Shown here: positions 1-64,000 of the stretch, piece after piece
Position numbering within the stretch: position 1 is the first letter of the stretch
Layout of the letters: each line of letters starts with the position of its first letter
Origin: Limnothrix sp. FACHB-406
GTDB taxonomy: Bacteria > Cyanobacteriota > Cyanobacteriia > CACIAM-69d
Assembly (NCBI RefSeq): GCF_014698235.1
Contig: NZ_JACJSP010000012.1
Span: forward strand, 62,001-126,000
DNA length: 64,000 bases
Direction: 5' to 3'
The notes under the pieces: model-generated
Seen by the model: the letters and a program-made list of their open reading frames with translations, nothing else
Told to the model about the DNA's origin: nothing
Database searches by the model: none
Made by a program: the position numbers and the translations under genes

Positions 1-202
1 CAGGGCACAGCTATGGTCATGATCAATCCAGACCATGGCCCAACCGAAGCCGCGATCGGAACATGGTTCACTACTTTTTCCCGAGTATCGTTTTTAATAG
101 AGTCTCAGGGGTAGGGAACAGCAGCCGCGAGGACAGATAACATCCAGCCCTTGTAGGTCGCTACTGCTTTTGCTTGTATCAGTCTCATAAGGGGTAGTTC
201 TT

Positions 203-973
203 ATGGTGCCCAATCGCATGCTCTCCCGATTCTTTGTTTCCTCGGTTTTGACGGCCGGGGCGATCGCCCTTTCAAGTTTCACCGCTTCGGCAGGAATGCC
301 TTTGGTTAACGGTCAAGCTGGCTCAGAAGGGCCCGCCGTTAGCTTTAATTCGCTCCCGAGCCAAGAAGCTGGGTTCGCTCCCCGGGGTAACCGCACCCTT
401 CGCCACACGGTCAGTGGAGGCCGGCGCGGTGCTTGTGGTTCCTCGGCCTTGGCCCTCATGCCCTTAGTTCCAGGCCAACAGGGTGCGCTGACGGCCAGTG
501 CTCATCCTTCGCTGTGGGTCTATGTGCCCGCTGGGATGGGCAGCACGGCTCGTTTCCGGTTGACGGACGCAACGGAAGCCGACTTGGACGAGCAAACCAT
601 CGCTCTTCCCCAGGAAGGCGGCTTGGTGCAGGTGAAGCTGCGGGATAAGGGCCAAGGCCTGACCGCTGGCAAGGCCTATCAATGGTACGTTTCGGTCACT
701 TGCGAAACGGCCAACGGCGAAGAACCGCGCAACACCTTCGCTAGCGGCTGGATTCAACGGGTGGAAGCCAGCTCTGCGGTGGCGGAAGCAACGGCAGCTC
801 CCGATCGGCTGACGGCGGCGGCGGCCTATGCTCGTGCGGGCATTTGGTACGACGCGGTGAGCAGCGTGATTGAAGCCGATCGCTCGGGCGATCGAGCAGC
901 CGCTTGGCAAGCGCTGGCCACTTCGGCGGGTTTGGATCGATCGCTGATGGCCATTAACCTGCCCAGCAACTAG
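203..973 (+). CDS. DUF928 family exported protein
   Basis: 256 residues. The start ATG follows AAGGGG at 189-194 with good spacing. Residues 1-30 form a signal peptide: a short basic start, a hydrophobic core (VLTAGAIALSSFTASAG), then a small-residue cleavage region, so the product is exported. The middle holds the features I associate with the cyanobacterial DUF928 family: RGACG after a Gly-rich linker, the segment PSLWVYVP, a beta-rich stretch ending in GKAYQWYVSVTC, and GWIQRVE. The C-terminal third is Ala-rich and helical with a WYDAV motif. DUF928 has no established biochemical role; members are often next to CHASE2 or TPR-CHAT genes, but this one stands alone. A terminator follows at 1058-1099. 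Family call is confident, function unknown. Confidence 0.88.
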   Translation: MVPNRMLSRFFVSSVLTAGAIALSSFTASAGMPLVNGQAGSEGPAVSFNSLPSQEAGFAPRGNRTLRHTVSGGRRGACGSSALALMPLVPGQQGALTASAHPSLWVYVPAGMGSTARFRLTDATEADLDEQTIALPQEGGLVQVKLRDKGQGLTAGKAYQWYVSVTCETANGEEPRNTFASGWIQRVEASSAVAEATAAPDRLTAAAAYARAGIWYDAVSSVIEADRSGDRAAAWQALATSAGLDRSLMAINLPSN

Positions 974-1057
974 ACCAGCAACCGGCCCCGTAACTCGTCA
1001 GATTGCCGGGTGGCAATCCTCAAGACAGTGCGTAGGCTATGATGCCTGTCGAGTCAG

Positions 1058-1099
1058 AATCAGGATGGAGTGTAAGCTCAATCCTGATTTTGGTTTTTA
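1058..1099 (+). terminator. Rho-independent terminator after the DUF928 gene
   Basis: AATCAGGAT at 1058-1066 pairs with ATCCTGATT at 1081-1089 (9-bp perfect stem, 14-nt loop). It is followed directly by a T-rich run ending at 1099. It lies about 85 bp after the DUF928 stop and just before the ribosome site of the next gene. Confidence 0.7.
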
Positions 1100-1123
1100 G
1101 GGCTTGTTTCTTGGAGTTGGTTG

Positions 1124-1645
1124 ATGAACTACCTAATTGCTGTCTTTGCCGATCGCATGGGCGTGGAAGCGGCTTACACGGCCCTGGAAGCGGCAGGCTT
1201 TGACCTCAAGCAAATGGCCATTTTGGGCAAGGGCTACAAAACCGCCGATGAATTTGGCTTCATTGACCCCAGCCAGCAGGCTCGTCGCCAAATTAAGATG
1301 ATGGCTTTTTGGACGATTCCCTTTGGCTTTTTGGCCGGCGTGGGATTCAGCTTGGCGACGGGGTTGCAAACCTTCACGGAATGGGCTGGCCCGGTGGGCA
1401 ACCATTTGGTAGGTGGTCTGTTGGGGGCGATCGGGGGAGCCATGGGCAGCGTGACCGTTGGAGGCGGCCTGGGCCTGACGGGAGGTAACGGCGATGTGCT
1501 GGCCTATCGCAATCGACTTGATCAAGATCAATACCTGTTGGTGATCAAAAATCTTGATCTGATGCAAACCCGCCAAGCAAATGATTTAATTCGGCTGCAA
1601 AACCCGGAAACCGTACAGGGCTATACCGATTCTGGGGCCGTTTAA
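1124..1645 (+). CDS. Conserved glycine-rich membrane protein, unknown function
   Basis: 173 residues from ATG 1124, chosen over the adjacent TTG at 1121 because GGAG at 1113-1116 is well spaced from 1124. Residues 1-45 look like a soluble alpha/beta fold of the kind seen in general-stress or DUF1269-type proteins (an ADRMGVEAAYTALEAAGF segment, then KQMAILGKGY). Two hydrophobic stretches follow, around 63-85 and 97-127, both rich in glycine (LVGGLLGAIGGAMGS), consistent with Gly-zipper membrane helices. The tail (DQYLLVIKNLDLMQTRQAND) is again soluble. The arrangement of ferredoxin-like domain, Gly-zipper hairpin, then short tail is common in cyanobacterial stress-related proteins. That comparison is inference and no function is assigned. 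Confidence 0.75.
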   Translation: MNYLIAVFADRMGVEAAYTALEAAGFDLKQMAILGKGYKTADEFGFIDPSQQARRQIKMMAFWTIPFGFLAGVGFSLATGLQTFTEWAGPVGNHLVGGLLGAIGGAMGSVTVGGGLGLTGGNGDVLAYRNRLDQDQYLLVIKNLDLMQTRQANDLIRLQNPETVQGYTDSGAV

Positions 1646-1805
1646 ACGCACAATCCATCCGGGATTTCATGCACCATGTTGGCTCCTTGGGGGGAAACTG
1701 CCCACCCCCAGACCCAAACAGGATTCAGGTTTCCCGTCCCTCATCAACAACCCACCCGCTGGCGAGCTGGCGGGATGAGGATGGGTTTCTAAAGCCCCGC
1801 CTTCC

Positions 1806-1811
1806 TATAAT
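1806..1811 (+). promoter_or_regulatory. -10 element (TATAAT) of ppc
   Basis: A perfect TATAAT ends only 9 nt before the ATG at 1821. No clear -35 hexamer lies 16-18 bp upstream. If it is used, transcription would start at about 1818-1820, leaving no room for a ribosome site before 1821. Either the mRNA is leaderless or translation starts at the in-frame ATG 1854. Confidence 0.45.
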
Positions 1812-1820
1812 CTAGGGAGC

Positions 1821-4800
1821 ATGACCAACCTTACCGAGCCAGCCGATCGCTCTATGAGTTCGACCATCCATTCGCTCGATCGAGAAGTTGCCGCAGCCTC
1901 GGCATCAGACTTGTTTTTGCGGCATCGTCTCAAGGTGATGGAAGACCTGTGGCGGCAGGTGTTGCAACAGGAGTGCGGTCAGGAATTGGTATCCCTGCTA
2001 GATCGACTGTTGGATCTCTGCGCGCCGGACGGCCAAGCCGCTGATTTTTGCGAAGCTGATGTTTTGAAGCTGGTTGAAAACCTAGACCTTAATTCGGCAA
2101 TTCGGGCTGCGCGTGCCTTTGCCCTTTATTTTCAACTGATTAATATCGTTGAGCAACATTACGAACAACGCGATCAACAACGGCAATACGAAACTGCCAG
2201 CAGTCAGCCCATTTTGACGAAGCTTTTTAGCAACCATAGCCCCTTTGACAATCCTGAATCGAAGGGTGGAATTGAAGCAAAGGTGCTGGAGCGGAGCATT
2301 CCCAAACCGGATCAGATTCCGGATAATTGCGGTACGTTCTATTGGCTATTTCCCTATTTGCAACAACTGAATGTGCCGCCTCGGCAAATTCAAAAGTTGA
2401 TTGATCAATTGGATATTCAGTTGGTCTTTACGGCTCACCCAACGGAAATTGTGCGCCACACGATTCGCGATAAACAGCGGCGGTTGGTGAAGATTTTGCG
2501 GGAGCTGGATTTGGTGGAGGAAGATTTGCGCGATCGGGGGCTGAGCACCTCGATCGAGGCCCAAACCCTGCGCCAAAAACTCACGGAAGAAATTCGCCTT
2601 TGGTGGCGCACCGATGAATTACACCAATTCAAACCGACAGTGCTGGATGAGGTGGACTATGCCTTGCACTATTTTGAAGAAGTGCTGTTTGAGGTGATTC
2701 CCCAGCTCTATCACCGGTTTGATCGGGCGTTGAAATCGTCATTTCCGGGCCTGACTCCGCCCCGTTTCGATTTTTGTCGGTTTGGATCTTGGGTAGGTTC
2801 CGATCGCGATGGCAACCCTTCCGTCACGCCAGAAGTGACCTGGAAAACCGCCTGCTATCAGCGCAACTTGGTGCTGAAAAAATATCTGCAATCGGTGAAA
2901 AGTCTCAGCAGTTTGTTGAGCCTTTCTTTGCACTGGAGCGATGTGCTGCCGGAGCTGCTGGAATCCTTGGAGCAGGAGCAGGCTCGACTGCCGGATATTT
3001 ACGAAAAATATGCGGTGCGTTTCCGCCAAGAACCCTATCGCCTGAAGCTGGCTTACATTGAACAGCGGCTGATTAACACCCTGGCGCGATCGAACCGGCT
3101 CTACGAAGGAGATGAATTGCACTCGGATATGTTGGAAAACAATCCGGTCAGCATCTATCGATCGGGCACGGAATTTTTGGCGGAATTGAATCTCATCCGG
3201 CGCAGTTTGCAACAAACGGGCTTAGTTTGCTCGGATTTGGAAGATCTGATCTGTCGGGTGGAAATCTTTGGGTTTAGTTTGGCCCATTTGGATATTCGCC
3301 AAGAGAGTGGCCGTCACTCAGCTGCGATCGATGAAATTACGGAATATCTGCAACTGTTGCCCAAGCCTTATCGGGAAATGGACGAGGCAGAACGAACGGC
3401 CTGGCTGGTGCAGGAATTAAGCACCCGTCGTCCTTTGATTCCGGCGGAGTTGCCCTTTTCCGACAAAACCCGCGAGGCGATCGAAACCCTGCGGGTGGTG
3501 CGACAGCTACAGCACGAGTTTGGCCCCGGAGTCTGCCAAACCTACATCATCAGCATGAGCCACAACGCCAGCGATCTGCTGGAAGTGCTGTTGCTGGCCA
3601 AGGAAGCAGGCCTCTATGACCCCGCCACCGGGTCAGGAACCCTGCGCGTTGTGCCGCTGTTTGAGACGGTGGAAGACTTGAAATGTGCGCCGTCGGTGAT
3701 GGAGGGGCTGTTCTCCATGCGGCTTTACCGCGCATTGTTGGCGGGTGGCTACGATCGCCTCGATGCTGTTTTGGAAGCGGCCACCGAAGGGCAAACGGGC
3801 GCAGAATTCGCCAAAATGCGTCCCCACACCCCCACCAGCAATCAGCAAGAGGTGATGCTCGGTTATTCGGACAGTAACAAGGATTCGGGCTTCCTCAGCA
3901 GTAATTGGGAAATTCACAAGGCCCAAAAGGCGCTGCAAGGGGTGGCCGATCGCTTTGGGGTGGCCCTCAAGATTTTCCACGGGCGCGGTGGATCCGTGGG
4001 ACGCGGCGGCGGCCCGGCCTACGAAGCCATCTTGGCCCAACCGGGCCGCAGCATCCAAGGCCGCATCAAAATCACGGAGCAGGGGGAAGTGCTGGCTTCC
4101 AAATATTCCTTGCCCGAGTTGGCGCTCTATAACCTGGAGAAGGTGGCTGCCGCCACGATTCAATCGAGCCTGTTGGGCACGGGGTTTGATGACATCGAGG
4201 CTTGGAATGAGATTGTGGAGTCCCTGTCGGCGCGATCGCGGGAACATTACCGATCGCTGATTTACGAACAACCGGATTTCATTGACTTTTTCCATGAGGT
4301 CACCCCGATCGAGGAAATTAGTCAATTGCAAATCTCTTCGCGACCGGCCCGCCGGGGCGGCAAGAAGGATCTCAGCAGCCTGCGGGCCATTCCTTGGGTG
4401 TTTAGCTGGACCCAAAGCCGCTTCCTGTTGCCCGCCTGGTATGGGGTGGGCACGGCCCTGCAAGACTTTGTGGATCAGGAACCGGAAGAACACCTGAAGC
4501 TGCTGCAATATTTCTACTTCAAGTGGCCGTTCTTCAAGATGGCGATCTCGAAGGTGGAAATGACGTTGGCGAAGGTGGATCTACAAATTGCCCGCCACTA
4601 CACTAATGAGTTGACGCAGCCAGCCAACCGAGACCGGTTTGAGGCTCTGTTTGAGCAAATTGCCCATGAGTACATGACGACTCGGGATCTGGTGCTGAAA
4701 ATTACGGGCCACGATCGCCTGTTGGATGGAGACCCGGCGTTGCAGCGGTCGGTGCAGTTGCGCAACGGCACGATCGTGCCCTTGGGCTTCCTGCAAGCGT

Positions 4801-4940
4801 CGTTGCTCAAGCGGTTACGCCAACACAAGCAACAGTCAGCGACTGGCATGGCGCGATCGCGCTATAGCCGCAGCGAGCTGTTGCGCGGGGCCCTGCTGAC
4901 CATTAACGGAATTGCGGCCGGAATGCGGAACACTGGCTGA
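1821..4940 (+). CDS. ppc: Phosphoenolpyruvate carboxylase
   Basis: 1039 residues, the long form usual in cyanobacteria (E. coli has 883). It adds bicarbonate to phosphoenolpyruvate to give oxaloacetate, the anaplerotic entry to aspartate and C4 metabolism in the cytosol. All signature motifs are present: VFTAHPTE with catalytic His at about residue 206, [13 protein letters not shown], the second catalytic His region [14 protein letters not shown] (His about 720), [11 protein letters not shown], and the C-terminal [13 protein letters not shown]. The extra length is an N-terminal extension of about 70 residues before the conserved core. The start is uncertain: ATG 1821 has AGGGAG only 1 nt upstream, while ATG 1854 begins [11 protein letters not shown] and fits the TATAAT at 1806 better. 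A HIP1 hairpin lies after the stop. Confidence 0.97.
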
Positions 4941-4999
4941 TCGCGGCGGCTCATTCGGGTGCTGATCCCGATGCGCCTTGGCCCAATGGGGTCTGAATG

Positions 5000-5033
5000 G
5001 AAGGGCGATCGACCGACGGGGCGATCGCCCTTC
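5000..5033 (+). terminator. HIP1-based hairpin downstream of ppc
   Basis: GAAGGGCGATCG at 5000-5011 is exactly complementary to CGATCGCCCTTC at 5022-5033, with a 10-nt loop. Both arms contain the CGATCG core of HIP1. There is no T-run, so if it ends ppc transcription it does so atypically. It may only stabilise the 3' end. Confidence 0.4.
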
Positions 5034-5090
5034 TGGTGTCTGAAGGTGGGCTGGAGCCTGGGCTAGGTCACAAGCGATCGAGAAACTAGA

Positions 5091-5096
5091 TACAAT
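5091..5096 (+). promoter_or_regulatory. Probable -10 element of grxC
   Basis: TACAAT lies 37 bp before the grxC ATG, in a short AT-richer stretch of an otherwise GC-rich gap. No consensus -35 is evident. The spacing would give a leader of about 30 nt. Confidence 0.35.
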
Positions 5097-5133
5097 CCTT
5101 CATAAATCTTGAACACCACCGCGATCGCATCCT

Positions 5134-5397
5134 ATGGCTGCCAACGTTGAAATTTATCTCTGGACAACTTGCCCCTTTTGCATTCGGGCCAAGCGATTGC
5201 TCGACCACAAAGGGGTGAAATATACGGAATATGTTCTAGACGGCGATGAGCCAGGGCGGGCCAAGATGGCGGAACGGGCTAATGGTCGGCGATCGGTTCC
5301 CCAAATTTTTATCAATAACCACCATGTGGGCGGCTGTGATGACATCCACGCCCTGGAGCAGGAAGGCAAGCTAGATGAGTTGCTGGCTGCTTCTTAG
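5134..5397 (+). CDS. grxC: Glutaredoxin 3 (GrxC family)
   Basis: 87 residues, the usual length for a class I glutaredoxin. It reduces disulfides and glutathione mixed disulfides using glutathione. The dithiol active site is CPFC at residues 13-16, within WTTCPFCIRAKRLL. The cis-proline motif follows in RRSVPQIFINN, and the glutathione-binding GG-(C/S)-D motif is present as HVGGCDDIHALE. There is no signal peptide, so it is cytosolic. The gene lies between ppc and, in convergent orientation, a SucD-like gene, with only 34 bp separating the latter, and it appears to have its own promoter. Identification is secure. Confidence 0.95.
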   Translation: MAANVEIYLWTTCPFCIRAKRLLDHKGVKYTEYVLDGDEPGRAKMAERANGRRSVPQIFINNHHVGGCDDIHALEQEGKLDELLAAS

Positions 5398-5431
5398 GTT
5401 GGCCGACAATCAGATCTAGCTCCACCGGTTA

Positions 5432-6346
5432 TCACTTGGCGCTAGGGGCCTTGGCTTTGGTGTTCAGGGCCCTTTGCAATAGCTCGGGGATTTTGGAGGG
5501 GCGATCGGCCACTCTCACCTTGGCGGCCTTGAGCGCGGCGACCTTGGTGGCAACATCGGTTTTGCCCCGTTTGCCCAACTCCGTGCGCGAGGCCACGATC
5601 TGGTTGGCATGGCCGATCGAGCGGTTCACGGGGGCAAAGTGTCCGGCAATGTAGGCAATCACGGGCTTATCGATCGTTTCGGCAATGTAACGCGCGGCCC
5701 GCAGTTCCCCATCGCCGCTGACTTCGCCCAGCAGCACAATGGCCTCGGTGCGATCGTCCTCATCCAGCATTTGCAGCCACTGTAGCAACGACGATCCCAC
5801 CACGCGATCGGCCCCAATGCAAGCGGCGATCGATTGGCCAAACCCAGCCCGCGTCAGTTGCAGCGCCACCTCGTAGGCCAGGGTGCTGCATCGGCTGACA
5901 ATCCCGATCGACCCCGGTTGATAGCACTCGGCCGGGTGCATTCCCAACAACACCTGTCCCGGCACAATAATTCCCGGGCAATTGGGGCCGAGCACCAACG
6001 TATCGGTGGCCTCTGCCCGCCGCACCAGGCGCACCATATCCAACGGCGGCACACCGGCCGACACCATCACCACCTGGCGAATGCCGGCCGCGATCGCCTC
6101 CAAGGCCGCATCCACCGCCGCATAGGCTGGCGAAAAAACAATCACCACATCGATCGGCCCCACCGTGGCGATCGCCTCTTCTACCAAATCAAAAACGGGA
6201 ATTTCATTGATCGATCGGCCCCCTTCGCCGGGGCTGACACCCGCCAGCACCTGTGTGCCGTAGTCCCGCATCAGCGGCACATGGGCGATCGCCAGCGGTT
6301 CGGCAATCCCACAAATCAAAACCTTGGTGTTGGGTGTCAGTCTCAT
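5432..6346 (-). CDS. SucD-like CoA-binding protein (succinate-CoA ligase alpha family)
   Basis: 304 residues from ATG 6346, chosen because AGGGAG lies 7-9 nt upstream. A 20-residue longer version would start at 6406 without support. The N-terminal half is a CoA-binding Rossmann domain: LTPNTKVLICG, then VLAGVSPGEGG, with VMVSAGVPPLDM and LGPNCPGII typical of SucD. The C-terminal ligase domain keeps YIAGHFAPVNRSIGHA, which aligns with the region around the phosphohistidine of SucD, so the catalytic His is probably retained. The usual partner sucC is not in the window; upstream is an O-antigen-ligase-like gene 86 bp away. It may pair with a distant beta subunit or be a diverged regulator. Family call is firm, the exact reaction less so. 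Confidence 0.75.
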   Translation of the reverse strand: MRLTPNTKVLICGIAEPLAIAHVPLMRDYGTQVLAGVSPGEGGRSINEIPVFDLVEEAIATVGPIDVVIVFSPAYAAVDAALEAIAAGIRQVVMVSAGVPPLDMVRLVRRAEATDTLVLGPNCPGIIVPGQVLLGMHPAECYQPGSIGIVSRCSTLAYEVALQLTRAGFGQSIAACIGADRVVGSSLLQWLQMLDEDDRTEAIVLLGEVSGDGELRAARYIAETIDKPVIAYIAGHFAPVNRSIGHANQIVASRTELGKRGKTDVATKVAALKAAKVRVADRPSKIPELLQRALNTKAKAPSAK

Positions 6347-6432
6347 CCACAAAGCTCCCTGACGCTCCTGCCGATTCGTTGATTCAATCCCACAAGACTG
6401 GCACAAAAATAGCGAGATGCTAAAACCAGATG

Positions 6433-8178
6433 CTAACCGGGAGCGGCCTTGGCGGCTCCCCGGCGACTGGTTCCATTATTGGCTGATTCCTCCAAATCAT
6501 CGGTTAAATCTGCCTCTAAGTCTTCTGAATCGTCCTCGGCTTCCAAGAGTCGTTGCTTACGATCGGCGCGATCGATCTCGGGCAATCGCAACAACACCCC
6601 GATTGCGTACCAGTAATAAACCGCCACTGGATCCACATCCAACGGGTAGTAATAGGTTTGATAACTGATGAACAGCACAAACACCCAATAGCTGGCTCCG
6701 ATGCCGCGCAGATTTTTTTCCTTGACCGATCGATAGGCCTTAAACGTGGTGATGGTAATCACCGTCACGAAGGCCAAAAATGCCGCAATGCCCGGAAAAC
6801 CCACCTCCCACATCACCTTGGGAAACCAGGTTTCAATCAAGGTTGTGCGACCAAACACCCGCGCTGAGTTGGTGGCTCGGCCTAAGCCCGCCCCAAAGGG
6901 ATTATTTTGGGCTTTTTTAAGCACAAATCCAAACTGCTCCCCAATGAATTCATCGGCCGGAGAAGCAGCCCAACGGCTGGTAAAACTATCAATTCGCTCT
7001 TGCAACACATCAGGGAATAAAACCGCTGCACCACCCAACAGCAACACCAAACCAAGGGCGATCGGCAAAAAGCGTTTTAAGTTGGTGACTTGCCCCGTTA
7101 AAACCAACAGAATGATGGTCACCACTGGCACGAGCGCCAAGGCAATTCGCTGGCCTGAAATCACCGCATTCATGAAGATGCCACCCATGGCTCCCAAGCC
7201 AATCAACCGCCACAGGGGAGATGGATCATTAAAAGCCGTCGTATAGGTAAAAAAGGCATTGGAAATTAGAAACCAAGCCCACTGCCAAGGAGCCACAAAG
7301 GTTCCCGGTAGTCGCACCATATTTTGCGATGGACTCCAAACCAAGGAGCCGCCCACAAAGCAACGAGCGTCGATCGAGGCCTTGAACAATCCCGATCCTT
7401 CCAAGTGGTCAGTGCCCGCACAGCGCCCCGTCAGCAGAAAATAATATTGCACATAGGCCAATGCACAGCAAACAATGGCTAAAACCGACGTGATTCGCGT
7501 AGCAAACAGCAGTTCTTTTTTACTGCGAATGAGATGATAGGTGCAGAAAATAATGGGAATATAACCCATGAAAACCTTAAAGCCTAAAATTCCCAAAGCA
7601 AACGGCGATTTGTCATCAGGAAAGGGCTTTTTAAGCTGCTGCATTCCATTCACGGACAGCAGCGTCATCACGGAGCAAGTTAACAAAATCAGGAGTGTGG
7701 GTTTCAGGGCGTTGGAGGCCCAGAAAGGAATTCGCATCTGCCGACACGATCGCCAAATGCCAATCAAAGCTGGCAAATAAATGCCGTCTTTGGCCAATTG
7801 CAACACCACGCTGCCACCCAAGGCATAGGTGACCGTGCCGCTGAGGGGCAAATACATTAAAAAGCCCCAAAAAGCCTGACGCGGATATTTCAAAGACAGG
7901 GACAAAACCGGAATGGCCGCACCGGCCACTACGCCCATTTTGGGATCAACGGCAACGGCAGCGATCGCCCCTAAAATCACACCCACAATGAGGGACGGCG
8001 TGAGGGATTGAATAAAGGCTTGGCGAGCTTTGGCTTGTTCCCGTTGGCGCTTTTTTAGCTCCTTGGGATCAACTTTGACCTTGGCATTTTTTCGCTTCTG
8101 ATTGCGTTTTTTCTTGGTTTTGGTGTTGCGTTTTTTGGCTTTTGTGGGGCGGGCTTTGGCTTTGCGAGCGACGGCCAT
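6433..8178 (-). CDS. O-antigen ligase-like polytopic membrane protein
   Basis: 581 residues with about ten hydrophobic segments. The first 50 residues are extraordinarily basic, made of alternating Lys, Arg, Asn and Thr (for example KKRNTKTKKKRNQKRKNAKV), and must be cytoplasmic. The membrane part carries the layout of the O-antigen ligase/polymerase (Wzy_C) superfamily: a large loop between about residues 390 and 460 with NNPFGAGLGRAT, then FPKVMWEVGFPGIAAFLAF, and a C-terminal VAVYYWYAIGVLLRLPEI. Such proteins join or polymerise lipid-linked glycans at the outer face of the inner membrane. The acidic tail (EDDSEDLEADLTDDLEE) contrasts with the basic head. No other polysaccharide genes are adjacent, so the substrate is unknown. 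It is divergent from miaE. Confidence 0.72.
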   Translation of the reverse strand: MAVARKAKARPTKAKKRNTKTKKKRNQKRKNAKVKVDPKELKKRQREQAKARQAFIQSLTPSLIVGVILGAIAAVAVDPKMGVVAGAAIPVLSLSLKYPRQAFWGFLMYLPLSGTVTYALGGSVVLQLAKDGIYLPALIGIWRSCRQMRIPFWASNALKPTLLILLTCSVMTLLSVNGMQQLKKPFPDDKSPFALGILGFKVFMGYIPIIFCTYHLIRSKKELLFATRITSVLAIVCCALAYVQYYFLLTGRCAGTDHLEGSGLFKASIDARCFVGGSLVWSPSQNMVRLPGTFVAPWQWAWFLISNAFFTYTTAFNDPSPLWRLIGLGAMGGIFMNAVISGQRIALALVPVVTIILLVLTGQVTNLKRFLPIALGLVLLLGGAAVLFPDVLQERIDSFTSRWAASPADEFIGEQFGFVLKKAQNNPFGAGLGRATNSARVFGRTTLIETWFPKVMWEVGFPGIAAFLAFVTVITITTFKAYRSVKEKNLRGIGASYWVFVLFISYQTYYYPLDVDPVAVYYWYAIGVLLRLPEIDRADRKQRLLEAEDDSEDLEADLTDDLEESANNGTSRRGAAKAAPG

Positions 8179-8483
8179 AGACGGGGGTGGGGAGAGTGAG
8201 GGGCGGCAGCGTGGGTTGCGGACAGGGCGGCGAACGGGCCCGATCGAGCAGGAATCGACTAGGAAACGTTTGCCATTGTATTTCGCGAATTCCGGGATGG
8301 TTTCGGGGCAGTCCCGATCGCCCGTTGCCGGTTTGAGATATTTGGGCCTCTTGGGTTGCTCAGTTGTTCAATGGCCTGGTTCACTGGATTTGTTCGCATT
8401 AATTTCGCATTGATATCGATCGCCCAGTTGATTCACTTGCTCGATCGACGGTTCCAGTTCTTTGCAATTTCCTCCCGATCGCC
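8179..8483. other. Divergent intergenic region, O-antigen-ligase-like gene / miaE
   Basis: About 305 bp between divergent genes. It must hold both promoters. I see several CGATCG words and no convincing -10/-35 pair, hairpin or small gene. Confidence 0.4.
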
Positions 8484-9107
8484 ATGTCTTCCCCTTCTCT
8501 GCCGCCGCCGGCCATTTCTGAGTTGCCCTCGGTGCGTTTTTTGCAGCAGCCCACCTCCCAAGCTTGGGTGAACCAGGCGATCGCCCATTTGGATGAGGTG
8601 CTGATTGATCATGCCAACTGCGAGCGAAAGGCGGCCGGGGTGGCCTTGCAACTGATGGGCCAATACTCCACAAAAACGCTGCTGGTGCGCAAGCTCACCG
8701 CGATCGCCCAAGAGGAGCTGGAGCATTTTGAGCAGGTGAACCAATGGCTCGATCGCCTGGGGATTGCCCCTCGGGCCTTGGCAGCTCCGCCCTATGGGGC
8801 CACCCTGCGATCGCAAATTCGCCGCCAGGAACCCGGTCGCCTGCTGGATTCCCTGCTGGTGGCGGGGCTGATCGAAGCCCGCAGCCATGAACGACTGGGC
8901 CTGTTGGCGCAACATTGCCCCAATCCGAAGTTGGCGGCCTTCTATCGCAGCTTAATGGCTTCCGAAGCACGACATTACGGGATTTATTGGGTTTTGGCGG
9001 ATACTTACTACGATCGCCCGGTGGTGATGGAACGGCTGGCAGAGTTGGCGGCGATCGAAAGCGATGTTTTGGCGACGCTGCATCCCCAAGCACGGGTTCA
9101 CAGTTAG
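8484..9107 (+). CDS. miaE: tRNA-(ms2io6A)-hydroxylase MiaE
   Basis: 207 residues, normal for MiaE. It is a diiron monooxygenase that hydroxylates the isopentenyl side chain of ms2i6A at position 37 of tRNAs reading UNN codons. It is a ferritin-like four-helix protein: the iron ligands are visible as Glu in DHANCERKAAG, the ExxH in AQEELEHFEQ, the Glu in GLIEARSHERL and the ExxH in ASEARHYGIY. N-terminal residues LPSVRFLQQPTSQAWV are also typical. The gene is monocistronic. A run of 11-bp repeats starts 19 bp after the stop. Identification is secure. Confidence 0.92.
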   Translation: MSSPSLPPPAISELPSVRFLQQPTSQAWVNQAIAHLDEVLIDHANCERKAAGVALQLMGQYSTKTLLVRKLTAIAQEELEHFEQVNQWLDRLGIAPRALAAPPYGATLRSQIRRQEPGRLLDSLLVAGLIEARSHERLGLLAQHCPNPKLAAFYRSLMASEARHYGIYWVLADTYYDRPVVMERLAELAAIESDVLATLHPQARVHS

Positions 9108-9126
9108 GGCGAGTTTTTAGATCCCT

Positions 9127-9159
9127 GCGATCGACTTGCGATCAACTTGCAATCGGCCA
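9127..9159. repeat. 11-bp tandem repeat, three degenerate copies
   Basis: Units at 9127-9137 (GCGATCGACTT), 9138-9148 (GCGATCAACTT) and 9149-9159 (GCAATCGGCCA). The first two differ by one base. The array lies just after the miaE stop. The period equals roughly one helical turn. Confidence 0.55.
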
Positions 9160-9290
9160 AAAGTCCTTGAAACCCTAATTCTGAGATCGCAAAATCCTGG
9201 GGAACCAGAGGACTGAGCACCTTACCTGCAATGGCTTGAACTGGAAAATCAGCTATGTTAAGGGGCCAGAGAAGAGCCGGAATCATCACC

Positions 9291-9542
9291 ATGAGCCAAA
9301 TAACCAATTCCCTGGATCCCCAGTCGATCGACTGTAAAACCGCCTGTGTCAATGGTTGCGTTTTGGGTGACCAATGCCCAAATCAGGAATTTGCCAAGGC
9401 TGCGACCCAATTTATTTGGGATACGCCGCTGGATAAGTTAAATGAAATTGCTGCCGCCCGATTCACCAAGCCCTTTGAATCGCAACTGCAACCGATCGAC
9501 CTGAATCAAATCGACCTAGAGCAACTGGATTCGGAATCCTAG
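9291..9542 (+). CDS. Small Cys-containing cyanobacterial protein, unknown function
   Basis: 83 residues from ATG 9291; an in-frame ATG at 9255 would add 12 residues but has a weaker ribosome site. The N-terminal third has four cysteines spaced C-x3-C-x3-C-x5-C in CKTACVNGCVLGDQCPN, which suggests metal or cluster binding or a redox role. A helical segment follows (EFAKAATQFIWDTPLDKLNEIAAARF), then an acidic tail ending IDLEQLDSES. I recognise this as a conserved cyanobacterial family of uncharacterised small proteins. No signal peptide or membrane helix. It is followed by a short tandem-repeat array. Confidence 0.75.
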   Translation: MSQITNSLDPQSIDCKTACVNGCVLGDQCPNQEFAKAATQFIWDTPLDKLNEIAAARFTKPFESQLQPIDLNQIDLEQLDSES

Positions 9543-9566
9543 GGGCGATCGGTTGCAGTTGTCTAG

Positions 9567-9599
9567 CGATTGCCTGGTGATTGCCTGGCGATTGCTTGG
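9567..9599. repeat. 11-bp tandem repeat, three copies
   Basis: Units CGATTGCCTGG (9567-9577), TGATTGCCTGG (9578-9588) and CGATTGCTTGG (9589-9599), with a fourth partial TGATGGG. The period is exactly 11 bp. It lies in the 306-bp gap between the small Cys protein and hom. Confidence 0.65.
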
Positions 9600-9620
9600 T
9601 GATGGGTGAACCCGGGGAAC

Positions 9621-9640
9621 CGGCCCGTTTGAGCGGGCCG
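9621..9640 (+). terminator. GC-rich hairpin upstream of hom
   Basis: CGGCCCG at 9621-9627 pairs with CGGGCCG at 9634-9640 (loop TTTGAG). No T-run follows. It could close the preceding transcript or sit in the hom leader. The rest of the 9543-9848 gap holds no gene I can support. Confidence 0.4.
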
Positions 9641-9848
9641 CCCAATGTCAGAATATCCATGGTCAGGAATTTGACGATTTGGAAATTTGATCGATCGCGA
9701 AACTCCGAAAACTGGTGCGGGAGGTTTGCTGAGCAGGCTCGTTGAGCAAGCGGCCCCAAATCGCGATCGGGTGTTTCCTCCGTCAGTGGCTCCCGTGGGT
9801 GGCCGCCCTGACCCAGGACGAATTGTTTAGAGAAAGTTGGGAAAAGTC

Positions 9849-11141
9849 GTGGGTTTCAAAGTCGGTCTGTTGGGTCTCGGAACCGTTGGAGCGGGTGTGG
9901 CGCAGATTTTGCTGGACGCGACCGGCCGCAGCCCGCTCCTGCAATCGTTGGAACTCTATCGGGTGGGGGCCCGATCGCTCGATAAGCCCCGGCCGGTGGA
10001 AATTCCCCGCGAACAGCTCACAACCGATTTGCAATCGATCGTCACCGATCCCGATGTGGATATTGTGGTGGAGGTGATTGGCGGACTGGAACCGGCGCGA
10101 TCGCTGATGTTGGAAGCCATCCGCCACGGAAAACATGTGGTGACCGCCAACAAAGCCGCGATCGCCCGCTTTGGCCCAGAGCTATTTGATGCGGCCAAGC
10201 AAGCGGGGGTTTATCTGATGCTGGAAGCGGCCGTGGGCGGTGGCATCCCCATCATTCAACCCCTGAAGCAATCCCTGGGGGGCGATCGCCTCAATGGAAT
10301 CACCGGCATCATCAACGGCACGACTAACTACATCCTGTCGCGGATGACCGCCGAAGGAGCCGACTTTGGCGATGTGCTCGCCGATGCCCAACGGTTGGGC
10401 TATGCGGAAGCCGACCCCACCGCCGACGTGGACGGCCTGGACGCGGCCGACAAAATCGCAATCCTGGCCTCCCTAGCCTTCGGAGGCCGCATCAAGCGGG
10501 AAGCGGTGCATACGGAAGGTATTCGCAACATCACCGCCACGGATATTACCTACGCGGACAAGTTGGGCTTTGCGATCAAACTGCTGGCGATCGCCCGTCG
10601 CCAGGGGCCTGCTGTATCTCTGCGGGTGCATCCTACCCTTGTGCCCCACAGCCACCCCCTGGCCCGTGTGGACGGCGCATTCAATGCAATTTTTGTGGAA
10701 GGCCAGCCGATCGGGCAGGTGATGTTCTTTGGCCCTGGGGCCGGGTCTGGCCCCACCGCCAGCGCCGTGGTTTCCGATGTGTTGAATGTGGCGGCGGCCA
10801 TGCAAGCCATGGGCGAGCGGGCCACACCGGTCATTAATCCCATGTTGGCTTGTAGCCACAGTGATTTTTGCCCCATCGCCTCACTGGATGATCTGGAAAC
10901 CCGGTTCTATGTTCGCTTCCTGACGAGCGATCGACCCGGCACGATCGGCCATATCGGCAGTTGCTTTGGGAACCGTTTGGTCAGCTTGGAATCGCTGGTG
11001 CAAACGGAGGTGAACGGCGACGAAGCCCAAGTGGTGGTAGTTACCCACGCGGTGCGAGAAGGGGACTTCCGCGCCGCCCTGGCTGACATTCACGCCAGCG
11101 ATGCCATTCGATCGGTCGCCAGCGTCCTGCGCGTGATTTAG
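9849..11141 (+). CDS. hom: Homoserine dehydrogenase
   Basis: 430 residues from GTG 9849, preceded by GGGAAAAG; a TTG four codons earlier is less likely. It reduces aspartate semialdehyde to homoserine with NAD(P)H, the branch step to threonine and methionine. Order of domains: NAD-binding Rossmann fold with GLGTVGAG near the start; VVTANKAAIA at about 100; the catalytic domain with GIINGTTNYIL and the family signature AEADPTADVDGLDAADK; and a C-terminal ACT domain from about residue 350 (FYVRFLTSDRPGTIGHIG) that normally binds threonine for feedback inhibition. The protein is monofunctional, without an aspartokinase domain. A tandem repeat array follows the stop. Confidence 0.95.
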   Translation: MGFKVGLLGLGTVGAGVAQILLDATGRSPLLQSLELYRVGARSLDKPRPVEIPREQLTTDLQSIVTDPDVDIVVEVIGGLEPARSLMLEAIRHGKHVVTANKAAIARFGPELFDAAKQAGVYLMLEAAVGGGIPIIQPLKQSLGGDRLNGITGIINGTTNYILSRMTAEGADFGDVLADAQRLGYAEADPTADVDGLDAADKIAILASLAFGGRIKREAVHTEGIRNITATDITYADKLGFAIKLLAIARRQGPAVSLRVHPTLVPHSHPLARVDGAFNAIFVEGQPIGQVMFFGPGAGSGPTASAVVSDVLNVAAAMQAMGERATPVINPMLACSHSDFCPIASLDDLETRFYVRFLTSDRPGTIGHIGSCFGNRLVSLESLVQTEVNGDEAQVVVVTHAVREGDFRAALADIHASDAIRSVASVLRVI

Positions 11142-11170
11142 CCATCGCTGCTGGAATTCGCTCTGGCATT

Positions 11171-11211
11171 CACTGGGAATCCACTGGGAATTCACTGGGA
11201 ATTCACTGGTG
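11171..11211. repeat. 11-bp tandem repeat, four copies
   Basis: The word CACTGG(G/T) recurs at 11171, 11182, 11193 and 11204, with unit CACTGGGAATT or close variants. The period is exactly 11 bp. It lies in the 93-bp gap between hom and the convergent DUF4332 gene. Confidence 0.75.
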
Positions 11212-11234
11212 ACTCAAGCAATTGGGGAAGGCGA

Positions 11235-11666
11235 TCAGGACGACGATCGCCCCACCAATTCTCGAGCCTGCAAAATCCAGCGCGTCACTTCACCCAAACC
11301 AGGACAGAGATTGCGCCGCTGCAACTCTCGCACATGCAACCGCAACACCTGCTGATGGAGTTTGTGGGCCGGTTGCTGTGCCAGTTGAACGGTGCTAATG
11401 ATGCCTGAATGCAATAGCAAACCACAGTAATCTAGACCCACGCTGGGAACCCGGGCCAGATCTGCCAGGGCAACCCATTTACGCACATGGTGTTCGTGAA
11501 GCTGCAATTGGGCGGCGATCGCCCGTTGTTGATCGCGACTCGCGGCCGATCGCAGGAGCGATCGGGTATCAACCAGTCCCAATTCCTGAAGTTGCAACAA
11601 GTCCTTCGCACTCAGCCCCGGCAATTGAGCCAAGGGCCACCATTGGGCGATCGCCCGCTGAGCCAT
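11235..11666 (-). CDS. DUF4332 domain-containing protein
   Basis: 143 residues. It matches the DUF4332 family, which has two helix-hairpin-helix-like repeats: the first in LPGLSAKDLLQLQELGLVDT, the second in LARVPSVGLDYCGLLLHSGI. Both have the P-G/S-(V/L) turn seen in DNA-binding HhH motifs. Between them is LHEHHVRKWVALADL, a conserved linker of the family. There is no catalytic motif. The fold suggests nucleic-acid or protein binding; the role is not established. It is convergent with hom, and the 5' side faces a long non-coding region. Confidence 0.8.
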   Translation of the reverse strand: MAQRAIAQWWPLAQLPGLSAKDLLQLQELGLVDTRSLLRSAASRDQQRAIAAQLQLHEHHVRKWVALADLARVPSVGLDYCGLLLHSGIISTVQLAQQPAHKLHQQVLRLHVRELQRRNLCPGLGEVTRWILQARELVGRSSS

Positions 11667-12056
11667 TTTAATTACGCTCCCCTATGCTGCAAAGAGTGAT
11701 AATGATTCACGGGTGATGCATGGATAAATCGTCCGGTTTTGGGTGCTTCTTCCGTCTTGTTGAGAGTCCGAGGGATAACCACCGCCTTCATGCTCTCTCG
11801 ATCGCAGCCAACCCCGTCACTGCTCTACCCAATGCTGCAATTTGAAGATTCGATTGCGCATTTCCGAGGCACGATCCCGATGCACATTTTCGAGCTGCAA
11901 TCTCCAAGCCTCAAACAGCTTTGGCATCCTCATACTTGGGGATCGTGGATGAATAGACTTAGACTATCAGCAAATGCATCACTCCCGGATTTGCGTCAAT
12001 AGGCTGAACTCAGGTCGATCGGGTCAAATCATCCGGGTTCCCGAAAATTCATTCAC

Positions 12057-12129
12057 AAAAACGAAACAAATGCTAGCCAACCCTTGGGCAGCAGCGCCTT
12101 GAGTTAGCCCTGCTGGGTTTTTCGTTTTT
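12057..12129 (+). ncRNA. Composite long hairpin: strong terminator or small-RNA 3' end
   Basis: An outer stem of 10 bp pairs AAAAACGAAA (12057-12066) with TTTCGTTTTT (12120-12129). Inside, AACCC at 12079-12083 can pair with GGGTT at 12115-12119 and AGCAG with CTGCT, so the 3' arm is continuous while the 5' arm has bulges. The 3' end is T-rich (TTTTTCGTTTTT). This is too elaborate for a simple terminator. No accepted gene lies directly upstream on the plus strand, so an independent small RNA ending here is possible. I did not find the Yfr1 core motif. Confidence 0.4.
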
Positions 12130-12687
12130 GCCAGCTCAGTTGCTAACGTCTACGTCCTGCCTTGGTTTTGAGTATAGGTTTTGGAGATTGGTGATCTTTT
12201 GGAGCAATCCTGGGGCGCAATTTCACGAATTGAGGTTGTATTTTGTCTTCAATTCCACAATCCTGCCCCAAAACCCTGCCCCCATCGACTGTTTCTAGAT
12301 CATTAATCAGCATTCACGGATTTTGTAATCCGATGGTTGATTAGTTTCGGGGAAAATGATCAATTTCTATGGATGCAATAATCAGTGACTATCGCTAGTG
12401 ACCATGATGAATGGTAATCATTAATCGCAAATATCGATCGTGCATGGTAATCGTGGATATTTTTACGGATGATTATGATTGAGTCATGAATCAATGGTGA
12501 TTAATTGCTGTCAATTTTTGCCAATTGCCGCCAGCAAATTCATGGATTTCTTTTTGCAACTAAGGTACAAACCATGACATGAAGCAAGGTCGTAAAATAT
12601 TGTGTTTTGCTTGTGTTTTTGCTGAATTTTCATCATGTTTCGCTTATATTTCGCCATTGCAAGCTGATCAATTTCAAATTGATCAAT

Positions 12688-12756
12688 TGAGGTTGACCAA
12701 TTGGCTCTAGTTGCTCTTCAGATTCACCCACTGAGGTTGACCAATTGGCTCTAGTT
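12688..12756. repeat. 25-bp direct repeat upstream of the PAS kinase
   Basis: An identical 25-bp sequence occurs at 12688-12712 and 12732-12756, 44 bp apart (four helical turns). It contains the palindrome CCAATTGG. The word CTAGTTGCT also recurs at 12707, 12762 and 12773. This is 50-120 bp before the kinase ATG at 12806, so it is a candidate operator region. Confidence 0.7.
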
Positions 12757-12805
12757 CATCGCTAGTTGCTTCCTAGTTGCTCCTTCTCCCCATCCTGCGC
12801 CTGCC

Positions 12806-15800
12806 ATGACTGCTTCGATTGTTCTGGAACCAGAAGTGTTCAATGCTCTTCAGCAAGAGCTAGAAACCCTGCGCCTGAAGGTTCGTCAGCAGCAAACTCA
12901 GTTTGATCGTTTAACGCAAAACCTACCGGGCGTGGTCTACCAATTCCAAGTAGACGCGGCGGGCGAAATGACGTTTCCCTATGCCTCGATCGGCTGTCGT
13001 GAGCTATTCGAGGTGGAACCGGAGGGGATGATCCAGGCGATTGAGATGTTGTCGCTGGCCGATCGGGAAACCCTGATGCAGGCTACGGAGCGATCGCGGC
13101 AAAACCTGTCGGATTTTCACTGGGAAGGGCCGTTTATGTTGCCCTCGGGGAAAGAGCGTTGGTTGCGCTTGGTGTCCCGGCCAGAGCGCTTGGCCGATGG
13201 GAGAACGCTTTGGGATGGCTTAGTGATTGATGTGACGCAACAGCGACAGGCGGAGGAGGAGTTGCGGCGCACTCAACGGTTCCTGTCGGCGGTGTTGGAT
13301 GCTTTGCCGATGCCGGTGGTGGTGAAGGAGGCGGCGGAGTTACGAGTCAGCACCTTGAACCCGGCCGCCGAGCGGTTGTTTGGGGTGGCGGCGGCGGATT
13401 TGTTGGGCCGGCCCATGGATGAGCTGTTTATGCCGGAAGAGGCGGCGGAGTTGCGATCGGGCGATCGGGCGGCCTTGGCACAACGACAAATTTTGGATCA
13501 GCCGCCAATGCCCATGCGGATTGGTGGTGAGCAGCGTTGGTTACAAAGCCGCCGCATTGCCATTTGGAACGGCGATCGCCCGCAGTATCTGATGGCGATT
13601 TACGAGGATGTGACGGAGCGCTACCAATCTGAACAGGAGCTGTTGCGGCAGCAGGCGTTGCTGAAATCGCTGATTGCGGCGGCCCCGATCGGGATTGCGA
13701 TTACCGACCGCCACTATCGCATTCTGGAAGCCAATCATCGCTTGTCCGAGTTGAATGGCCTCACGGTGGCCGACCACCTCGGACAAACGATGCAGGCCAC
13801 CGCACCCAACCTAGCCCCTCACTTGGAACGCATCTATGAAGAGGTGTGGCAAACGGGCCAGGCCATTTCCAACCTGGAGGTGACTGGGGCCCAACTGCAT
13901 CACCCCGACCCCGATCGGGTTTGGAACCTGTCCTATTTCCCGATTTGGGATCGAGAAGGAACCATCAGCGCGATCGGGACGATCGTGGTTGAAATCACTG
14001 AGCAGCGGCAGATCGAAACGGCCTTGCGCCAGGCCAACAGCCGGTTTCAACAAATTGCCGATAACCTGCCGGGCATTGTCTTCCAGTACCGACGCAGAAC
14101 CGGCGACCCCCTAGGAGAATTTATCTACATCAGCTCCCGGGTGCGCGAAATCTTCCATGTGGAGCCGGATGCGATCCTGGCGGATTCGGCCGTCATGTGG
14201 GGCTGTGTGCATCCCGATGATGTGGCCATCTTCGCAGAATCCATGGAGCGAGCCGTGAACCATGGCCTGGAATGGCGACACAAATATCGAATTTTGTTGC
14301 CCTCGGGTGAATTGCGCTGGATCCAGGGCATTTCTCGCATGGTGTTGGACGAAGAAGGCACGCTACATGCCGATGGGTTGCTGCTGGACATTACCGATCG
14401 ACAGTTGGCGCTGCAAAACCTAGAGCAAATGCGCGATCGGTTCCAGCGATTGGCGGACAGCATACCCGGCGTGATTTATCAGTACGAAACGTCCGGCAAT
14501 GATCCCGTGGGGCGTTTTTTGTATCTCAGTCCCGGTTGCCAGGAGGTCTATGGCATTGACCCCTTACGCGGCCAAAACGACCCCCTCAGTCTCTGGACGC
14601 TGACCCACCCCGATGACTTGCTCAATGTTCAAACATCCATTCGGGTTGCCATTGAAACCCGCGCCGATTGGCAGTATGAATACCGGATCATTACCCCCCA
14701 AGGGGAAGTGAAGTGGCTCCAGTCCGCCGCGCGGGGACGGTTTCTCAAGGATGGGCGATCAATCTGGGATGGATTGATTTTGGATGTCACCGATCGCAAG
14801 GCCGCTGAAGTGGCCCTGCAACAGGAGCGATCGCTCATGCAATTGGTGTTGGATAACGTTTCCGACGGGGTGATGGCCTGTGACATGGCTGGGCGCATCA
14901 CCCTCGCCAACCACACGGCCCGACAGTGGTACAACTGCAACCTGCAAGGACTCTTGCCCGAAGAGTGGATGAGCCTCTGCACCGTCTTGGAGCCGGATGG
15001 CATCACCCCGATCGCTCCGGCCCAAATGCCCTTGAGCCGGGCGATCCTAGGGGAATCGGTGCATGATTTCGAGATGGTGGTTCATGTGGCCAACGAAGAC
15101 CCCCATCGAATTGTTTGCCATTCGGAACCTCTACGGGAAAGCGACGGCTACCAAATCGGGGCTATGGTTGTGATGTATGACGTGACGGAGTATTACGAAG
15201 CCCAAGAGCGGCTCCGTCGCCTCACCGAGAGCCTGCAAGAGGCCCAGCGCGTGGCCCATTTGGGTTCCTGGGAATATCACGTGGCGACCGGTGAAGTCAG
15301 TTGGTCAGAGGAAATTTTTCGGCTCTTTAACTACCCGATCGAGGAAGGTGTGCCGGAGTTTGATCAGTCGATTTCCCTCTACAGCCCCTCCTCCCAGCAA
15401 CGCTTGCAGATGGCGTTTGAAGAATGCCTTAGCGACGGTCAATCCTACGATCTGGAACTCGAAGGCATCGAGCAAATTAACGGGTTATCGCGCTACTTCC
15501 GCGTCAAGGGACTGCCGGAGCGAGATGCCAATGGCCAAATCGTGCGGGTCTACGGCATTTTGATGGATATCAGCGATCTCAAACAGGCGGAGGCCATCCG
15601 TCGCCGGAGCGAAGTGCGGTTCCGTACTCTGATTGAGGCCACCTCGCAAATTGTTTGGGTCACCAGCCGCCTGGGAGAGTTTGCGGCCGATCAGCCCAAG
15701 TGGCGGGCCTTTACGGGCCAATCGCGCCAGGATTTGTTGGGCTGGGGTTGGCTGAATGCGATTCACCCAGCCGATCGCGCCGCCACGGAGGCCGCCTGGT

Positions 15801-17278
15801 CTCGTTCCATCATCAGCAAACAGCCCTTCACCCTGGAGCACCGGCTGCGACGCTATGACGGGCAATATCGCTACATGAGCGTGCGGGCCGTGCCGATTCT
15901 GGATGATGTGGCTAGTGTCTATGAGTGGGTGGGGGTTCACACGGATATTACCGATCGCAAGTTGGCGGAACTGGAACTGTTCGATCGCGAAGCCTTCCTG
16001 CGCACCATCTTTGACGGGGTGGAATATCCCATTTTTGTTTTGGCCGTCCTGCCCGATCACCGGTTGGAATATATCGGTTGGAATGCGGCCAGCGCCCGCT
16101 TAACCGGTCTGCACGAGTCCCGGGTCTATCACCACACCCCCACCGAAGTGTTTGGCGAAGAGTACGGAGCCATCATGGAAGCCCATTATTGGAGCTGCGT
16201 AGACCAACGCCAAACCATTGTTCAGGATGAGTATGTCACCACCCAGAAGGGGCATCTGTGGCTGCTGACCACCCTGAATCCACTGTTTGACAAGAAGGGG
16301 CGCGTTTATCGAATTGTGGCCACCTCGATCGACATCACCAAGCGTCGCCAAGCCGAAGATGCCCTCCAACAAAAGGCAGCCGACCTAGAAGCGGCGCTGC
16401 TGGATTTGCAACATACGCAAAATCAACTGATCCAAAGCGAAAAAATGTCCAGCTTGGGGCAGTTGGTGGCAGGTGTTGCCCATGAAATCAACAACCCGGT
16501 GAACTTCATCCATGGCAACCTCAGCCATGCCCATCGCTACGCGGAAGACCTGCTGGAAATTGTGCAAGCCTATCAAGAACGAATTCCCAACCCAGACCCA
16601 GACCTCAACGACCTGATTGAGGAAGTGGACTTGGAATTTGTGGCGGAAGATTTGCCCAAGCTCCTGCAATCCATGCGGGTGGGCACCGATCGAATTCGCG
16701 AAATTGTCTCCTCCTTGCGGAACTTCTCCCGACTGGACGAGGCGGATGTGAAGGAGGTGGATTTGCACGAGGGAATTGATAGCACCCTGCTGATTCTGCA
16801 AAATCGCCTGAAACCGAAGCCGGAGCATCCAGGCATTCAGGTGGCGAAGCAATACGGTGCTTTGCCGAGGGTGGAATGCTATGCCGGACAGCTCAATCAG
16901 GTGTTTATGAATATTCTGGTGAATGCGATCGATGCCCTTGAAGAGCGCGATCGCCTCCGCGACACCGAAGCCATCAAAGACCATCCGAGCCAAATCACAA
17001 TCACGACCCGGGCGATCGACTCCCGTTGGGTGCAAGTTCAACTGTCAGACAACGGGCCAGGCATCGCCCCAGACATCCAACAACGACTCTTCGATCCTTT
17101 CTTTACGACCAAGCCCGTGGGCAAGGGCACAGGGCTAGGCATGTCCATCAGCTATCAAATCGTGACGGAGCGCCACGGGGGCCGCTTAATTTGCGAATCT
17201 GCACCCGGACAGGGAGCCACGTTCATCATTGAAATTCCGCACCACCAAACGGGCCCGGCGGCCCATCCGGAAACCTAG
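12806..17278 (+). CDS. Multi-PAS sensor histidine kinase (nine PAS domains)
   Basis: 1490 residues with no membrane segment, so a cytosolic sensor. After a short N-terminal coiled coil I count nine PAS units of about 125 residues: roughly 40-155, 156-280, 281-410, 411-540, 541-670, 671-800, 801-925, 930-1050 and 1051-1180. Most end in the PAC signature (DVTDRK, DITDRQ, DISDLKQ). Units 1, 4 and 5 share the opening LPGVVYQ/LPGIVFQ/IPGVIYQ and look recently duplicated. A coiled coil leads to the phosphoacceptor His at about 1226 in VAGVAHEINNPVNF. The ATPase domain has NAIDAL (N box), DNGPGIAP (G1), FTTKPVGKGTGLGM (F and G2). No receiver domain is attached, and no response regulator is adjacent. 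Ligands and partner are unknown. Confidence 0.93.
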   Translation: MTASIVLEPEVFNALQQELETLRLKVRQQQTQFDRLTQNLPGVVYQFQVDAAGEMTFPYASIGCRELFEVEPEGMIQAIEMLSLADRETLMQATERSRQNLSDFHWEGPFMLPSGKERWLRLVSRPERLADGRTLWDGLVIDVTQQRQAEEELRRTQRFLSAVLDALPMPVVVKEAAELRVSTLNPAAERLFGVAAADLLGRPMDELFMPEEAAELRSGDRAALAQRQILDQPPMPMRIGGEQRWLQSRRIAIWNGDRPQYLMAIYEDVTERYQSEQELLRQQALLKSLIAAAPIGIAITDRHYRILEANHRLSELNGLTVADHLGQTMQATAPNLAPHLERIYEEVWQTGQAISNLEVTGAQLHHPDPDRVWNLSYFPIWDREGTISAIGTIVVEITEQRQIETALRQANSRFQQIADNLPGIVFQYRRRTGDPLGEFIYISSRVREIFHVEPDAILADSAVMWGCVHPDDVAIFAESMERAVNHGLEWRHKYRILLPSGELRWIQGISRMVLDEEGTLHADGLLLDITDRQLALQNLEQMRDRFQRLADSIPGVIYQYETSGNDPVGRFLYLSPGCQEVYGIDPLRGQNDPLSLWTLTHPDDLLNVQTSIRVAIETRADWQYEYRIITPQGEVKWLQSAARGRFLKDGRSIWDGLILDVTDRKAAEVALQQERSLMQLVLDNVSDGVMACDMAGRITLANHTARQWYNCNLQGLLPEEWMSLCTVLEPDGITPIAPAQMPLSRAILGESVHDFEMVVHVANEDPHRIVCHSEPLRESDGYQIGAMVVMYDVTEYYEAQERLRRLTESLQEAQRVAHLGSWEYHVATGEVSWSEEIFRLFNYPIEEGVPEFDQSISLYSPSSQQRLQMAFEECLSDGQSYDLELEGIEQINGLSRYFRVKGLPERDANGQIVRVYGILMDISDLKQAEAIRRRSEVRFRTLIEATSQIVWVTSRLGEFAADQPKWRAFTGQSRQDLLGWGWLNAIHPADRAATEAAWSRSIISKQPFTLEHRLRRYDGQYRYMSVRAVPILDDVASVYEWVGVHTDITDRKLAELELFDREAFLRTIFDGVEYPIFVLAVLPDHRLEYIGWNAASARLTGLHESRVYHHTPTEVFGEEYGAIMEAHYWSCVDQRQTIVQDEYVTTQKGHLWLLTTLNPLFDKKGRVYRIVATSIDITKRRQAEDALQQKAADLEAALLDLQHTQNQLIQSEKMSSLGQLVAGVAHEINNPVNFIHGNLSHAHRYAEDLLEIVQAYQERIPNPDPDLNDLIEEVDLEFVAEDLPKLLQSMRVGTDRIREIVSSLRNFSRLDEADVKEVDLHEGIDSTLLILQNRLKPKPEHPGIQVAKQYGALPRVECYAGQLNQVFMNILVNAIDALEERDRLRDTEAIKDHPSQITITTRAIDSRWVQVQLSDNGPGIAPDIQQRLFDPFFTTKPVGKGTGLGMSISYQIVTERHGGRLICESAPGQGATFIIEIPHHQTGPAAHPET

Positions 17279-17443
17279 GGCTTGGCCTCTGGATTCCTTG
17301 AAGACTATCCCTTGGGCCAAGGCTTCCCGTGGGGAACAATCCCGCCGAGGTGGCCACAATCCGAGGGAGCGATCGGCCCCGGATTGGCAAAATCTCATCT
17401 TTTTTAAAAAATTCTCTTAAAGATTCGTAAACTAGTTAGACAC

Positions 17444-17467
17444 CATCCGGGCCCGACTGGCCGGATG
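17444..17467 (+). promoter_or_regulatory. Hairpin in the cruF leader
   Basis: CATCCGG (17444-17450) pairs with CCGGATG (17461-17467) around a 10-nt loop, 31 bp before the cruF ATG. An AT-rich stretch at 17399-17440 (TTTTTTAAAAAATTC) precedes it and probably contains the promoter. The hairpin may affect translation or message stability. Confidence 0.3.
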
Positions 17468-17498
17468 CGATCGGTGTCTCGAAACTTTGAGGAGTGTC

Positions 17499-18428
17499 AT
17501 GAAGTCACTGCCCCAACAGCCGCTCTCGTTGATTGAGCGCGCTTGCCTGATAGGTCACATTATTGCCATGGCGTTTGGCCTGGCTGGGTTGCTGTACGTC
17601 TTGCCTCGTCCTGACCTGATCGCCAGCTTGCCGCCCATTGGAATCCAGTTTTTTCAATGGAGTATGGGTCAGGGGGGTGTTGGCTACATCATCCTGGGTG
17701 CAGCGGCCGTGGCCCTGTACCTGGCCCGCGTTTTGGGTTGGCAACGGATGTTGCTGTTTTTCTTGCCCTCGGTGGGCTTGTCCTTGGGTAGCGAACTGCT
17801 CGGAACCAGCACTGGCTTCCCCTTTGGCCACTATCACTACCTATCGGGGTTGGGATACAAGGTTGCGGGTTTAGTGCCGTTCACGATTCCGCTGTCTTGG
17901 TTTTATATGGGTGCGGTTTGCTACCTGCTGGTGATGGTGGGGCTGGAGCGTTTGAATTTGCCGGGACTGCTGCGCCAGGTGGGAGCCGTGGTGGGTGGCG
18001 CGGTGTTGCTGATGGCTTGGGATCTGGTGTTGGATCCGGCCATGAGCCAAACGTCGCTGCCCTTCTGGGAATTTGAGGAAATTGGCGAGTTCTTTGGAAT
18101 GCCCTATCGCAACCTGTCGGGTTGGGTGGCGACGGGGATGGTGTTTATGTCGGTGGCGGCGCTGTTGTGGCGTGGTCAGCGGTTGAATTTGACCCGATCG
18201 CAACTGACGGTTCCGGTGATTGTCTATCTGGTGAATTTTGCCTTTGGGGCAGCGATTACGGTGTTTTCGCTGGATCCGGGCTTCCTGGTGCCCACGATGA
18301 TGAGTGTGGCGATCGGGGTGTTGCCAGCGGTGCTGTTGTGGGCAATCGCGCCGACGGAGGCTCCCAAGGCGGAACCGGCGGAGACTGAGCCTCTGAATGC
18401 TCCCCCGCTGGAAGTGGTTGCTAAGTAG
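17499..18428 (+). CDS. cruF: Carotenoid 1',2'-hydratase CruF
   Basis: 309 residues from ATG 17499, preceded by GAGGAG; a TTG four codons earlier is less likely. It belongs to the DUF422/CruF family of integral membrane hydratases that add water across the 1',2' double bond of gamma-carotene-type carotenoids in myxol glycoside synthesis. About seven hydrophobic helices are visible. The family hallmark is in the middle: SLGSELLGTSTGFPFGHYHY, then LGYKVAGLVPFTIPLSWFYM, then DLVLDPAMS. The C-terminal tail is Pro/Glu-rich and disordered. The next gene on the same strand is cruG, which acts on the product, so the pair forms one pathway unit though separated by about 300 bp. Confidence 0.9.
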   Translation: MKSLPQQPLSLIERACLIGHIIAMAFGLAGLLYVLPRPDLIASLPPIGIQFFQWSMGQGGVGYIILGAAAVALYLARVLGWQRMLLFFLPSVGLSLGSELLGTSTGFPFGHYHYLSGLGYKVAGLVPFTIPLSWFYMGAVCYLLVMVGLERLNLPGLLRQVGAVVGGAVLLMAWDLVLDPAMSQTSLPFWEFEEIGEFFGMPYRNLSGWVATGMVFMSVAALLWRGQRLNLTRSQLTVPVIVYLVNFAFGAAITVFSLDPGFLVPTMMSVAIGVLPAVLLWAIAPTEAPKAEPAETEPLNAPPLEVVAK

Positions 18429-18690
18429 TGGTTACTCAGTAACGAACGGGAACTTGGCCGCTTTTGGCCGATCGCAACATAACCCCAATCTTCTCCCCCC
18501 AATCCCCTCTGAGCGGGTGCGGGGGGTTGTTGTTCGGTGAAGCATTCGGCCAAGCAGGCAAGCTCCAATTGGCCACAAGCCCCCTGTAAAATTCACGTTG
18601 AGAGCCTCGCGGGTGTTCACAAACCCCTCGGGCTGATGCATTTTGCCCTGCATTGCGCTTTAATATTGCGCCTTGTTTCGATCGCCCTTT

Positions 18691-18720
18691 GCGATCAATC
18701 CCACTGCGATCAATCCCACT
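18691..18720. repeat. 15-bp perfect tandem duplication before cruG
   Basis: GCGATCAATCCCACT occurs twice without a gap, at 18691-18705 and 18706-18720. The cruG ribosome site GGAG starts at 18721. The duplication lies entirely in the untranslated leader if translation begins at 18734. Confidence 0.85.
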
Positions 18721-18733
18721 GGAGAACAGCAGC

Positions 18734-19960
18734 ATGGTGACCGGAGCGGAAACTGAGACCGGAGCGGTAGTTTGGGGGGCGATCGCCCTTGGGTTGTTAT
18801 TGGTGCAGCTTCCGGCCGTTGCCATTTTGTTGGCTCGGTTAATGCAAGGCCCCGGTCGCCAACAGCCTCTGCAACCCAGGGACACCACCCACGACCAGCT
18901 CGGTTCCGTCAGCATCCTGGTGCCCACCCTGAACGAGGCGGCCAGGCTGGGGCCCTGCCTAACGGGCTTGGGGCTTCAGGGCTACGAAGTGCGGGAAATT
19001 TTGGTGATTGATAGCGACTCCACCGATGGCACGCCGGAACTGGTGAAGGCCGCCGGTCGCCAAGATCCCCGCCTGCGATTGTTGCCGGATGATCCCCTGC
19101 CGGGAGATTGGGTGGGGCGGCCCTGGGCGTTGCACACGGGATTTCGCCACAGCAACGAACAAAGCCGTTGGATTTTGGGGATTGATGCGGATACTCGGCC
19201 CAAAGCGGGCTTGGTGTCGGCGGCGATCGCGGCGGCCGAAGCGGGGGGCTATGATCTGGTTTCTTTTTCGCCGCGCTTTTTACTGCAAACGCCCGGTGAG
19301 CTGATTTTGCAACCGGCCCTGTTGATGACGCTGGTGTATCGGTTTGGGCCGGCGGGCAGCTCGATCGGGGGGCCCACTCGCACCATGGCCAATGGTCAAT
19401 GCTTTTTGGTGCGGCGCGATCGGCTCGTGGACTTGGGCGGCTACAGCAGCGCTCGGGGGTCTTTTTGTGATGATGTGACCTTGGCGCGGGCGGCGGCGGC
19501 CCAGGGCATGAAGGTGGGCTTTTTGGATGGGGGCAAGCTGATCGAGGTGCGCATGTATGAAGGGGCCGCCGAAACCTGGAAAGAGTGGGGCCGATCGCTC
19601 GATCTTAAGGATGCCAGCCCCCGGGCCCAAACCCTGGGGGATTGTCTCTTTTTGTTAGCAGTGCAGGGCTTGCCCTTACCCTTGGTATTGTTATTATTCG
19701 AGCCGGCCTGTGCCAGTGCTTCCTGGTTGGTAACCGCCGCCTGGGGCCTGAATCTGGCACTGTTGCTCATCCGATTTGCCTTAAATTGGGCGATCGCACC
19801 GTCCTATAACCTCAGCGGCGCAAAGCTTCCCTGGCTTTTCTTTCTGTCGCCCTTGGCGGATCCCTTGGCCGCCCTGAGAATTGGGCTATCATCGGTGCAA
19901 ACGCCGACGCAGTGGCGCGGGCGTAGCTATTCCCCAGCCGTGCCAACCAACGCGGGCTAG
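18734..19960 (+). CDS. cruG: Carotenoid 2-O-glycosyltransferase CruG (GT2)
   Basis: 408 residues from ATG 18734, selected because GGAG lies 9 nt upstream; an in-frame ATG at 18653 would add an unlikely 27 residues. One N-terminal membrane helix (about 15-37) is followed by a GT-A fold: SILVPTLNEAARLGPC, LVIDSDSTDGTPELV, the DxD-containing WILGIDADTRP, and the acidic catalytic region GSFCDDVTLARAAA. Two or three C-terminal hydrophobic helices anchor it. Together with cruF upstream it matches CruG, which glycosylates the 2'-hydroxyl of myxol-type carotenoids. The substrate is inferred from the family and neighbour. Confidence 0.87.
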   Translation: MVTGAETETGAVVWGAIALGLLLVQLPAVAILLARLMQGPGRQQPLQPRDTTHDQLGSVSILVPTLNEAARLGPCLTGLGLQGYEVREILVIDSDSTDGTPELVKAAGRQDPRLRLLPDDPLPGDWVGRPWALHTGFRHSNEQSRWILGIDADTRPKAGLVSAAIAAAEAGGYDLVSFSPRFLLQTPGELILQPALLMTLVYRFGPAGSSIGGPTRTMANGQCFLVRRDRLVDLGGYSSARGSFCDDVTLARAAAAQGMKVGFLDGGKLIEVRMYEGAAETWKEWGRSLDLKDASPRAQTLGDCLFLLAVQGLPLPLVLLLFEPACASASWLVTAAWGLNLALLLIRFALNWAIAPSYNLSGAKLPWLFFLSPLADPLAALRIGLSSVQTPTQWRGRSYSPAVPTNAG

Positions 19961-20062
19961 TTCAGCGGCATCACATCTTCCAGGGGTTTTGCCCCCCTTT
20001 TGATTGCCCTGAATCCTAGCCCGGCCGCTGCTTCCGTCCTGTCGTCGCGAGGAGTGCCGCCC

Positions 20063-21028
20063 GTGAGTGGTAACGAACAAGTTGTCAAGTACTTCATCAT
20101 GGAAGCCAATGAGCATCTGGAGGCGATGCAGGCGGCCCTGGGGAACTTGCAAGCAGTCATCGAAGAATATGAGGAGTGCAACACCATCTACCGAGCCGCC
20201 CACACCATCAAGGGCAGTGCGGCCATGCTTGGCTTTGAGGGAATGCGCCACCTAGCTTTGTTGCTTGAAAACTGTTTTAAGTTCCTGCGCGAAAACCCTA
20301 TCAAGTTAGATAACAGAGATCAGCAAGATTTCGCAAACGGTGTCGCCCTTTTGGAGAAATTGACCCGGGCCCTGGAGGGTGGCGCTTACAACGATGAGCA
20401 GGCCGTTCCGGCGGTGGACAGTCTGCGCCCATCCCTAGAAGCCCTATACGAACGAATTAAGAAGCGGGCGGCGGGCGAACCGGAAACACCTGCCCCAGCG
20501 CCTGCCCCAGCGGCTAAACCCCTGCCGGGCAATTTTGGCCCGTTGGTGATGGAAGCGCTGAAGCAAATGGTGGTGCTGTTTAAGCAACCGGCCACGCCGG
20601 AGTTGCGCGCACAGCTCGATCGCCTCTGTCAAAAGCTGCTGCAATTGGGTGATGGCTATGCCACTTGGCAAACCCTGATCCAAGCCACCCGCCGGGCGAT
20701 CGCCCATCCCAAAGTGCCCTTCAATGCGATCGCCCCGATCGTGGTGCGGGATCTGAAACAGGCCACTGAGTTAATGGCCGGGGGCAAAGGCCACAGCATC
20801 ACCCTGGGCCCTGAACTCCAAAAATTTGCTCCACCGGCCGCCGCAGCCGCTGCGGCCGCTCCCGCCGCGACCCCAGCCGCTCCGGCCGCTACTCCGGCCC
20901 CAGCCCCGGCCAATGGCCAAGTCAGCATCCCTCGGGATCCCAAGGGTGCTGCTCGGATTCTGATTTCCACGTTCCCCAAGGATCAACTGATGGAAATTGC
21001 CCGCTATTTGGCGGCGGCGGCTCGCTAG
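20063..21028 (+). CDS. Hpt-domain phosphotransfer protein
   Basis: 321 residues from GTG 20063, which has GAGGAG at 20048-20053. A TTG start at 20000 would add 21 residues. Residues 1-110 form a histidine phosphotransfer domain like the CheA P1 region, with phosphoacceptor His at about 47 in AAHTIKGSAAMLGF. There is no kinase or receiver domain. A middle helical region contains a repeated scaffold (ALKQMVVLFKQP). A long Ala/Pro-rich linker follows, and the last 35 residues (IPRDPKGAARILISTFPKDQ) are conserved-looking. It probably relays phosphate between a kinase and a regulator; cyanobacterial Hpt proteins of this type are linked to pilus or motility chemosensory systems, but no such genes are nearby. 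Confidence 0.8.
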   Translation: MSGNEQVVKYFIMEANEHLEAMQAALGNLQAVIEEYEECNTIYRAAHTIKGSAAMLGFEGMRHLALLLENCFKFLRENPIKLDNRDQQDFANGVALLEKLTRALEGGAYNDEQAVPAVDSLRPSLEALYERIKKRAAGEPETPAPAPAPAAKPLPGNFGPLVMEALKQMVVLFKQPATPELRAQLDRLCQKLLQLGDGYATWQTLIQATRRAIAHPKVPFNAIAPIVVRDLKQATELMAGGKGHSITLGPELQKFAPPAAAAAAAAPAATPAAPAATPAPAPANGQVSIPRDPKGAARILISTFPKDQLMEIARYLAAAAR

Positions 21029-21073
21029 GTGCGCTGCAAGATGCTGGGGGTTAATCAACGGTGAACTAGCCCC

Positions 21074-24000
21074 CTAAAAGCGGCGCTCGAATTGCACCGA
21101 AAGACGCGACTCGCCCGCAAAGTCTGTGGAGCCGCGAATTACGGTGTCGTCGTTGAGGCGATAGTCCAAATTGAGGCGGGTGGTGTTGTTAATTTCCGAG
21201 ATGATCTGAGCGATCGAAACGGAGAGATTGTTATTCAGGTCAATGCCCGCTTCAATGCCGAGGCCCAGGGCGGTGGCTCGATCGTTCCGGTTGTTGTCGC
21301 CCCGGGGCCGGGCGGTGACGGTGGTGGGATAAATCCGAAAATCCGTCAGCCCGATCGCGCTGGCAATGTTGGTTTGAATGTTGTTGAGCAACCCAGCGCC
21401 GGCCAAGTTAGCCAGCACCACGGCCCCACCACTGCGATCATCAAAGGTGTTGATCAGGCTGCCACCAATTAGGGCCAAAATTTGCGCCTCGCTGCGGGCG
21501 GGCCGACTGGTGAGGCGAATTTGATCGAGCAGTTGGCTGGCGCGACCTTGGACGGTGGCCTTGATCCGAACGGTGCGAGCGGAACCCATGGATCCAACCA
21601 CACTTTCTCGAATTTCGGCGGGGTTGAAGCCGCTGGTATTGTCCGTTTGCAAAGGGTTGCGGCTGGAGTCGGGCACAAAGGCCACCATCTTCACATCCAG
21701 GTAAGGATCCAGACCCGATCGGGGGCGAAATTCCGCAAATTGAGGTTCGCCGCGCTCCAGGGTAAATTGCGTTGTGAACAGGTTAATTAAGCCCCGTTGC
21801 AGTCGAATGCGGCCACTGGGACGCGGATCGGCTAAGGTTCCGTTCAGCTCCAAACCCCCTTCCGCCAGGAAATTCAGGACAGGCAATTTCAAAATTTGCA
21901 AACCCCGGCCCAAATTCACTTGCAGGTTTTGAAAGCGAGGGCTGATCCCCACCGTGGCGGCATTGGGCGTGCTGGCCATCAGGGCCGCCGGATCCGTGGG
22001 CAAGATCACCCGACCATTGACCAGGCCCAGGCTGCCGCCGACGATCGGCTTGAGAGCCGTGCCCGTGATGCTGATTTGGCCATTCACGCCTCCTTCGTAG
22101 AGATCCCGCACATTAAGCTGCAATTGATCCAAAGCCACGTTCAGGGGGGAATCATTGGGCCCTAGGGCTTTGGTGTCGGCGATCGGCAAGATGCCCGCTA
22201 GGCGAATTTGTCCCTGGCCAAAGGCTCCGTTGATGCCGTTCACCACCAGCCGATCGCCCGTGAAGGTGGCCTGGCCGTTGATGTTGGTGATGGTTTGGGA
22301 GAGACCCTGCAACCCGATCGCCGCGTTGGCAAACTGGGCTTCTCCGGTGGCCTGGGGTTGGGCCAAGGTTCCGCCCACACTCAGCCGCACGCGCCCCTGG
22401 CCGCCCAGCCATTGGAATTGTGGAATCAGCAAGCTCGCCAACCCCAATTCCTTATCTTCCAATTCGGCATTCAGGCGCAGGCTGTCGTTATCCGGTTCCA
22501 CCTTGGCAAAGGGGAGCTTTTGGGGAATGCTGCCGGTGATCGCGATCGGGTCTTTGTCTTGGCTGCCTTGCACCGCCACGGCACTGCTGAAATTCAGCCG
22601 CGCTTGGGCATAGCTAAAGTTGCTGGTGGCCGTTTCGATCGGGGTGTTGTTCAGTTTGCCGCTGTTGAGCACCACCTGCCCCACGGCCCTTGGATCATCG
22701 ATCGTGCCGGCCAGGGCCGCCGTGATATTCACCCGGCCACTGAGGCGGGGCAAACCGGTGCGGCCGTAGAGTTCACGGACTTGGGGAATATTTTCCAGGG
22801 ATTCGGCGGGAAAGTTGGTGAGCTGAAATTGACCCGATTGGGTTTTGCCAATTTGCCCCGCAAAGGCCAGCAGGATATCGTTGCGGCGAAATTCCAAGGG
22901 GGCTAGGGTGAGGGTGTTGTCTTGGAAGTCGCCGCGAATATCCACCTGATCCGCATTCAGGGCCACTTGAGCCAGGCTACAGGCCTCTTCCGGTAACCAA
23001 CTCCAGTCGCGACCCGAGAGATTGAACTTGGCGGCAATGCCCGTTTGCACGCTGCCATTGAAGGTGAGATTGGCCCCAAATCCGCCCCGGATTCGATCGA
23101 GATTGGCGATCGGGCTGGCATTGCAGCGATCGGCGATCGACTGGTTCAGCAGGGCCTTGATTTCCGCTAACTTCCGCAACTGCTGGGAAAGGGGTTGGTC
23201 AGCCATTTCCACCGCCAAGGGAGCCACCTGGGCAGCGGCGGCATAGGTGGGCGGCCGCAGTTTTTTGGCCCATTGGGCCGCGGATTCAAAATCCGTTAGT
23301 TGCAGGATCCGAATCAGGGTTTCCAGTTTGCCGTTGCGGGCTTGCACCTGGCCCTTGAAGCGCGGGTCAGCGGCCACCACCAACTCCGCCCCCACCAGAT
23401 ATTCACTGTCCCCTTGGGTCAACTTGCCATCGGTCAGCACGGCGCGGTTGTTGGCATACCCAAACAGGCCGGTAAATCGATCGCCAAAGGCCACTCCCAC
23501 GCCCGGTTGTTCGGCGCTGATTTGCCCCTGGGCGGTGAAGCGATCGAGGTTCAGGCGTGCTCGGGCGGCGATCGTCCCTCGGGGAATGCCGGCCGGTTCC
23601 GTGAGGGCCGCGGGCCAACGCAACCGCTCCAATTGCAAATTCGCCAGCTCGGCCAAGAAATCTCGCCCTTGGCGGCGGCCGGTGGCGGTGGCCCCTTGCC
23701 ATTGCAGATCTAAGCCGGTGGGTAGAAATTGTCGATCGAGCCGCAGGGCCAGGCGATCGGACTCGCCCCGCAGGTCGATCGACAATCCCCGATGCAAGCT
23801 CACGTCTACGGGCCCACTCATCAGCAGGTTAAAGTTTGCGCCCGCCGCTTCCAGCCCCACCAAGTTGGCCGTCCCGATCGCCCGTAAACCAGCTAGAGGG
23901 CCATTAATCTGGCCGGTAAAATTCGCCCGCCCCGCCAACAGGGGCCGATCGCGAAACGCATCCCGCACCCCGGCCGGAATTAGATTAGGAACCAAACCGG

Positions 24001-26344
24001 GCAGGGGTTCCAAATTGACGTTTTGCACCGCCACTTGCAAATCCAGATGGCGGAGGGTGGGCAAGCCGGCCAGTTGTGGGGGAATGCTGGGAAACAAAGA
24101 CCCTTCAGCCCGCAACCCGGGCCCCACAGCCCGATCGAGCCGAATCGCTTGCCCATCCCAACGGGCCGCAAAGTCGATCGGCAGCCGTTGGTTGAGGTAG
24201 TTGGCTTGGGCAACGGTTAACAAACTGGAGCGATCGCCCGGCCTCAGTTGCCCCGTCACTTGGGCCGCGATCGAAGCAGGATTGCGGGCCAGCAGGCCGG
24301 CCACGGTTCCTTGGGCCGTGACCTGGCTGCTGAGTTGTCCGGTGGCTTGGGGCACAATCCGCGCCAACTGAATGCCCGCCAATTGGGTTTGCAATTGCCA
24401 ACGATCGCCCGTGGCCTGGGCGGCCCAATCCAGCTTGCCACCGGCTAAATTCTGCAAGTTGCCCGCCGCCTGGACAGCCAAACCCGTCAAGGGGCGATCT
24501 AAAGTGCCCCGAGCTTGGGCTGTGGCGGTCAATTGACCCGAGAGTTGCGGAATCACCCGCCCCACTTGCAGATTTTGCAGCCGGGCCGAACCGGCCCAAG
24601 CCCGATCGCGCAGTTGCACCGCCGTTGTGATTTGCCCGCCCAGCAGTTCCGTGCGGGCCTCCGTGTCCAGCGCGGTTAGGTTGCCGCGCGATCGCCCCGT
24701 GACGGAGACCGGCCCCGGATCCTGGGGTAAATTCAGGCCATAGGCTTGGGCGATCGGGGCCAGGGGCAAATCCTGAACCCGCCAATCGGCCGACAGCCGA
24801 TCGATGCCCAACCGATCCAAGGCCCCATTCGCCAACAGACGGGCCGAACCATCGGCGGTGATTGCACCCCCGGCCGTTGGTTCAACGCGCAGCCGATCGA
24901 GCCGGGCCGCCAGGGGAAAGGCCCGCACTAACCGACTTTGCCAATTTTCAAACAGGCGAAGGGGCGAATTTTTGGGCGGTTCCGATTCTTGGCCGATCGC
25001 GGAGAAATTGCCCTGAACGCGCCGAAAGGCCAGGCGATCGACCCGTAAGCCGCCCACCGAGACGAAATTGCCGGTAATTTGCGGGCGATCGAGCGTTCCC
25101 CGTAGCCTGGCATTCACCTCCACCGGCCCCACGATCGGGAGAGGCAAGGTCTGATCGAGCGTGGTTGCCAGATCCGCCGGCCGCAATGCCTCCGCCCGCA
25201 ACGTCACATCATATTGAGCCTCCAGGGTGGTTTTGAGGGGATTTTGCAGATTCAACACCGTTCCCGAAAAATCCACCGGCCCATTCGCGATCGCCTGCAA
25301 GGACCCATATTGACCTTGGGTCTGATCCAGCGTCACGACGGGCCCCCGCAACCGCAACCGGCCCGTGGCCAGGGCCATGGGCTTGGGTACGAGGGGGCTG
25401 GTGATGCGCCAATCTCGCAGTTGCAGCGTGCCCTGAAGCGCCGGAATGCTTTTCCCCAATTGATATCGCCCATCGGCCACCCCGTCCACCCGTCCCCGCT
25501 CGATCGTCATAGGGGCGGGCATGGCCTGGGCCAATCCAGTCACATCCAGGTTTTGTAGGCGCGATCGCACCGCCAACTCCTGGGTCGGAATTTTGAACTC
25601 TCCTTTGAGGTCAAACTGTCCGGGCCGCACTTGCCCCACGGTTCCCAACACCGAAAACCGCGCCAATTCCGGCTGGCCAGCACGCCACTGCTCCAAATCC
25701 GCCGAACCGGAAGCCACAATCTTCACGGGCAACGGCGGGGTCGATCGCCGGGGCCGATTCACCAAGGCCGGCGCAGGCACCAAGGTCACCTGGGCATTTT
25801 GGAACTCAAAACGACTGGGACGCAGATCAAAGGGCGGCTTAGGGCCCGACTTCAAGCGCACTTCAAATAAATTGCCGTCGTTGGTTTGCTCCACATACAC
25901 CGACGGATCCCGAAAGGTAATCGCGATCGGGATGACGCGATCGCCTAGCAAATTAGGCAACTGGGCGATCGACCAAAAATCAAACCTGGCCTCAACCGCA
26001 CCGGCCTTCGCCTGGTCAGGATCCTGCGCGGTGGGCAACAGGGCCGATTCCCCAAAGGTCAGCCCGCCCAAGGACAATCCCGTCAGGGGCCCCACCTTCA
26101 CCGGCCGCATCAGGGCATCGCTGAGGGCCGCGGACAAAAAATCCGAAAATCGATAGTGCAGCCAATACCAACCAAACCCCAGCCCCCCGGCCACCAGCCC
26201 GATCGACCCCAAAACGGCCGCCCGTCCCACCCAACGCCACAGGGATCTTCGATTCCTTTGGGGACGGCGCGATCCGGGGGGGGATGGCTCAAGCTCGGAG
26301 GGCTGATCCGGCTCCCGATCGGGCAAATTTCCTGGCGACTGCAT
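21074..26344 (-). CDS. tamB: TamB-like inner-membrane/periplasmic AsmA-family protein (DUF490)
   Basis: 1756 residues. One N-terminal membrane anchor (about 33-58, VGRAAVLGSIGLVAGGLGF) follows a Pro/Arg-rich cytoplasmic start. The rest is a very long repetitive beta structure with recurring AQARGTLDRP, LSGRVNITAALAGTIDDP and PLNVALDQLQLNVRD modules, typical of the beta-groove of AsmA/TamB lipid-bridge proteins. The C-terminal 350 residues are the DUF490/TamB domain: NFLAEGGLELNGTLADPRP, FTLERGEPQFAEF, YRLNDDTVIRGSTDF and a C-terminal aromatic ending in ERRF. Such proteins connect inner and outer membranes and are thought to move phospholipids or assist outer-membrane protein assembly. The gene stands alone and is convergent with the Hpt gene; a bamA-like partner is not in the window. 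Confidence 0.93.
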   Translation of the reverse strand: MQSPGNLPDREPDQPSELEPSPPGSRRPQRNRRSLWRWVGRAAVLGSIGLVAGGLGFGWYWLHYRFSDFLSAALSDALMRPVKVGPLTGLSLGGLTFGESALLPTAQDPDQAKAGAVEARFDFWSIAQLPNLLGDRVIPIAITFRDPSVYVEQTNDGNLFEVRLKSGPKPPFDLRPSRFEFQNAQVTLVPAPALVNRPRRSTPPLPVKIVASGSADLEQWRAGQPELARFSVLGTVGQVRPGQFDLKGEFKIPTQELAVRSRLQNLDVTGLAQAMPAPMTIERGRVDGVADGRYQLGKSIPALQGTLQLRDWRITSPLVPKPMALATGRLRLRGPVVTLDQTQGQYGSLQAIANGPVDFSGTVLNLQNPLKTTLEAQYDVTLRAEALRPADLATTLDQTLPLPIVGPVEVNARLRGTLDRPQITGNFVSVGGLRVDRLAFRRVQGNFSAIGQESEPPKNSPLRLFENWQSRLVRAFPLAARLDRLRVEPTAGGAITADGSARLLANGALDRLGIDRLSADWRVQDLPLAPIAQAYGLNLPQDPGPVSVTGRSRGNLTALDTEARTELLGGQITTAVQLRDRAWAGSARLQNLQVGRVIPQLSGQLTATAQARGTLDRPLTGLAVQAAGNLQNLAGGKLDWAAQATGDRWQLQTQLAGIQLARIVPQATGQLSSQVTAQGTVAGLLARNPASIAAQVTGQLRPGDRSSLLTVAQANYLNQRLPIDFAARWDGQAIRLDRAVGPGLRAEGSLFPSIPPQLAGLPTLRHLDLQVAVQNVNLEPLPGLVPNLIPAGVRDAFRDRPLLAGRANFTGQINGPLAGLRAIGTANLVGLEAAGANFNLLMSGPVDVSLHRGLSIDLRGESDRLALRLDRQFLPTGLDLQWQGATATGRRQGRDFLAELANLQLERLRWPAALTEPAGIPRGTIAARARLNLDRFTAQGQISAEQPGVGVAFGDRFTGLFGYANNRAVLTDGKLTQGDSEYLVGAELVVAADPRFKGQVQARNGKLETLIRILQLTDFESAAQWAKKLRPPTYAAAAQVAPLAVEMADQPLSQQLRKLAEIKALLNQSIADRCNASPIANLDRIRGGFGANLTFNGSVQTGIAAKFNLSGRDWSWLPEEACSLAQVALNADQVDIRGDFQDNTLTLAPLEFRRNDILLAFAGQIGKTQSGQFQLTNFPAESLENIPQVRELYGRTGLPRLSGRVNITAALAGTIDDPRAVGQVVLNSGKLNNTPIETATSNFSYAQARLNFSSAVAVQGSQDKDPIAITGSIPQKLPFAKVEPDNDSLRLNAELEDKELGLASLLIPQFQWLGGQGRVRLSVGGTLAQPQATGEAQFANAAIGLQGLSQTITNINGQATFTGDRLVVNGINGAFGQGQIRLAGILPIADTKALGPNDSPLNVALDQLQLNVRDLYEGGVNGQISITGTALKPIVGGSLGLVNGRVILPTDPAALMASTPNAATVGISPRFQNLQVNLGRGLQILKLPVLNFLAEGGLELNGTLADPRPSGRIRLQRGLINLFTTQFTLERGEPQFAEFRPRSGLDPYLDVKMVAFVPDSSRNPLQTDNTSGFNPAEIRESVVGSMGSARTVRIKATVQGRASQLLDQIRLTSRPARSEAQILALIGGSLINTFDDRSGGAVVLANLAGAGLLNNIQTNIASAIGLTDFRIYPTTVTARPRGDNNRNDRATALGLGIEAGIDLNNNLSVSIAQIISEINNTTRLNLDYRLNDDTVIRGSTDFAGESRLSVQFERRF

Positions 26345-26802
26345 AGCTCTGAAACCCGGTGCAACTCCTCACCCCGTGCGAGCTAGCCATCAGCCCCGCT
26401 GCACGATTGTGCATATCATAGACGACTCATTTGGCTGGTCTTGTTGACTGTTCCAAGTTCTGGATTGCCCATGGGGTCTTGATTGGCGATCGAGGGCTGG
26501 CCTTGGTTGGGCGCAACGGGGCGATCGGCGCGGCCTAGCTGGTTTTTTGGCCTTATGGTTTAGCTTTGTGGTTTTGTATCGCAATTTATAGGCCACAATC
26601 ATGATCATGGTGGCTGTTGAGCTGGTTTGCAGGGGCGATCGCGCCTGTTTGCGTTACAGTTGGTGCAATAAAGGCAAATTTTGAGTAGTTTAAGTAATTC
26701 GTATAGTTTTCATTTTAAGTAATTTATTAATTTAGAATTTCATTAAACAAATTTAGTCACTCAATCAACTTTTAAATTTGCTCAATAAGTTTGGTGCTTT
26801 AA
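26345..26802. other. Divergent intergenic region between tamB and the LysE-type gene
   Basis: 458 bp. The left part is GC-rich and carries a short inverted repeat TGCAC/GTGCA near 26400. From about 26670 to 26800 it becomes strongly AT-rich (TTTTAAGTAATTTATTAATTT) and most likely holds the promoter for the rightward gene, with TATAGT near 26704 as a possible -10. No small gene is supported. Confidence 0.4.
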
Positions 26803-27462
26803 ATGAATCTTGAATGGACTAACCTATTTGCACTCTTTGGAGCAATGACGATCCTAGCCACATTACCCAGCGTTAGCGTGTTCACAGTGGTGGCGGCAGC
26901 GGCTCAAGGGGGATTCCGGCCAGGTGTTTGGACAACGCTGGGCATTGTTTTGGGGGATTTATTGTTGATTTTGCTGGCGGTTTTTGGGTTGACTCTGTTG
27001 GTTGAATCGCTGGGCAGTGCTTTCGCCATCATTCGGTATTTGGGCGGCGCTTATTTGGTGACGATCGGCTGTTTGTTGTGGCGTTCAACGGGGCGATCGA
27101 CTATTCACCATGACTCCTTGAGTGAGATGGAGGAATTGGAACCCACTAAAACTATTTCTGTGCAGCCATCCAACTGGGGGCATTTCATCACCGGCTTAGC
27201 GATTACTTTGGGTGATCAAAAGGCTGTTTTGTTTTATTTAGGGTTCTTGCCAGCGTTCGTTAATTTGAAGCAATTGACAACCTTGGATATTCTAATTTTG
27301 ATGGCAATTGCGGCGTTGGCAGTGGGTGGCGTTAAATTGGGATATGCCTATCTGGCAAGTCGCGCGAGGTTGCGTTTTGGTCAACGGCTGGGGATGATGA
27401 TGAATCGGGTGGCGGCGGTGATCATGATTGTGGTGGGATTGGTGGTCATTTTTCGATCATAG
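26803..27462 (+). CDS. LysE/RhtB-family exporter
   Basis: 219 residues, the normal length of the family. Six hydrophobic segments are visible, with a charged loop between helices 3 and 4 (GRSTIHHDSLSEMEELEPTK). The N-terminal pattern ATLPSVSVFTVVAAAAQGGFRPG followed by LGDLLLILLAVFGL corresponds to the LysE signature (conserved Pro, then Gly-x-x-Gly after helix 1). IRYLGGAYLVTIGCLLWRS is typical of helix 3. Members export amino acids or related small molecules; the substrate cannot be told from sequence. Codon use is more AT-rich than the neighbours. A palindromic element starts 12 bp after the stop and may terminate the transcript. Confidence 0.82.
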   Translation: MNLEWTNLFALFGAMTILATLPSVSVFTVVAAAAQGGFRPGVWTTLGIVLGDLLLILLAVFGLTLLVESLGSAFAIIRYLGGAYLVTIGCLLWRSTGRSTIHHDSLSEMEELEPTKTISVQPSNWGHFITGLAITLGDQKAVLFYLGFLPAFVNLKQLTTLDILILMAIAALAVGGVKLGYAYLASRARLRFGQRLGMMMNRVAAVIMIVVGLVVIFRS

Positions 27463-27474
27463 TTTCAACCACCT

Positions 27475-27501
27475 GGGAGCAAGGGGCTTAAGCCCCTTGT
27501 C
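27475..27501. repeat. Dispersed palindromic element, copy A
   Basis: The core GGGGCTTAAGCCCC is flanked so that CAAGG pairs with CCTTG, and GGGAG lies on the left side. It is 12 bp after the LysE-type stop. Related copies are at 45078-45100 and 52193-52219; the last is in the opposite orientation and matches with one mismatch. It could act as a terminator here, though only a weak T-run follows. Confidence 0.7.
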
Positions 27502-27604
27502 TTGATTGATCGGTAGCCCTTATTTTTATCGATCAATCGAATGATTTGAGTGATCATCAATCAGATCAACAGCAGATCAATTTTTTCTTTTTCGATATCC
27601 TAGA

Positions 27605-27721
27605 TATAGCCTTTACCTAAAATAATTGGCACGCCATATCACAGATACCATGAAGCAACGGCTCGGTGGGCACTGCCCACCCTACGGGCTACTATGCTTA
27701 GTAATCGAGATAAAGGCTGTA
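27605..27721. mobile_element. MITE-like element with imperfect terminal inverted repeats
   Basis: TATAGCCTTTACC at 27605-27617 is complementary at 11 of 13 positions to the terminal sequence GATAAAGGCTGTA at 27709-27721. The 117-bp interior has no coding potential but contains an internal perfect hairpin GGTGGGCA-C-TGCCCACC at 27665-27681. TA dinucleotides at both edges would fit TA-target insertion, as in IS630/Tc1-type elements. A recombinase gene follows but is of the tyrosine type and unlikely to mobilise it. Confidence 0.45.
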
Positions 27722-27815
27722 TTTGCTTAAAACTCGGTTGCTACAGGCTTTGAGAATTTAAACTTCTTTTCAAACAATTATGATGATTATGAAATAGGTT
27801 CTGGGGGAAGGTTTC

Positions 27816-28739
27816 ATGGCGAAATTGGGTGGCACTTCTCGAAAATTGATCGGCTCACGGCCTGAACCCGATCGGGTCGATCGCCCTGATTTGCCCCTTT
27901 CGCCGGCCCATGAGCGGCTCCTGGCTCTGTGGCTCCATGGCAAAAGCCGCCACACCCGTCGCTATTACCAGCGGGAGGCCCTGCGATTTTTGGCTTTTGT
28001 GGATTGCCCGATCGAGCAGGTGAGCGCCATTGATGTGCAGGGGTTTTTGGATGAGTTGGAGCGCGATCGATTGGCTCCGAGCAGCATGGGCCGCTCGATC
28101 GCGGCGATTAAATCCCTGCTGCGGTTTGCGCATCAAATGGGCCTGGCTCCCGACAATCCGGCGGTGGCTTTTAAAGTCCCCAGCACGAAAGACACCCTTT
28201 CAGAGCGGATTTTAAGTGAAGCTCAGGTACAAGAAATGCTGGCAGCAGAACCCCAGCTCCGAAATCGATTAATGTTGCGATTGCTCTATGCGGCCGGGGT
28301 GCGGGCTAGTGAGCTTTGTGGACTGTGTTGGCGAGATTTGCAACCCCGAGGGGATGGGGGCCAAGTAACGGTCTATGGCAAGGGCAACAAAACCCGCGCG
28401 GTGTTGCTGCCGCCAACCCTTTGGCAAGAACTCCAGGCCTATCGCGAGTCGATCGAGCCGTTGCCCCATCGCCAAGACCCGATCTTTCGGAGTCGCAAGG
28501 GGGGGCATCTGGATCCCTCGCAACTGATGCGAATTGTGCGATCGGCGGCCCAGCGAGTGGGCATTGAGGCCAATGTTTCGCCCCACTGGTTGCGCCACGC
28601 TCACGCCAGCCACAGCCTCGATCGGGGTGCGCCGATTCACCTGGTGCAAGCCACCCTGGGCCATGCCAGCATTGCCACCACGGGCCGCTATCTCCATGCC
28701 CGCCCCCAGGACAGTTCCGGGCGCTATCTGGATCTTTAA
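27816..28739 (+). CDS. Tyrosine recombinase (XerC/XerD-like)
   Basis: 307 residues, the size of Xer recombinases. The N-terminal SAM-like core-binding domain (about 30-120) contains HGKSRHTRRYYQREALRFLAF. The catalytic domain keeps the full set of residues: Arg in AAGVRASELCGLCW, Lys in YGKGNKTRAVLL, HWLRHAHASH giving His-x-x-Arg, LGHASIATTGRYLH giving the second His and the nucleophilic Tyr. The ATG follows GGGGGAAGG. In cyanobacteria such proteins may resolve chromosome dimers or belong to an integrative element. No attachment site or phage gene is adjacent, so a housekeeping Xer role is plausible. A dif site is not evident. Confidence 0.87.
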   Translation: MAKLGGTSRKLIGSRPEPDRVDRPDLPLSPAHERLLALWLHGKSRHTRRYYQREALRFLAFVDCPIEQVSAIDVQGFLDELERDRLAPSSMGRSIAAIKSLLRFAHQMGLAPDNPAVAFKVPSTKDTLSERILSEAQVQEMLAAEPQLRNRLMLRLLYAAGVRASELCGLCWRDLQPRGDGGQVTVYGKGNKTRAVLLPPTLWQELQAYRESIEPLPHRQDPIFRSRKGGHLDPSQLMRIVRSAAQRVGIEANVSPHWLRHAHASHSLDRGAPIHLVQATLGHASIATTGRYLHARPQDSSGRYLDL

Positions 28740-28918
28740 GGATTGGGAATCATTACTCTGCAAACTCTTCGTCGCAAACCATTCGTCCATTGCATCCTTT
28801 CGGGAACCCGTGGCAAGATGGGGCTGATCTTTGGAGCCATTGGCCCGTGACTCGTGGGCGGCCGTCTGAGAAGCGATCGAGCACGATGCAAGACTGCGAT
28901 CGATTAGGAGCAAAGCAA

Positions 28919-29392
28919 ATGAAGACCACCACTTGGGCTACTGTGATCGGCTCGGCGATCGCCGCCACGGTTTTGAGCGTGGGCCCCGCCCTGGCCCAGT
29001 CGGCTGACTATGGCGATCGGGTCATTGTGCCGGGGCCAAACGACCCCTTGGGCAGCGGCACGGTACAGACCGGTACGCCCGGCAGTCGTTCATCGGCCGC
29101 CATTCCGATCACCACCATTCCCCAAGCCTTTGACGCAACGTTTTATCGCCACAACCCCCCAACCCACACCGATCAAACGATTTGGGGACAGTTGCAGGTC
29201 ATCCTAGGGCTGCCGTTCCCCGAAAAGGGCACTAATGCCGACAGCCGCAACATCAGCCGCTTGTATTACGAAGTGCTGCAACGCCAAAGCCTGTCGGATC
29301 CCTGGATTCGGACACAGGACTTGCCGAACCCTTACAACGGGTCGCTGCTACAAATGCAACGATCGACCGGCGACGGCCAAAGCTCGCCCTAG
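28919..29392 (+). CDS. Small exported protein, unknown function
   Basis: 157 residues from ATG 28919, chosen for TAGGAG at 28905-28910 and because it begins a proper signal peptide (MKTTTWATVIGSAIAATVLS, ending PALAQSA). The mature part starts with a Gly/Pro/Thr-rich stretch (IVPGPNDPLGSGTVQTG), then a conserved-looking block with an aromatic pair and charged helix (DATFYRHNPP, LYYEVLQRQSLSDPWIRTQDL). No lipobox Cys, catalytic motif or repeats. I recall similar proteins only as cyanobacterial hypotheticals. It is located in the periplasm or outside the cell. Confidence 0.75.
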   Translation: MKTTTWATVIGSAIAATVLSVGPALAQSADYGDRVIVPGPNDPLGSGTVQTGTPGSRSSAAIPITTIPQAFDATFYRHNPPTHTDQTIWGQLQVILGLPFPEKGTNADSRNISRLYYEVLQRQSLSDPWIRTQDLPNPYNGSLLQMQRSTGDGQSSP

Positions 29393-29410
29393 GTTTGGTC
29401 ACGAAATCGG

Positions 29411-31234
29411 TCACTCAACCCGATCGCCCTGCCACTGTTCCAACACCCGCATCAACTGCTGGCTCACCTCGGCCGCGTAGGCTCGACTATCCAGGCAGCG
29501 CGGAGGCTGGGCCAAGGCTCGGGTCAGGTGTTGGCGAATTGATTGCCGCAGGGTTGGATCCGCCGCCAAACGCCCCGCCAGAGCCAGGTAATCTGCCTCT
29601 GAGCGGGCAACCCAATCTCCCAAACCCACATCGCGCAAAATGGCAGCCCCTTGGCGCGATCGAAACCAGTCGCTTTCGCGGGCCACCACCGGCAACCCCA
29701 CCTCGATCGCATCCACAATGGAATTCGCCCCACCAAAGGGAAACGAATCGAGATAGATATCAGCCAATTGCAACACCGCTTTCACATCGGCCCGGCTGGG
29801 CAGTTGGTCAAACACAATGGCTCGATCGGGATTGACCCCGTGGGCGGCCAAAGTTTCCCGTAAGCGCCGCCAAAATTGCACCTTGGGATAGTTGCGCTTC
29901 CAACTGGCTCCAAAGGGACAAAGCAAGAGATAACTATCAGGAAACTGGGCCAGCAGTTTCGCCCAAGTTTCCCGTTGTTCGGGGATAGTTTTATATAAAT
30001 TGGCTCCCGAAACAAAGGCGATCGCCCCCTCAGGAATCCCCACACTGGCCCGATCGATGACTAATCGCGGTGTGGCGGCTTCCAAGGAATAGTCAAAACA
30101 GTGGGCCGGCCCCGACACACAGAGCAATTTTTCCTGATAATGGGCGGCGGCGCTGGCGGTTTCCGTGAGCTGACCGGATAGGTAGTAATCCATATGGGTC
30201 ATGCCGCTGGTGACGGGGGAAGAGACGGAATGGATTTGCACCCGCGCCAACCGATGGGCCCCAATCATCAACACCCGATGTAGGGAATTGGTGACGATCG
30301 TGGCCACCAACAACAAATCCAAATCATCTTGCCGAATTCGGGCCACCTGTTGTTTTAAATCGCCCACCAGCGGCACGATCGCATCTCCCGATCGGCGTTG
30401 TTGATAGGCATCCAGCAGATCTGGATCGCGATCAATGACATACAAAATCACTTCAAACCGATCGCGATCGAGCCATTCAAACACCGGAAAGGTTGTGAAG
30501 GTTTCCGGATGAGATAAATAATTGGTTTTCAGAATTCCGAGTCGAATCTTGGGGCGATCGGGCGGTCGGGGCGCAAAGTCATATTCCAATTGATGGCCCG
30601 CTAAACGCAGGGAAAATTCCAAGATCGAAGCCCGTTTGGCAAAGGTTGATCGCAAATTTCGATCGCAAAAATAAAGCGGGACAAGGTTCGCCAAATTACT
30701 AAACGTCAGGGCGATTTTTTGCCATTGTGCCGATTGTGGATAGCGGAAAATTTGTTCATGTAAATAGTCCACCAGGGCGATGGTGAAGTTGGCATAGCGA
30801 TCGACCTCGCCCAATTCTCGAAAAAAGCAGGGAAAGGCCAAGCAATAGTCAAAAAAGGGTTCGATCGCCCAAGGCGGCAGTTGCAACCCATGCAGATCGG
30901 GCAACCAGGTTTCGGCCCGTTGATAGAGGGCGATCGCCCAAACCGCTTGGAGGCGGGGAGCTGGCCAAGTGGCGGCCAATTCCCGCTCGATCGGCTCCAG
31001 CCACTGGCGTTCCTCGGGGGTCAAGGCCTCATAGCGCAAGTTGCAATCCCAAAGGGCCGCTTGGGCGGCGCGGCCGGTTTCCCATTGGGTCGCCATGGCT
31101 GCGTCCGGCGTGGCCAGCCACTGTTCCGCTAATTGACGACGCAGATCCCGCAATTGGGCCAGGGGTTCCGGCGCAAAGGGCTGACGATCCCAATGATCCA
31201 GGGCTTGTTCGATCGCCTCTAGCAGCGCAGTCAT
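29411..31234 (-). CDS. GT41-type glycosyltransferase (O-GlcNAc transferase/SPINDLY-like)
   Basis: 607 residues from ATG 31234, just 11 bp after the upstream 2TM gene stop. The N-terminal half is helical and aromatic-rich without clear TPRs. The C-terminal half has the GT41 architecture: RLGILKTNYLSHPETFTTFP, then VQIHSVSSPVTSGMTHMDYY, AFVSGANLYKTIPEQ (hydroxylated-substrate lobe) and the nucleotide-sugar lobe YLLLCPFGASWKRNY, DIYLDSFPFGGANSIVDAIE, then GLPVVARES. Such enzymes transfer a sugar from a nucleotide to protein Ser/Thr or to a glycan. It is cytosolic. The absence of the usual TPR array is typical for some cyanobacterial members. Acceptor unknown. Confidence 0.8.
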   Translation of the reverse strand: MTALLEAIEQALDHWDRQPFAPEPLAQLRDLRRQLAEQWLATPDAAMATQWETGRAAQAALWDCNLRYEALTPEERQWLEPIERELAATWPAPRLQAVWAIALYQRAETWLPDLHGLQLPPWAIEPFFDYCLAFPCFFRELGEVDRYANFTIALVDYLHEQIFRYPQSAQWQKIALTFSNLANLVPLYFCDRNLRSTFAKRASILEFSLRLAGHQLEYDFAPRPPDRPKIRLGILKTNYLSHPETFTTFPVFEWLDRDRFEVILYVIDRDPDLLDAYQQRRSGDAIVPLVGDLKQQVARIRQDDLDLLLVATIVTNSLHRVLMIGAHRLARVQIHSVSSPVTSGMTHMDYYLSGQLTETASAAAHYQEKLLCVSGPAHCFDYSLEAATPRLVIDRASVGIPEGAIAFVSGANLYKTIPEQRETWAKLLAQFPDSYLLLCPFGASWKRNYPKVQFWRRLRETLAAHGVNPDRAIVFDQLPSRADVKAVLQLADIYLDSFPFGGANSIVDAIEVGLPVVARESDWFRSRQGAAILRDVGLGDWVARSEADYLALAGRLAADPTLRQSIRQHLTRALAQPPRCLDSRAYAAEVSQQLMRVLEQWQGDRVE

Positions 31235-31245
31235 GGGCAACCCAT

Positions 31246-31485
31246 CTAAGCGGAATAGTCCGCGATCGCGAAGATATAAACCCCATGGAGGGTCAAGGCT
31301 CCCAACCAGCCCAGGGTGACCCAAACGGCCCAAGGATCACTCGCCCGGTTCAGGGTTTCAAAAAACCACAGACCCGAGTTACTGGCGGCAAAAATCGCCA
31401 CGTGGGTCGCAAAGGTCATCCGATCGTCGAGTTTGCGATATTCAGGATCGGCGCGATCGGGTTCACGGGGCCAACGGGGAGGCAT
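31246..31485 (-). CDS. 2TM domain-containing membrane protein
   Basis: 79 residues. A soluble N-terminus PEYRKLDDRMTFATHVAIFA leads into two hydrophobic helices, about 26-44 and 52-76 (WVTLGWLGALTLHGVYIFAIAD). The YRxLDDRMTFATH motif before the first helix is typical of the 2TM family in cyanobacteria. It is the first gene of a two-gene minus-strand unit with the GT41-type gene 11 bp downstream, so co-transcription is likely. Its function is unknown. Confidence 0.8.
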   Translation of the reverse strand: MPPRWPREPDRADPEYRKLDDRMTFATHVAIFAASNSGLWFFETLNRASDPWAVWVTLGWLGALTLHGVYIFAIADYSA

Positions 31486-31694
31486 AGGACAGTTACCGGG
31501 TTGCGATTTGGGACGGAAAACCGGTTCTCATTCTGCCATGGTCTGCCGGGGTGATCGCGGTTGGGGTGAATCAACGGTCGGCTGCAACCGGTTGAGGGGG
31601 CGATCGCCTGGCGGCATCAGGACTGTTCTCACCGCTGCCCAAACCTGGATGATGGAATGATGGTTGGTGCAAGGGGTCGATCGAGGTTTGGACA

Positions 31695-32330
31695 ATGAAG
31701 CAATCCAAGAAACAAAACAAGAAACAAAACTTCTCAAGTTTCACGCTCTCTCAGGCCTATCAACATTTAGGGTTGGTGATGCTCAAGCCTTGGGCGATTG
31801 ATTTTGTGCCGAAGGAACCGAGCCAATTTTTTCTGCAACGGCTCGATCGACTGCAACAAACGTTTGATCTTCGTGCCTATGAAAAGTCTAAGGAGTTGTT
31901 GATTGATGCGGTTTGTGAGGAAGCGCTTTACCCTAATTCGGCGCTGAAAATTTGGAAGGGAGCCGCCCTCAGCAGTGATGATCTGACGGGCAATGTGGAT
32001 TATTTAATGACCGATCGCAAGGATTATCTTGATCGCCCCTATCTCTGCATTGTGGAGGCGAAGAAGGATGATTTTGAGCAGGGGTTGGCGCAATGTTTGG
32101 TGGAAATGGCGGCTTGCCTGTGGAACAATCGCCAGGTGGGTCAAGAAATCCCGGTGTTTGGCATTGTGACTAATGGCGAAACTTGGCGGTTTTATCGCTT
32201 AGATCCGGATCAACAGGTTTATGAATCTGCTCCCTACGCGATCGGGAGTTGGCCGATCGTTTTGGGTTGTTTGCATCGGGTTTTTCAGTGGTGTTTGGCC
32301 CACAGTCAGGGGGCGATCGGGGAGGGTTGA
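31695..32330 (+). CDS. HSDR_N-like nuclease-fold protein
   Basis: 211 residues. The start ATG opens a Lys/Gln-rich tail (MKQSKKQNKKQNFSS). The rest matches the small standalone proteins related to the N-terminus of type I restriction HsdR subunits. The PD-(D/E)xK core is readable: an early Glu in DAVCEEALY, Asp in TGNVDYLMT, and E-x-K in CIVEAKKDDFEQGLAQCLVEM. It continues with the family's PVFGIVTNGETWRFYRLD, a Q-rich C-terminus. No helicase, methylase or specificity gene is near, so this is not a working type I system. It may cut or bind nucleic acid by itself. A TPR-CHAT gene starts 158 bp downstream on the same strand. Confidence 0.78.
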   Translation: MKQSKKQNKKQNFSSFTLSQAYQHLGLVMLKPWAIDFVPKEPSQFFLQRLDRLQQTFDLRAYEKSKELLIDAVCEEALYPNSALKIWKGAALSSDDLTGNVDYLMTDRKDYLDRPYLCIVEAKKDDFEQGLAQCLVEMAACLWNNRQVGQEIPVFGIVTNGETWRFYRLDPDQQVYESAPYAIGSWPIVLGCLHRVFQWCLAHSQGAIGEG

Positions 32331-32488
32331 TGGTCGAAATCCTTGAGGCGGAATGGGCCCAAACAATAACTATTTGACCGATCGAACCAGGCCAAGCGTC
32401 ATCTAATCTGCAAAGGCAGGACGCTGGGCGATCGACAAGGCTATGGTGGGTTGCAGGACGATCAATCCCGTTCGGGGTGAATTGAGCT

Positions 32489-35221
32489 ATGCGTGGACTC
32501 TGGTTGGGCGGGTTGGTGTGGCTGTTGGGCGCAATCCCCGCGATCGCCCTGCCCCAGCCGGTTCGATCGGCACAACCCGCCCAGTCGCCTACGGATTTGC
32601 CCTCCAAACCAGCGGCCGATCGGCTGTTGCAACAGGGAATTCAACAATACCGAACCGGTCAGTTTCGGGCGGCCCTTCAGTCCTGGGAAGCCGCACTACA
32701 GATTTATCGCGCCCTTCGGTCTCAGAGCGGGGAAGCATCGGCTCTCGGTAATTTGGGCAATGCCTATAATGCTTTGGGTCAATACCAACGCGCCATCGAG
32801 TATCACGAGCAGTCCCTAGCGCTCGATCGCCAACGGGGCAATCTCCAGGGAGTCGCCCAGTCAATCCATAACCTGGGCAATGCTTATCAATCCCTCGGAG
32901 ACTATCAACGCGCCATTACCTATTACGAACAATCTCTGGCGATCGAGCGTCAACTGGGCAATCAATCCGGTCTGGCCGATTCCCTCGGCAGTTTGGGCAA
33001 TGTCTATAACCGTTTGGGACAATATCAACGTGCCATTACCTATTACGAACAAGCCCTAGAAATTGACCGCGAGATCGGCAATCAACGAGGAATTTCTGCA
33101 ACTCTGGGAAGTTTGGGATTAGCCTACCAATCCTTGGGAAGCTATCAGCGTGCCCTTGATTATTATGAGCAATCGTTAGTCCTCAATCGCCAATTGAGTG
33201 ATCGCCAGGGAGAAGCGATTTCACTCGGTAGTCTTGGCACTATTTACAATCTACTGGGTCAATATCAGCGATCGATCAATTATCAAGAACAAGCCCTGGC
33301 GATTAAGCGCGAAATTGGCGATCGCAACGGAGAAGCTATTTCTCTAAGTAATCTTGGTCAAATTTACAATTCTCTCGGTCAGCAGCAACGATCGATTGAT
33401 TATCAAGAACAAGCCCTGGCGATTAAGCGCGAAATTGGTGATCGCAACGGAGAAGCCATTTCTCTAAATCATTTAGGCAATATTTATAACAATCTGGGTC
33501 AGCATCAGCAAGCGATTAATTATTACGAGCAAGCCTTAGCCATTCAGCGGGCGATCGGCGATCAAGAAAGTGAAGCCGTGGTTTTGAGCAGCTTGGGCAA
33601 CAGTTACTATGACCTTGGGCAATATCAACGCGCCATTACCTATCACGAACAATCCTTAGCGATTAAACGCAAAATTGGCAACCAATCAGGAGTCGCTTAC
33701 TCCCTGACTGTCCTCGGAATGGCTTACCACGCTCTTAATCAATATCAGCGTGCCATTGAATATTACGAACAGTCCTTGGCGATCGCCCGAGCCATTGGAG
33801 ATCGCGAGGTGGCAGCCATGACATTCAGCAATCTTGGTTTTGCCAATTTCTATACCAATCGCTTGGCAGAATCCGCCAAAGCGTTGCAGTCCAGCTTAGA
33901 TCTGTTGGAAGCAATTCAAGCTGATTTGGGCCAGAACGATCGCGATCGCACCTCACTTCTAGAAACCCAACAAAATGTTTATCAAGCTTTGCAACAAACC
34001 TTGATCGCCATGAATCAAGCGACTGAAGGGGTTGTCGTTGCCGATCGTGGTCGGGCCCGCTCCCTACTTTCCTTTTTGCAGTCTAATCCTGAATCTAAAA
34101 ATTCATCTCTTACGGCTGCTGAAATGCAGTCGATCGCCCAACAGCAAAAGGGCACAATTATTCACTATTCCGCCGTTTGGGGAGAGCTATATATTTGGGT
34201 GATTCCGCCTCAGGGGGCGATCGCCTTTCGGAAAGTTCCCTTACCCGAATCCGCAAAAGGTCTGGGTCAAACGGCTGAAGCTTTGCGAAACAGTGCGGTT
34301 ACCCTGCGATTAATCAGTATGCGGGGCAATGATCAAGGCCTGAGTGATCTTGCGAATCAATTACGAGGAACGGGCAACGAACGGATTACTGAAAATCCCA
34401 CAGATTTACGACAAGGCTATGACCTGTTGATCAAGCCGATCGCTGATTTATTACCCACAGAAACGGGCAGCAAATTGATCATCATTCCCCATCGTGAATT
34501 GGCGGTGGTTCCCTTTGCGGCCCTGCGGGATGAGTCGGGCAAATTTTTGATCGATCGCCACACTCTGGCCTTTGCGCCTTCGGTGTCGGTGTTGGCGGAA
34601 GCGGCCCGCCGTCCCCAAACCAGCAACGGCCCGGCACTGGTTGTGGGAAATCCCAATCCGATGCCGGACAATTTGAACCCGTTGCAGGGCGCAGAGGCGG
34701 AGGCCCGGGCGATCGCCCAAATCCTGAATGCCACGCCTTTAATTGGGGCCCAAGCCACCGAATCGCAGGTGAAAGAACGGATCGATCGCGCGGGTCTGCT
34801 GCATTTTGCGACCCATGGGGTTGTGCCCAGAACGGTTGATGGCGGGTTGGAAAGTTGGTTGGCTCTGGTTCCCGGCGGCAATGAGGACGGGCGATTGACG
34901 ATCGCGGAAATTTTCGATCGCAACTTGCAAGCGCGGCTAGCGGTGCTGAGTGCTTGCGACACGGGCCGAGGAACCGTCAGCGGTGAAGGGGTGATCGGTT
35001 TGGCACGGGCGTTTCTCAAGGCCGGTGTGCCGACGGTGGTGGCGAGTCTCTGGAAAGTGCCGGACGAACCCACGGCGCTGATGATGCAAGCGTTCTATGC
35101 AGAGCGAGCAGCGGGCAGTGATCCGGCGGTGGCGTTGCGATCGGCCATGTTGCAGGTGCGGGAGCAATATCCCGGGCCCCAAAACTGGGCGGCCTTCGTG
35201 GCGATCGGGGATACGAACTAA
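32489..35221 (+). CDS. Exported TPR-CHAT protein (caspase-like protease)
   Basis: 910 residues. A signal peptide (about 1-28, LWLGGLVWLLGAIPAIA) exports it. From about 84 to 445 there are nine successive 40-residue TPR units of consensus LGNxYxxLGQYQRAIxYYEQSLAI, with a weaker unit before and one after. A helical linker follows, then a CHAT domain at about 590-905. The CHAT catalytic pair is visible: His about 776 in LHFATHGVV and Cys about 823 in LSACDTGRG; the terminal LWKVPDEPTALMMQAFY and YPGPQNWAAFV are also standard. CHAT proteins are cysteine proteases related to caspases and separase. The TPRs presumably select a partner. Two neighbouring units are almost identical at DNA level, indicating recent duplication. 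Confidence 0.93.
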   Translation: MRGLWLGGLVWLLGAIPAIALPQPVRSAQPAQSPTDLPSKPAADRLLQQGIQQYRTGQFRAALQSWEAALQIYRALRSQSGEASALGNLGNAYNALGQYQRAIEYHEQSLALDRQRGNLQGVAQSIHNLGNAYQSLGDYQRAITYYEQSLAIERQLGNQSGLADSLGSLGNVYNRLGQYQRAITYYEQALEIDREIGNQRGISATLGSLGLAYQSLGSYQRALDYYEQSLVLNRQLSDRQGEAISLGSLGTIYNLLGQYQRSINYQEQALAIKREIGDRNGEAISLSNLGQIYNSLGQQQRSIDYQEQALAIKREIGDRNGEAISLNHLGNIYNNLGQHQQAINYYEQALAIQRAIGDQESEAVVLSSLGNSYYDLGQYQRAITYHEQSLAIKRKIGNQSGVAYSLTVLGMAYHALNQYQRAIEYYEQSLAIARAIGDREVAAMTFSNLGFANFYTNRLAESAKALQSSLDLLEAIQADLGQNDRDRTSLLETQQNVYQALQQTLIAMNQATEGVVVADRGRARSLLSFLQSNPESKNSSLTAAEMQSIAQQQKGTIIHYSAVWGELYIWVIPPQGAIAFRKVPLPESAKGLGQTAEALRNSAVTLRLISMRGNDQGLSDLANQLRGTGNERITENPTDLRQGYDLLIKPIADLLPTETGSKLIIIPHRELAVVPFAALRDESGKFLIDRHTLAFAPSVSVLAEAARRPQTSNGPALVVGNPNPMPDNLNPLQGAEAEARAIAQILNATPLIGAQATESQVKERIDRAGLLHFATHGVVPRTVDGGLESWLALVPGGNEDGRLTIAEIFDRNLQARLAVLSACDTGRGTVSGEGVIGLARAFLKAGVPTVVASLWKVPDEPTALMMQAFYAERAAGSDPAVALRSAMLQVREQYPGPQNWAAFVAIGDTN

Positions 35222-35257
35222 CCCTGAATCATGGCTGCATCATTGCTGCCAAATCAG

Positions 35258-35527
35258 TCATGACTGATGATCCTGATCAAGGTGAGTGCTTAATTTGGAA
35301 CGAGGCTCACCATAACCTTCTAGGTAGGCGGGATTTGTTGATAGGTCTTCAGGCCCATCAACAACACCCACAAATGGTTGAAAAGCATCCCAAGCTGATT
35401 GCGTTTCTGATGATTGGGCTTGAGCCGATCGCCTGCCCAACGATCGCACCAGTTGCCAGATCAACATCAGCCGATCGCGCCAGGACAGTTGTTCGGCTTG
35501 CTCACTTAAAGATTTCCACGTCACCAT
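35258..35527 (-). CDS. Orphan antitoxin-like small protein
   Basis: 89 residues from ATG 35527; GGGGGG lies about 10 nt upstream. A longer reading to 35731 is improbable. The N-terminal part VTWKSLSEQAEQLSWRDRLM followed by LIWQLVRSLGRR resembles the helix of cyanobacterial antitoxins of the kind that precede VapC or RelE toxins (the motif LSxEDRLxLIxxLxxSL). The middle FVGVVDGPEDLSTNPAYLEGYG matches the flexible toxin-binding tail. No toxin gene is adjacent on either side: downstream is the TPR-CHAT stop and upstream is divergent glyA. It may be an orphan or control genes elsewhere. Confidence 0.5.
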   Translation of the reverse strand: MVTWKSLSEQAEQLSWRDRLMLIWQLVRSLGRRSAQAQSSETQSAWDAFQPFVGVVDGPEDLSTNPAYLEGYGEPRSKLSTHLDQDHQS

Positions 35528-35755
35528 GATCGATCGCCCCCCGTCTGGGCTGATGAAACTGCTGATTGCATTTTTGATTCCATTATGGATCGATCGCCCC
35601 GCCGTCCAATCGGCCGTATGATGATTGGCTTGGGGTGTTTTCGCCACAGTTAGCTGATCGCGCTCGCAACCCGAAACCCGAGCCAGATCGATCGCGCGAC
35701 CCTCACTCGCCCCAGCCCTTTCAACCCCCACGCAACAAGCAAGGAAACTGACATC

Positions 35756-37039
35756 GTGACTCGCACGAACCTGGATTTTTTGGCCGAATCCGATCCCCTC
35801 GTGGCCGAAATTATCGGTCTCGAGTTACAGCGCCAGCGCGACCACCTGGAACTGATTGCCAGCGAAAACTTCACCTCGGCGGCGGTGATGGCGGCCCAAG
35901 GCTCGGTGCTGACCAACAAATATGCAGAAGGCCTGCCCGCCAAGCGCTACTACGGCGGCTGTGAATTCGTCGATCGGGTGGAGCAGTTGGCGATCGATCG
36001 CGTTAAGGAACTGTTCGGCGCGGCTTGGGCCAACGTGCAACCCCACTCGGGCGCGCAAGCCAACTTCGCCGTGTTCCTGACCCTGCTGCAACCGGGCGAC
36101 ACGATCATGGGCATGGACTTGTCCCATGGTGGCCACTTGACCCACGGTTCGCCGGTAAATGTGTCCGGTAAGTGGTTCAACGTGGTGCAGTACGGCGTGA
36201 GTCCCGAGACCGAGCAACTGGACTTTGACCTGATCCGCAAGCTGGCGATCGAACACAAGCCCAAGCTGATTATTTGTGGCTATTCCGCCTATCCTCGGAC
36301 GATCGACTTTGCCCAATTCCGGGCGATCGCCGACGAAGTGGGCGCATACCTGATGGCGGACATCGCCCACATCGCCGGGTTGGTGGCCGCTGGCCTGCAT
36401 CCCAACCCCCTACCCTACTGCGATGTGGTGACCACCACCACCCACAAGACCCTGCGCGGCCCTCGCGGTGGCTTGATCCTGTGCCGCGATGAGGAGTTGG
36501 GCAAGAAGTTTGATAAGTCGGTGTTCCCCGGCAGCCAAGGCGGCCCCCTGGAGCATGTGATTGCTGCCAAGGCCGTAGCCTTTGGGGAAGCCCTGCGCCC
36601 GGACTTCAAGACCTACGCTGCCCAGGTGATTACCAATGCCCAGGCTATGGGTGCTCAGTTGCAGGCGCGTGGTCTGAAGCTGGTGTCTGGCGGCACGGAT
36701 AACCACTTAGTGCTGGTGGATCTGCGCTCGATCGAGATGACCGGCAAGGAAGCCGATCGCCTATTGGGTGAAATCAACATCACCGCCAACAAGAACACCG
36801 TGCCCTTCGATCCCCAATCGCCCTTTGTGACCAGCGGCATCCGGTTGGGTTCGCCGGCCATGACCACGCGCGGCATGGGTGCGGCGGAATTCACGGAAAT
36901 CGGTGACATCATCGCCGAGCGGTTGATCAACGCGGCCGATGCGTCAGTTGAAGATGCCTGCCGCGATCGGGTGGCAGCCCTGTGCGATCGCTTCCCGCTC
37001 TATCCCCATCTGCGGGTGGCGCTGCCAGCCCTGGCTTAG
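35756..37039 (+). CDS. glyA: Serine hydroxymethyltransferase
   Basis: 427 residues, starting at GTG 35756 with AAGGAA at 35741-35746. It is the PLP enzyme that moves the serine hydroxymethyl group to tetrahydrofolate, making glycine and methylene-THF; in photosynthetic cells it also takes part in the photorespiratory glycine-serine cycle. The PLP lysine is about residue 231 in [14 protein letters not shown]. Other hallmarks: [45 protein letters not shown], and the substrate-binding [15 protein letters not shown] near the C-terminus. It is monocistronic and ends in a clear terminator at 37150-37183. No glycine riboswitch is evident upstream. Confidence 0.97.
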
Positions 37040-37149
37040 AAGCTGTCGGGCAGCACTTGCCAAGCACCAGCAGTTGAGGGGGCAAGGGGTCTGAGAGCCT
37101 TGTCCTTGCTGATTGGTTGAGCAAGTCGCGTATCAATCTTAGTTTTTTT

Positions 37150-37183
37150 AAAAGGGGCAAGGCCAAAGGTCTGCCCTTTTTTC
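37150..37183 (+). terminator. Rho-independent terminator of glyA
   Basis: AAAAGGGGCA (37150-37159) pairs with TGCCCTTTT (37172-37180) with one bulged G and a 12-nt loop, followed by further T residues. It lies about 110 bp after the glyA stop. Between them, CAAGGGGTCTGAGAGCCTTG at 37083-37102 is a degenerate relative of the dispersed palindrome. Confidence 0.75.
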
Positions 37184-37548
37184 TTGGAAATTTTTTTGGG
37201 GGGGGTTAATTGAATATCTGTAAATCCGTAGATTTTAAAAATTCTAACTTTCTAAGCTTTTAGTTCTTGATTTTTCCTTAACAGCTTGGTAACTGCTAAA
37301 AATTTTCTAAAAGATTGAAAAATGCAAGATCTCAAAATGAGTTGATTTTGGTTTTTTTCAAAAAGACAATTTAAAGAATTAAGGTTTCTTAAGGGCAAAA
37401 GATCCCAAAAGTTAATCAAAATCCAGTTTCCACTTAACCCTGTCTTTACTGAATAAACCTAGCGTAAAGAGCGTCTATGGCTCTTTGCGGAAGCCGACAT
37501 GGTGGATGTTGGTTTCTTGGCAAATGGGTCTCGTGCGTCGCTGAATTT
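37184..37548. other. AT-rich intergenic region
   Basis: From about 37200 to 37440 the sequence is much more AT-rich than its surroundings and full of A- and T-tracts (TTTTTTTT before eight consecutive G at 37198-37205, then AAAATTTTCTAAAAG). This pattern is typical of curved DNA upstream of a promoter. I see no gene. The region precedes a hypothetical exported protein. Confidence 0.4.
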
Positions 37549-38127
37549 ATGAGCTTGGCTAGGTTTGCATTGGCCTCAGTTTGCATGGCTGTTCTGAATC
37601 CCGTCGCGATCGGGCCTTGGAACTTTGGGAGCGGACTGACTTTGATTGATCAGCCGGCCCTGGCCAACCCCCCCAACCTAACTCTCGAATTGCCGATTTA
37701 TACCCTGACCGAACAGCGCGATTTAGTGGCCCAAGCCGAACGGATGGCCCAAGCGGCGATCGCGCGGGAATTTCAGCAAAAACCGGCCCTTTCGATGGTT
37801 CAGGTTGTGGTGTTGGGCAATCGCCATGGAAATTTAGTGCCCATTTTGACGGTGAGTGTTACCCGATCGCAGTGGCAACAAAACCCACGGGTCAGCGCCT
37901 GGACGCAATATTATGCGTCCGGTCGCTTGCTGCAACGGCCGGATCCTCAGCCAGCGGAGCCGCCTGATTCTGTGGTGGCGGCGCAACCGGCTAACCCAAC
38001 GCAGTCGGGGCAACCGGAAACGGGCCCTCGGGGTGTGGGTGGTCGCGGCGCAACCATTGATCAGGCTTGGGATACGGGTCAAATGACGCGATCGCAAGCT
38101 CAGGACTATCTCAGCGACCTCGATTAG
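37549..38127 (+). CDS. Conserved exported cyanobacterial protein, unknown function
   Basis: 192 residues from ATG 37549, which opens a signal peptide (MSLARFALASVCMAVL) ending near PALANPP; an ATG at 37477 would add 24 residues without a signal-like start. The conserved core is LELPIYTLTEQRDLVAQAER, then MVQVVVLGNRHGNLVPILTV, then SVTRSQWQQNPRVSAWTQYY; I recognise this as a recurrent cyanobacterial family with no function. The last 60 residues are Pro/Gln/Gly-rich and disordered. No catalytic motif is evident. It is followed 80 bp downstream by a PhoX-type phosphatase gene on the same strand. Confidence 0.78.
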   Translation: MSLARFALASVCMAVLNPVAIGPWNFGSGLTLIDQPALANPPNLTLELPIYTLTEQRDLVAQAERMAQAAIAREFQQKPALSMVQVVVLGNRHGNLVPILTVSVTRSQWQQNPRVSAWTQYYASGRLLQRPDPQPAEPPDSVVAAQPANPTQSGQPETGPRGVGGRGATIDQAWDTGQMTRSQAQDYLSDLD

Positions 38128-38207
38128 GACAGCGGCGAAGACAGCGGCCTCAGCCCCTTCATCAGCCTGTTTCCACCACTCGCATCGCCAGGACTAGGAG
38201 AAGACCC

Positions 38208-40121
38208 GTGATTCACGACAACGGCATCAGCAATCGATCGAACAACCGCCCCTTTGAAGACATTTTGCGCGCCCGCTTGTCCCGCCGAAACCTCTTGGCC
38301 CGCAGCGCCATGTTGGGAGCCAGCGGCTTTTTAGCGGCCCTGGCTGGCGACAAACTGCTGGCCCAAGGAGCCGCAGCGGCCACGGGAGCTAACCCCGAAG
38401 CCGGTCTGGCCGGTGGGGAATTGTTGGCCCAAGCGCGGAAATTGGTGGACTTCCCGATCGTCCCTGCTGCGGCAGGCTCGGGCCCGGTGCCGGCCATCTC
38501 CTCCGCCTATGAGTACGACATTCTGATTCCTTGGGGCAGTCCCTTGCAGGGCCCCGGCCAAGGCCCCAACTACAATGGGGATCCCAACCGTCGCCCCAGC
38601 TCGGCCGAACAGGCCCAGCAAATCGGTATTGGCCACGATGGGATGTGGTATTTCCCGTTGGATCAAGGCAATGACAATGGGATGTTGGCCATTAACCACG
38701 AGTACGGAACCAACAGCCACGTCATTGGCAAAAACTTGCCCACCAGCCTGGAAGATGTGCGGGTTTCACAGCACGCCCATGGGGTTTCGGTGGTGGAAAT
38801 TCGGCGGGTACGGGGAGCCAAGTGGCAAGCAGTGCCCAGCCCCCGATCGCGCCGGATCCATGTGAACACCCCCGTCACCTTCAGCGGCCCCGCTGCCAAC
38901 AGCCCCCTGCTGCGCACCGCTGCCGGTAACCCGCCCTTGGGAACCCTGAACAACTGCGCCAACGGTAAAACCCCTTGGGGCACTTACCTGACCTGCGAAG
39001 AAAACTTCAACGGCTACTTTGGCGACAGCACCTACAACGCCCAAACCAAAACGGGCACTTGGAAAACGACCAACGCCCAAAAGCGTTACGGCTTTGCGGC
39101 GGCTGGTGCTGGTTATGGCTGGGAACTGTTTGATAAGCGTTTTGACCTGGCCAGCGCTGAACATGCCAATGAAGAAAACCGCTTCGGTTGGGTAGTGGAA
39201 ATTGACCCCATGAACCCCAACCAAACCCCCGTCAAGCGCACCGCCTTGGGTCGGATTAAGCATGAAGGGGCTGAAGTGGTGGAAGGTCGCGGCGGCCGGA
39301 TTGTGGTCTACATGGGCGACGACGAGCGCTTTGACTACATCTACAAGTTCGTTTCGGCGGACAACTGGCGATCGATGCGGGCCCGTGGGGTCAGCCCCTT
39401 GGACGAAGGCAAGCTCTATGTGGCCAAGTTCAATGACAACGGCACGGGCAGTTGGCTGGAGCTAAACATCAGCAACCCGGCCCTGCGCGGCAAATTCAGC
39501 GATCAGGCGGAAGTGTTGACCTATGCCCGGTTGGCGGCGGATGCCCTGGGAGCAACGCCGATGGATCGCCCCGAGTGGATTACGGCTGCGGCGAATGGGC
39601 GGGTTTATTGCACCCTGACCAACAACACCCAGCGCAAAGACACGCAGGTGAATGCGGCGAATCCCTTGGGCCCCAACCCCGATGGCCACATCATCAGTTG
39701 GCGCGACAGCGATGATTACACGGGCACTAGCTTCACTTGGGATATTTTCATCCTGGCGAAGGATACCCACGGCAACGGCGATGAGCGCACGTTCAGCAGT
39801 CCCGATGGTCTGTGGGCGGATCCCGATGGCCGTCTGTTCATTGAAACCGATGGTGCTCAGAAGAAGGGCCTGAATGATCAGTTGTTGGTGGCCAACCTGG
39901 AAACGGGTGATATTCGCCGCCTGTTGACGGGGGTTACGGACTGTGAGGTGACGGGCATTACGGTTACGCCCGATCGCCGCACGATGTTTGTGAATCTGCA
40001 ACACCCTGGGGATGGGAACCCGGCGAAGACCAATTTCCCAGCGCCCCAAGGTAGCGGTCGGATTCCTCGCGATTGCACGCTGGTGATTCGCAAGAAGGAC
40101 GGCGGCATCATTGGTTCGTAG
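38208..40121 (+). CDS. PhoX-type phosphatase (DUF839), Tat-exported
   Basis: 637 residues from GTG 38208, which has TAGGAG at 38195-38200. The longer reading from 38067 overlaps the previous gene and lacks support. A twin-arginine signal SRRNLLARSAMLGASGFLAA lies at about 23-45, so the protein is folded before export. The body matches the DUF839/PhoX family: AYEYDILIPWGSPLQG, the metal-ligand segment MLAINHEYGT, WGTYLTCEENFNGYFGD, FGWVVEIDPM, RIKHEGAEVV, and LWADPDGRLFIETDG followed by LTGVTDCEVTGIT. PhoX enzymes are Ca/Fe-dependent phosphomonoesterases expressed under phosphate limitation. I see no obvious Pho box upstream. Two HIP1 hairpins follow the gene. Confidence 0.88.
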   Translation: MIHDNGISNRSNNRPFEDILRARLSRRNLLARSAMLGASGFLAALAGDKLLAQGAAAATGANPEAGLAGGELLAQARKLVDFPIVPAAAGSGPVPAISSAYEYDILIPWGSPLQGPGQGPNYNGDPNRRPSSAEQAQQIGIGHDGMWYFPLDQGNDNGMLAINHEYGTNSHVIGKNLPTSLEDVRVSQHAHGVSVVEIRRVRGAKWQAVPSPRSRRIHVNTPVTFSGPAANSPLLRTAAGNPPLGTLNNCANGKTPWGTYLTCEENFNGYFGDSTYNAQTKTGTWKTTNAQKRYGFAAAGAGYGWELFDKRFDLASAEHANEENRFGWVVEIDPMNPNQTPVKRTALGRIKHEGAEVVEGRGGRIVVYMGDDERFDYIYKFVSADNWRSMRARGVSPLDEGKLYVAKFNDNGTGSWLELNISNPALRGKFSDQAEVLTYARLAADALGATPMDRPEWITAAANGRVYCTLTNNTQRKDTQVNAANPLGPNPDGHIISWRDSDDYTGTSFTWDIFILAKDTHGNGDERTFSSPDGLWADPDGRLFIETDGAQKKGLNDQLLVANLETGDIRRLLTGVTDCEVTGITVTPDRRTMFVNLQHPGDGNPAKTNFPAPQGSGRIPRDCTLVIRKKDGGIIGS

Positions 40122-40168
40122 GCTGGTGAATTCGTCAGTTTCTAGGTTCCAATTGGATTCTTAGGTGT

Positions 40169-40197
40169 AGGGGGCGATCGATTCCCGATCGCCCTCT
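40169..40197 (+). terminator. HIP1-based hairpin after the PhoX gene
   Basis: AGGGGGCGATCG at 40169-40180 pairs with CGATCGCCCTCT at 40186-40197 (one G-T pair) around a 5-nt loop. No T-run follows. It resembles the hairpin after ppc at 5000-5033, including the CGATCGCCCT arm. Confidence 0.4.
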
Positions 40198-40256
40198 GTC
40201 ATTGCAACCCACCACGAGACGTTCAAGACCATAAAACAAGCTGTTGATGAACCCTC

Positions 40257-40297
40257 ACAGCGCGATCGCACCGGAAATTACCAGGCGATCGCGCTGT
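40257..40297 (+). repeat. HIP1-containing inverted repeat
   Basis: ACAGCGCGATCGC (40257-40269) is perfectly complementary to GCGATCGCGCTGT (40285-40297), 13 bp, with a 15-nt loop. Both arms carry a full HIP1. It lies 40 bp before the next ATG and could form in its leader. Confidence 0.45.
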
Positions 40298-40337
40298 TGT
40301 TATGCTGGGCGATGGCGCTTGTTTTTGAGGTTGGTTC

Positions 40338-41048
40338 ATGGCCGATCCCGCATCTTTTGGTGTTTCTCAGGTTGTTCCTCAGGTTTGTCTCGATCGCTTC
40401 AATGAGGCAGCCCGGTTGGCCGGCGAAGGAGACATTGCCAGCGCCCTTGCCCAATATGAAGCGGTGTTTGCAGACCTGGGCAACCAACCTTCAGGGGTGG
40501 TGACCGGACCATTTTTGGCGCTGGTGGAACTGCGCAAGGCCTATTGCCTAATGAGCCTGCGGAACTATGCAGCGGCTCAGGCAATTTTCCAATCACTTGA
40601 TCGGGGTATGGCCGGGCAGTTGGAAACGGCGGAAATTTTTGATTTCTATCTGGCCTATGGCAATACGTTGGGGCATTTGTCTTTGCTGGAGGAAGCGATC
40701 GATCGCTTTGCCCATGCCATGAACGTGGCCACGGAGTATTTACGGGATGCCGAGCGATTTCGCACGGTTTGGTATTGGGTTTTGTATTGGGAAAAATATC
40801 ACGGCGCTTGGGAGGCGCTGGATGAGCATTGCGCCGATGTGAATGGTTTTGGGCTAGAAAACCAGGATCCGCAATTGCAAATTATGGCGCTGGAGTTTCG
40901 GTGTTATGCCGATCGGGCGTTGGGACGATTGGCGGCGGCCCGGCAAGGGGCGGAGGGAATTTTGGCTTGGAAACAGCAAACTCAGGCGGATCCTGCTGAA
41001 ATTGCCCAATGGGAAGCGTTTTTAGCGTCGCTGGTTCAACCCGATTAA
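40338..41048 (+). CDS. TPR-like helical protein, unknown function
   Basis: 236 residues, all helical. It contains tetratricopeptide-like pairs: FNEAARLAGEGDIASALAQY at about 20-40, a pair around FLALVELRKAYCLMSLRNYA, EIFDFYLAYGNTLGHLSLLE, and MALEFRCYADRALGRLAAAR. No signal peptide or membrane segment. The fold points to a protein-binding scaffold. The surrounding genes give no clue to partners. The C-terminus has a terminal acidic helix. Confidence 0.65.
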   Translation: MADPASFGVSQVVPQVCLDRFNEAARLAGEGDIASALAQYEAVFADLGNQPSGVVTGPFLALVELRKAYCLMSLRNYAAAQAIFQSLDRGMAGQLETAEIFDFYLAYGNTLGHLSLLEEAIDRFAHAMNVATEYLRDAERFRTVWYWVLYWEKYHGAWEALDEHCADVNGFGLENQDPQLQIMALEFRCYADRALGRLAAARQGAEGILAWKQQTQADPAEIAQWEAFLASLVQPD

Positions 41049-41083
41049 CAACTGTTGATTAACCTCTCTGTTGGTGTTGTTCG

Positions 41084-41551
41084 TTAATGTTGCTTCCCGT
41101 TGGTGCGGTGGTTGCTCGGTTTCCCCTCTTGGAGTCGTTGCAAATATTCCCAACCCCGCTGGGGCCAGACCCGATCGCGCCCGGTGCGTTCGGCAATCCA
41201 TTGGGCCACCTTGGGCCCCGACCAAGGGCCCCCGTCGGGAGCCGGTTGATCCAGCAATTGCGCTAATTCCTGTTGTTGCTCCGTGGTCAGGAGCGATCGA
41301 GCCGATCGATGGCGTTGGCTGGGTCGCCGGTCGATCGCATTGGGGCCCAGTTGGTTATAGCGACGAACCAACTCCTTGGCATAGTCATAGCTCAAGTCCA
41401 CCACTCGGGCCGCTTGGGTAATGGTCCAGCCTTGGGCAATTAAATAGAGCAGGTGCCATCGGCGGGCCTCGGTGGCTTCCTTGGCTTGACGGTAGCGATC
41501 GCGCAGGCGATCGAGGCTGAGATGGGGGTTCAGCGTGACGCGCGGCGGCAT
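41084..41551 (-). CDS. IS630-type helix-turn-helix protein lacking the DDE domain
   Basis: 155 residues. The N-terminal part (ARRWHLLYLIAQGWTITQAA followed by RVVDLSYDYAKELVRRYNQLG) is the HTH of IS630-family transposases, and the following DRRPSQRHRSARSLLTTEQQ to WSGPKVAQWIAERTG region is their winged helix. The DDE catalytic domain that should follow is absent: the frame stops after LQRLQEGKPSNHRTNGKQH. It may be a remnant, or a domesticated DNA-binding protein as in several cyanobacterial genomes that keep this piece alone. No inverted repeats flank it, and codon use is like the rest of the chromosome, which favours the domesticated view. Confidence 0.7.
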   Translation of the reverse strand: MPPRVTLNPHLSLDRLRDRYRQAKEATEARRWHLLYLIAQGWTITQAARVVDLSYDYAKELVRRYNQLGPNAIDRRPSQRHRSARSLLTTEQQQELAQLLDQPAPDGGPWSGPKVAQWIAERTGRDRVWPQRGWEYLQRLQEGKPSNHRTNGKQH

Positions 41552-41756
41552 AGGAACGACCTGGGATCGTCAATCAAGCGATCAAAAAACAGCAAATCAG
41601 GGGGCCAAGCGATTGACCTGAGCCAGCACAACCACCCTGGGCTTGCGGTGTCTAGCCAAGGCCCGGCGGTCGTATCCCCACTTTGCTCTTCTGGCTGGCA
41701 GGGTCGAATCCGGACGCTTTTGATTCACCCGACCCGATCGCCCCGATCGACGCACT

Positions 41757-42650
41757 CTAGAGGGCCAATCGCTGCCAAGCCAACCGGGCCGCTCCGGCCA
41801 TGCCTGCCTGATTGCCCAATTCCGCCACCACAATTTGCAATCCTTCCCGGGAGGAGGGCAGCACCCGCCGGTTCACTTCCGCTTCCATGGCCGGGAAAAA
41901 CCACTGGGCCCCGGCGCTGATGCCACCGCCAATCACCACGGCTTCGGGTGTGAAAATGTAGATTAGGCTGGCTAATCCGGCTCCCAAGTCTCGGCCGTAG
42001 GCGGCCCAAAAGGCGATCGCCTCTAGATCGCCCGCCGCGGCCTTGGCCGCCACCTGGTGAGGTTCCAGACCCGTGCGCCGCCGCACCGCCTGCACGGAGG
42101 TGTATTGCTCCAATGATCCTTGATTGCCGCTGTTGCAAGGGGGCCCATCGGGATTGAGGGTAATCAGACCCAATTCCCCGGCGGCTCCGGTGCGGCCCGC
42201 GAACAGTTCGCCCCCCAAAATGACGGCTCCGCCTACGCCCGTGCCCAGGGTCAACACCAGCAGGTCTTGGAATTGGCGACCGGCCCCTAACCAGGCTTCT
42301 CCTAAGCCAGCGCAGTTGGCATCGTTGGCCAAAATGGTCGATCGGCCCGTGGCCGCTTCCATCCAATCGGCTAAGGGCACATCGTGCCAGCCTTCTAGGT
42401 TGATGGCGACTCGAGCAATTCGGCCGGCCGCATCGGCGGGGCCCGGCGTGCCAATCCCGATCGCGATCGCTCCTCGATCGGGGTCGAGTTGCTGAATGGC
42501 GGCGGCGATCGCCTCCGTGACTGCTGTGGGTGTGGCCGGCTGGGGAGTATCAATCACCAACGAAGCCAAGCAATCACCCGTGGCCATATATCGTCCCAAC
42601 TTGATGGCCGTGCCGCCCAAATCTACCCCGATTACCGTTGCCGAACCCAT
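41757..42650 (-). CDS. ROK-family sugar kinase without zinc site
   Basis: 297 residues, normal for ROK glucokinases. The N-terminal phosphate motif is GVDLGGTAIKLG. The catalytic Asp lies in ILANDANCAGLGEAW, followed by TLGTGVGGAVILGGELFAG. The region that normally provides zinc ligands reads ELGLITLNPDGPPCNSGNQGSLE, where canonical proteins have GH...CxCGxxGCxE; only the first Cys remains, and His is Leu. I recall the same change in other cyanobacterial ROK proteins. The likely reaction is ATP- or polyphosphate-dependent phosphorylation of glucose or an N-acetyl sugar. No repressor HTH is present, so it is an enzyme rather than a NagC-type regulator. Confidence 0.85.
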   Translation of the reverse strand: MGSATVIGVDLGGTAIKLGRYMATGDCLASLVIDTPQPATPTAVTEAIAAAIQQLDPDRGAIAIGIGTPGPADAAGRIARVAINLEGWHDVPLADWMEAATGRSTILANDANCAGLGEAWLGAGRQFQDLLVLTLGTGVGGAVILGGELFAGRTGAAGELGLITLNPDGPPCNSGNQGSLEQYTSVQAVRRRTGLEPHQVAAKAAAGDLEAIAFWAAYGRDLGAGLASLIYIFTPEAVVIGGGISAGAQWFFPAMEAEVNRRVLPSSREGLQIVVAELGNQAGMAGAARLAWQRLAL

Positions 42651-42846
42651 GACTCTGTACCAAAACTCCGCCGCGCTATTTTGGCATCTCGGTTAGCGGC
42701 GCGATCAGGTCAAAAGCTTGGGCAACGGTCAGCAACCCCAAAAAGGGCAGCAATCAGCCATCTTAATGCAAGATTACTAAACTAATCTTGCATTCAAGAA
42801 CGCTAAATTGGGGGTCGAAACCCCATTACGTGACCCAAACCCTTCG

Positions 42847-43311
42847 ATGGCGACTCCAACCGCTTCTAGACCCCAAAATCGTCGCCAAAATCGTTGGCTA
42901 TTGGCCGGCATTCTGGGGATACTCACGGCCCTCGGGTTGGGAACCAAGCGCTATCACGGCCCCTTGGAAAGTTGGGTGCAACATCACCTGGGCGATGTGT
43001 TGGTGATGATTTTTCTGATTGGGGTGGCCCGTTGGCTGTGGCCCCGGCGATCGGCTGGGGTGCTAAGTGCTTGGGTGATGGCGATCGCGATCGGGATTGA
43101 ACTACTGCAACTGTGGCATCCACCGATGTTGCAAGCGATTCGCGCCACCTTCCTAGGGCAAATTATTTTTGGCAGCTACTTCGACTGGTGGGATTTTGTC
43201 CACTACGGCCTTGGGGCCTTGCTGGGCTACGGAGGATTGCGGTGGCTCGATCGCTGGGGCCAGGAACAACCCCAAGTGGCCCCGCCCGATCTCCCCTCGA
43301 TCGATCAGTGA
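42847..43311 (+). CDS. DUF2809 membrane protein
   Basis: 154 residues from ATG 42847; a TTG start at 42808 would add 13 residues. Four hydrophobic helices are visible. The family signature includes LGLGTKRYHGPLESWVQHHL, then GDVLVMIFLIGVARWLW, a helix with AIAIGIELLQLWHPP, and a C-terminal WWDFVHYGLGALLGYGG. DUF2809 has no known function; the spacing of acidic and aromatic residues within membrane helices suggests a transport or lipid role, which is inference. It is convergent with the RHH-like gene. Confidence 0.82.
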   Translation: MATPTASRPQNRRQNRWLLAGILGILTALGLGTKRYHGPLESWVQHHLGDVLVMIFLIGVARWLWPRRSAGVLSAWVMAIAIGIELLQLWHPPMLQAIRATFLGQIIFGSYFDWWDFVHYGLGALLGYGGLRWLDRWGQEQPQVAPPDLPSIDQ

Positions 43312-43323
43312 CAAGTAACGGCG

Positions 43324-43653
43324 CTAGCGGCGCGATCGCAGCCGGCTTTGCTGCCATTGTTGCAATCGTTCAATCCATTGCCCCCCATCTTCCTTGGCTT
43401 GGTTCAGGAGATGAACGATCGCCGCTTCCACAATCGTTTCCTTATAGGGGGCGTTGCTTTTGCCCAGGGCCAATTGCAGTTCCAAATGGAAGCGATCGAG
43501 TTCGTCCAGCACCGACTCCCGCACTTGAAAAGTAGCCCGGCGCAAACTGGCCGCTTGGCCCTTGGGTGCGGGCGGCAGCGAATCCGTCTCGGATTCCGTG
43601 GGTTGCAGATATTGCGCTAACAACTGATCGCCGGCCGTGGGTTCTGAAGACAT
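43324..43653 (-). CDS. Small RHH-like partner of ParA
   Basis: 109 residues. A disordered Glu/Pro-rich head (about 1-35) is followed by a segment that fits a ribbon-helix-helix fold: short strand RRATFQV, helix ESVLDELDRFHLELQLALGK, then helix KETIVEAAIVHLLNQAKED. A basic tail ends QQSRLRSRR. It lies downstream of a ParA ATPase gene in the same direction, with 152 bp between that carry direct repeats. Many ParA proteins are paired with a small DNA-binding protein of this kind, such as ParG or CopG-like proteins. The partnership is inferred from position; the fold by pattern only. Confidence 0.6.
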   Translation of the reverse strand: MSSEPTAGDQLLAQYLQPTESETDSLPPAPKGQAASLRRATFQVRESVLDELDRFHLELQLALGKSNAPYKETIVEAAIVHLLNQAKEDGGQWIERLQQWQQSRLRSRR

Positions 43654-43721
43654 GGTGGATTGCAGAGTTGGGGATTTGAACCGAGAAGTAGATGGGGAAA
43701 ATCAGGGGAATTGATCAGATC

Positions 43722-43770
43722 AATCAGTCGATCAGTTGATTGGTCTATTCGTTAATCAGTCGATCAGTTG
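43722..43770. repeat. 17-bp direct repeats between ParA and RHH-like genes
   Basis: AATCAGTCGATCAGTTG occurs at 43722-43738 and 43754-43770, a 32-bp period (three helical turns). The first copy is embedded in the inverted repeat CAATCA/TGATTG, and GATCAG also appears at 43713. This fits an operator or centromere-like site. Confidence 0.7.
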
Positions 43771-43805
43771 CAGCATCCATCGAGGAGATGAGTAGCAGCG
43801 ATCGA

Positions 43806-44684
43806 TCAGGTTGGATTGGTGGGTGAGGGACGATCGACCAAAACCGTCGCGATCGCTTCATAACCCTGCAACACAACCGATCGGCGTTGGCGAGCAAGTC
43901 CCGATCGCAACAATTTTCCATCGACCGTGAGCTTGGGGAAACAAGCCGATCGAGGAATGGGCGGGAACAGGGCGATCGCGCCTCGGCTGGCCAGGGCCCA
44001 ATCTTGCAATCCCGCCAACACCTGATCACACCAAGGGGCCCGTCGTTCGCTCATGGTGGGCAACACCCCCACAACCCGCAAATTGGGATTGAGCTGCGAT
44101 CGCACACTGGCCACCGTTTCCATCAGAGCCAACAAACTGCGCAAGGCCAAGGGTTGGCATTGTACCGGAATCAACAACCCATCCGCCGCCGCTAACGCAC
44201 TCAGCGTCCAAAACCCCAGTCCCGGCGGACAGTCCAGCAACACCAGAGGGCTTTGGGTTTGGGCGGGAGAGGTTGCCAAAAATGGTTTGGGTTGTTGCTC
44301 ATCAAGCTTGCCCAGCAGTGGCCAAGATTGCGCCAGGGCCTGACGCAGCCGCAACAACCCTTCGGGCGATCGAGCCAAGGCCACCGCCGCCGACTCCAAA
44401 TCCAAACCACCCGGCAACAGCCATCCCCGATCGCCCGCCGCCACTAGTCGATCGCCGATCGCCCCCTGTCCTTGCAACGTTGTCGCGATCGAGGGTGAAT
44501 CCGTCGCTCTCAACAGGGCCGTTAGGTGTGCTTGGGGATCCAAGTCCACCATCACCACGGGCGATTCCACAGGCGATCGAGCCGCCAACAGTTCCGCCAA
44601 ACAAAGCACCGTTGTGGTTTTGCCCACGCCCCCTTTGGGATTCACGATCGCGATCGTTGTGCTTGCCACCGGTTTTGCCCACAT
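43806..44684 (-). CDS. ParA-family ATPase
   Basis: 292 residues. The deviant Walker A motif NPKGGVGKTT is at about 15-24, with the signature lysine of the MinD/ParA group. The A' motif is VVMVDLDPQAHLT and the Walker B is LVLLDCPPGLGFWT, followed by GLLIPVQCQPLALRSL. These ATPases position DNA or protein complexes by gradients on the nucleoid. No parB gene follows; instead there is an RHH-like gene after repeats. Extra Ala/Leu-rich stretch (about 75-130) makes it slightly longer than MinD-like minimal forms. The cargo may be a plasmid-derived segment or a protein complex. Confidence 0.85.
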   Translation of the reverse strand: MWAKPVASTTIAIVNPKGGVGKTTTVLCLAELLAARSPVESPVVMVDLDPQAHLTALLRATDSPSIATTLQGQGAIGDRLVAAGDRGWLLPGGLDLESAAVALARSPEGLLRLRQALAQSWPLLGKLDEQQPKPFLATSPAQTQSPLVLLDCPPGLGFWTLSALAAADGLLIPVQCQPLALRSLLALMETVASVRSQLNPNLRVVGVLPTMSERRAPWCDQVLAGLQDWALASRGAIALFPPIPRSACFPKLTVDGKLLRSGLARQRRSVVLQGYEAIATVLVDRPSPTNPT

Positions 44685-45219
44685 CCCAGACCACAGGCGA
44701 ATTCTACCGCTTCACTCACCATCTTGCTCGCTGGTCAACCATTCAGCCACTCAAGAATAAAAGAATTTGAATTAATGAATTCACAACGTCTCAAGAATTT
44801 CAAAATATAAATTCATAAGAACATAAACATTCAGATTGTCAACTTGTTAAAAACTCAAAAATGATTTTTGGTAAATCCATCAAAACAGACCCGTCAGAAC
44901 CAGCCCCAAAACAGACCTATCCCCCCAACGGAGCCTGACCTCGCCGCCAGTTAGCCCCAAGGCACTCCAGAAACTAGAAGTTGCGATACAAAATTGCGGT
45001 CTATGCCATCCCAAACCCGACCCTTGAATCGCCCATGCCCCAAATACAAGCAGATAAGGTGTTTAGGGTCTGTCATAACAAGGGGCTTAAGCCCCTTGTC
45101 TCCCCCGATCTGCCAACGGTGGAATCAGGGTTTCAGGTAATTTGACGACAGGCCCTAGACCCTTTGTCCCTCGTTTAATACCGAATTTCTCAGCGCTTCC
45201 TCTCCTCAAAAGAAACGGC
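44685..45219. other. Intergenic region upstream of the ParA gene
   Basis: 535 bp. The part nearest ParA (44755-44880) is AT-rich, with CAAGAAT and AATTTGAATTAATGAATTC words, and probably holds its promoter. At 45078-45100 lies copy B of the dispersed palindrome. No gene is supported. Confidence 0.4.
45078..45100. repeat. Dispersed palindromic element, copy B
   Basis: A 22-bp perfect palindrome at 45078-45099 with core GGGGCTTAAGCCCC. It lies about 120 bp beyond the stop of the minus-strand cytochrome-b-like gene, in intergenic DNA. Compare 27475-27501 and 52193-52219. Confidence 0.75.
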
Positions 45220-45813
45220 TTAACGTCGCCAAATGCCTTGAACTTGTGACCACCAAGCTTGGGGCCGATCGCTCGATCGCACCTGCCAGCTCAACATCGA
45301 TCGAATCAGGGGCCAACCACCCGATCGCAACGCCGCCGCCACATGCAGCCCCAAACACAACACCATCACCACCCAAGCCGCCAAATGTACGGAATACCAA
45401 ACATGGTGAAATTCCCCGGCCGGCAGCCATTCCTCCTTAATTTGTCGGCCGGAAACCACCGCCAGCCCTGCCGCCAACAACATCAACGTATTCGCCAGGC
45501 GATGGAGCGATCGCTTGGCTTGGCCCGCCTGTTGATTGCCCAGTTGTCGCAGCGCCGCGATCGAAAGCAACCGATGAGCACCCAAATAAAAGCTGTATAG
45601 CGCCAGCGGCAACAACATCACCAGGAAAAACAGACCGAATGTGCCGTGCAAGCCTTCAATGTCCGCGATCGGGGGCAACGGCAACCGTCCCCACCGGCCA
45701 TCGTAAGTGTTGTAGGTCAGGGCCGCCGTCACAATCGCCCCAATCCCCAAGCTGGCACTGATGCCATGCAAAAACCGCAATAACGAAGGTTGATAGGGCT
45801 GAGCCTTGGCCAT
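45220..45813 (-). CDS. Cytochrome-b-like four-helix membrane protein
   Basis: 197 residues from ATG 45813, which has GAGAGG upstream. Four hydrophobic segments are visible. Histidines lie at helix positions suited to heme b binding: FLHGISASLG, EGLHGTFGLFFL, RSLHRLANTLML, and the last helix HHVWYSVHLAAWVVMVLCLG ending in LHVAAAL. This fits a cytochrome b561/b6-like fold with paired His in helices 2 and 4. The substrate is not evident; cyanobacterial members are annotated as cytochrome b/b6-domain proteins. It may pass electrons from the plastoquinone pool or a periplasmic donor. It stands alone. Confidence 0.72.
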   Translation of the reverse strand: MAKAQPYQPSLLRFLHGISASLGIGAIVTAALTYNTYDGRWGRLPLPPIADIEGLHGTFGLFFLVMLLPLALYSFYLGAHRLLSIAALRQLGNQQAGQAKRSLHRLANTLMLLAAGLAVVSGRQIKEEWLPAGEFHHVWYSVHLAAWVVMVLCLGLHVAAALRSGGWPLIRSMLSWQVRSSDRPQAWWSQVQGIWRR

Positions 45814-45828
45814 GAATTTTCCTCTCAA

Positions 45829-46553
45829 GTCATCCTGACTAACTGAAAAAGATTGTCGTGCAAAACCATCTCACTGGTTGAATGCCGTTCCAATAGTTTA
45901 AGGAATTCCAGAAGAAATGAGTTGTGGAATGGGCTGCGTAACGATAAAAAATCATCACTCGCTGAGAGGCAAGGTTAAGGATCAAGAGAACACCCCAATA
46001 GCATTTTGGAGCACTTGCAATCCCTCAAGAAATTACAGGAGATAGGGTTCAAAATTTTAACTTAAGATTCAAGTTTAATTCATTTTCTATTCATTATTAT
46101 TTCATTTTTTAATCAATATAAATTCATCACTGCTGATCTTAAAAATTATCGCACTACTACCATAACAGGTTAAATCACGCCATAATTGCTTGAAATGCTC
46201 TGCCAGTTCATTTTCTAATCTAGTTCTCTAATTGAAATTAAGAGACATTATTAATCTGAAGAAGAAAAGCATGATTATCTTGCTCAAAATCTTTTTCTAA
46301 TGGACTTAATTTTATCAGCCCACTGAAGCAAACTTGAATCAGAAAAAATGAATTAAAAATGAATTAAAAATAGACCAATAAAAATGAATTGAATATGAAA
46401 CAAAGAAATCAAAAGTTTGTCTATAATGACACTGTTTCAGAACAGAGATAAAAATTTCCGATTTTATGATTGATGAATGATCTCTGATGAAGAATCAAGC
46501 ATTTTTATAAACATCCCTGATACCCAACTCAACTCAATTCCCCAACAACCGCC
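45829..46553. other. AT-rich divergent region upstream of mntP
   Basis: 725 bp separating divergent genes. It is strongly AT-rich from about 46020 to 46500, with AATGAATTAAAAATGAATTAAAAA and related words. This is far from the GC content of the adjacent genes. A TATAAT is at 46422-46427. I looked for a yybP-ykoY (manganese) riboswitch and did not see its conserved core. No coding sequence is supported. Confidence 0.5.
46422..46445 (+). promoter_or_regulatory. mntP promoter -10 with adjacent inverted repeat
   Basis: TATAAT at 46422-46427 is followed by CTGTT-TCAG-AACAG at 46432-46445, so the inverted repeat would sit at the transcription start. This is the position expected of a repressor operator. 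The leader to the ATG at 46554 would be about 120 nt. Confidence 0.45.
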
Positions 46554-47126
46554 ATGGACATTTTAACGGCAGCTTCTTTAGGGCTAGGACTATCAGCAGA
46601 TGCCTTCGCGGTCTCTGTTTCCAGCGGCTTATCCATGAAGTATGCTCGCTGGCACAAAGCCATCAAAATTGCTCTGTTTTTTGGTGGGTTTCAAATGTTG
46701 ATGCCGATCTTGGGTTGGGGTCTGAGCCTGACCTGGCGATCGACCATTGAAGCCTACGATCAGTGGATTGCCTTCTTGTTGTTGGTGGCGATCGGGGCCA
46801 AGACCATTCGCGAAGCCCTGGGTAATGATGACGACAACCCCAGCGAGCAAGCCTGCAACCCCGCTGACACTAGAATGCTCACGGGCCTCGCGATCGCCAC
46901 GAGCATCGATGCTCTGGCGGCAGGTGTGGGGCTGACGGTGGTAAACACGCCCATCTTGCAAGTGGCCGGCGTGATTGGCCTCATCACCTTTGCAGTCTGC
47001 TTGGCGGGGGTCTTTTTAGGGAAGTCCTTTGGCTGCCGACTCTACTCCCACGTGGGCAAGGTAGAGATTGTGGGCGGTGCGATTCTGATTTTGCTTGGCT
47101 TCAAAATGTTACTAACTGCGGGATGA
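46554..47126 (+). CDS. mntP: Manganese efflux pump MntP
   Basis: 190 residues, typical for MntP (formerly YebN). Six membrane helices; the conserved acidic residues in helix 1, GLSADAFAVSVSSGLS, and the matching repeat in helix 4, IATSIDALAAGVGL, are both present and form the two halves of the internal duplication. A charged loop NDDDNPSEQACNP lies between the halves. It exports excess Mn2+ across the inner membrane. In a photosynthetic cell, where manganese is stored for photosystem II, this protects against overload. It is monocistronic, with an inverted repeat at the promoter and a strong terminator at 47195-47231. Confidence 0.93.
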   Translation: MDILTAASLGLGLSADAFAVSVSSGLSMKYARWHKAIKIALFFGGFQMLMPILGWGLSLTWRSTIEAYDQWIAFLLLVAIGAKTIREALGNDDDNPSEQACNPADTRMLTGLAIATSIDALAAGVGLTVVNTPILQVAGVIGLITFAVCLAGVFLGKSFGCRLYSHVGKVEIVGGAILILLGFKMLLTAG

Positions 47127-47565
47127 TTCGGCAAAGTGGCCATCATTATGTCAATAATTGAAATGGTATAGCAGGTATCAAGAACCTGTAGTTTGGGGAA
47201 GCTAATCTCGATTAGCTCCCCTCTTTTTATTTCAGAAAGCAGCTTTTCCTTCCTAAATAAACCTTGTTTCGTCAAATCTGGGTTCTAGCTGCCCAAATTG
47301 TCTACTACGAAAGCTTCACAGTTGCCTAACAGTTCTATAGCCGTTTAGGGTGACGTTCGCAACTAGGCCTAAACTCTGGCCCACAACAGGATTGCGGCGG
47401 AGGGAACCTGGCTTGGCGGGATGCAAATGGGTGCAAAAAAGAAGCGATCGCCTATCAGAGACGATCGCACGGGGGCAAGGGTAATTATTGCAACCTATTC
47501 AAGTACAACCAATACGGACAAGACCTGTCTCAATCAGACTGGCACAAGTCCCTAGGCACGGGGGC
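47127..47565. other. Intergenic region after mntP
   Basis: 439 bp between the convergent mntP and MscS genes. It contains the mntP terminator at 47195-47231 and mixed sequence without further supported features. Confidence 0.4.
47195..47231 (+). terminator. Rho-independent terminator of mntP
   Basis: GGGG-A-AGCTAATC pairs with GATTAGCT-CCCC (12 bp with one bulge, loop TC), ending at 47221, and is followed by TCTTTTTATTT. It is the clearest terminator in the window. Confidence 0.85.
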
Positions 47566-49695
47566 CTAACTGGTTTTGGCCGACGGGTCGATCGGGCCCG
47601 CATCCAGATCAGCTCCCGGATTGGGCGCGGAAGCGGTCATTCCATCCGCAATCGGGGCCGGGTCGCCGCCATCCTGATCGCGGGAAGCATGGGCATGGTG
47701 CGTGCCCTGGCCGTTACTGTCGGACTTTGGTGATTTGGTTGTGGTGGTTGTGGGGTCTGGGTTTCGGGACTGGGACTGCTGGGCCAGGGTGTCACGCTCC
47801 GCATTGTCGCGCTCCTCTGCCCGATCGCGCGCCCCATTGTCCTCCATTTCCAAAGGCACAATTGGAGCAGGTGGATCGGTTTGACCCATCAGGCCAATTT
47901 GGGCCGCATTAAAGGCAATTGCCACGCGCCGCCGAAATTCTCGGGCCGCGCCCCACTGTTGCAAGGGAGTGGTGCGAATCCAAACCCGCACCATGGAACC
48001 ACTGGCGGAAAACTCATCAATCCCCAGCACTTGGGGACGATCGAGCAAAATTTCTGACCACTGCGGATCCGCCGCCAAATCATCACTGAGCTGATTCAAA
48101 ATCGCCAGGGCTTGATCCAAGTCGGCTCCATAGGCGATCGGGATTCGCAAATCCGCTTGGGAATAGTGGTTGGACAGGTTGGCCACCGTACGGATTTCGC
48201 TGTTGGGAATCACAATCAGCCGCTGTTCTGCATCCCGCAGCTTCGTGACCCGCAGGGTGAGCGCCTCCACCCGCCCGGTCAGGTTGCCCACCGCGATCGC
48301 GTCGCCCACGGAAAATTGATCCTCCGCCAAAATCAAAAACCCGTTAATCGCATCCTTAATCAGGTTTTGGGAAGCCAGCGACAGGGCCACCCCAATTAAC
48401 CCCGCCCCGGCAATCAGTGGCCCCACATCTACGCCAATGCCAGCCAGGCCAACGATCGCCCCCAAAATGACCAGCAACACGGTCAGGAAACTTTTGAGGA
48501 TGCTGGATAGGGTGAGGACGCGCTGTTGCAAACGGGGGCGAGTGCGGGGAGCAATTTGGGTTCCGGCCGTGAGGATCGCCGTTGCCCGATCGACAGCGAT
48601 GTAACTCAACAAAATTGCAATGTAGGTGACCAGGGTGGCCAAACCCAGCTTGAGGTAGGCCTCAAGGGCATCAAAGATTCGGGCCTGGAGCCAGCGGGTG
48701 GCGGGAAAGTTACCCAACACCCACAAACTGGCGGTGGCCCATACGGAAGGCTGGGCAATTTGAATCAGAATCCGCCCGATCGCCAGCCAATGGTCTCGGC
48801 GCTGGCGTTGCAACCAAGCGGCCAGGGGAAAACTGTCGTTGGGTTTCGGGTCAACGGGCGGGGTGCTGTGGCTGAGTCGATCGAGCCGTTGCAGACCCCA
48901 ACCCAACATCAGATGGGCCCCCAAGGCTACTAACCAAATGGCCAAGCTCGATCGCACCTGTTGCCCCAAGGCCGTCGGTTGTCGATCAGCCCGGGCCTGT
49001 TGCAAAGATTCCTCAATGGCCGTTTTCACGGAAGTGGCATAGATTCGGGGCTGGGTGAGCTGGGTTCCCGCATCCAGGGCCGTCACCGTCATGATGTAGC
49101 GACCATTGACCAAAATTCGAGGCGCATCAACCAAGGCCGTAGCAGGCAAGGCCGTAGTGGGCAAGGGCGCAGCCGGGGTCGCCGGAGCAACAACGGCGGG
49201 AGCCGACCCCGAGCCGGGAACCGCCGCATTGGAATTGGGAGCCGCAGCGGGGGCAGACGCGCTGAGTTCGATCGTGACCGCCAACGATCCCTTGGGGTCG
49301 CTGAGGAAGCGATCGCCCGCTCCCTGTAGCTGGGTGGTGATGGTGGCAGTCCGCCGAGCCAACTCCTTGGGGGGAGCCGCAATCTGGAATACTGGCCGCC
49401 CATCAAATTCAATCCATGCGGCTTGGGGGCGATCGGCCTCAGCTCCCACCCAAGGAGCAGCCCAAGGCTGAATGAAGCTATTGGCCCAGTTGGTTTCCAG
49501 GGTCGAGCCAGCCGCCGCAGGAGCCTGAGCATTCAGGGGACTGCTGGCCCCCAACCAGAGGATCAGCCCCAGGACGATCGCCCCCAATGGCCAGCGTCGT
49601 CCTGCCGATCGCCCCGAGCGACGTTGGATGATGGTTCGGATTGCTCGCTGGATTGCTCTCTGGATCACGTTGGGGATTCCGATCAAGGTCGGCAA
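47566..49695 (-). CDS. MscS-family mechanosensitive channel with long N- and C-extensions
   Basis: 709 residues, starting at TTG 49695; GTG 49668 is an alternative. A signal-like hydrophobic segment at about 37-57 precedes a large Ala/Pro-rich periplasmic region to about 220. Further helices lead to the MscS core at about 440-500: GIGVDVGPLIAGAGLIGVAL followed by SLASQNLIKDAINGFLILAE, the pore-lining helix 3 and the start of the beta domain. The cytoplasmic vestibule includes VIPNSEIRTVANLSNHY and ADLRIPIAYGADLDQ. The C-terminal 110 residues are disordered, with Arg/Asp-rich and Thr/Ser-rich stretches. Such channels release solutes on hypoosmotic shock. The nearest gene upstream is a Nudix hydrolase. 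Confidence 0.87.
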   Translation of the reverse strand: MPTLIGIPNVIQRAIQRAIRTIIQRRSGRSAGRRWPLGAIVLGLILWLGASSPLNAQAPAAAGSTLETNWANSFIQPWAAPWVGAEADRPQAAWIEFDGRPVFQIAAPPKELARRTATITTQLQGAGDRFLSDPKGSLAVTIELSASAPAAAPNSNAAVPGSGSAPAVVAPATPAAPLPTTALPATALVDAPRILVNGRYIMTVTALDAGTQLTQPRIYATSVKTAIEESLQQARADRQPTALGQQVRSSLAIWLVALGAHLMLGWGLQRLDRLSHSTPPVDPKPNDSFPLAAWLQRQRRDHWLAIGRILIQIAQPSVWATASLWVLGNFPATRWLQARIFDALEAYLKLGLATLVTYIAILLSYIAVDRATAILTAGTQIAPRTRPRLQQRVLTLSSILKSFLTVLLVILGAIVGLAGIGVDVGPLIAGAGLIGVALSLASQNLIKDAINGFLILAEDQFSVGDAIAVGNLTGRVEALTLRVTKLRDAEQRLIVIPNSEIRTVANLSNHYSQADLRIPIAYGADLDQALAILNQLSDDLAADPQWSEILLDRPQVLGIDEFSASGSMVRVWIRTTPLQQWGAAREFRRRVAIAFNAAQIGLMGQTDPPAPIVPLEMEDNGARDRAEERDNAERDTLAQQSQSRNPDPTTTTTKSPKSDSNGQGTHHAHASRDQDGGDPAPIADGMTASAPNPGADLDAGPIDPSAKTS

Positions 49696-49732
49696 TTGGA
49701 ATGGACTTCAATAAATTAATCAATAATTAATA

Positions 49733-49779
49733 TTGATCGAGGCATTGATCGAAATATTGATCGAAATCATGTTGATCGA
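49733..49779. repeat. TTGATCGA repeats, 12-bp period
   Basis: TTGATCGA occurs at 49733, 49745, 49757 and 49772 (spacing 12, 12, 15 bp), with related GAATCGAAATC and TCGATC words around. It fills the 111-bp gap between the Nudix stop and the MscS start. Confidence 0.65.
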
Positions 49780-49806
49780 AGTGAATCGAAATCTCGATCA
49801 GACGCT

Positions 49807-50412
49807 TCACTTGCTCAACTGATCGCAAGCCCGCCCGATCGCCAATAGAGCTTCATCCATCGGGCCCTGGCCCGTCACCCACTGGGGCAACTCACTCGAT
49901 CGCACCCAAGCCCATTCGGAATATTCATCCTCGCTGAGTTGCACCTGGGCCGCCTGGGTTGCCGTCAGCCTCACGGCAAAGGTCAGATTCACGCTGTGTA
50001 ACCCTTCCTCGGCCGGGGGTTGCGATCGCTCCGCAAATTCCGTGGAATAGGCCCCAATCCACTGCAACTGGCTGGGCAAAATTTCTAGGCCAGCTTCCTC
50101 CTTCGCCTTGCGGATGGCGGTGTGCTGGGGACTTTCGCCGGGAAACATTCGCCCACCCACCAACCACCAACCCACCCGGGGCGGCCGTCGTCGAAAGCCC
50201 AAAAGCCGTCGATCGCCCTCGCAGAACAACAAATCCACACAGGTAATCACCAAAGCGCTCAGGGCCTGGCCATAGGCGATCGCATCCAAATAGGGCCGGG
50301 GCGATCGCGTCCCCCGAGGCTCCGAATCCTGTTCCAAATCCCGTTCCGAGTAATGCGCTGGTTCCATTCGTCGGTTGCTGTCCTGAATTGGCTGTCTTGA
50401 ACTGGCTATCAC
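49807..50412 (-). CDS. Nudix hydrolase with an altered Nudix box
   Basis: 201 residues (a start at 50367 would give 186). The N-terminal 45 residues are polar. The Nudix motif is GGRMFPGESPQHTAIRKAKE followed by EAGLEI. The spacing G-x5-E-x7-R is right, but the residue after Arg is Lys where the consensus has Glu (RE-U-x-EE becomes RK-A-K-EE). The upstream strand VGWWLVGGR and downstream LQWIGAYSTEF resemble the GDP-mannose mannosyl hydrolase subgroup, which also deviates at this point. The substrate is probably a nucleotide sugar. It follows an MscS gene in the same direction. Confidence 0.8.
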   Translation of the reverse strand: MIASSRQPIQDSNRRMEPAHYSERDLEQDSEPRGTRSPRPYLDAIAYGQALSALVITCVDLLFCEGDRRLLGFRRRPPRVGWWLVGGRMFPGESPQHTAIRKAKEEAGLEILPSQLQWIGAYSTEFAERSQPPAEEGLHSVNLTFAVRLTATQAAQVQLSEDEYSEWAWVRSSELPQWVTGQGPMDEALLAIGRACDQLSK

Positions 50413-50554
50413 TGGCTATTTTGAATTGCCGGCCCCGGGCGATCGGGTGTGGATTCGCCCCAACCACCCAAAACTTCGTCACTCCATGGCCGCGATCGCC
50501 AACCCGCCGTTTAGAATGAGTTAACAAAGTTTTACACCACCCCTATCCTCCTCC

Positions 50555-51187
50555 ATGCTCGCTTTGATTCCCGAGCTGATTACGCTCGAAACTATCGAAG
50601 CGCTCGCGCAAGAATATGGCTACTGGGCCGTATTCCTGGGAATTGCCCTGGAAAACGCCGGTATCCCCCTGCCGGGCGAAACCATCACCCTTGTGGGCGG
50701 TTTTTTGGCGGGCAGTGGCGAATTGAGCTATGGCGGCGTTCTGGGAACGGCCATCGGCGGCGCAATTTTGGGCGACAACCTGGGCTACTGGCTGGGCCGC
50801 TGGGGCGGTTGGTCGCTGTTGGTGCGGCTGGGCAAACTCTTCCGAATTGGTGAAGAGAAGCTGGAAGGCGCTCGCGAGCAATTTAGCAACAACGCCGGTA
50901 AGGCCGTGTTTTGGGGCCGGTTCGTGGCTCTGCTGCGGATTTTTGCGGGCCCCATGGCGGGCTTGGTGGAAATGCCCTATGGCAAATTTTTGGCCTATAA
51001 CGCAGCCGGGGCCGCCGTTTGGGCCGGAGTCACGGTCACAGCGGCCTACTTCTGCGGGCGGCTGGTGTCCTTGGAAACCCTGATGAGCTGGGCTAGTCAG
51101 TTCACTTGGGTGGCGCTGCTGGCGATCGGGCTAGTGGTGGCCGTGTCCCTGTGGCTCGAAAACCGCAAATCCACACCATTGGGCTAG
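50555..51187 (+). CDS. DedA-family membrane protein
   Basis: 210 residues. It has the DedA (SNARE-associated/VTT) pattern: EYGYWAVFLGIALENAGIPL, LPGETITLVGGFLAGSG, the re-entrant GAILGDNLGYWLGRWGG, and WGRFVALLRIFAGPMAGLVE with the conserved Arg/Pro. Four or five hydrophobic segments. DedA proteins are thought to flip or recycle lipid carriers and undecaprenyl phosphate at the inner membrane. The SDR gene begins 17 bp downstream, so the two are probably one operon. A TAGAAT at about 50513 could be the -10. Confidence 0.9.
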   Translation: MLALIPELITLETIEALAQEYGYWAVFLGIALENAGIPLPGETITLVGGFLAGSGELSYGGVLGTAIGGAILGDNLGYWLGRWGGWSLLVRLGKLFRIGEEKLEGAREQFSNNAGKAVFWGRFVALLRIFAGPMAGLVEMPYGKFLAYNAAGAAVWAGVTVTAAYFCGRLVSLETLMSWASQFTWVALLAIGLVVAVSLWLENRKSTPLG

Positions 51188-51204
51188 GACAGCAGGGGGC
51201 GATC

Positions 51205-52170
51205 GTGCGGGTATTCGTGACCGGTGCAACGGGATTTACCGGGTCTCATTTGGTGCGGGCCCTGGTGAAACGGGGCGATCGGGTGGTGGCCCTGGTGCGG
51301 CCCCGGGCGGATCGATCGCGCCTGGCCGGCCTGCCCATTGAAATCATTGAAGGCGATCTTCAGCAGCCCGCTGCCCTGGCCCAAGGGATGGCCGAAGCGG
51401 ACTGGGTGTTTCACACGGCGGCCTATGTGGAATTGGGCCTGGTGGACAGCGAAAAAATGTGGCAAACCAACGTGGAAGGAACCCGCCAAGTACTGGCGGC
51501 AGCCCAGGCCGCTGGGGTGAAGCGGTTGGTTTATTGCAGCACGATCGGGGTGTTTGGCCACACCTTTGGTCAAGTGGTGGACGAAACATTCCAGCGGGTG
51601 CAGGCTCAGTTTGATTCCGCCTACGACCACACCAAATATGAAGCCCAAGTGCTGGTCGATCGCGCGGCCCAAAACGGTCTGGACACCATCAGCGTCATGC
51701 CCTCCGGCATTTTTGGTGGCGATGATCCACACTTTGGCCCCGTCCTGCGCCAATTTCTACGCGGGAAATTGCCCTTTTGGGTCGGGGGCGATCGCCCCAC
51801 CGGGATTGTGCATGTGGATGACCTGGTGGCGGGCATGATCTTGGCGGCCGAACGGGGCACACCGGGCGGCTGGTATATCCTCTCGGCTGGAGAATGCCCC
51901 ACGCGGGAAATGTTTCGGATGGTGGGCGAGACGGCTGAAATCCCTCCCCCCAAGGAAGTGCCCGCCTGGTTGGTGCGAATTTTGGGGGCAATTCTCGACC
52001 CGATCGGGCGGTTATTTCGTTGGCAACCACCCCTCAGCCGCGAGCGTGTTCGCTACATCTACGATCGCTGTGTGCGAGTGGATGCCACCAAAGCCCGTCA
52101 AGAGCTGGGCTGGCAACCCCGAGCGCTGGCCCAAACCCTCCGGGACGTGGTGGCCGAAATGGTTGAATAG
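51205..52170 (+). CDS. NAD-dependent epimerase/dehydratase (extended SDR)
   Basis: 321 residues from GTG 51205, which has AGGGGG just upstream; a longer reading from 51106 overlaps the DedA gene. The Rossmann motif is VTGATGFTGSHLV. The extended-SDR active site is Ser in RLVYCSTIGVFG and Y-x3-K in YDHTKYEAQ. Similar proteins include dihydroflavonol 4-reductase-like and hopanoid-associated sugar epimerases (HpnA). The C-terminal part has WVGGDRPTGIVHVDDLVAGM, typical of the HpnA-like group. The likely substrate is a nucleotide sugar or small hydroxyl compound; specificity is not determined. Confidence 0.87.
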   Translation: MRVFVTGATGFTGSHLVRALVKRGDRVVALVRPRADRSRLAGLPIEIIEGDLQQPAALAQGMAEADWVFHTAAYVELGLVDSEKMWQTNVEGTRQVLAAAQAAGVKRLVYCSTIGVFGHTFGQVVDETFQRVQAQFDSAYDHTKYEAQVLVDRAAQNGLDTISVMPSGIFGGDDPHFGPVLRQFLRGKLPFWVGGDRPTGIVHVDDLVAGMILAAERGTPGGWYILSAGECPTREMFRMVGETAEIPPPKEVPAWLVRILGAILDPIGRLFRWQPPLSRERVRYIYDRCVRVDATKARQELGWQPRALAQTLRDVVAEMVE

Positions 52171-52192
52171 GAAAAGCCTTAACGAGGACAAA

Positions 52193-52219
52193 GACAAGGG
52201 GCTTAAGCCTCTTGCTCCC
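52193..52219. repeat. Dispersed palindromic element, copy C (inverted)
   Basis: Core GGGGCTTAAGCCTC with left flank GACAA and right flank GCTCCC. It is the reverse complement of copy A at 27475-27501 apart from one mismatch. It begins 23 bp after the SDR stop, the same relationship copy A has to the LysE-type gene. Confidence 0.7.
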
Positions 52220-52326
52220 AAGATCCGCTAACGATCGCGCCCAATATTTCGCCTGGGTTGCATCCCAACTCCAACCGGCTTTCGTAACCCCAAAACAGCA
52301 AAATCGATTTCAAACCATCCAGACCC

Positions 52327-52638
52327 ATGAGCGACTCGGCAACCGCAGCCCCCGAAAATCCGTTCACGGCCCAAGTGAGCGATCGAATCTGTAAACACAT
52401 GAACGATGACCACGCCGACGCGGTGTTGGTCTATGCCCAATATTTCGGCCAGATCACGACGGCCACCAGCGCCCGAATGCGGTCGATCGACGCGGCTGGC
52501 ATGGACTTAGCCGTGGAAGTGGACGGCCATCTCCAGCCCCTGCGCATCGAATTCAAAGCACCTTTGGCCGATGCAAAGGCCGCCCATCATGTTTTGGTAG
52601 ACATGATTAAAGAGGCGCAACAGGCCAGCGATCGCTAA
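52327..52638 (+). CDS. DUF2470 domain-containing protein
   Basis: 103 residues. It is a single DUF2470 domain: SDRICKHMNDDHADAVLVYA with the conserved H-M-N-x-D-H, then GMDLAVEVDGHLQPLRIEF and the closing helix AHHVLVDMIKEAQQ. In HugZ and related heme oxygenases this domain follows the split-barrel domain and contributes His residues. As a stand-alone cyanobacterial protein it probably binds heme, iron or a tetrapyrrole; this is inference. It is cytosolic and monocistronic. Confidence 0.85.
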   Translation: MSDSATAAPENPFTAQVSDRICKHMNDDHADAVLVYAQYFGQITTATSARMRSIDAAGMDLAVEVDGHLQPLRIEFKAPLADAKAAHHVLVDMIKEAQQASDR

Positions 52639-52771
52639 TCTAGCAATGGCCCCGACCATCAGCCGCTAGCGCCGTCCACAAGGACTCAACGCCAAAATTA
52701 GCCACTAAAACCGAGATTTGTGGCGCAAAATACCCGATGGGGCCAATTTTTTGCAGCAAAGCCATTCATCG

Positions 52772-52814
52772 ACAGGATTGAGCCACTGAGCTATCCCTAG
52801 CCTCTCAATCCTGT
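52772..52814 (+). promoter_or_regulatory. 11-bp perfect inverted repeat before nnr
   Basis: ACAGGATTGAG (52772-52782) pairs with CTCAATCCTGT (52804-52814), loop 21 nt. There is no T-run after it. It lies 54 bp before the first nnr ATG and 134 bp after the DUF2470 stop; it may be an operator or leader structure. Confidence 0.5.
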
Positions 52815-52867
52815 ACGATCGGGTCTGGCTGGGTTGGCCAGTCCCTGCTCCGTGGTTTTGAGGAGGC

Positions 52868-54445
52868 ATGGTTTTGAGGAGACTTGGTGTGCAACCGTCA
52901 AAGGGGCCAATGGGGGGGATGCGCGATCGCTACGTCGTCACGGCGGCCCAAATGCAGGCGATCGAGTCTCGGGTGTTTGCGGCGGGAATGCCCGTCGCAG
53001 CCTTGATGGAAAAAGTGGCCGGACTCATTACCCAGCGAGTCATGGCATGGCGATCGATCGCCCAAGGGCCGCGGGTGGGAATTTTGGCCGGCCCCGGCCA
53101 CAACGGCGGTGATGCCCTGGTGGTGGCCCGGGAGCTACACCTGCGCGGCTATCAAGTTGCCGTTTACCTCCCCTTTGAGCAGCGCAAGGAACTGACCGAT
53201 CGCCATGCCCAATACGCCGCCAGCTTGGGTATTGAGGTCAGCCCTGATCTAGCCCCCGTTTTGGCGGCCGATTGGCTGGTGGATGGGTTGTTTGGCTTTG
53301 GTTTGGAACGGCCGATCGAGGGATCCTTGGCCGAAGCGATCGATCAGGTGAACAACAGCGGCAAACCGATCGTGAGCATTGACCTCCCCTCCGGCCTCCA
53401 CACCGACAGCGGCGCAGTCCTGGGCAAAGCGATTCGATCGACCCTCACCCTCTGTTTGGGCCTTTGGAAACGGGGCCTTCTGCTCGATCGGGCCCTGGAT
53501 TGGGTCGGCCAAGCGGAACTGATTGACTTTGACCTGCCCCTAGCCGACATTCAAGCCATCCTGGGCCCAGACCCCCAACTGAACCGAATCACCGCCCACC
53601 TCGCCCAATTACCCCTCAACCGATCGCCCGCCACCCACAAATACGAGCAAGGTCACTTGCTAGTGGTGGCGGGTTCCGCTGTTTATATGGGGGCCGCGTT
53701 CCTGGCCGCCTTGGGGGCCCGATCGAGCGGCGTGGGCATGTTAACCGTCGCCGTGCCCGCCAGTCTGAAGCCTTGGTTGGTGGCCCAAATTCCCGAAGCC
53801 CTCGTGGTGGCCTGTCCCGAAACGGATATGGGCAAAATTGCCCGCGTTGATTTGGATCTCGCTCGCTACGACGCGATCGCCTGTGGTTGTGGCCTCACCC
53901 GAGAAGCCACCCCGATTGTCCAAGCGGTTTGGGAGAGCGATCGGCCCCTCGTGCTGGATGCAGATGGGTTAAACGCCCTGGCCCAACTGGGTTGGCGCGA
54001 TCGCCAAGGCCCCGTTGTCCTCACCCCCCACTGGGGAGAATTTCAGCGGCTGTTTCCCAACTTGGTCGCCCAAACCAGCGATCGACTGGAACTAGCCCAG
54101 CGGGCGGCCCAGCAAACCGGGGCGATCGTCCTGTTGAAAGGGGCCCGCACCGTGGTGGCCGAACCCGGCGGCCAAAGCTGGATAGTACCCGAAAGCACTC
54201 CCGGCCTGGCTCGGGGCGGGAGTGGTGATGTTTTGGCTGGGTTGCTGGGGGGATTGGTGGCCCAAGCCCGCCCCACCACCCTCACCGATTGGGGCTATTG
54301 GGCCGCCACAGCCGCCTGGTGGCACGCCCAAGCGGGCATTCAAGCCGTTCAGGATCGATCGATTTTGGGAGTGAATGGAGCCAGCCTGGCCGATGGTCTG
54401 CTCACCGTTGCCCGTCAGCAGGCCATTTTGAATCACACGATCTAA
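52868..54445 (+). CDS. nnr: Bifunctional NAD(P)H-hydrate epimerase/dehydratase
   Basis: 525 residues. The N-terminal YjeF domain (NnrE) epimerises R-NAD(P)HX and has VGILAGPGHNGGDALVVARE at about 75 and SIDLPSGLHTDSG. The C-terminal NnrD domain is a ribokinase-like ADP-dependent dehydratase, with GARSSGVGMLTVAVP, LVLDADGLNAL, LTPHWGEFQRLFP, and the catalytic region GLARGGSGDVLAGLLGG (Asp about 454). Together they repair hydrated nicotinamide cofactors. The start is unclear: ATG 52868 has AGGAGG only 1 nt upstream, whereas GTG 52889 has GAGGAG at proper distance. A short sequence GGTTTTGAGGAG is duplicated here, so one ribosome site is a copy of the other. Confidence 0.92.
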   Translation: MVLRRLGVQPSKGPMGGMRDRYVVTAAQMQAIESRVFAAGMPVAALMEKVAGLITQRVMAWRSIAQGPRVGILAGPGHNGGDALVVARELHLRGYQVAVYLPFEQRKELTDRHAQYAASLGIEVSPDLAPVLAADWLVDGLFGFGLERPIEGSLAEAIDQVNNSGKPIVSIDLPSGLHTDSGAVLGKAIRSTLTLCLGLWKRGLLLDRALDWVGQAELIDFDLPLADIQAILGPDPQLNRITAHLAQLPLNRSPATHKYEQGHLLVVAGSAVYMGAAFLAALGARSSGVGMLTVAVPASLKPWLVAQIPEALVVACPETDMGKIARVDLDLARYDAIACGCGLTREATPIVQAVWESDRPLVLDADGLNALAQLGWRDRQGPVVLTPHWGEFQRLFPNLVAQTSDRLELAQRAAQQTGAIVLLKGARTVVAEPGGQSWIVPESTPGLARGGSGDVLAGLLGGLVAQARPTTLTDWGYWAATAAWWHAQAGIQAVQDRSILGVNGASLADGLLTVARQQAILNHTI

Positions 54446-54482
54446 TCGCACGATTGAACCATGCAATCTAATCACACGATTC
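54431..54482. repeat. 13-bp tandem repeat, four degenerate copies
   Basis: Units at 54431 (AATCACACGATCT), 54444 (AATCGCACGATTG), 54457 (AACCATGCAATCT) and 54470 (AATCACACGATTC). The array begins inside the last codons of nnr, whose stop is at 54443-54445. Confidence 0.65.
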
Positions 54483-54487
54483 ACACG

Positions 54488-54513
54488 ATCAATGATTGAT
54501 AACGATCATTGAT
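54488..54513. repeat. AT-rich inverted repeat
   Basis: ATCAATGA (54488-54495) pairs with TCATTGAT (54506-54513). It is part of a 140-bp stretch built of GATCAATGATTGAT-like words before the single-TM gene at 54587. Confidence 0.5.
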
Positions 54514-54586
54514 GACGATTAATCGCCCCATGATTGATCAATGAATCATCAAATCATCGAATTCATGACCCAATCAATCCTTCATT

Positions 54587-55231
54587 ATGGATCGCGAAAA
54601 AGTTTGGCAATCATTAAACTCTGATCTATCGCGCCTCATCATTGGTTTTGTGCTGACCACCCTAGTCGGTGGATTGCTCACCCAATGGTATCAAGATCAA
54701 AATTGGCGAAGACAATCCCAGTTTGAATACGAAAAACGCCAACTGGACGAAGCCCAAAAATTCATAGAAAGGCTTTCAACTTCCGTGAGCCTTCATCTTT
54801 GGAACTTGCGCGAACTGGAGCTATTACTGTCAGGAGCCACGCCGGCCAACCCCGAGGAATTAGAGAAGGTTTGGACTGCCTTTAAAGAGGGCCGTAACAA
54901 GTGGTACATGGACTTACCATTGCACCAAAGCAAAGCCAACTTACTCTTGGCTCCGGGTATGAAAGAGCTGTTACGCACCGGCAATGAGACCCAAGATCCT
55001 AACTTGCAAAATCCCAAAAGTTTAGCGGGCTTTTTCGCGATCGCGGAACGATCCACCCTCCGAGTCACCAACTGTGTGCGGAGCAAGACCTGTCAACCCA
55101 CACCGAGCGACATTGCCCAAATGAAAACCAGCATTGATCGCCTAGAAACCGCCGCCACACGCTATCTGGAATATGCCTCGAACCTCATTTATCGCAAGTC
55201 AATCGACTTGCAGCCCTTAACGTTTGAATAG
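54587..55231 (+). CDS. Single-TM coiled-coil-like protein, unknown function
   Basis: 214 residues. An N-terminal membrane helix lies at about 17-34 (LIIGFVLTTLVGGLLTQW), preceded by a charged start (MDREKVWQSLNSDLSR). It is followed by a charged helical region (EYEKRQLDEAQKFIERLSTS) consistent with a coiled coil. The rest is helical, with a Leu/Glu-rich turn (LRELELLLSGATPANPEELE), two cysteines in CVRSKTCQP, and a mixed C-terminus. I do not recognise the family. It has lower GC than neighbours and is flanked by AT-rich repeats, which could mean transfer. The tail probably faces the cytoplasm or periplasm; polarity is unclear. Confidence 0.65.
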   Translation: MDREKVWQSLNSDLSRLIIGFVLTTLVGGLLTQWYQDQNWRRQSQFEYEKRQLDEAQKFIERLSTSVSLHLWNLRELELLLSGATPANPEELEKVWTAFKEGRNKWYMDLPLHQSKANLLLAPGMKELLRTGNETQDPNLQNPKSLAGFFAIAERSTLRVTNCVRSKTCQPTPSDIAQMKTSIDRLETAATRYLEYASNLIYRKSIDLQPLTFE

Positions 55232-55422
55232 ACTGCAATCAACCCCGATCGCCCTCCTGAAGATCTCAAAAGCGGCTCAGGATTACCTCAAAACCATCAC
55301 TCAAAATCACCACTCCATGAATCATCAATTCTGAACTGATTTCGGGCTGACTTTGGGCGCGATCGCTAGCCTTCCCAGCCCGATCGCGCTACAAGTATTG
55401 TTCAAGCGTTGGAGAAACAGCC

Positions 55423-55953
55423 GTGAATTTGCCCACTTGGATCACCGTGTCGCGGTTGGCAGCAGTGCCCCTATTGTTGTGGTGGCTCAGCGGCGAACCC
55501 ACCACAGCCGATCGCTGGTGGGCATTGGGTGTGTTTCTGTTGGCGGCGGGCACAGACTGGCTGGATGGATACTTGGCCCGCAAGCTGAACCAAGTGACAG
55601 ACTTGGGCAAATTTTTGGATCCGTTGGTCGATAAGTTGCTGGTTTTGGCTCCCTTGCTTCTGTTGGTGGAGCTGGGGCGGATTCCGGCTTGGGGCGTTTT
55701 TGTGATTTTGGCGCGGGAGCTGACGATCGCCGGTTGGCGCGTGAACCAAACCAGCATTTCGGGGGCAAACCTCTGGGGCAAACTGAAAACCGTCAGCCAA
55801 ATCGCCGCGATCGCCCTGTTGTTAGCCCCAGTGATGGATGCTTACTCCCTTTGGGCGATCGGTCTCTTTTGGGTCTCTGTGGCCCTAACCATAATCTCCG
55901 GCGCAATTTATCTCATTCCGGTCGGTAAACAGAGCGTTGAATCCGGTTCTTAG
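55423..55953 (+). CDS. pgsA: CDP-diacylglycerol-glycerol-3-phosphate 3-phosphatidyltransferase
   Basis: 176 residues from GTG 55423 with GGAG at 55411-55414. It is an integral membrane CDP-alcohol phosphatidyltransferase that makes phosphatidylglycerol phosphate, the committed step to phosphatidylglycerol, which is essential in thylakoids. The signature DG-x2-AR-x8-G-x3-D-x3-D is intact: DGYLARKLNQVTDLGKFLDP followed by LVDK. N-terminal LPTWITVSRLAAVPLLLWWL and C-terminal LKTVSQIAAIALLL are typical. Six hydrophobic helices. An AT-rich hairpin after the stop probably ends the transcript. Confidence 0.94.
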   Translation: MNLPTWITVSRLAAVPLLLWWLSGEPTTADRWWALGVFLLAAGTDWLDGYLARKLNQVTDLGKFLDPLVDKLLVLAPLLLLVELGRIPAWGVFVILARELTIAGWRVNQTSISGANLWGKLKTVSQIAAIALLLAPVMDAYSLWAIGLFWVSVALTIISGAIYLIPVGKQSVESGS

Positions 55954-55968
55954 ATCACGTCTTTCTTG

Positions 55969-55989
55969 ATTTTTCTCACACAGAAAAAT
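55969..55989. terminator. Bidirectional AT-rich hairpin between pgsA and the convergent operon
   Basis: ATTTTTCT (55969-55976) pairs with AGAAAAAT (55982-55989) around CACAC. It has T-runs in either direction. It lies between the stops of pgsA (55953) and the minus-strand operon (56034). Confidence 0.55.
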
Positions 55990-56033
55990 ATTAGAATTGA
56001 CGTTGACATGCGCGGCCATATCTTAGCGATCGC

Positions 56034-56531
56034 CTAATCGTCGTTGCTGGTGCTGCTGAAGCCAACCGCTAGGGAACCGATCGCCAATTGCAGAGAACGC
56101 GCCACCCACAAAGGCATCGGCACTGAATCTCCGGTGCGGCGGTTGTGCCAGCCAATGACCTCTTTCTCCCCGGACTGTGACCACCATGAAAGGGGTGTTT
56201 TTAGAACATCAGGAGCCTTGGGCGACTGGATGGCTAGCCAAGCGTGATAGTCGCTGACTTGGTTGGCCATCCAGGCGAGAAAGAACCCCCAAATGCTGAT
56301 TGAGATTGCACCTAAACCCCAAAGCCCAAACCGTCTCAGGAGTGACCCATTCACAACGGCCAGGATTGCAATCAACACAAATCCGGTGACATAGGGATCG
56401 AGAACATCAAAAATTGCACCCACCAACGGGTGAAACGATGGATGATGCACCAGACGGCGCAGCCAGGCCACAAGCAGGCCGATCGCATAGTTGACCACAG
56501 ACACAGCCAAAAATCCAGTCAGTCCTTGCAT
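56034..56531 (-). CDS. Membrane protein, paralog of the next gene, unknown function
   Basis: 165 residues. Three or four hydrophobic segments at about 8-24, 45-62, 69-92 and 141-158. After the third comes SDYHAWLAIQSPKAPDVLKT, then PLSWWSQSGEKEV, and a C-terminal hydrophobic stretch SLQLAIGSLAVGFSSTSNDD. The gene upstream has the same order: a membrane bundle, DYRRWLSAQPPTKPADL, LLAWWSQASNEE, and a hydrophobic stretch ending QYDD. They are paralogs. I do not recognise the family. The start ATG 56531 has no clear ribosome site, which suggests translational coupling to the gene 49 bp upstream. It is the last gene of a three-gene operon. Confidence 0.65.
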   Translation of the reverse strand: MQGLTGFLAVSVVNYAIGLLVAWLRRLVHHPSFHPLVGAIFDVLDPYVTGFVLIAILAVVNGSLLRRFGLWGLGAISISIWGFFLAWMANQVSDYHAWLAIQSPKAPDVLKTPLSWWSQSGEKEVIGWHNRRTGDSVPMPLWVARSLQLAIGSLAVGFSSTSNDD

Positions 56532-56580
56532 AACTATTCAGGGGGTAAGCTTTCGTAGGGAACATCATTACGGCGATCGA

Positions 56581-57057
56581 TTAGTCGTCGTACTGCTTGC
56601 CGATTGCCCCTCCTACAACAAAGCTGACAATGCCCCATTGCAATCCCAAGTCCAGCCACCGGGGAAGGCCAACCGTGCCACGGCGACGACTGCGGCTTTG
56701 GATTTCTTCGTTGCTGGCTTGCGACCACCAGGCGAGTAGTGTGGTGAGGTCTGCGGGCTTGGTGGGCGGCTGGGCTGAGAGCCAGCGCCGATAGTCGTGG
56801 GTCAGTTCGCCCAGGACGCAGGTGAAGACGGCTAAAAGTCCGAGGGCGATCGCTGCCCGGCGCTCCATCCAAAAAAAACTCGCCAGGAGTCCACATCCAG
56901 CCGCGATGCTCAGCAGCCAAACAAAGATGGTGAGTATGTAGAATCCTCCCCCCCAGGCGGGGTCACTGGCGATTAGAGCGGCTTTGATTGCAGCCCAGCC
57001 CCAGCCGATCGCCCCACCCATTGCGGCCCAAGCGAAAAACGCAACGATTCCCCGCAT
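56581..57057 (-). CDS. Membrane protein, paralog of the preceding entry, unknown function
   Basis: 158 residues. Hydrophobic segments at about 4-25, 40-60 and 67-85, and a final one at about 133-153. The conserved block DYRRWLSAQPPTKPADLTTL followed by LAWWSQASNEE matches the downstream paralog. The ATG at 57055-57057 directly adjoins the TAG of the upstream gene (no gap), so the two are probably translationally coupled; GGGGGA just before the start is a possible ribosome site. No catalytic motif. The pair could form a heteromeric membrane complex, which is inference from paralogy. Confidence 0.65.
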   Translation of the reverse strand: MRGIVAFFAWAAMGGAIGWGWAAIKAALIASDPAWGGGFYILTIFVWLLSIAAGCGLLASFFWMERRAAIALGLLAVFTCVLGELTHDYRRWLSAQPPTKPADLTTLLAWWSQASNEEIQSRSRRRGTVGLPRWLDLGLQWGIVSFVVGGAIGKQYDD

Positions 57058-57441
57058 CTATTCCCCCAGGGCCTTCAGCAGGTCGATCGCGGATGACTCA
57101 GGCGCTGGTGACTCGGTGGCGGGACGCACGATCGGTGTGGTGATGCACTCACTTCGCGAAAAATCCACGTCATTGTGGCAAATCCTGACCATCACAAATC
57201 CATCCCCGTCATTTTCGGGATCGTAGACCCCATAGCGAATCCACCCGCAGTCAGGGATGAGCGTGTCTAGCAGCTCAAAGGCTTGCTGTTTCAAATTTTC
57301 TAGGCGCTCTTCGGTTTCTGGTGATGGGTTTTCTTCGTCTAGGGATAGCCACTCAGCGGCCATCTCGCCAACCAATTCCTTGACTCGCCGCCAGCCCTTA
57401 CGGCGAGCTTCCTTGAGTTCTGTCAGCACTAAGTCTTCCAT
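57058..57441 (-). CDS. Small acidic soluble protein, first gene of the three-gene operon
   Basis: 127 residues from ATG 57441; an upstream reading to 57489 starts poorly. The N-terminal half is helical and highly charged (KEARRKGWRRVKELVGEM and then SPETEERLENLKQQAFELL). The second half begins DTLIPDCGWIRYGVYDPEND and continues GFVMVRICHNDVDFSRSE, a beta-like segment, then a Thr/Ser/Pro-rich tail. No membrane helix or signal peptide. I do not recognise it. Its position directly coupled to two paralogous membrane proteins suggests it is their cytoplasmic partner. A terminator for upstream transcription lies at 57505-57546. Confidence 0.6.
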   Translation of the reverse strand: MEDLVLTELKEARRKGWRRVKELVGEMAAEWLSLDEENPSPETEERLENLKQQAFELLDTLIPDCGWIRYGVYDPENDGDGFVMVRICHNDVDFSRSECITTPIVRPATESPAPESSAIDLLKALGE

Positions 57442-57504
57442 TGCCGTCACCGTTGATGCTGCCGAGACTCTACAGCCCAGTGTGAGCACTGATGGCGATC
57501 GAAG

Positions 57505-57546
57505 TCACAAAAAACAAAGCCCACTCGACCGATCGGGTGGGCTTTG
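57505..57546 (-). terminator. Rho-independent terminator (minus strand)
   Basis: CAAAGCCCAC (57515-57524) pairs with GTGGGCTTTG (57537-57546). On the minus strand the hairpin is followed by TTTTTTGTG. It ends transcription that comes from the membrane-protein gene at 57810-58544 and separates it from the three-gene operon. Confidence 0.75.
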
Positions 57547-57650
57547 CTGGATGGCGCATCAGTTTAATCCGCATTGCTCTGGCTCGAACGCGGCCAGAAT
57601 GATGCAACGGAAGTCTGACTTGGGCGATCGTTGCAAGCGAAGGGAGACAG

Positions 57651-57800
57651 CTAGCTGTTTTGCATCCCCTCAATCATCTTAATCACCCGCTGCATCTCGG
57701 TTTGTAAACCGGTAATCTGGCTTTGCAGCGGCTCGACTGTTTGGGCGATCGCCTGCTGAATGCCATGGTCGATCGCCGCCAGGATTGAATAGGAATTCAG
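57651..57800 (-). pseudogene. Short in-frame ORF without a start, probable remnant
   Basis: Reading the minus strand from 57800 gives 49 codons to a TAG at 57651-57653. The peptide includes ILAAIDHGIQQAIAQTVEPL, then QSQITGLQTEMQRVIKMIEG, a good amphipathic coiled-coil. There is no ATG, GTG or TTG at its head; it lies in the same frame, just after the stop of the 57810-58544 gene, and in the same transcript. It looks like the 3' piece of a broken gene, or an unusual short protein with a non-standard start. Confidence 0.4.
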
Positions 57801-57809
57801 GCTAGAAAA

Positions 57810-58544
57810 CTAGAGATAGCGAGAAATTTTAATTTTGCTGACCTTGTTGATGGGTTCTGCACTCTCCCAATAAAAACAGAAAATCACTAGATAAGGAAGA
57901 ATAGCAATAACATTAGTCAGCACCGTAGCAATTACATGGATGATAAAACTTTCTTCCAGTCCCATGAATCCAGAAGGAATGTAAATTGCCACAGAAGCAA
58001 TACCCATAAGCAGAATTGTAACTAAAACGCTCAATACCGTAGTTCCAGCAATTCTCCATCGCCTTCCTTGAGTTAACTGGGTGCTGCGCTGTCTAGCCTG
58101 AGAGCCAGTGGTTCCTTCCAAAACAACAACTGGATCTACTAGTGCAAAGCGCAATGCTAAAATCACACCGGGAATAATAAATAAAACTGTTCCTCCCAAA
58201 ATAATTAAATTTGTCGTTATACTCGTCGCAAGCATCTTAAAGCTCCTACGAAAGGCATAGGTCATCGCTTGTTGGTAGCTGACGGCCAATCCTTTTTGGA
58301 ATTGAGATGCTCCATAGAATAATCCGCCAATGTAGATTGGCTTGACAATAAACTCAATGGTGCTTGAGAGACGCATTGAGTATTTTAGAAAACTCATCTC
58401 ATCACCATTAGCCCATTCTGGAAAAACATAGAAGTCAAAATAGCTGCAAATGAGCGAGCCTGGTAGCCAGACCGTGAGAACAATAGCACTAAATAGTTTG
58501 ATGTTAGACTTGAATAGATTCACAGCCTCTGTAATTTTATTCAT
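57810..58544 (-). CDS. Polytopic membrane protein of lower GC content, unknown function
   Basis: 244 residues with about five hydrophobic helices (around 17-33, 64-80, 104-131, 160-183 and 200-228). LIILGGTVLFIIPGVILALR followed by FALVDPVVVLEGTTG resembles the glycerophosphoryl-diester phosphodiesterase membrane-domain/YciC-like family, and QARQRSTQLTQGRRWRIAGT is the usual following loop. Codon use is clearly more AT-rich than adjacent chromosomal genes, which suggests acquisition from elsewhere. The start is ATG 58544 in an AT-rich context. Function unknown; the similarity is by pattern only. Confidence 0.65.
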   Translation of the reverse strand: MNKITEAVNLFKSNIKLFSAIVLTVWLPGSLICSYFDFYVFPEWANGDEMSFLKYSMRLSSTIEFIVKPIYIGGLFYGASQFQKGLAVSYQQAMTYAFRRSFKMLATSITTNLIILGGTVLFIIPGVILALRFALVDPVVVLEGTTGSQARQRSTQLTQGRRWRIAGTTVLSVLVTILLMGIASVAIYIPSGFMGLEESFIIHVIATVLTNVIAILPYLVIFCFYWESAEPINKVSKIKISRYL

Positions 58545-58699
58545 TGAATTGATTCCGCCTAACTTTGCGACTTATTAGCCTGACGCAGAATGTGATACTT
58601 GAATAAGGTGTTCTTTCTTAAAGCTTGGATTCAAACTTAAGTTTTTCACACTTTATTCAGCATCCATCGATATCGTCAAGTATTCATGATTCAGTATTT

Positions 58700-60301
58700 A
58701 TGACCCTAACTCGCTTTATTGTTGTCCTGACTGGGCTTTGCGTCATCTTAGCGCTGGTGCTCTGGCTCGTCAGCGCCCTGCAACAGCTCTACTGGCAGGT
58801 GAGTTGGACAGCCCCATTTTTGGGGCCGGTGGTTGTCTTGTTGACCTTGGCCCTGTTGGGGGCCTTGCTGGTGGCGTTTTTTCGGTACGTGCGGCCCCTG
58901 GATTGGCCCCAAGATTGGCGATCGCTCTGGCAGGTGACCCAGCGATCGATCACCGGACAAACGCCCCCCACTCTCCCGGAACCCAGCCCCACCGTTTCCG
59001 AAGTGAAAACCGAAGCGGCCGGCGCGGCGCTGGAGGCTGTGCGGGCCCAGGTGGACTTAATTCGCGATCGGGTGGCGCGGCAGGCCCTGTTGGATCGATC
59101 GCGCGAAATTGAAAGCAGCTTGGCCCGGGGCGAATTGCTGTTGGTGGTGTTTGGCACAGGGTCAGCGGGCAAAACCTCCTTGGTTAATGCCCTGCTGGGA
59201 CGGGTGGCCGGAACCATTGGCCCCACCATGGGCACAACGGAAGAGGGCGAAACCTATCGGCTGGCGCTGCCGGAAATTGATCGCGCCTTGTTGATTACGG
59301 ATACGCCGGGCATTTTGGAAGCGGGGGTGGCGGGAACCCAGCGCGATCGCCAGGCACGGCGGCTGGCGGCTGAAGCGGACTTGCTGATTTTTGTGGTGGA
59401 AGGCGACTTGCAGCAGTCGGAATTGGAGCCATTGCAACAGTTGTTGGCGATCGGGAAGCGATCGCTGCTGGTGTTCAACAAAACCGATCGCTACCCCGAG
59501 GCCGATCGCACCGCGATTTTGGCCAAATTGCGGGAACGGTTGGCAGAACAGCTCCCCACGGCGGATATTGTCCCGATCGCGGCGCGGCCGGCGGCGGTGC
59601 GGTTGCCCAACGGGGAAACCCTGACCCCTGACCCGGAAATTATGCCCCTGATTCGGCGGATCGTGGCGGTGTTGCGGGCCGAAGGGGAAGAACTGATTGC
59701 GGACAATATGTTGCTGCAAGCCCAGCGCTTGAGCGATCGGGCCCGCCAACTCATTGATGCCCAGCGACGACGACAGGCCGAAGCCGTGGTCGATCGCTAT
59801 CAGTGGCTGGGGGCGGGGGCCGTCGCCGTCACGCCTATTCCGGTGGTGGATTTGCTGGCCACGGCGGCGGTCAATGCCCAGATGATTTTGGAGTTGGGCA
59901 AGGTCTATGGCTGTAACTTAAGTGGCGATCGGGCGCAGGAGTTGGCCCTGTCCCTCGCCAAAACCATGACCGGCTTGGGCATTGTCAAGGGAGCCATGGG
60001 AATTTTGACTACCGCGCTCCAGGTGAACATCGCCACCGCCATCATCAGCCGAGCCATCCAAGCGGTGACAGCGGCCTATTTAACCCGCATTGCCGGCCGC
60101 AGTTTCATTGAATATTTTCGTCACGATCAAGATTGGGGCGATGGTGGCATTAGCGAAGTGGTCAAAAAACAGTTTCAGCTAGAACAACGCGATCAGTTTG
60201 TAAAACGGTTTGTACAACAGGCGATCGCGAAAGTGGTGCAACCGATCGCCCAAGAAACTGCGCCGCAACCAAAGCCGCCCGATCGCGCCCCTAACCCCTA
60301 G
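58700..60301 (+). CDS. Membrane-anchored Era-like GTPase with DUF697 domain
   Basis: 533 residues from ATG 58700; a TTG at 58625 would add 25 residues. Two N-terminal membrane helices (about 4-26 and 36-58) are followed by a cytoplasmic GTPase. G1 is GTGSAGKTSL at about 152, G3 is DTPGI at about 201, and G4 NKTD at about 260. The C-terminal DUF697 domain follows: QWLGAGAVAVTPIPVVDLLA at about 385 and GKVYGCNLSGDRAQELALSL. It ends in an extended charged tail. The family is widespread in cyanobacteria and related to GTPases that act at membranes, but its role is not known. Confidence 0.88.
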   Translation: MTLTRFIVVLTGLCVILALVLWLVSALQQLYWQVSWTAPFLGPVVVLLTLALLGALLVAFFRYVRPLDWPQDWRSLWQVTQRSITGQTPPTLPEPSPTVSEVKTEAAGAALEAVRAQVDLIRDRVARQALLDRSREIESSLARGELLLVVFGTGSAGKTSLVNALLGRVAGTIGPTMGTTEEGETYRLALPEIDRALLITDTPGILEAGVAGTQRDRQARRLAAEADLLIFVVEGDLQQSELEPLQQLLAIGKRSLLVFNKTDRYPEADRTAILAKLRERLAEQLPTADIVPIAARPAAVRLPNGETLTPDPEIMPLIRRIVAVLRAEGEELIADNMLLQAQRLSDRARQLIDAQRRRQAEAVVDRYQWLGAGAVAVTPIPVVDLLATAAVNAQMILELGKVYGCNLSGDRAQELALSLAKTMTGLGIVKGAMGILTTALQVNIATAIISRAIQAVTAAYLTRIAGRSFIEYFRHDQDWGDGGISEVVKKQFQLEQRDQFVKRFVQQAIAKVVQPIAQETAPQPKPPDRAPNP

Positions 60302-60347
60302 TTTCCCCTACAGCAAGCTGTTGCCAATTCCCAGCAAATCATCCCAA

Positions 60348-60377
60348 AAAGAAACCACCCAATGAGGGTGGCTCTTT
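60348..60377 (+). terminator. Hairpin terminator after the GTPase gene
   Basis: CCACCC (60355-60360) pairs with GGGTGG (60366-60371); the outer AAAG and CTTT also pair. A short T-run follows. It lies 47 bp after the GTPase stop. Confidence 0.5.
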
Positions 60378-61195
60378 GATCCATTATTCAAGCAATGTTC
60401 GATCAGCGTTCAATCAGCTAATACTCAATTCGACAATGGAAACAGTTCGGAATTCAACAGCAAACCTTCGGCAAGAAAGCCTCTGGCAAGAAACGTTCAA
60501 AAACCTCAGAAACATCAGCAACAAACGTTGCCATGGGCAGGCTTGCAACCGACACAGGCGACCCAAACCCTTTGACCAAATCGAGGCCAAGCTTGGGCTG
60601 GCGATTGCTAGGACAGTGCTCCAGCGGTTGCCGACATGGCCGTTTCCGGTCTTGTTTTGAGCCTCAGATCACCATGCTCATGGCCGATACTTGAGAATTT
60701 GATGGTGGAATGGGGGCTTGGTCTTAGGCGAATTCAGACCGACTGAATCTTTCCAACTGAATCTTTGAGACTGAAAACGACTTAATCCAGTTTTCGTCCA
60801 ACCAAGCCCAACCAAAATCCAACATCATCAATCGTCGTCAAATGCAAGTCAAATCAAAATCAAACACAAACAGCAATCAGAGAGGAATTAGGGAGCCTCC
60901 TAAGTCATCAGAAATGTTTGAGACGAAATGTTTGAGACTTTGAGATATCGAAAGGGTGACCCGTGATGTTCAGCGGAGCCAGCGAGTTAATCAGAACTCA
61001 AGCCAGCCATCAACATCATCAAGGTCGAAAAGCCGAGAAAACCTGTCTTCAGTTGCCAGCAGTTCCACAAAACAAGCAAGAACTGACTGATCAAACGATC
61101 AATGAGAAACAGCGAACCGCAAAATCGTGACAAGCCAACTGCGAAAGACGGATAACCAACTGCGCTTTAGCTGAGCTAACTAATTGGCTAACGGA

Positions 61196-61219
61196 TTGGC
61201 TAATGATTATTTTAGCCAA
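61196..61219. repeat. TTGGCTAA / TTAGCCAA hairpin
   Basis: TTGGCTAA at 61196-61203 pairs with TTAGCCAA at 61212-61219 (loop 8 nt), and a second TTGGCTAA copy at 61184-61191 could form an alternative pairing. Two competing stems in one stretch are typical of regulatory leaders, but no gene starts within 700 bp. Confidence 0.4.
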
Positions 61220-61610
61220 CTAAGACTTCCGAGAGGATTCTGATTCAGAATCAATGACAATGCTGCATGTTACAAGCCCATCAAAACCACTGGGGTTTTG
61301 GTTAACGAACAGAGCCACAAGGTCTATGTAGCCCTCTACGAAACGAGGCAATAACTTGAAACGATGGTTAAGGGAGTTAACTAACTAGGTTGTCTAGCGC
61401 TAACTGATTTGATTCTAATGGGTTTGATCCCCGTAGGTTGAAATAATTCGCAACTGTTAAAAAATGCGATCTATAGCAATAAAGAAGTCAGAAATGGGGC
61501 TTTTTAGTTGCGATTTACTTACAAATGGTTATGAACCCAATAGTGCTTGCTAGCGGGTTGGGGAAAATTGACGCGATCGCCCTTCATATTTCAGATGTTG
61601 CGGCAAGGGC

Positions 61611-61652
61611 TGATCCCGGCTTGTTGATCCCGGCTTGCTGATCCCGGCTTTC
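61611..61652. repeat. 14-bp tandem repeat, three copies
   Basis: Units at 61611-61624, 61625-61638 and 61639-61652 share TGATCCCGGCTT and differ only in the last two bases. The GGGATCAA downstream could pair with the first half of a unit. Confidence 0.8.
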
Positions 61653-61741
61653 GGAGCGAGTTGGGATCAAGGGCGCGATCGGGCGCTGACGGAGGGCGGT
61701 ACATTCCCGGCAGCCATTCCCCAACACCCTACCCGAGACAA

Positions 61742-61781
61742 ATTAGGGATCGATTAGGGACAGGTTAGGGACTGATTAGGG
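61742..61781. repeat. 11-bp-period repeats of TTAGGG
   Basis: (A/G)TTAGGG begins at 61742, 61753, 61764 and 61775, an exact 11-bp period. All copies would face the same side of the helix. The array lies about 155 bp before the GNAT start. Confidence 0.75.
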
Positions 61782-61933
61782 TCAGGTTTTGGAGCAAGGG
61801 ATTCTGGAAGGGATTTTGGAAAGAATTTTGGGCCGATCGAACCTGGCTGCATTTCCGTGTGCCAGGACGCTGCCAAAGTTGGGATGGGTCGTTTACCATC
61901 AACTGCAATTGTCGTTGTTTGCCCGCGACTGCC

Positions 61934-62434
61934 ATGCCTCTCGATTGCAGCCATATTCAGTTTCGCGATCGCGCCGAAGAGATTGATTTTGACCAACTCC
62001 ATCAACTGTTTCAGGACACGGCATTTTGGGCGCGTGATCGCCGCCGAGAGGACGTGGAATTGGCCGTGGCCAACAGTTTGCCGGTGATTAGCGCTTGGGA
62101 TGGCGATCGGTTGATTGGGTTTGCCCGGGCCACCTCCGATGGCATCTATCGGGCCACGATTTGGGATGTGGTGGTTCATCCCACCTATCAAGGGGCTGGC
62201 ATTGGGCGCAAATTGGTGCAAACGGTTTTGGCGCACCCACAACTCTGCCGGGTGGAGCGAGTCTATTTAATGACCACCAATCAACAGGCGTTTTATGAAC
62301 GGATTGGTTTCCAGGAAAACCAAAGCACCACCATGGTGTTGTTGAATCAACCCTTGATTGAACCCTTGCCAACTTGCCAAGGGGCAGAGGTGGTGCCGGT
62401 GTCGGAGGTGGTGGCCCAGCCCACATCGGCCTAG
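61934..62434 (+). CDS. GNAT-family N-acetyltransferase (plastid NSI/GNAT2-like)
   Basis: 166 residues from ATG 61934; an in-frame ATG at 61859 would add 25 Cys-rich residues unlike the family. The acetyl-CoA motif A is VVVHPTYQGAGIGRKLVQTV. The preceding block RRREDVELAVANSLPVISAWD, then GDRLIGFARATSDGIYRATI is highly specific for cyanobacterial and chloroplast GNATs of the NSI/GNAT2 type, as is the tail YLMTTNQQAFYERIGFQEN. In plants these enzymes acetylate lysines and N-termini of chloroplast proteins and affect state transitions. The cyanobacterial substrate is unknown. The last 30 residues are disordered. Confidence 0.85.
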   Translation: MPLDCSHIQFRDRAEEIDFDQLHQLFQDTAFWARDRRREDVELAVANSLPVISAWDGDRLIGFARATSDGIYRATIWDVVVHPTYQGAGIGRKLVQTVLAHPQLCRVERVYLMTTNQQAFYERIGFQENQSTTMVLLNQPLIEPLPTCQGAEVVPVSEVVAQPTSA

Positions 62435-62479
62435 GGACTGCGGCACAATGGCTAGGGTGTCTTGCGATCGAGGCCGGCC

Positions 62480-64000
62480 GTGAAGTTTGCAACTTGGACA
62501 GTGGGGTTACGTCACCTGTGGCGCGATCGCCCTTGGGTGGTGGGTTTGGGGGCTGCGGGAGCCGTGGCCTTGGGGGTTGGTGCGGCCCTGTCGCCCATGG
62601 GAGATTGGTTGGCCAATCGTCAGGCTAACCAGTCCCCCACAATGGGATTAGCCGAAGTGGCCGCGGCCCGAATTCACCAAGAAACGCCCAGTCCCGAGGC
62701 CAAGGATCCCAAAGCGGCCAAAGTGCCTCCCCTGACGGAGTTGGCGGAGTCGGCCAGCCCCTTGACCCGATCGGGCGCACGCTATGTGTTGGCCACGGAA
62801 GCCCTGAGCGTCAAAGACCATGGAACGGCCCTGAAGTGGCTGGAAAATGCTGATGATCCGGTGCTGTTGGCTCCGGTGTTGGCCCTGCGGGCCAAGGCGC
62901 AACTCCAAGGGGGCGATCGGGCTGGGGCCAGCCAAACCTGGCAAACCCTGCTGAAGCAATTTCCCCAGGATCCGGCCACGGCGGAAGCGCTCTATGGGTT
63001 GGGTCAACAGGATCCAAAGTGGCTCGATCGCCTGGTGGCGGCCGATTCTCCCTGGAAATCGCATCCCCGGGCGATCGCGGTAGCCAAGCAACGGTTAGCC
63101 CAAACGCCCGATCGCCCCGACTGGTTCCTATATCTATTGCGCCATGCCCCCGATGCGCGGGACGTGGGCAACTATCTGGGGCCCTTAGAAAGTCAGTTCG
63201 CCACTGCTATCACCCCCGCCGATTGGGCCACGATCGGGCGGATCTATTGGGATCGTCGTCAATACGCCAAGGCCGGTGATGCCTACGCCAAAGCCACGCC
63301 CAGCCCGCTCCATGCCTATCGGGCCGGGCGGGGGGCCCAACTGGGCGGCAAACGGCCCGAGGCGATCGCCCGCTATCGTCGCCTGATTCAGCAATTTCCC
63401 CAAGCTCCGGAAGCGGCCTTTGGCATGACCCGTTTGGCCCGGTTAGTGCCGCCGGCCGAAGGTTTGGCCCTGCTCGATCGCGCCCTGGCCAACCCCAACC
63501 ATGCCCCTCGGGCCCTGCTGGAGCGAGTGCGGATCCTGAAAAATCAGCAACAGCCCACCACGGCCGATCGCGATCGACTCTTCAAAACCTTCAGCAACAG
63601 CGACGCGGCCGGCGATTTGCGCTGGCAACTGGCCGAGGAAGCCGCCACCACCAGCCCCCAAGCGGCCCGCCAATGGGCGATCGCCCTGGTGCAACAGAAC
63701 CCTGAGCATGAGGATGCCCCTCGGGCCAGCTTTTGGGCCGGGCAATGGGCCGCCCAGTTGGGAGACCAAGCTGCCGCCCAAGCGGCCTACCGCCACACCC
63801 TGCAACAGTATCCCGAGTCCTACTACGCCTGGCGATCGGCGGTGAAGTTGGGGTTACCGGTCGGAGATTTCACCACCATTCGATCGGGGCAACCCACCCT
63901 GCAACCACCGCCCCCCCGCGCTCCCTTACCCGCCGGATCGCCCACCCTGCAAGCGCTCTATCAACTGGAGCAAGACCGCGCTGCCTTTGACTATTGGCAA
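62480..64000 (+). CDS. slt: Soluble lytic murein transglycosylase, N-terminal part (runs off the window)
   Basis: 507 codons in frame from GTG 62480 to the end of the window, without a stop. GAGG at 62470-62473 is at the right distance from the GTG. A membrane or signal helix lies at about 19-40 (RPWVVGLGAAGAVALGVGAA). The rest is a superhelical alpha domain with repeated TPR-like units: ALGWLE-type pairs, LKQFPQDPATAEALYGLGQ, AGDAYAKATPSPLHAYRAGR, RLIQQFPQAPEAAFGMTRL, QAAYRHTLQQYPESYYAWRS. This is the U-domain of Slt70-like lytic transglycosylases; the catalytic SLT domain should begin beyond position 64000. These enzymes cleave peptidoglycan. The assignment rests on architecture. Confidence 0.72.
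   Translation, partial: MKFATWTVGLRHLWRDRPWVVGLGAAGAVALGVGAALSPMGDWLANRQANQSPTMGLAEVAAARIHQETPSPEAKDPKAAKVPPLTELAESASPLTRSGARYVLATEALSVKDHGTALKWLENADDPVLLAPVLALRAKAQLQGGDRAGASQTWQTLLKQFPQDPATAEALYGLGQQDPKWLDRLVAADSPWKSHPRAIAVAKQRLAQTPDRPDWFLYLLRHAPDARDVGNYLGPLESQFATAITPADWATIGRIYWDRRQYAKAGDAYAKATPSPLHAYRAGRGAQLGGKRPEAIARYRRLIQQFPQAPEAAFGMTRLARLVPPAEGLALLDRALANPNHAPRALLERVRILKNQQQPTTADRDRLFKTFSNSDAAGDLRWQLAEEAATTSPQAARQWAIALVQQNPEHEDAPRASFWAGQWAAQLGDQAAAQAAYRHTLQQYPESYYAWRSAVKLGLPVGDFTTIRSGQPTLQPPPPRAPLPAGSPTLQALYQLEQDRAAFDYWQ

Follow-up and report, generated by a model that had tools for sequence, protein, structure and literature searches.

What are three small, tightly linked genes doing between pgsA and a DUF697 GTPase gene, and how do they come to be there? 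They lie on the minus strand of a 64,000-nucleotide stretch of Limnothrix sp. FACHB-406 DNA, which we call the window, and an earlier note had taken them for a self-contained membrane complex. The reading that we favour, with a probability of roughly 0.45, is that they are an accessory operon, restricted to one genus, that occupies a variable slot and encodes two diverged four-helix membrane proteins together with a soluble partner.

Gene 1 (57058 to 57441) runs from an ATG to a TAG and codes for 127 amino acids, or for 143 if translation begins at an in-frame GTG at 57489. Gene 2 (56581 to 57057, 158 amino acids) and gene 3 (56034 to 56531, 165 amino acids) follow. The TAG of gene 1 ends at 57058 and directly adjoins the ATG of gene 2 at 57057, and 49 bp (56580 to 56532) separate genes 2 and 3. 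These coordinates confirm the tight packing described earlier and support a compact, operon-like arrangement. The gene 1 product has 14 lysines and arginines and 28 aspartates and glutamates among its 127 residues and no hydrophobic segment, as expected of the small, charged, soluble protein that had been proposed. Four hydrophobic segments are present in each of the other two products (residues 4-22, 41-59, 68-86 and 135-153 in gene 2; 4-22, 47-65, 68-86 and 141-159 in gene 3). A loop of some 50 residues joins the third segment to the fourth, and both proteins probably sit in the membrane. Charge counts favour neither side of the membrane for this loop.

A putative intrinsic terminator separates gene 1 from the sequence upstream of it. 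The minus-strand hairpin (57548 to 57509) folds at -22.5 kcal/mol (z = -4.3), which none of 200 shuffled sequences equals or betters, and it ends in a run of six T, so that the terminator of the earlier note stands. The hairpin, whose stem holds one internal mismatch, is absent from the list of a simple consensus scan; the same scan found no sigma-70-like promoter in the stretch from the terminator to gene 1. At the other end, gene 3 converges on pgsA (55423 to 55953, plus strand), and the AT-rich hairpin between the two gene ends (55963 to 55996) is weak and no better than shuffled sequence (z = -0.88, equalled or bettered by 35 of 200 shuffles).

None of the three proteins could be assigned to a known family in Pfam, NCBIfam, PHROGs or PADLOC, in agreement with the failure to recognise them by eye. 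The best Pfam E values are 0.18 for gene 1 and 0.16 for gene 2, with no match for gene 3; the best NCBIfam match has an E value of 0.035 and 12.7 bits against a cut-off of 806; and PHROGs and PADLOC return nothing for any of the three at E values up to 1. A sequence search of the PDB gives no match to the alignment of genes 2 and 3 (A3) at E values up to 10 and a best E value of 0.25 for gene 1. Foldseek searches with low-confidence models of genes 1 and 3 likewise produced no match at or below 0.001 (best E values 0.72 and 1.1, respectively); gene 3 is poorly modelled (mean pLDDT 55, pTM 0.41). Among the papers listed by literature searches, none mentions the locus in its title or abstract opening.

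Whether all three frames are genes has to be asked of gene 1 above all. GC3 across the operon is native-like (0.60-0.67), but codon-usage scores alone are not proof of coding because 9 of 43 spurious open reading frames of at least 100 amino acids in the window match each of the three genes. Homology supports the reality of genes 2 and 3, as described below. For gene 1 no relative was accepted among 291 and 388 sampled genomes, and its reality as a protein is therefore the weakest link. The genome samples in this work overlap, count the window's own genome and cover part of the phylum. Gene 1 has one weak, partial non-self match in the smaller of these two samples and two in the larger. The match in G156 (E = 8e-4) falls inside a 432-amino acid reading frame and that in G522 (E = 0.009) inside one of 755 amino acids; we took both as chance matches to helix-rich sequence. 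In the five nearest genomes (G001 to G005), nothing better than an E value of 0.9 was found.

These results would fit the strongest competing explanation, in which genes 2 and 3 are a true operon and gene 1 is a spurious reading frame with an indecisive codon score. Against it stand the contact between its stop codon and the start of gene 2, the position of a 127-codon frame directly behind a terminator, and a single-sequence structure model that is confident in part. That model (mean pLDDT 63) has helices at residues 2-32 and 41-61 with block-mean pLDDT values of 70-86, followed by a weak sheet of three strands and a low-confidence tail. The case for gene 1 is made by its position, length, packing and partly confident helical model, and we consider a spurious frame unlikely, though it is the most serious of the competitors.

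The products of genes 2 and 3 are true paralogs that have diverged. BLASTP aligns them over nearly their whole length (55 bits, E = 5e-15) with 50 of 165 columns identical, for an overall identity of 30-32%, and their local alignment score of 156 is reached by none of 2000 shuffles (mean 34.7, maximum 70). The paralogy claimed earlier is therefore significant, but the similarity lies in the second half of the proteins. The loop and last helix score 120 against a shuffle maximum of 62, whereas the N-terminal three-helix part scores 41, no more than chance would give, since 216 of 2000 shuffles score as high.

Further comparison is possible with a gene-3 homologue in a genome of the same genus, the only clear relative found outside the window's own genome. 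It was located again on RDXB01000046.1 of G002, a MAG of Oscillatoriales cyanobacterium isolate PH2015_14S_56_116, and it resembles gene 3 over nearly the full length at 57-59% identity. It and the two paralogs all have the four hydrophobic segments. Genes 2 and 3 have an identity of 26% in their N-terminal parts, 39% across the loop and 37% over the last helix and tail, whereas gene 3 and its relative share 66%, 48% and 54% in the same parts. Gene 3 and the relative are thus most alike in the first helices, and the paralogs resemble each other most in the last helix and the loop before it. The distance of gene 2 to the other two is much the same (32% identity to gene 3 and 29% to the relative), which suggests either a duplication older than the divergence of gene 3 from the relative or faster evolution of gene 2.

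Columns that are invariant in all three sequences (gene 3 numbering) include D94, Y95, W98, Q102, P104, P107, L110, W116, W117, S118, E124, R131 and R132. They yield a shared signature, DYxxW...QxPxxP...WWS...E...RR, in the loop between TM3 and TM4. The DYxxW element, the proline-rich loop, WWS and one glutamate of the motif first noticed in the paralogs are retained, but the last residue of WWSQ and one glutamate of EE vary, and the relative has WWSS in place of WWSQ.

Beyond this relative the operon appears genus-restricted, as far as the sampled genomes reveal. Gene 2 matches 2 of 59 genomes, its own and G002. Gene 3 matches 7 of 388 genomes of the class, and the same two were accepted. Among the other five, the match in G003 is antisense to a 597-amino acid reading frame, that in G487 holds stop codons, that in G588 has no tblastn match at E values up to 1, and those in G604 and G570 were likewise not accepted. 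A profile search with alignment A1 matched 82 of 386 genomes of the phylum at E values up to 0.1, and only the window's own genome was accepted because the other matches have weak scores and partial coverage. Most of these cover approximately residues 13-73 within reading frames near 290 amino acids; others fall within about residues 58-125 in short frames, some of them interrupted by stops, and a few lie elsewhere. One rejected match (L055 in G411) is antisense inside a 592-amino acid frame; by eye, this frame resembles an MscS channel. In viral contigs no relative of gene 1 or of the gene 2/3 alignment was confirmed by tblastn at E values up to 1e-3, nor was one of gene 2 alone in the collection of genome contigs at the same limit. 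Gene 1 has no match in phage records. In plasmids, gene 3 has no match at E values up to 1, and genes 1 and 2 give only matches with E values of 2 to 5 (limit 10).

In G002 the gene-3 homologue stands alone, since neither gene 1 nor gene 2 was found in that genome, and in the sister species G001 (whose draft genome comprises some 100 contigs at 99% completeness) none of the three genes has a match, at the site or elsewhere. A three-gene order conserved across genomes, which the earlier note had proposed to look for, was therefore not found in the sampled genomes. To judge from the lone relative, gene 3 can be kept in the absence of genes 1 and 2, and an obligate three-part complex is accordingly unlikely. 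The proposal of a self-contained complex keeps its compact layout, paired four-segment proteins and soluble partner, but it is weakened by the lack of gene-order conservation; the three may still form a lineage-specific complex.

The site itself varies between close relatives. The pgsA and DUF697 GTPase proteins of G001 are 98% identical to those of the window, and the flanks share 90-93% DNA identity. This homology stops at 55919 inside the 3' end of pgsA, returns from 57666 to 57790, stops again and resumes at 58698; in place of the three genes G001 carries about 250 bp of sequence without detectable similarity. The short island is a 125-bp minus-strand 3' remnant (96% identity) of a coiled-coil gene whose complete form is present in G001. 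Contigs C35 and C18 from the window's own genome also carry short stretches related to this remnant. Next to it lies a minus-strand gene for a YciC-like membrane protein of the GPDPase_memb type (57810-58544; PF10110, E = 4.9e-10). At this place G001 carries a DUF29 gene and the greater part of the coiled-coil gene; the YciC-like gene itself has no match in the five nearest genomes at E values up to 1e-5. This YciC-like gene is AT-rich, with a GC3 of 0.38 compared with 0.55-0.69 in seven other genes measured; the operon, unlike it, is native-like in base composition. The sequence after pgsA differs among G000 (the window's own genome), G001, G002, G003 and G004, being a plastocyanin-type gene in G002, rimP (by eye) in G003 and a 304-amino acid reading frame in G004; pgsA was not found in G005. 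This variation is compatible with an accessory operon in a variable slot, as in the reading that we favour; the operon may have been gained in the window's genome or lost in the others.

Marks of a mobile cassette were not observed here. No recombinase was found among the scanned neighbours, no repeats of at least 14 bases bracket the operon, and no tRNA was found in the window. There is also no further copy in the window's own genome, where the two short matches fall in the coiled-coil remnant.

The gene-3 homologue of G002 has other neighbours: a CobW-like gene (by eye) and tRNA-Cys on one side and a gene for a 642-amino acid GTPase on the other. The CobW-like and GTPase genes lie on separate contigs, C8 and C22, in the window's genome. 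Between G002 and G000 these two neighbours are 77% identical at the protein level, pgsA 91% and the DUF697 GTPase 87%. Because gene 3, at 57-59%, falls below all of these yardsticks, it either evolves faster or was exchanged. The stretch that precedes the G002 gene (L052:4786-5203) consists of the tRNA-Cys followed by an 89-amino acid reading frame that looks, by eye, like the terminal part of a tyrosine recombinase; a recombinase remnant at L052:4937-5203 is supported by neither Pfam, PHROGs (E = 0.07) nor the PDB, and we give it no weight. The nearby L052:4485-4637 matches G001 ten times (72-78%) and G000 once (77%) and is probably a dispersed repeat.

A variable site and genes that were not found in close relatives could also indicate a small module of the defence or toxin-antitoxin type in a gene-exchange hotspot, in which membrane-active paralogs would be held in check by the soluble gene 1 product. 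The direct coupling of a small soluble gene to a gene for a small membrane protein would fit such a module, as would the location of the lone G002 relative beyond a tRNA-Cys gene. We nevertheless think it improbable: PADLOC and PHROGs match none of the three proteins, the phage records (gene 1) and viral contigs (gene 1 and the gene 2/3 alignment) contain no match, and a gene-3 toxin in G002 would be unguarded because no gene 1 adjoins it.

Equally improbable in our estimation is that the genes are decaying or neutral lineage-specific reading frames without present function. The very narrow distribution, the lack of accepted relatives of gene 1 and codon scores no better than those of the nine spurious frames would be expected in that case, and the signal of selection on gene 2 is unclear: its comparison with gene 3 (NG86 dN 0.70, dS 1.7) is near or at saturation for both rates and less informative. 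Gene 3 and its relative, however, differ mainly at third codon positions (56, 29 and 95 differences at the first, second and third positions), with a dN of 0.31 well below a saturated dS of 2.6 (dN/dS about 0.12). Gene 3 thus looks to be under purifying selection and conserved as a protein. The frames are also intact, and both paralogs as well as the relative have retained the four hydrophobic segments.

That the operon is an auxiliary module for the lipid gene pgsA or the adjoining GTPase is very improbable, since beyond physical nearness in the window's genome and a GTPase gene, though a different one, beside the G002 relative, pgsA (G001-G004) and the DUF697 GTPase (G001-G005) occur without adjoining operon genes, the relative and pgsA are on different contigs in G002, and pgsA is on the opposite strand to the operon.

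If the genus-restricted accessory operon is the correct reading, then the products of genes 2 and 3 would each insert in the membrane with four helices and could meet through the conserved loop and last helix, while their diverged first three helices would give them separate roles. Gene 1, whose translation may be coupled to that of gene 2, would supply a soluble helical partner that binds or regulates both. As for physiology, our guess is that an accessory envelope or stress function is most likely. A bolder proposal is that the loop signature defines a new small four-helix membrane family, a heteromeric pair with a co-translated soluble controller that is lineage-specific and arose in one cyanobacterial genus; this is doubtful, though less so than any of the competing explanations above.

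We know of no long-standing question that hinges on this operon. It shares with lineage-restricted orphan (ORFan) operons a narrow distribution, small proteins, a variable locus and the lack of a family, and it differs from typical ones in holding two diverged paralogs, a feature that most orphan genes are not known to share. As far as the sampled genomes show, it is a clean example of a genus-restricted operon with such a pair, placed where the sequence of close relatives is different. This combination of narrow distribution, paralogy and a differing site makes it possible to trace how an orphan membrane family was gained, duplicated and lost.
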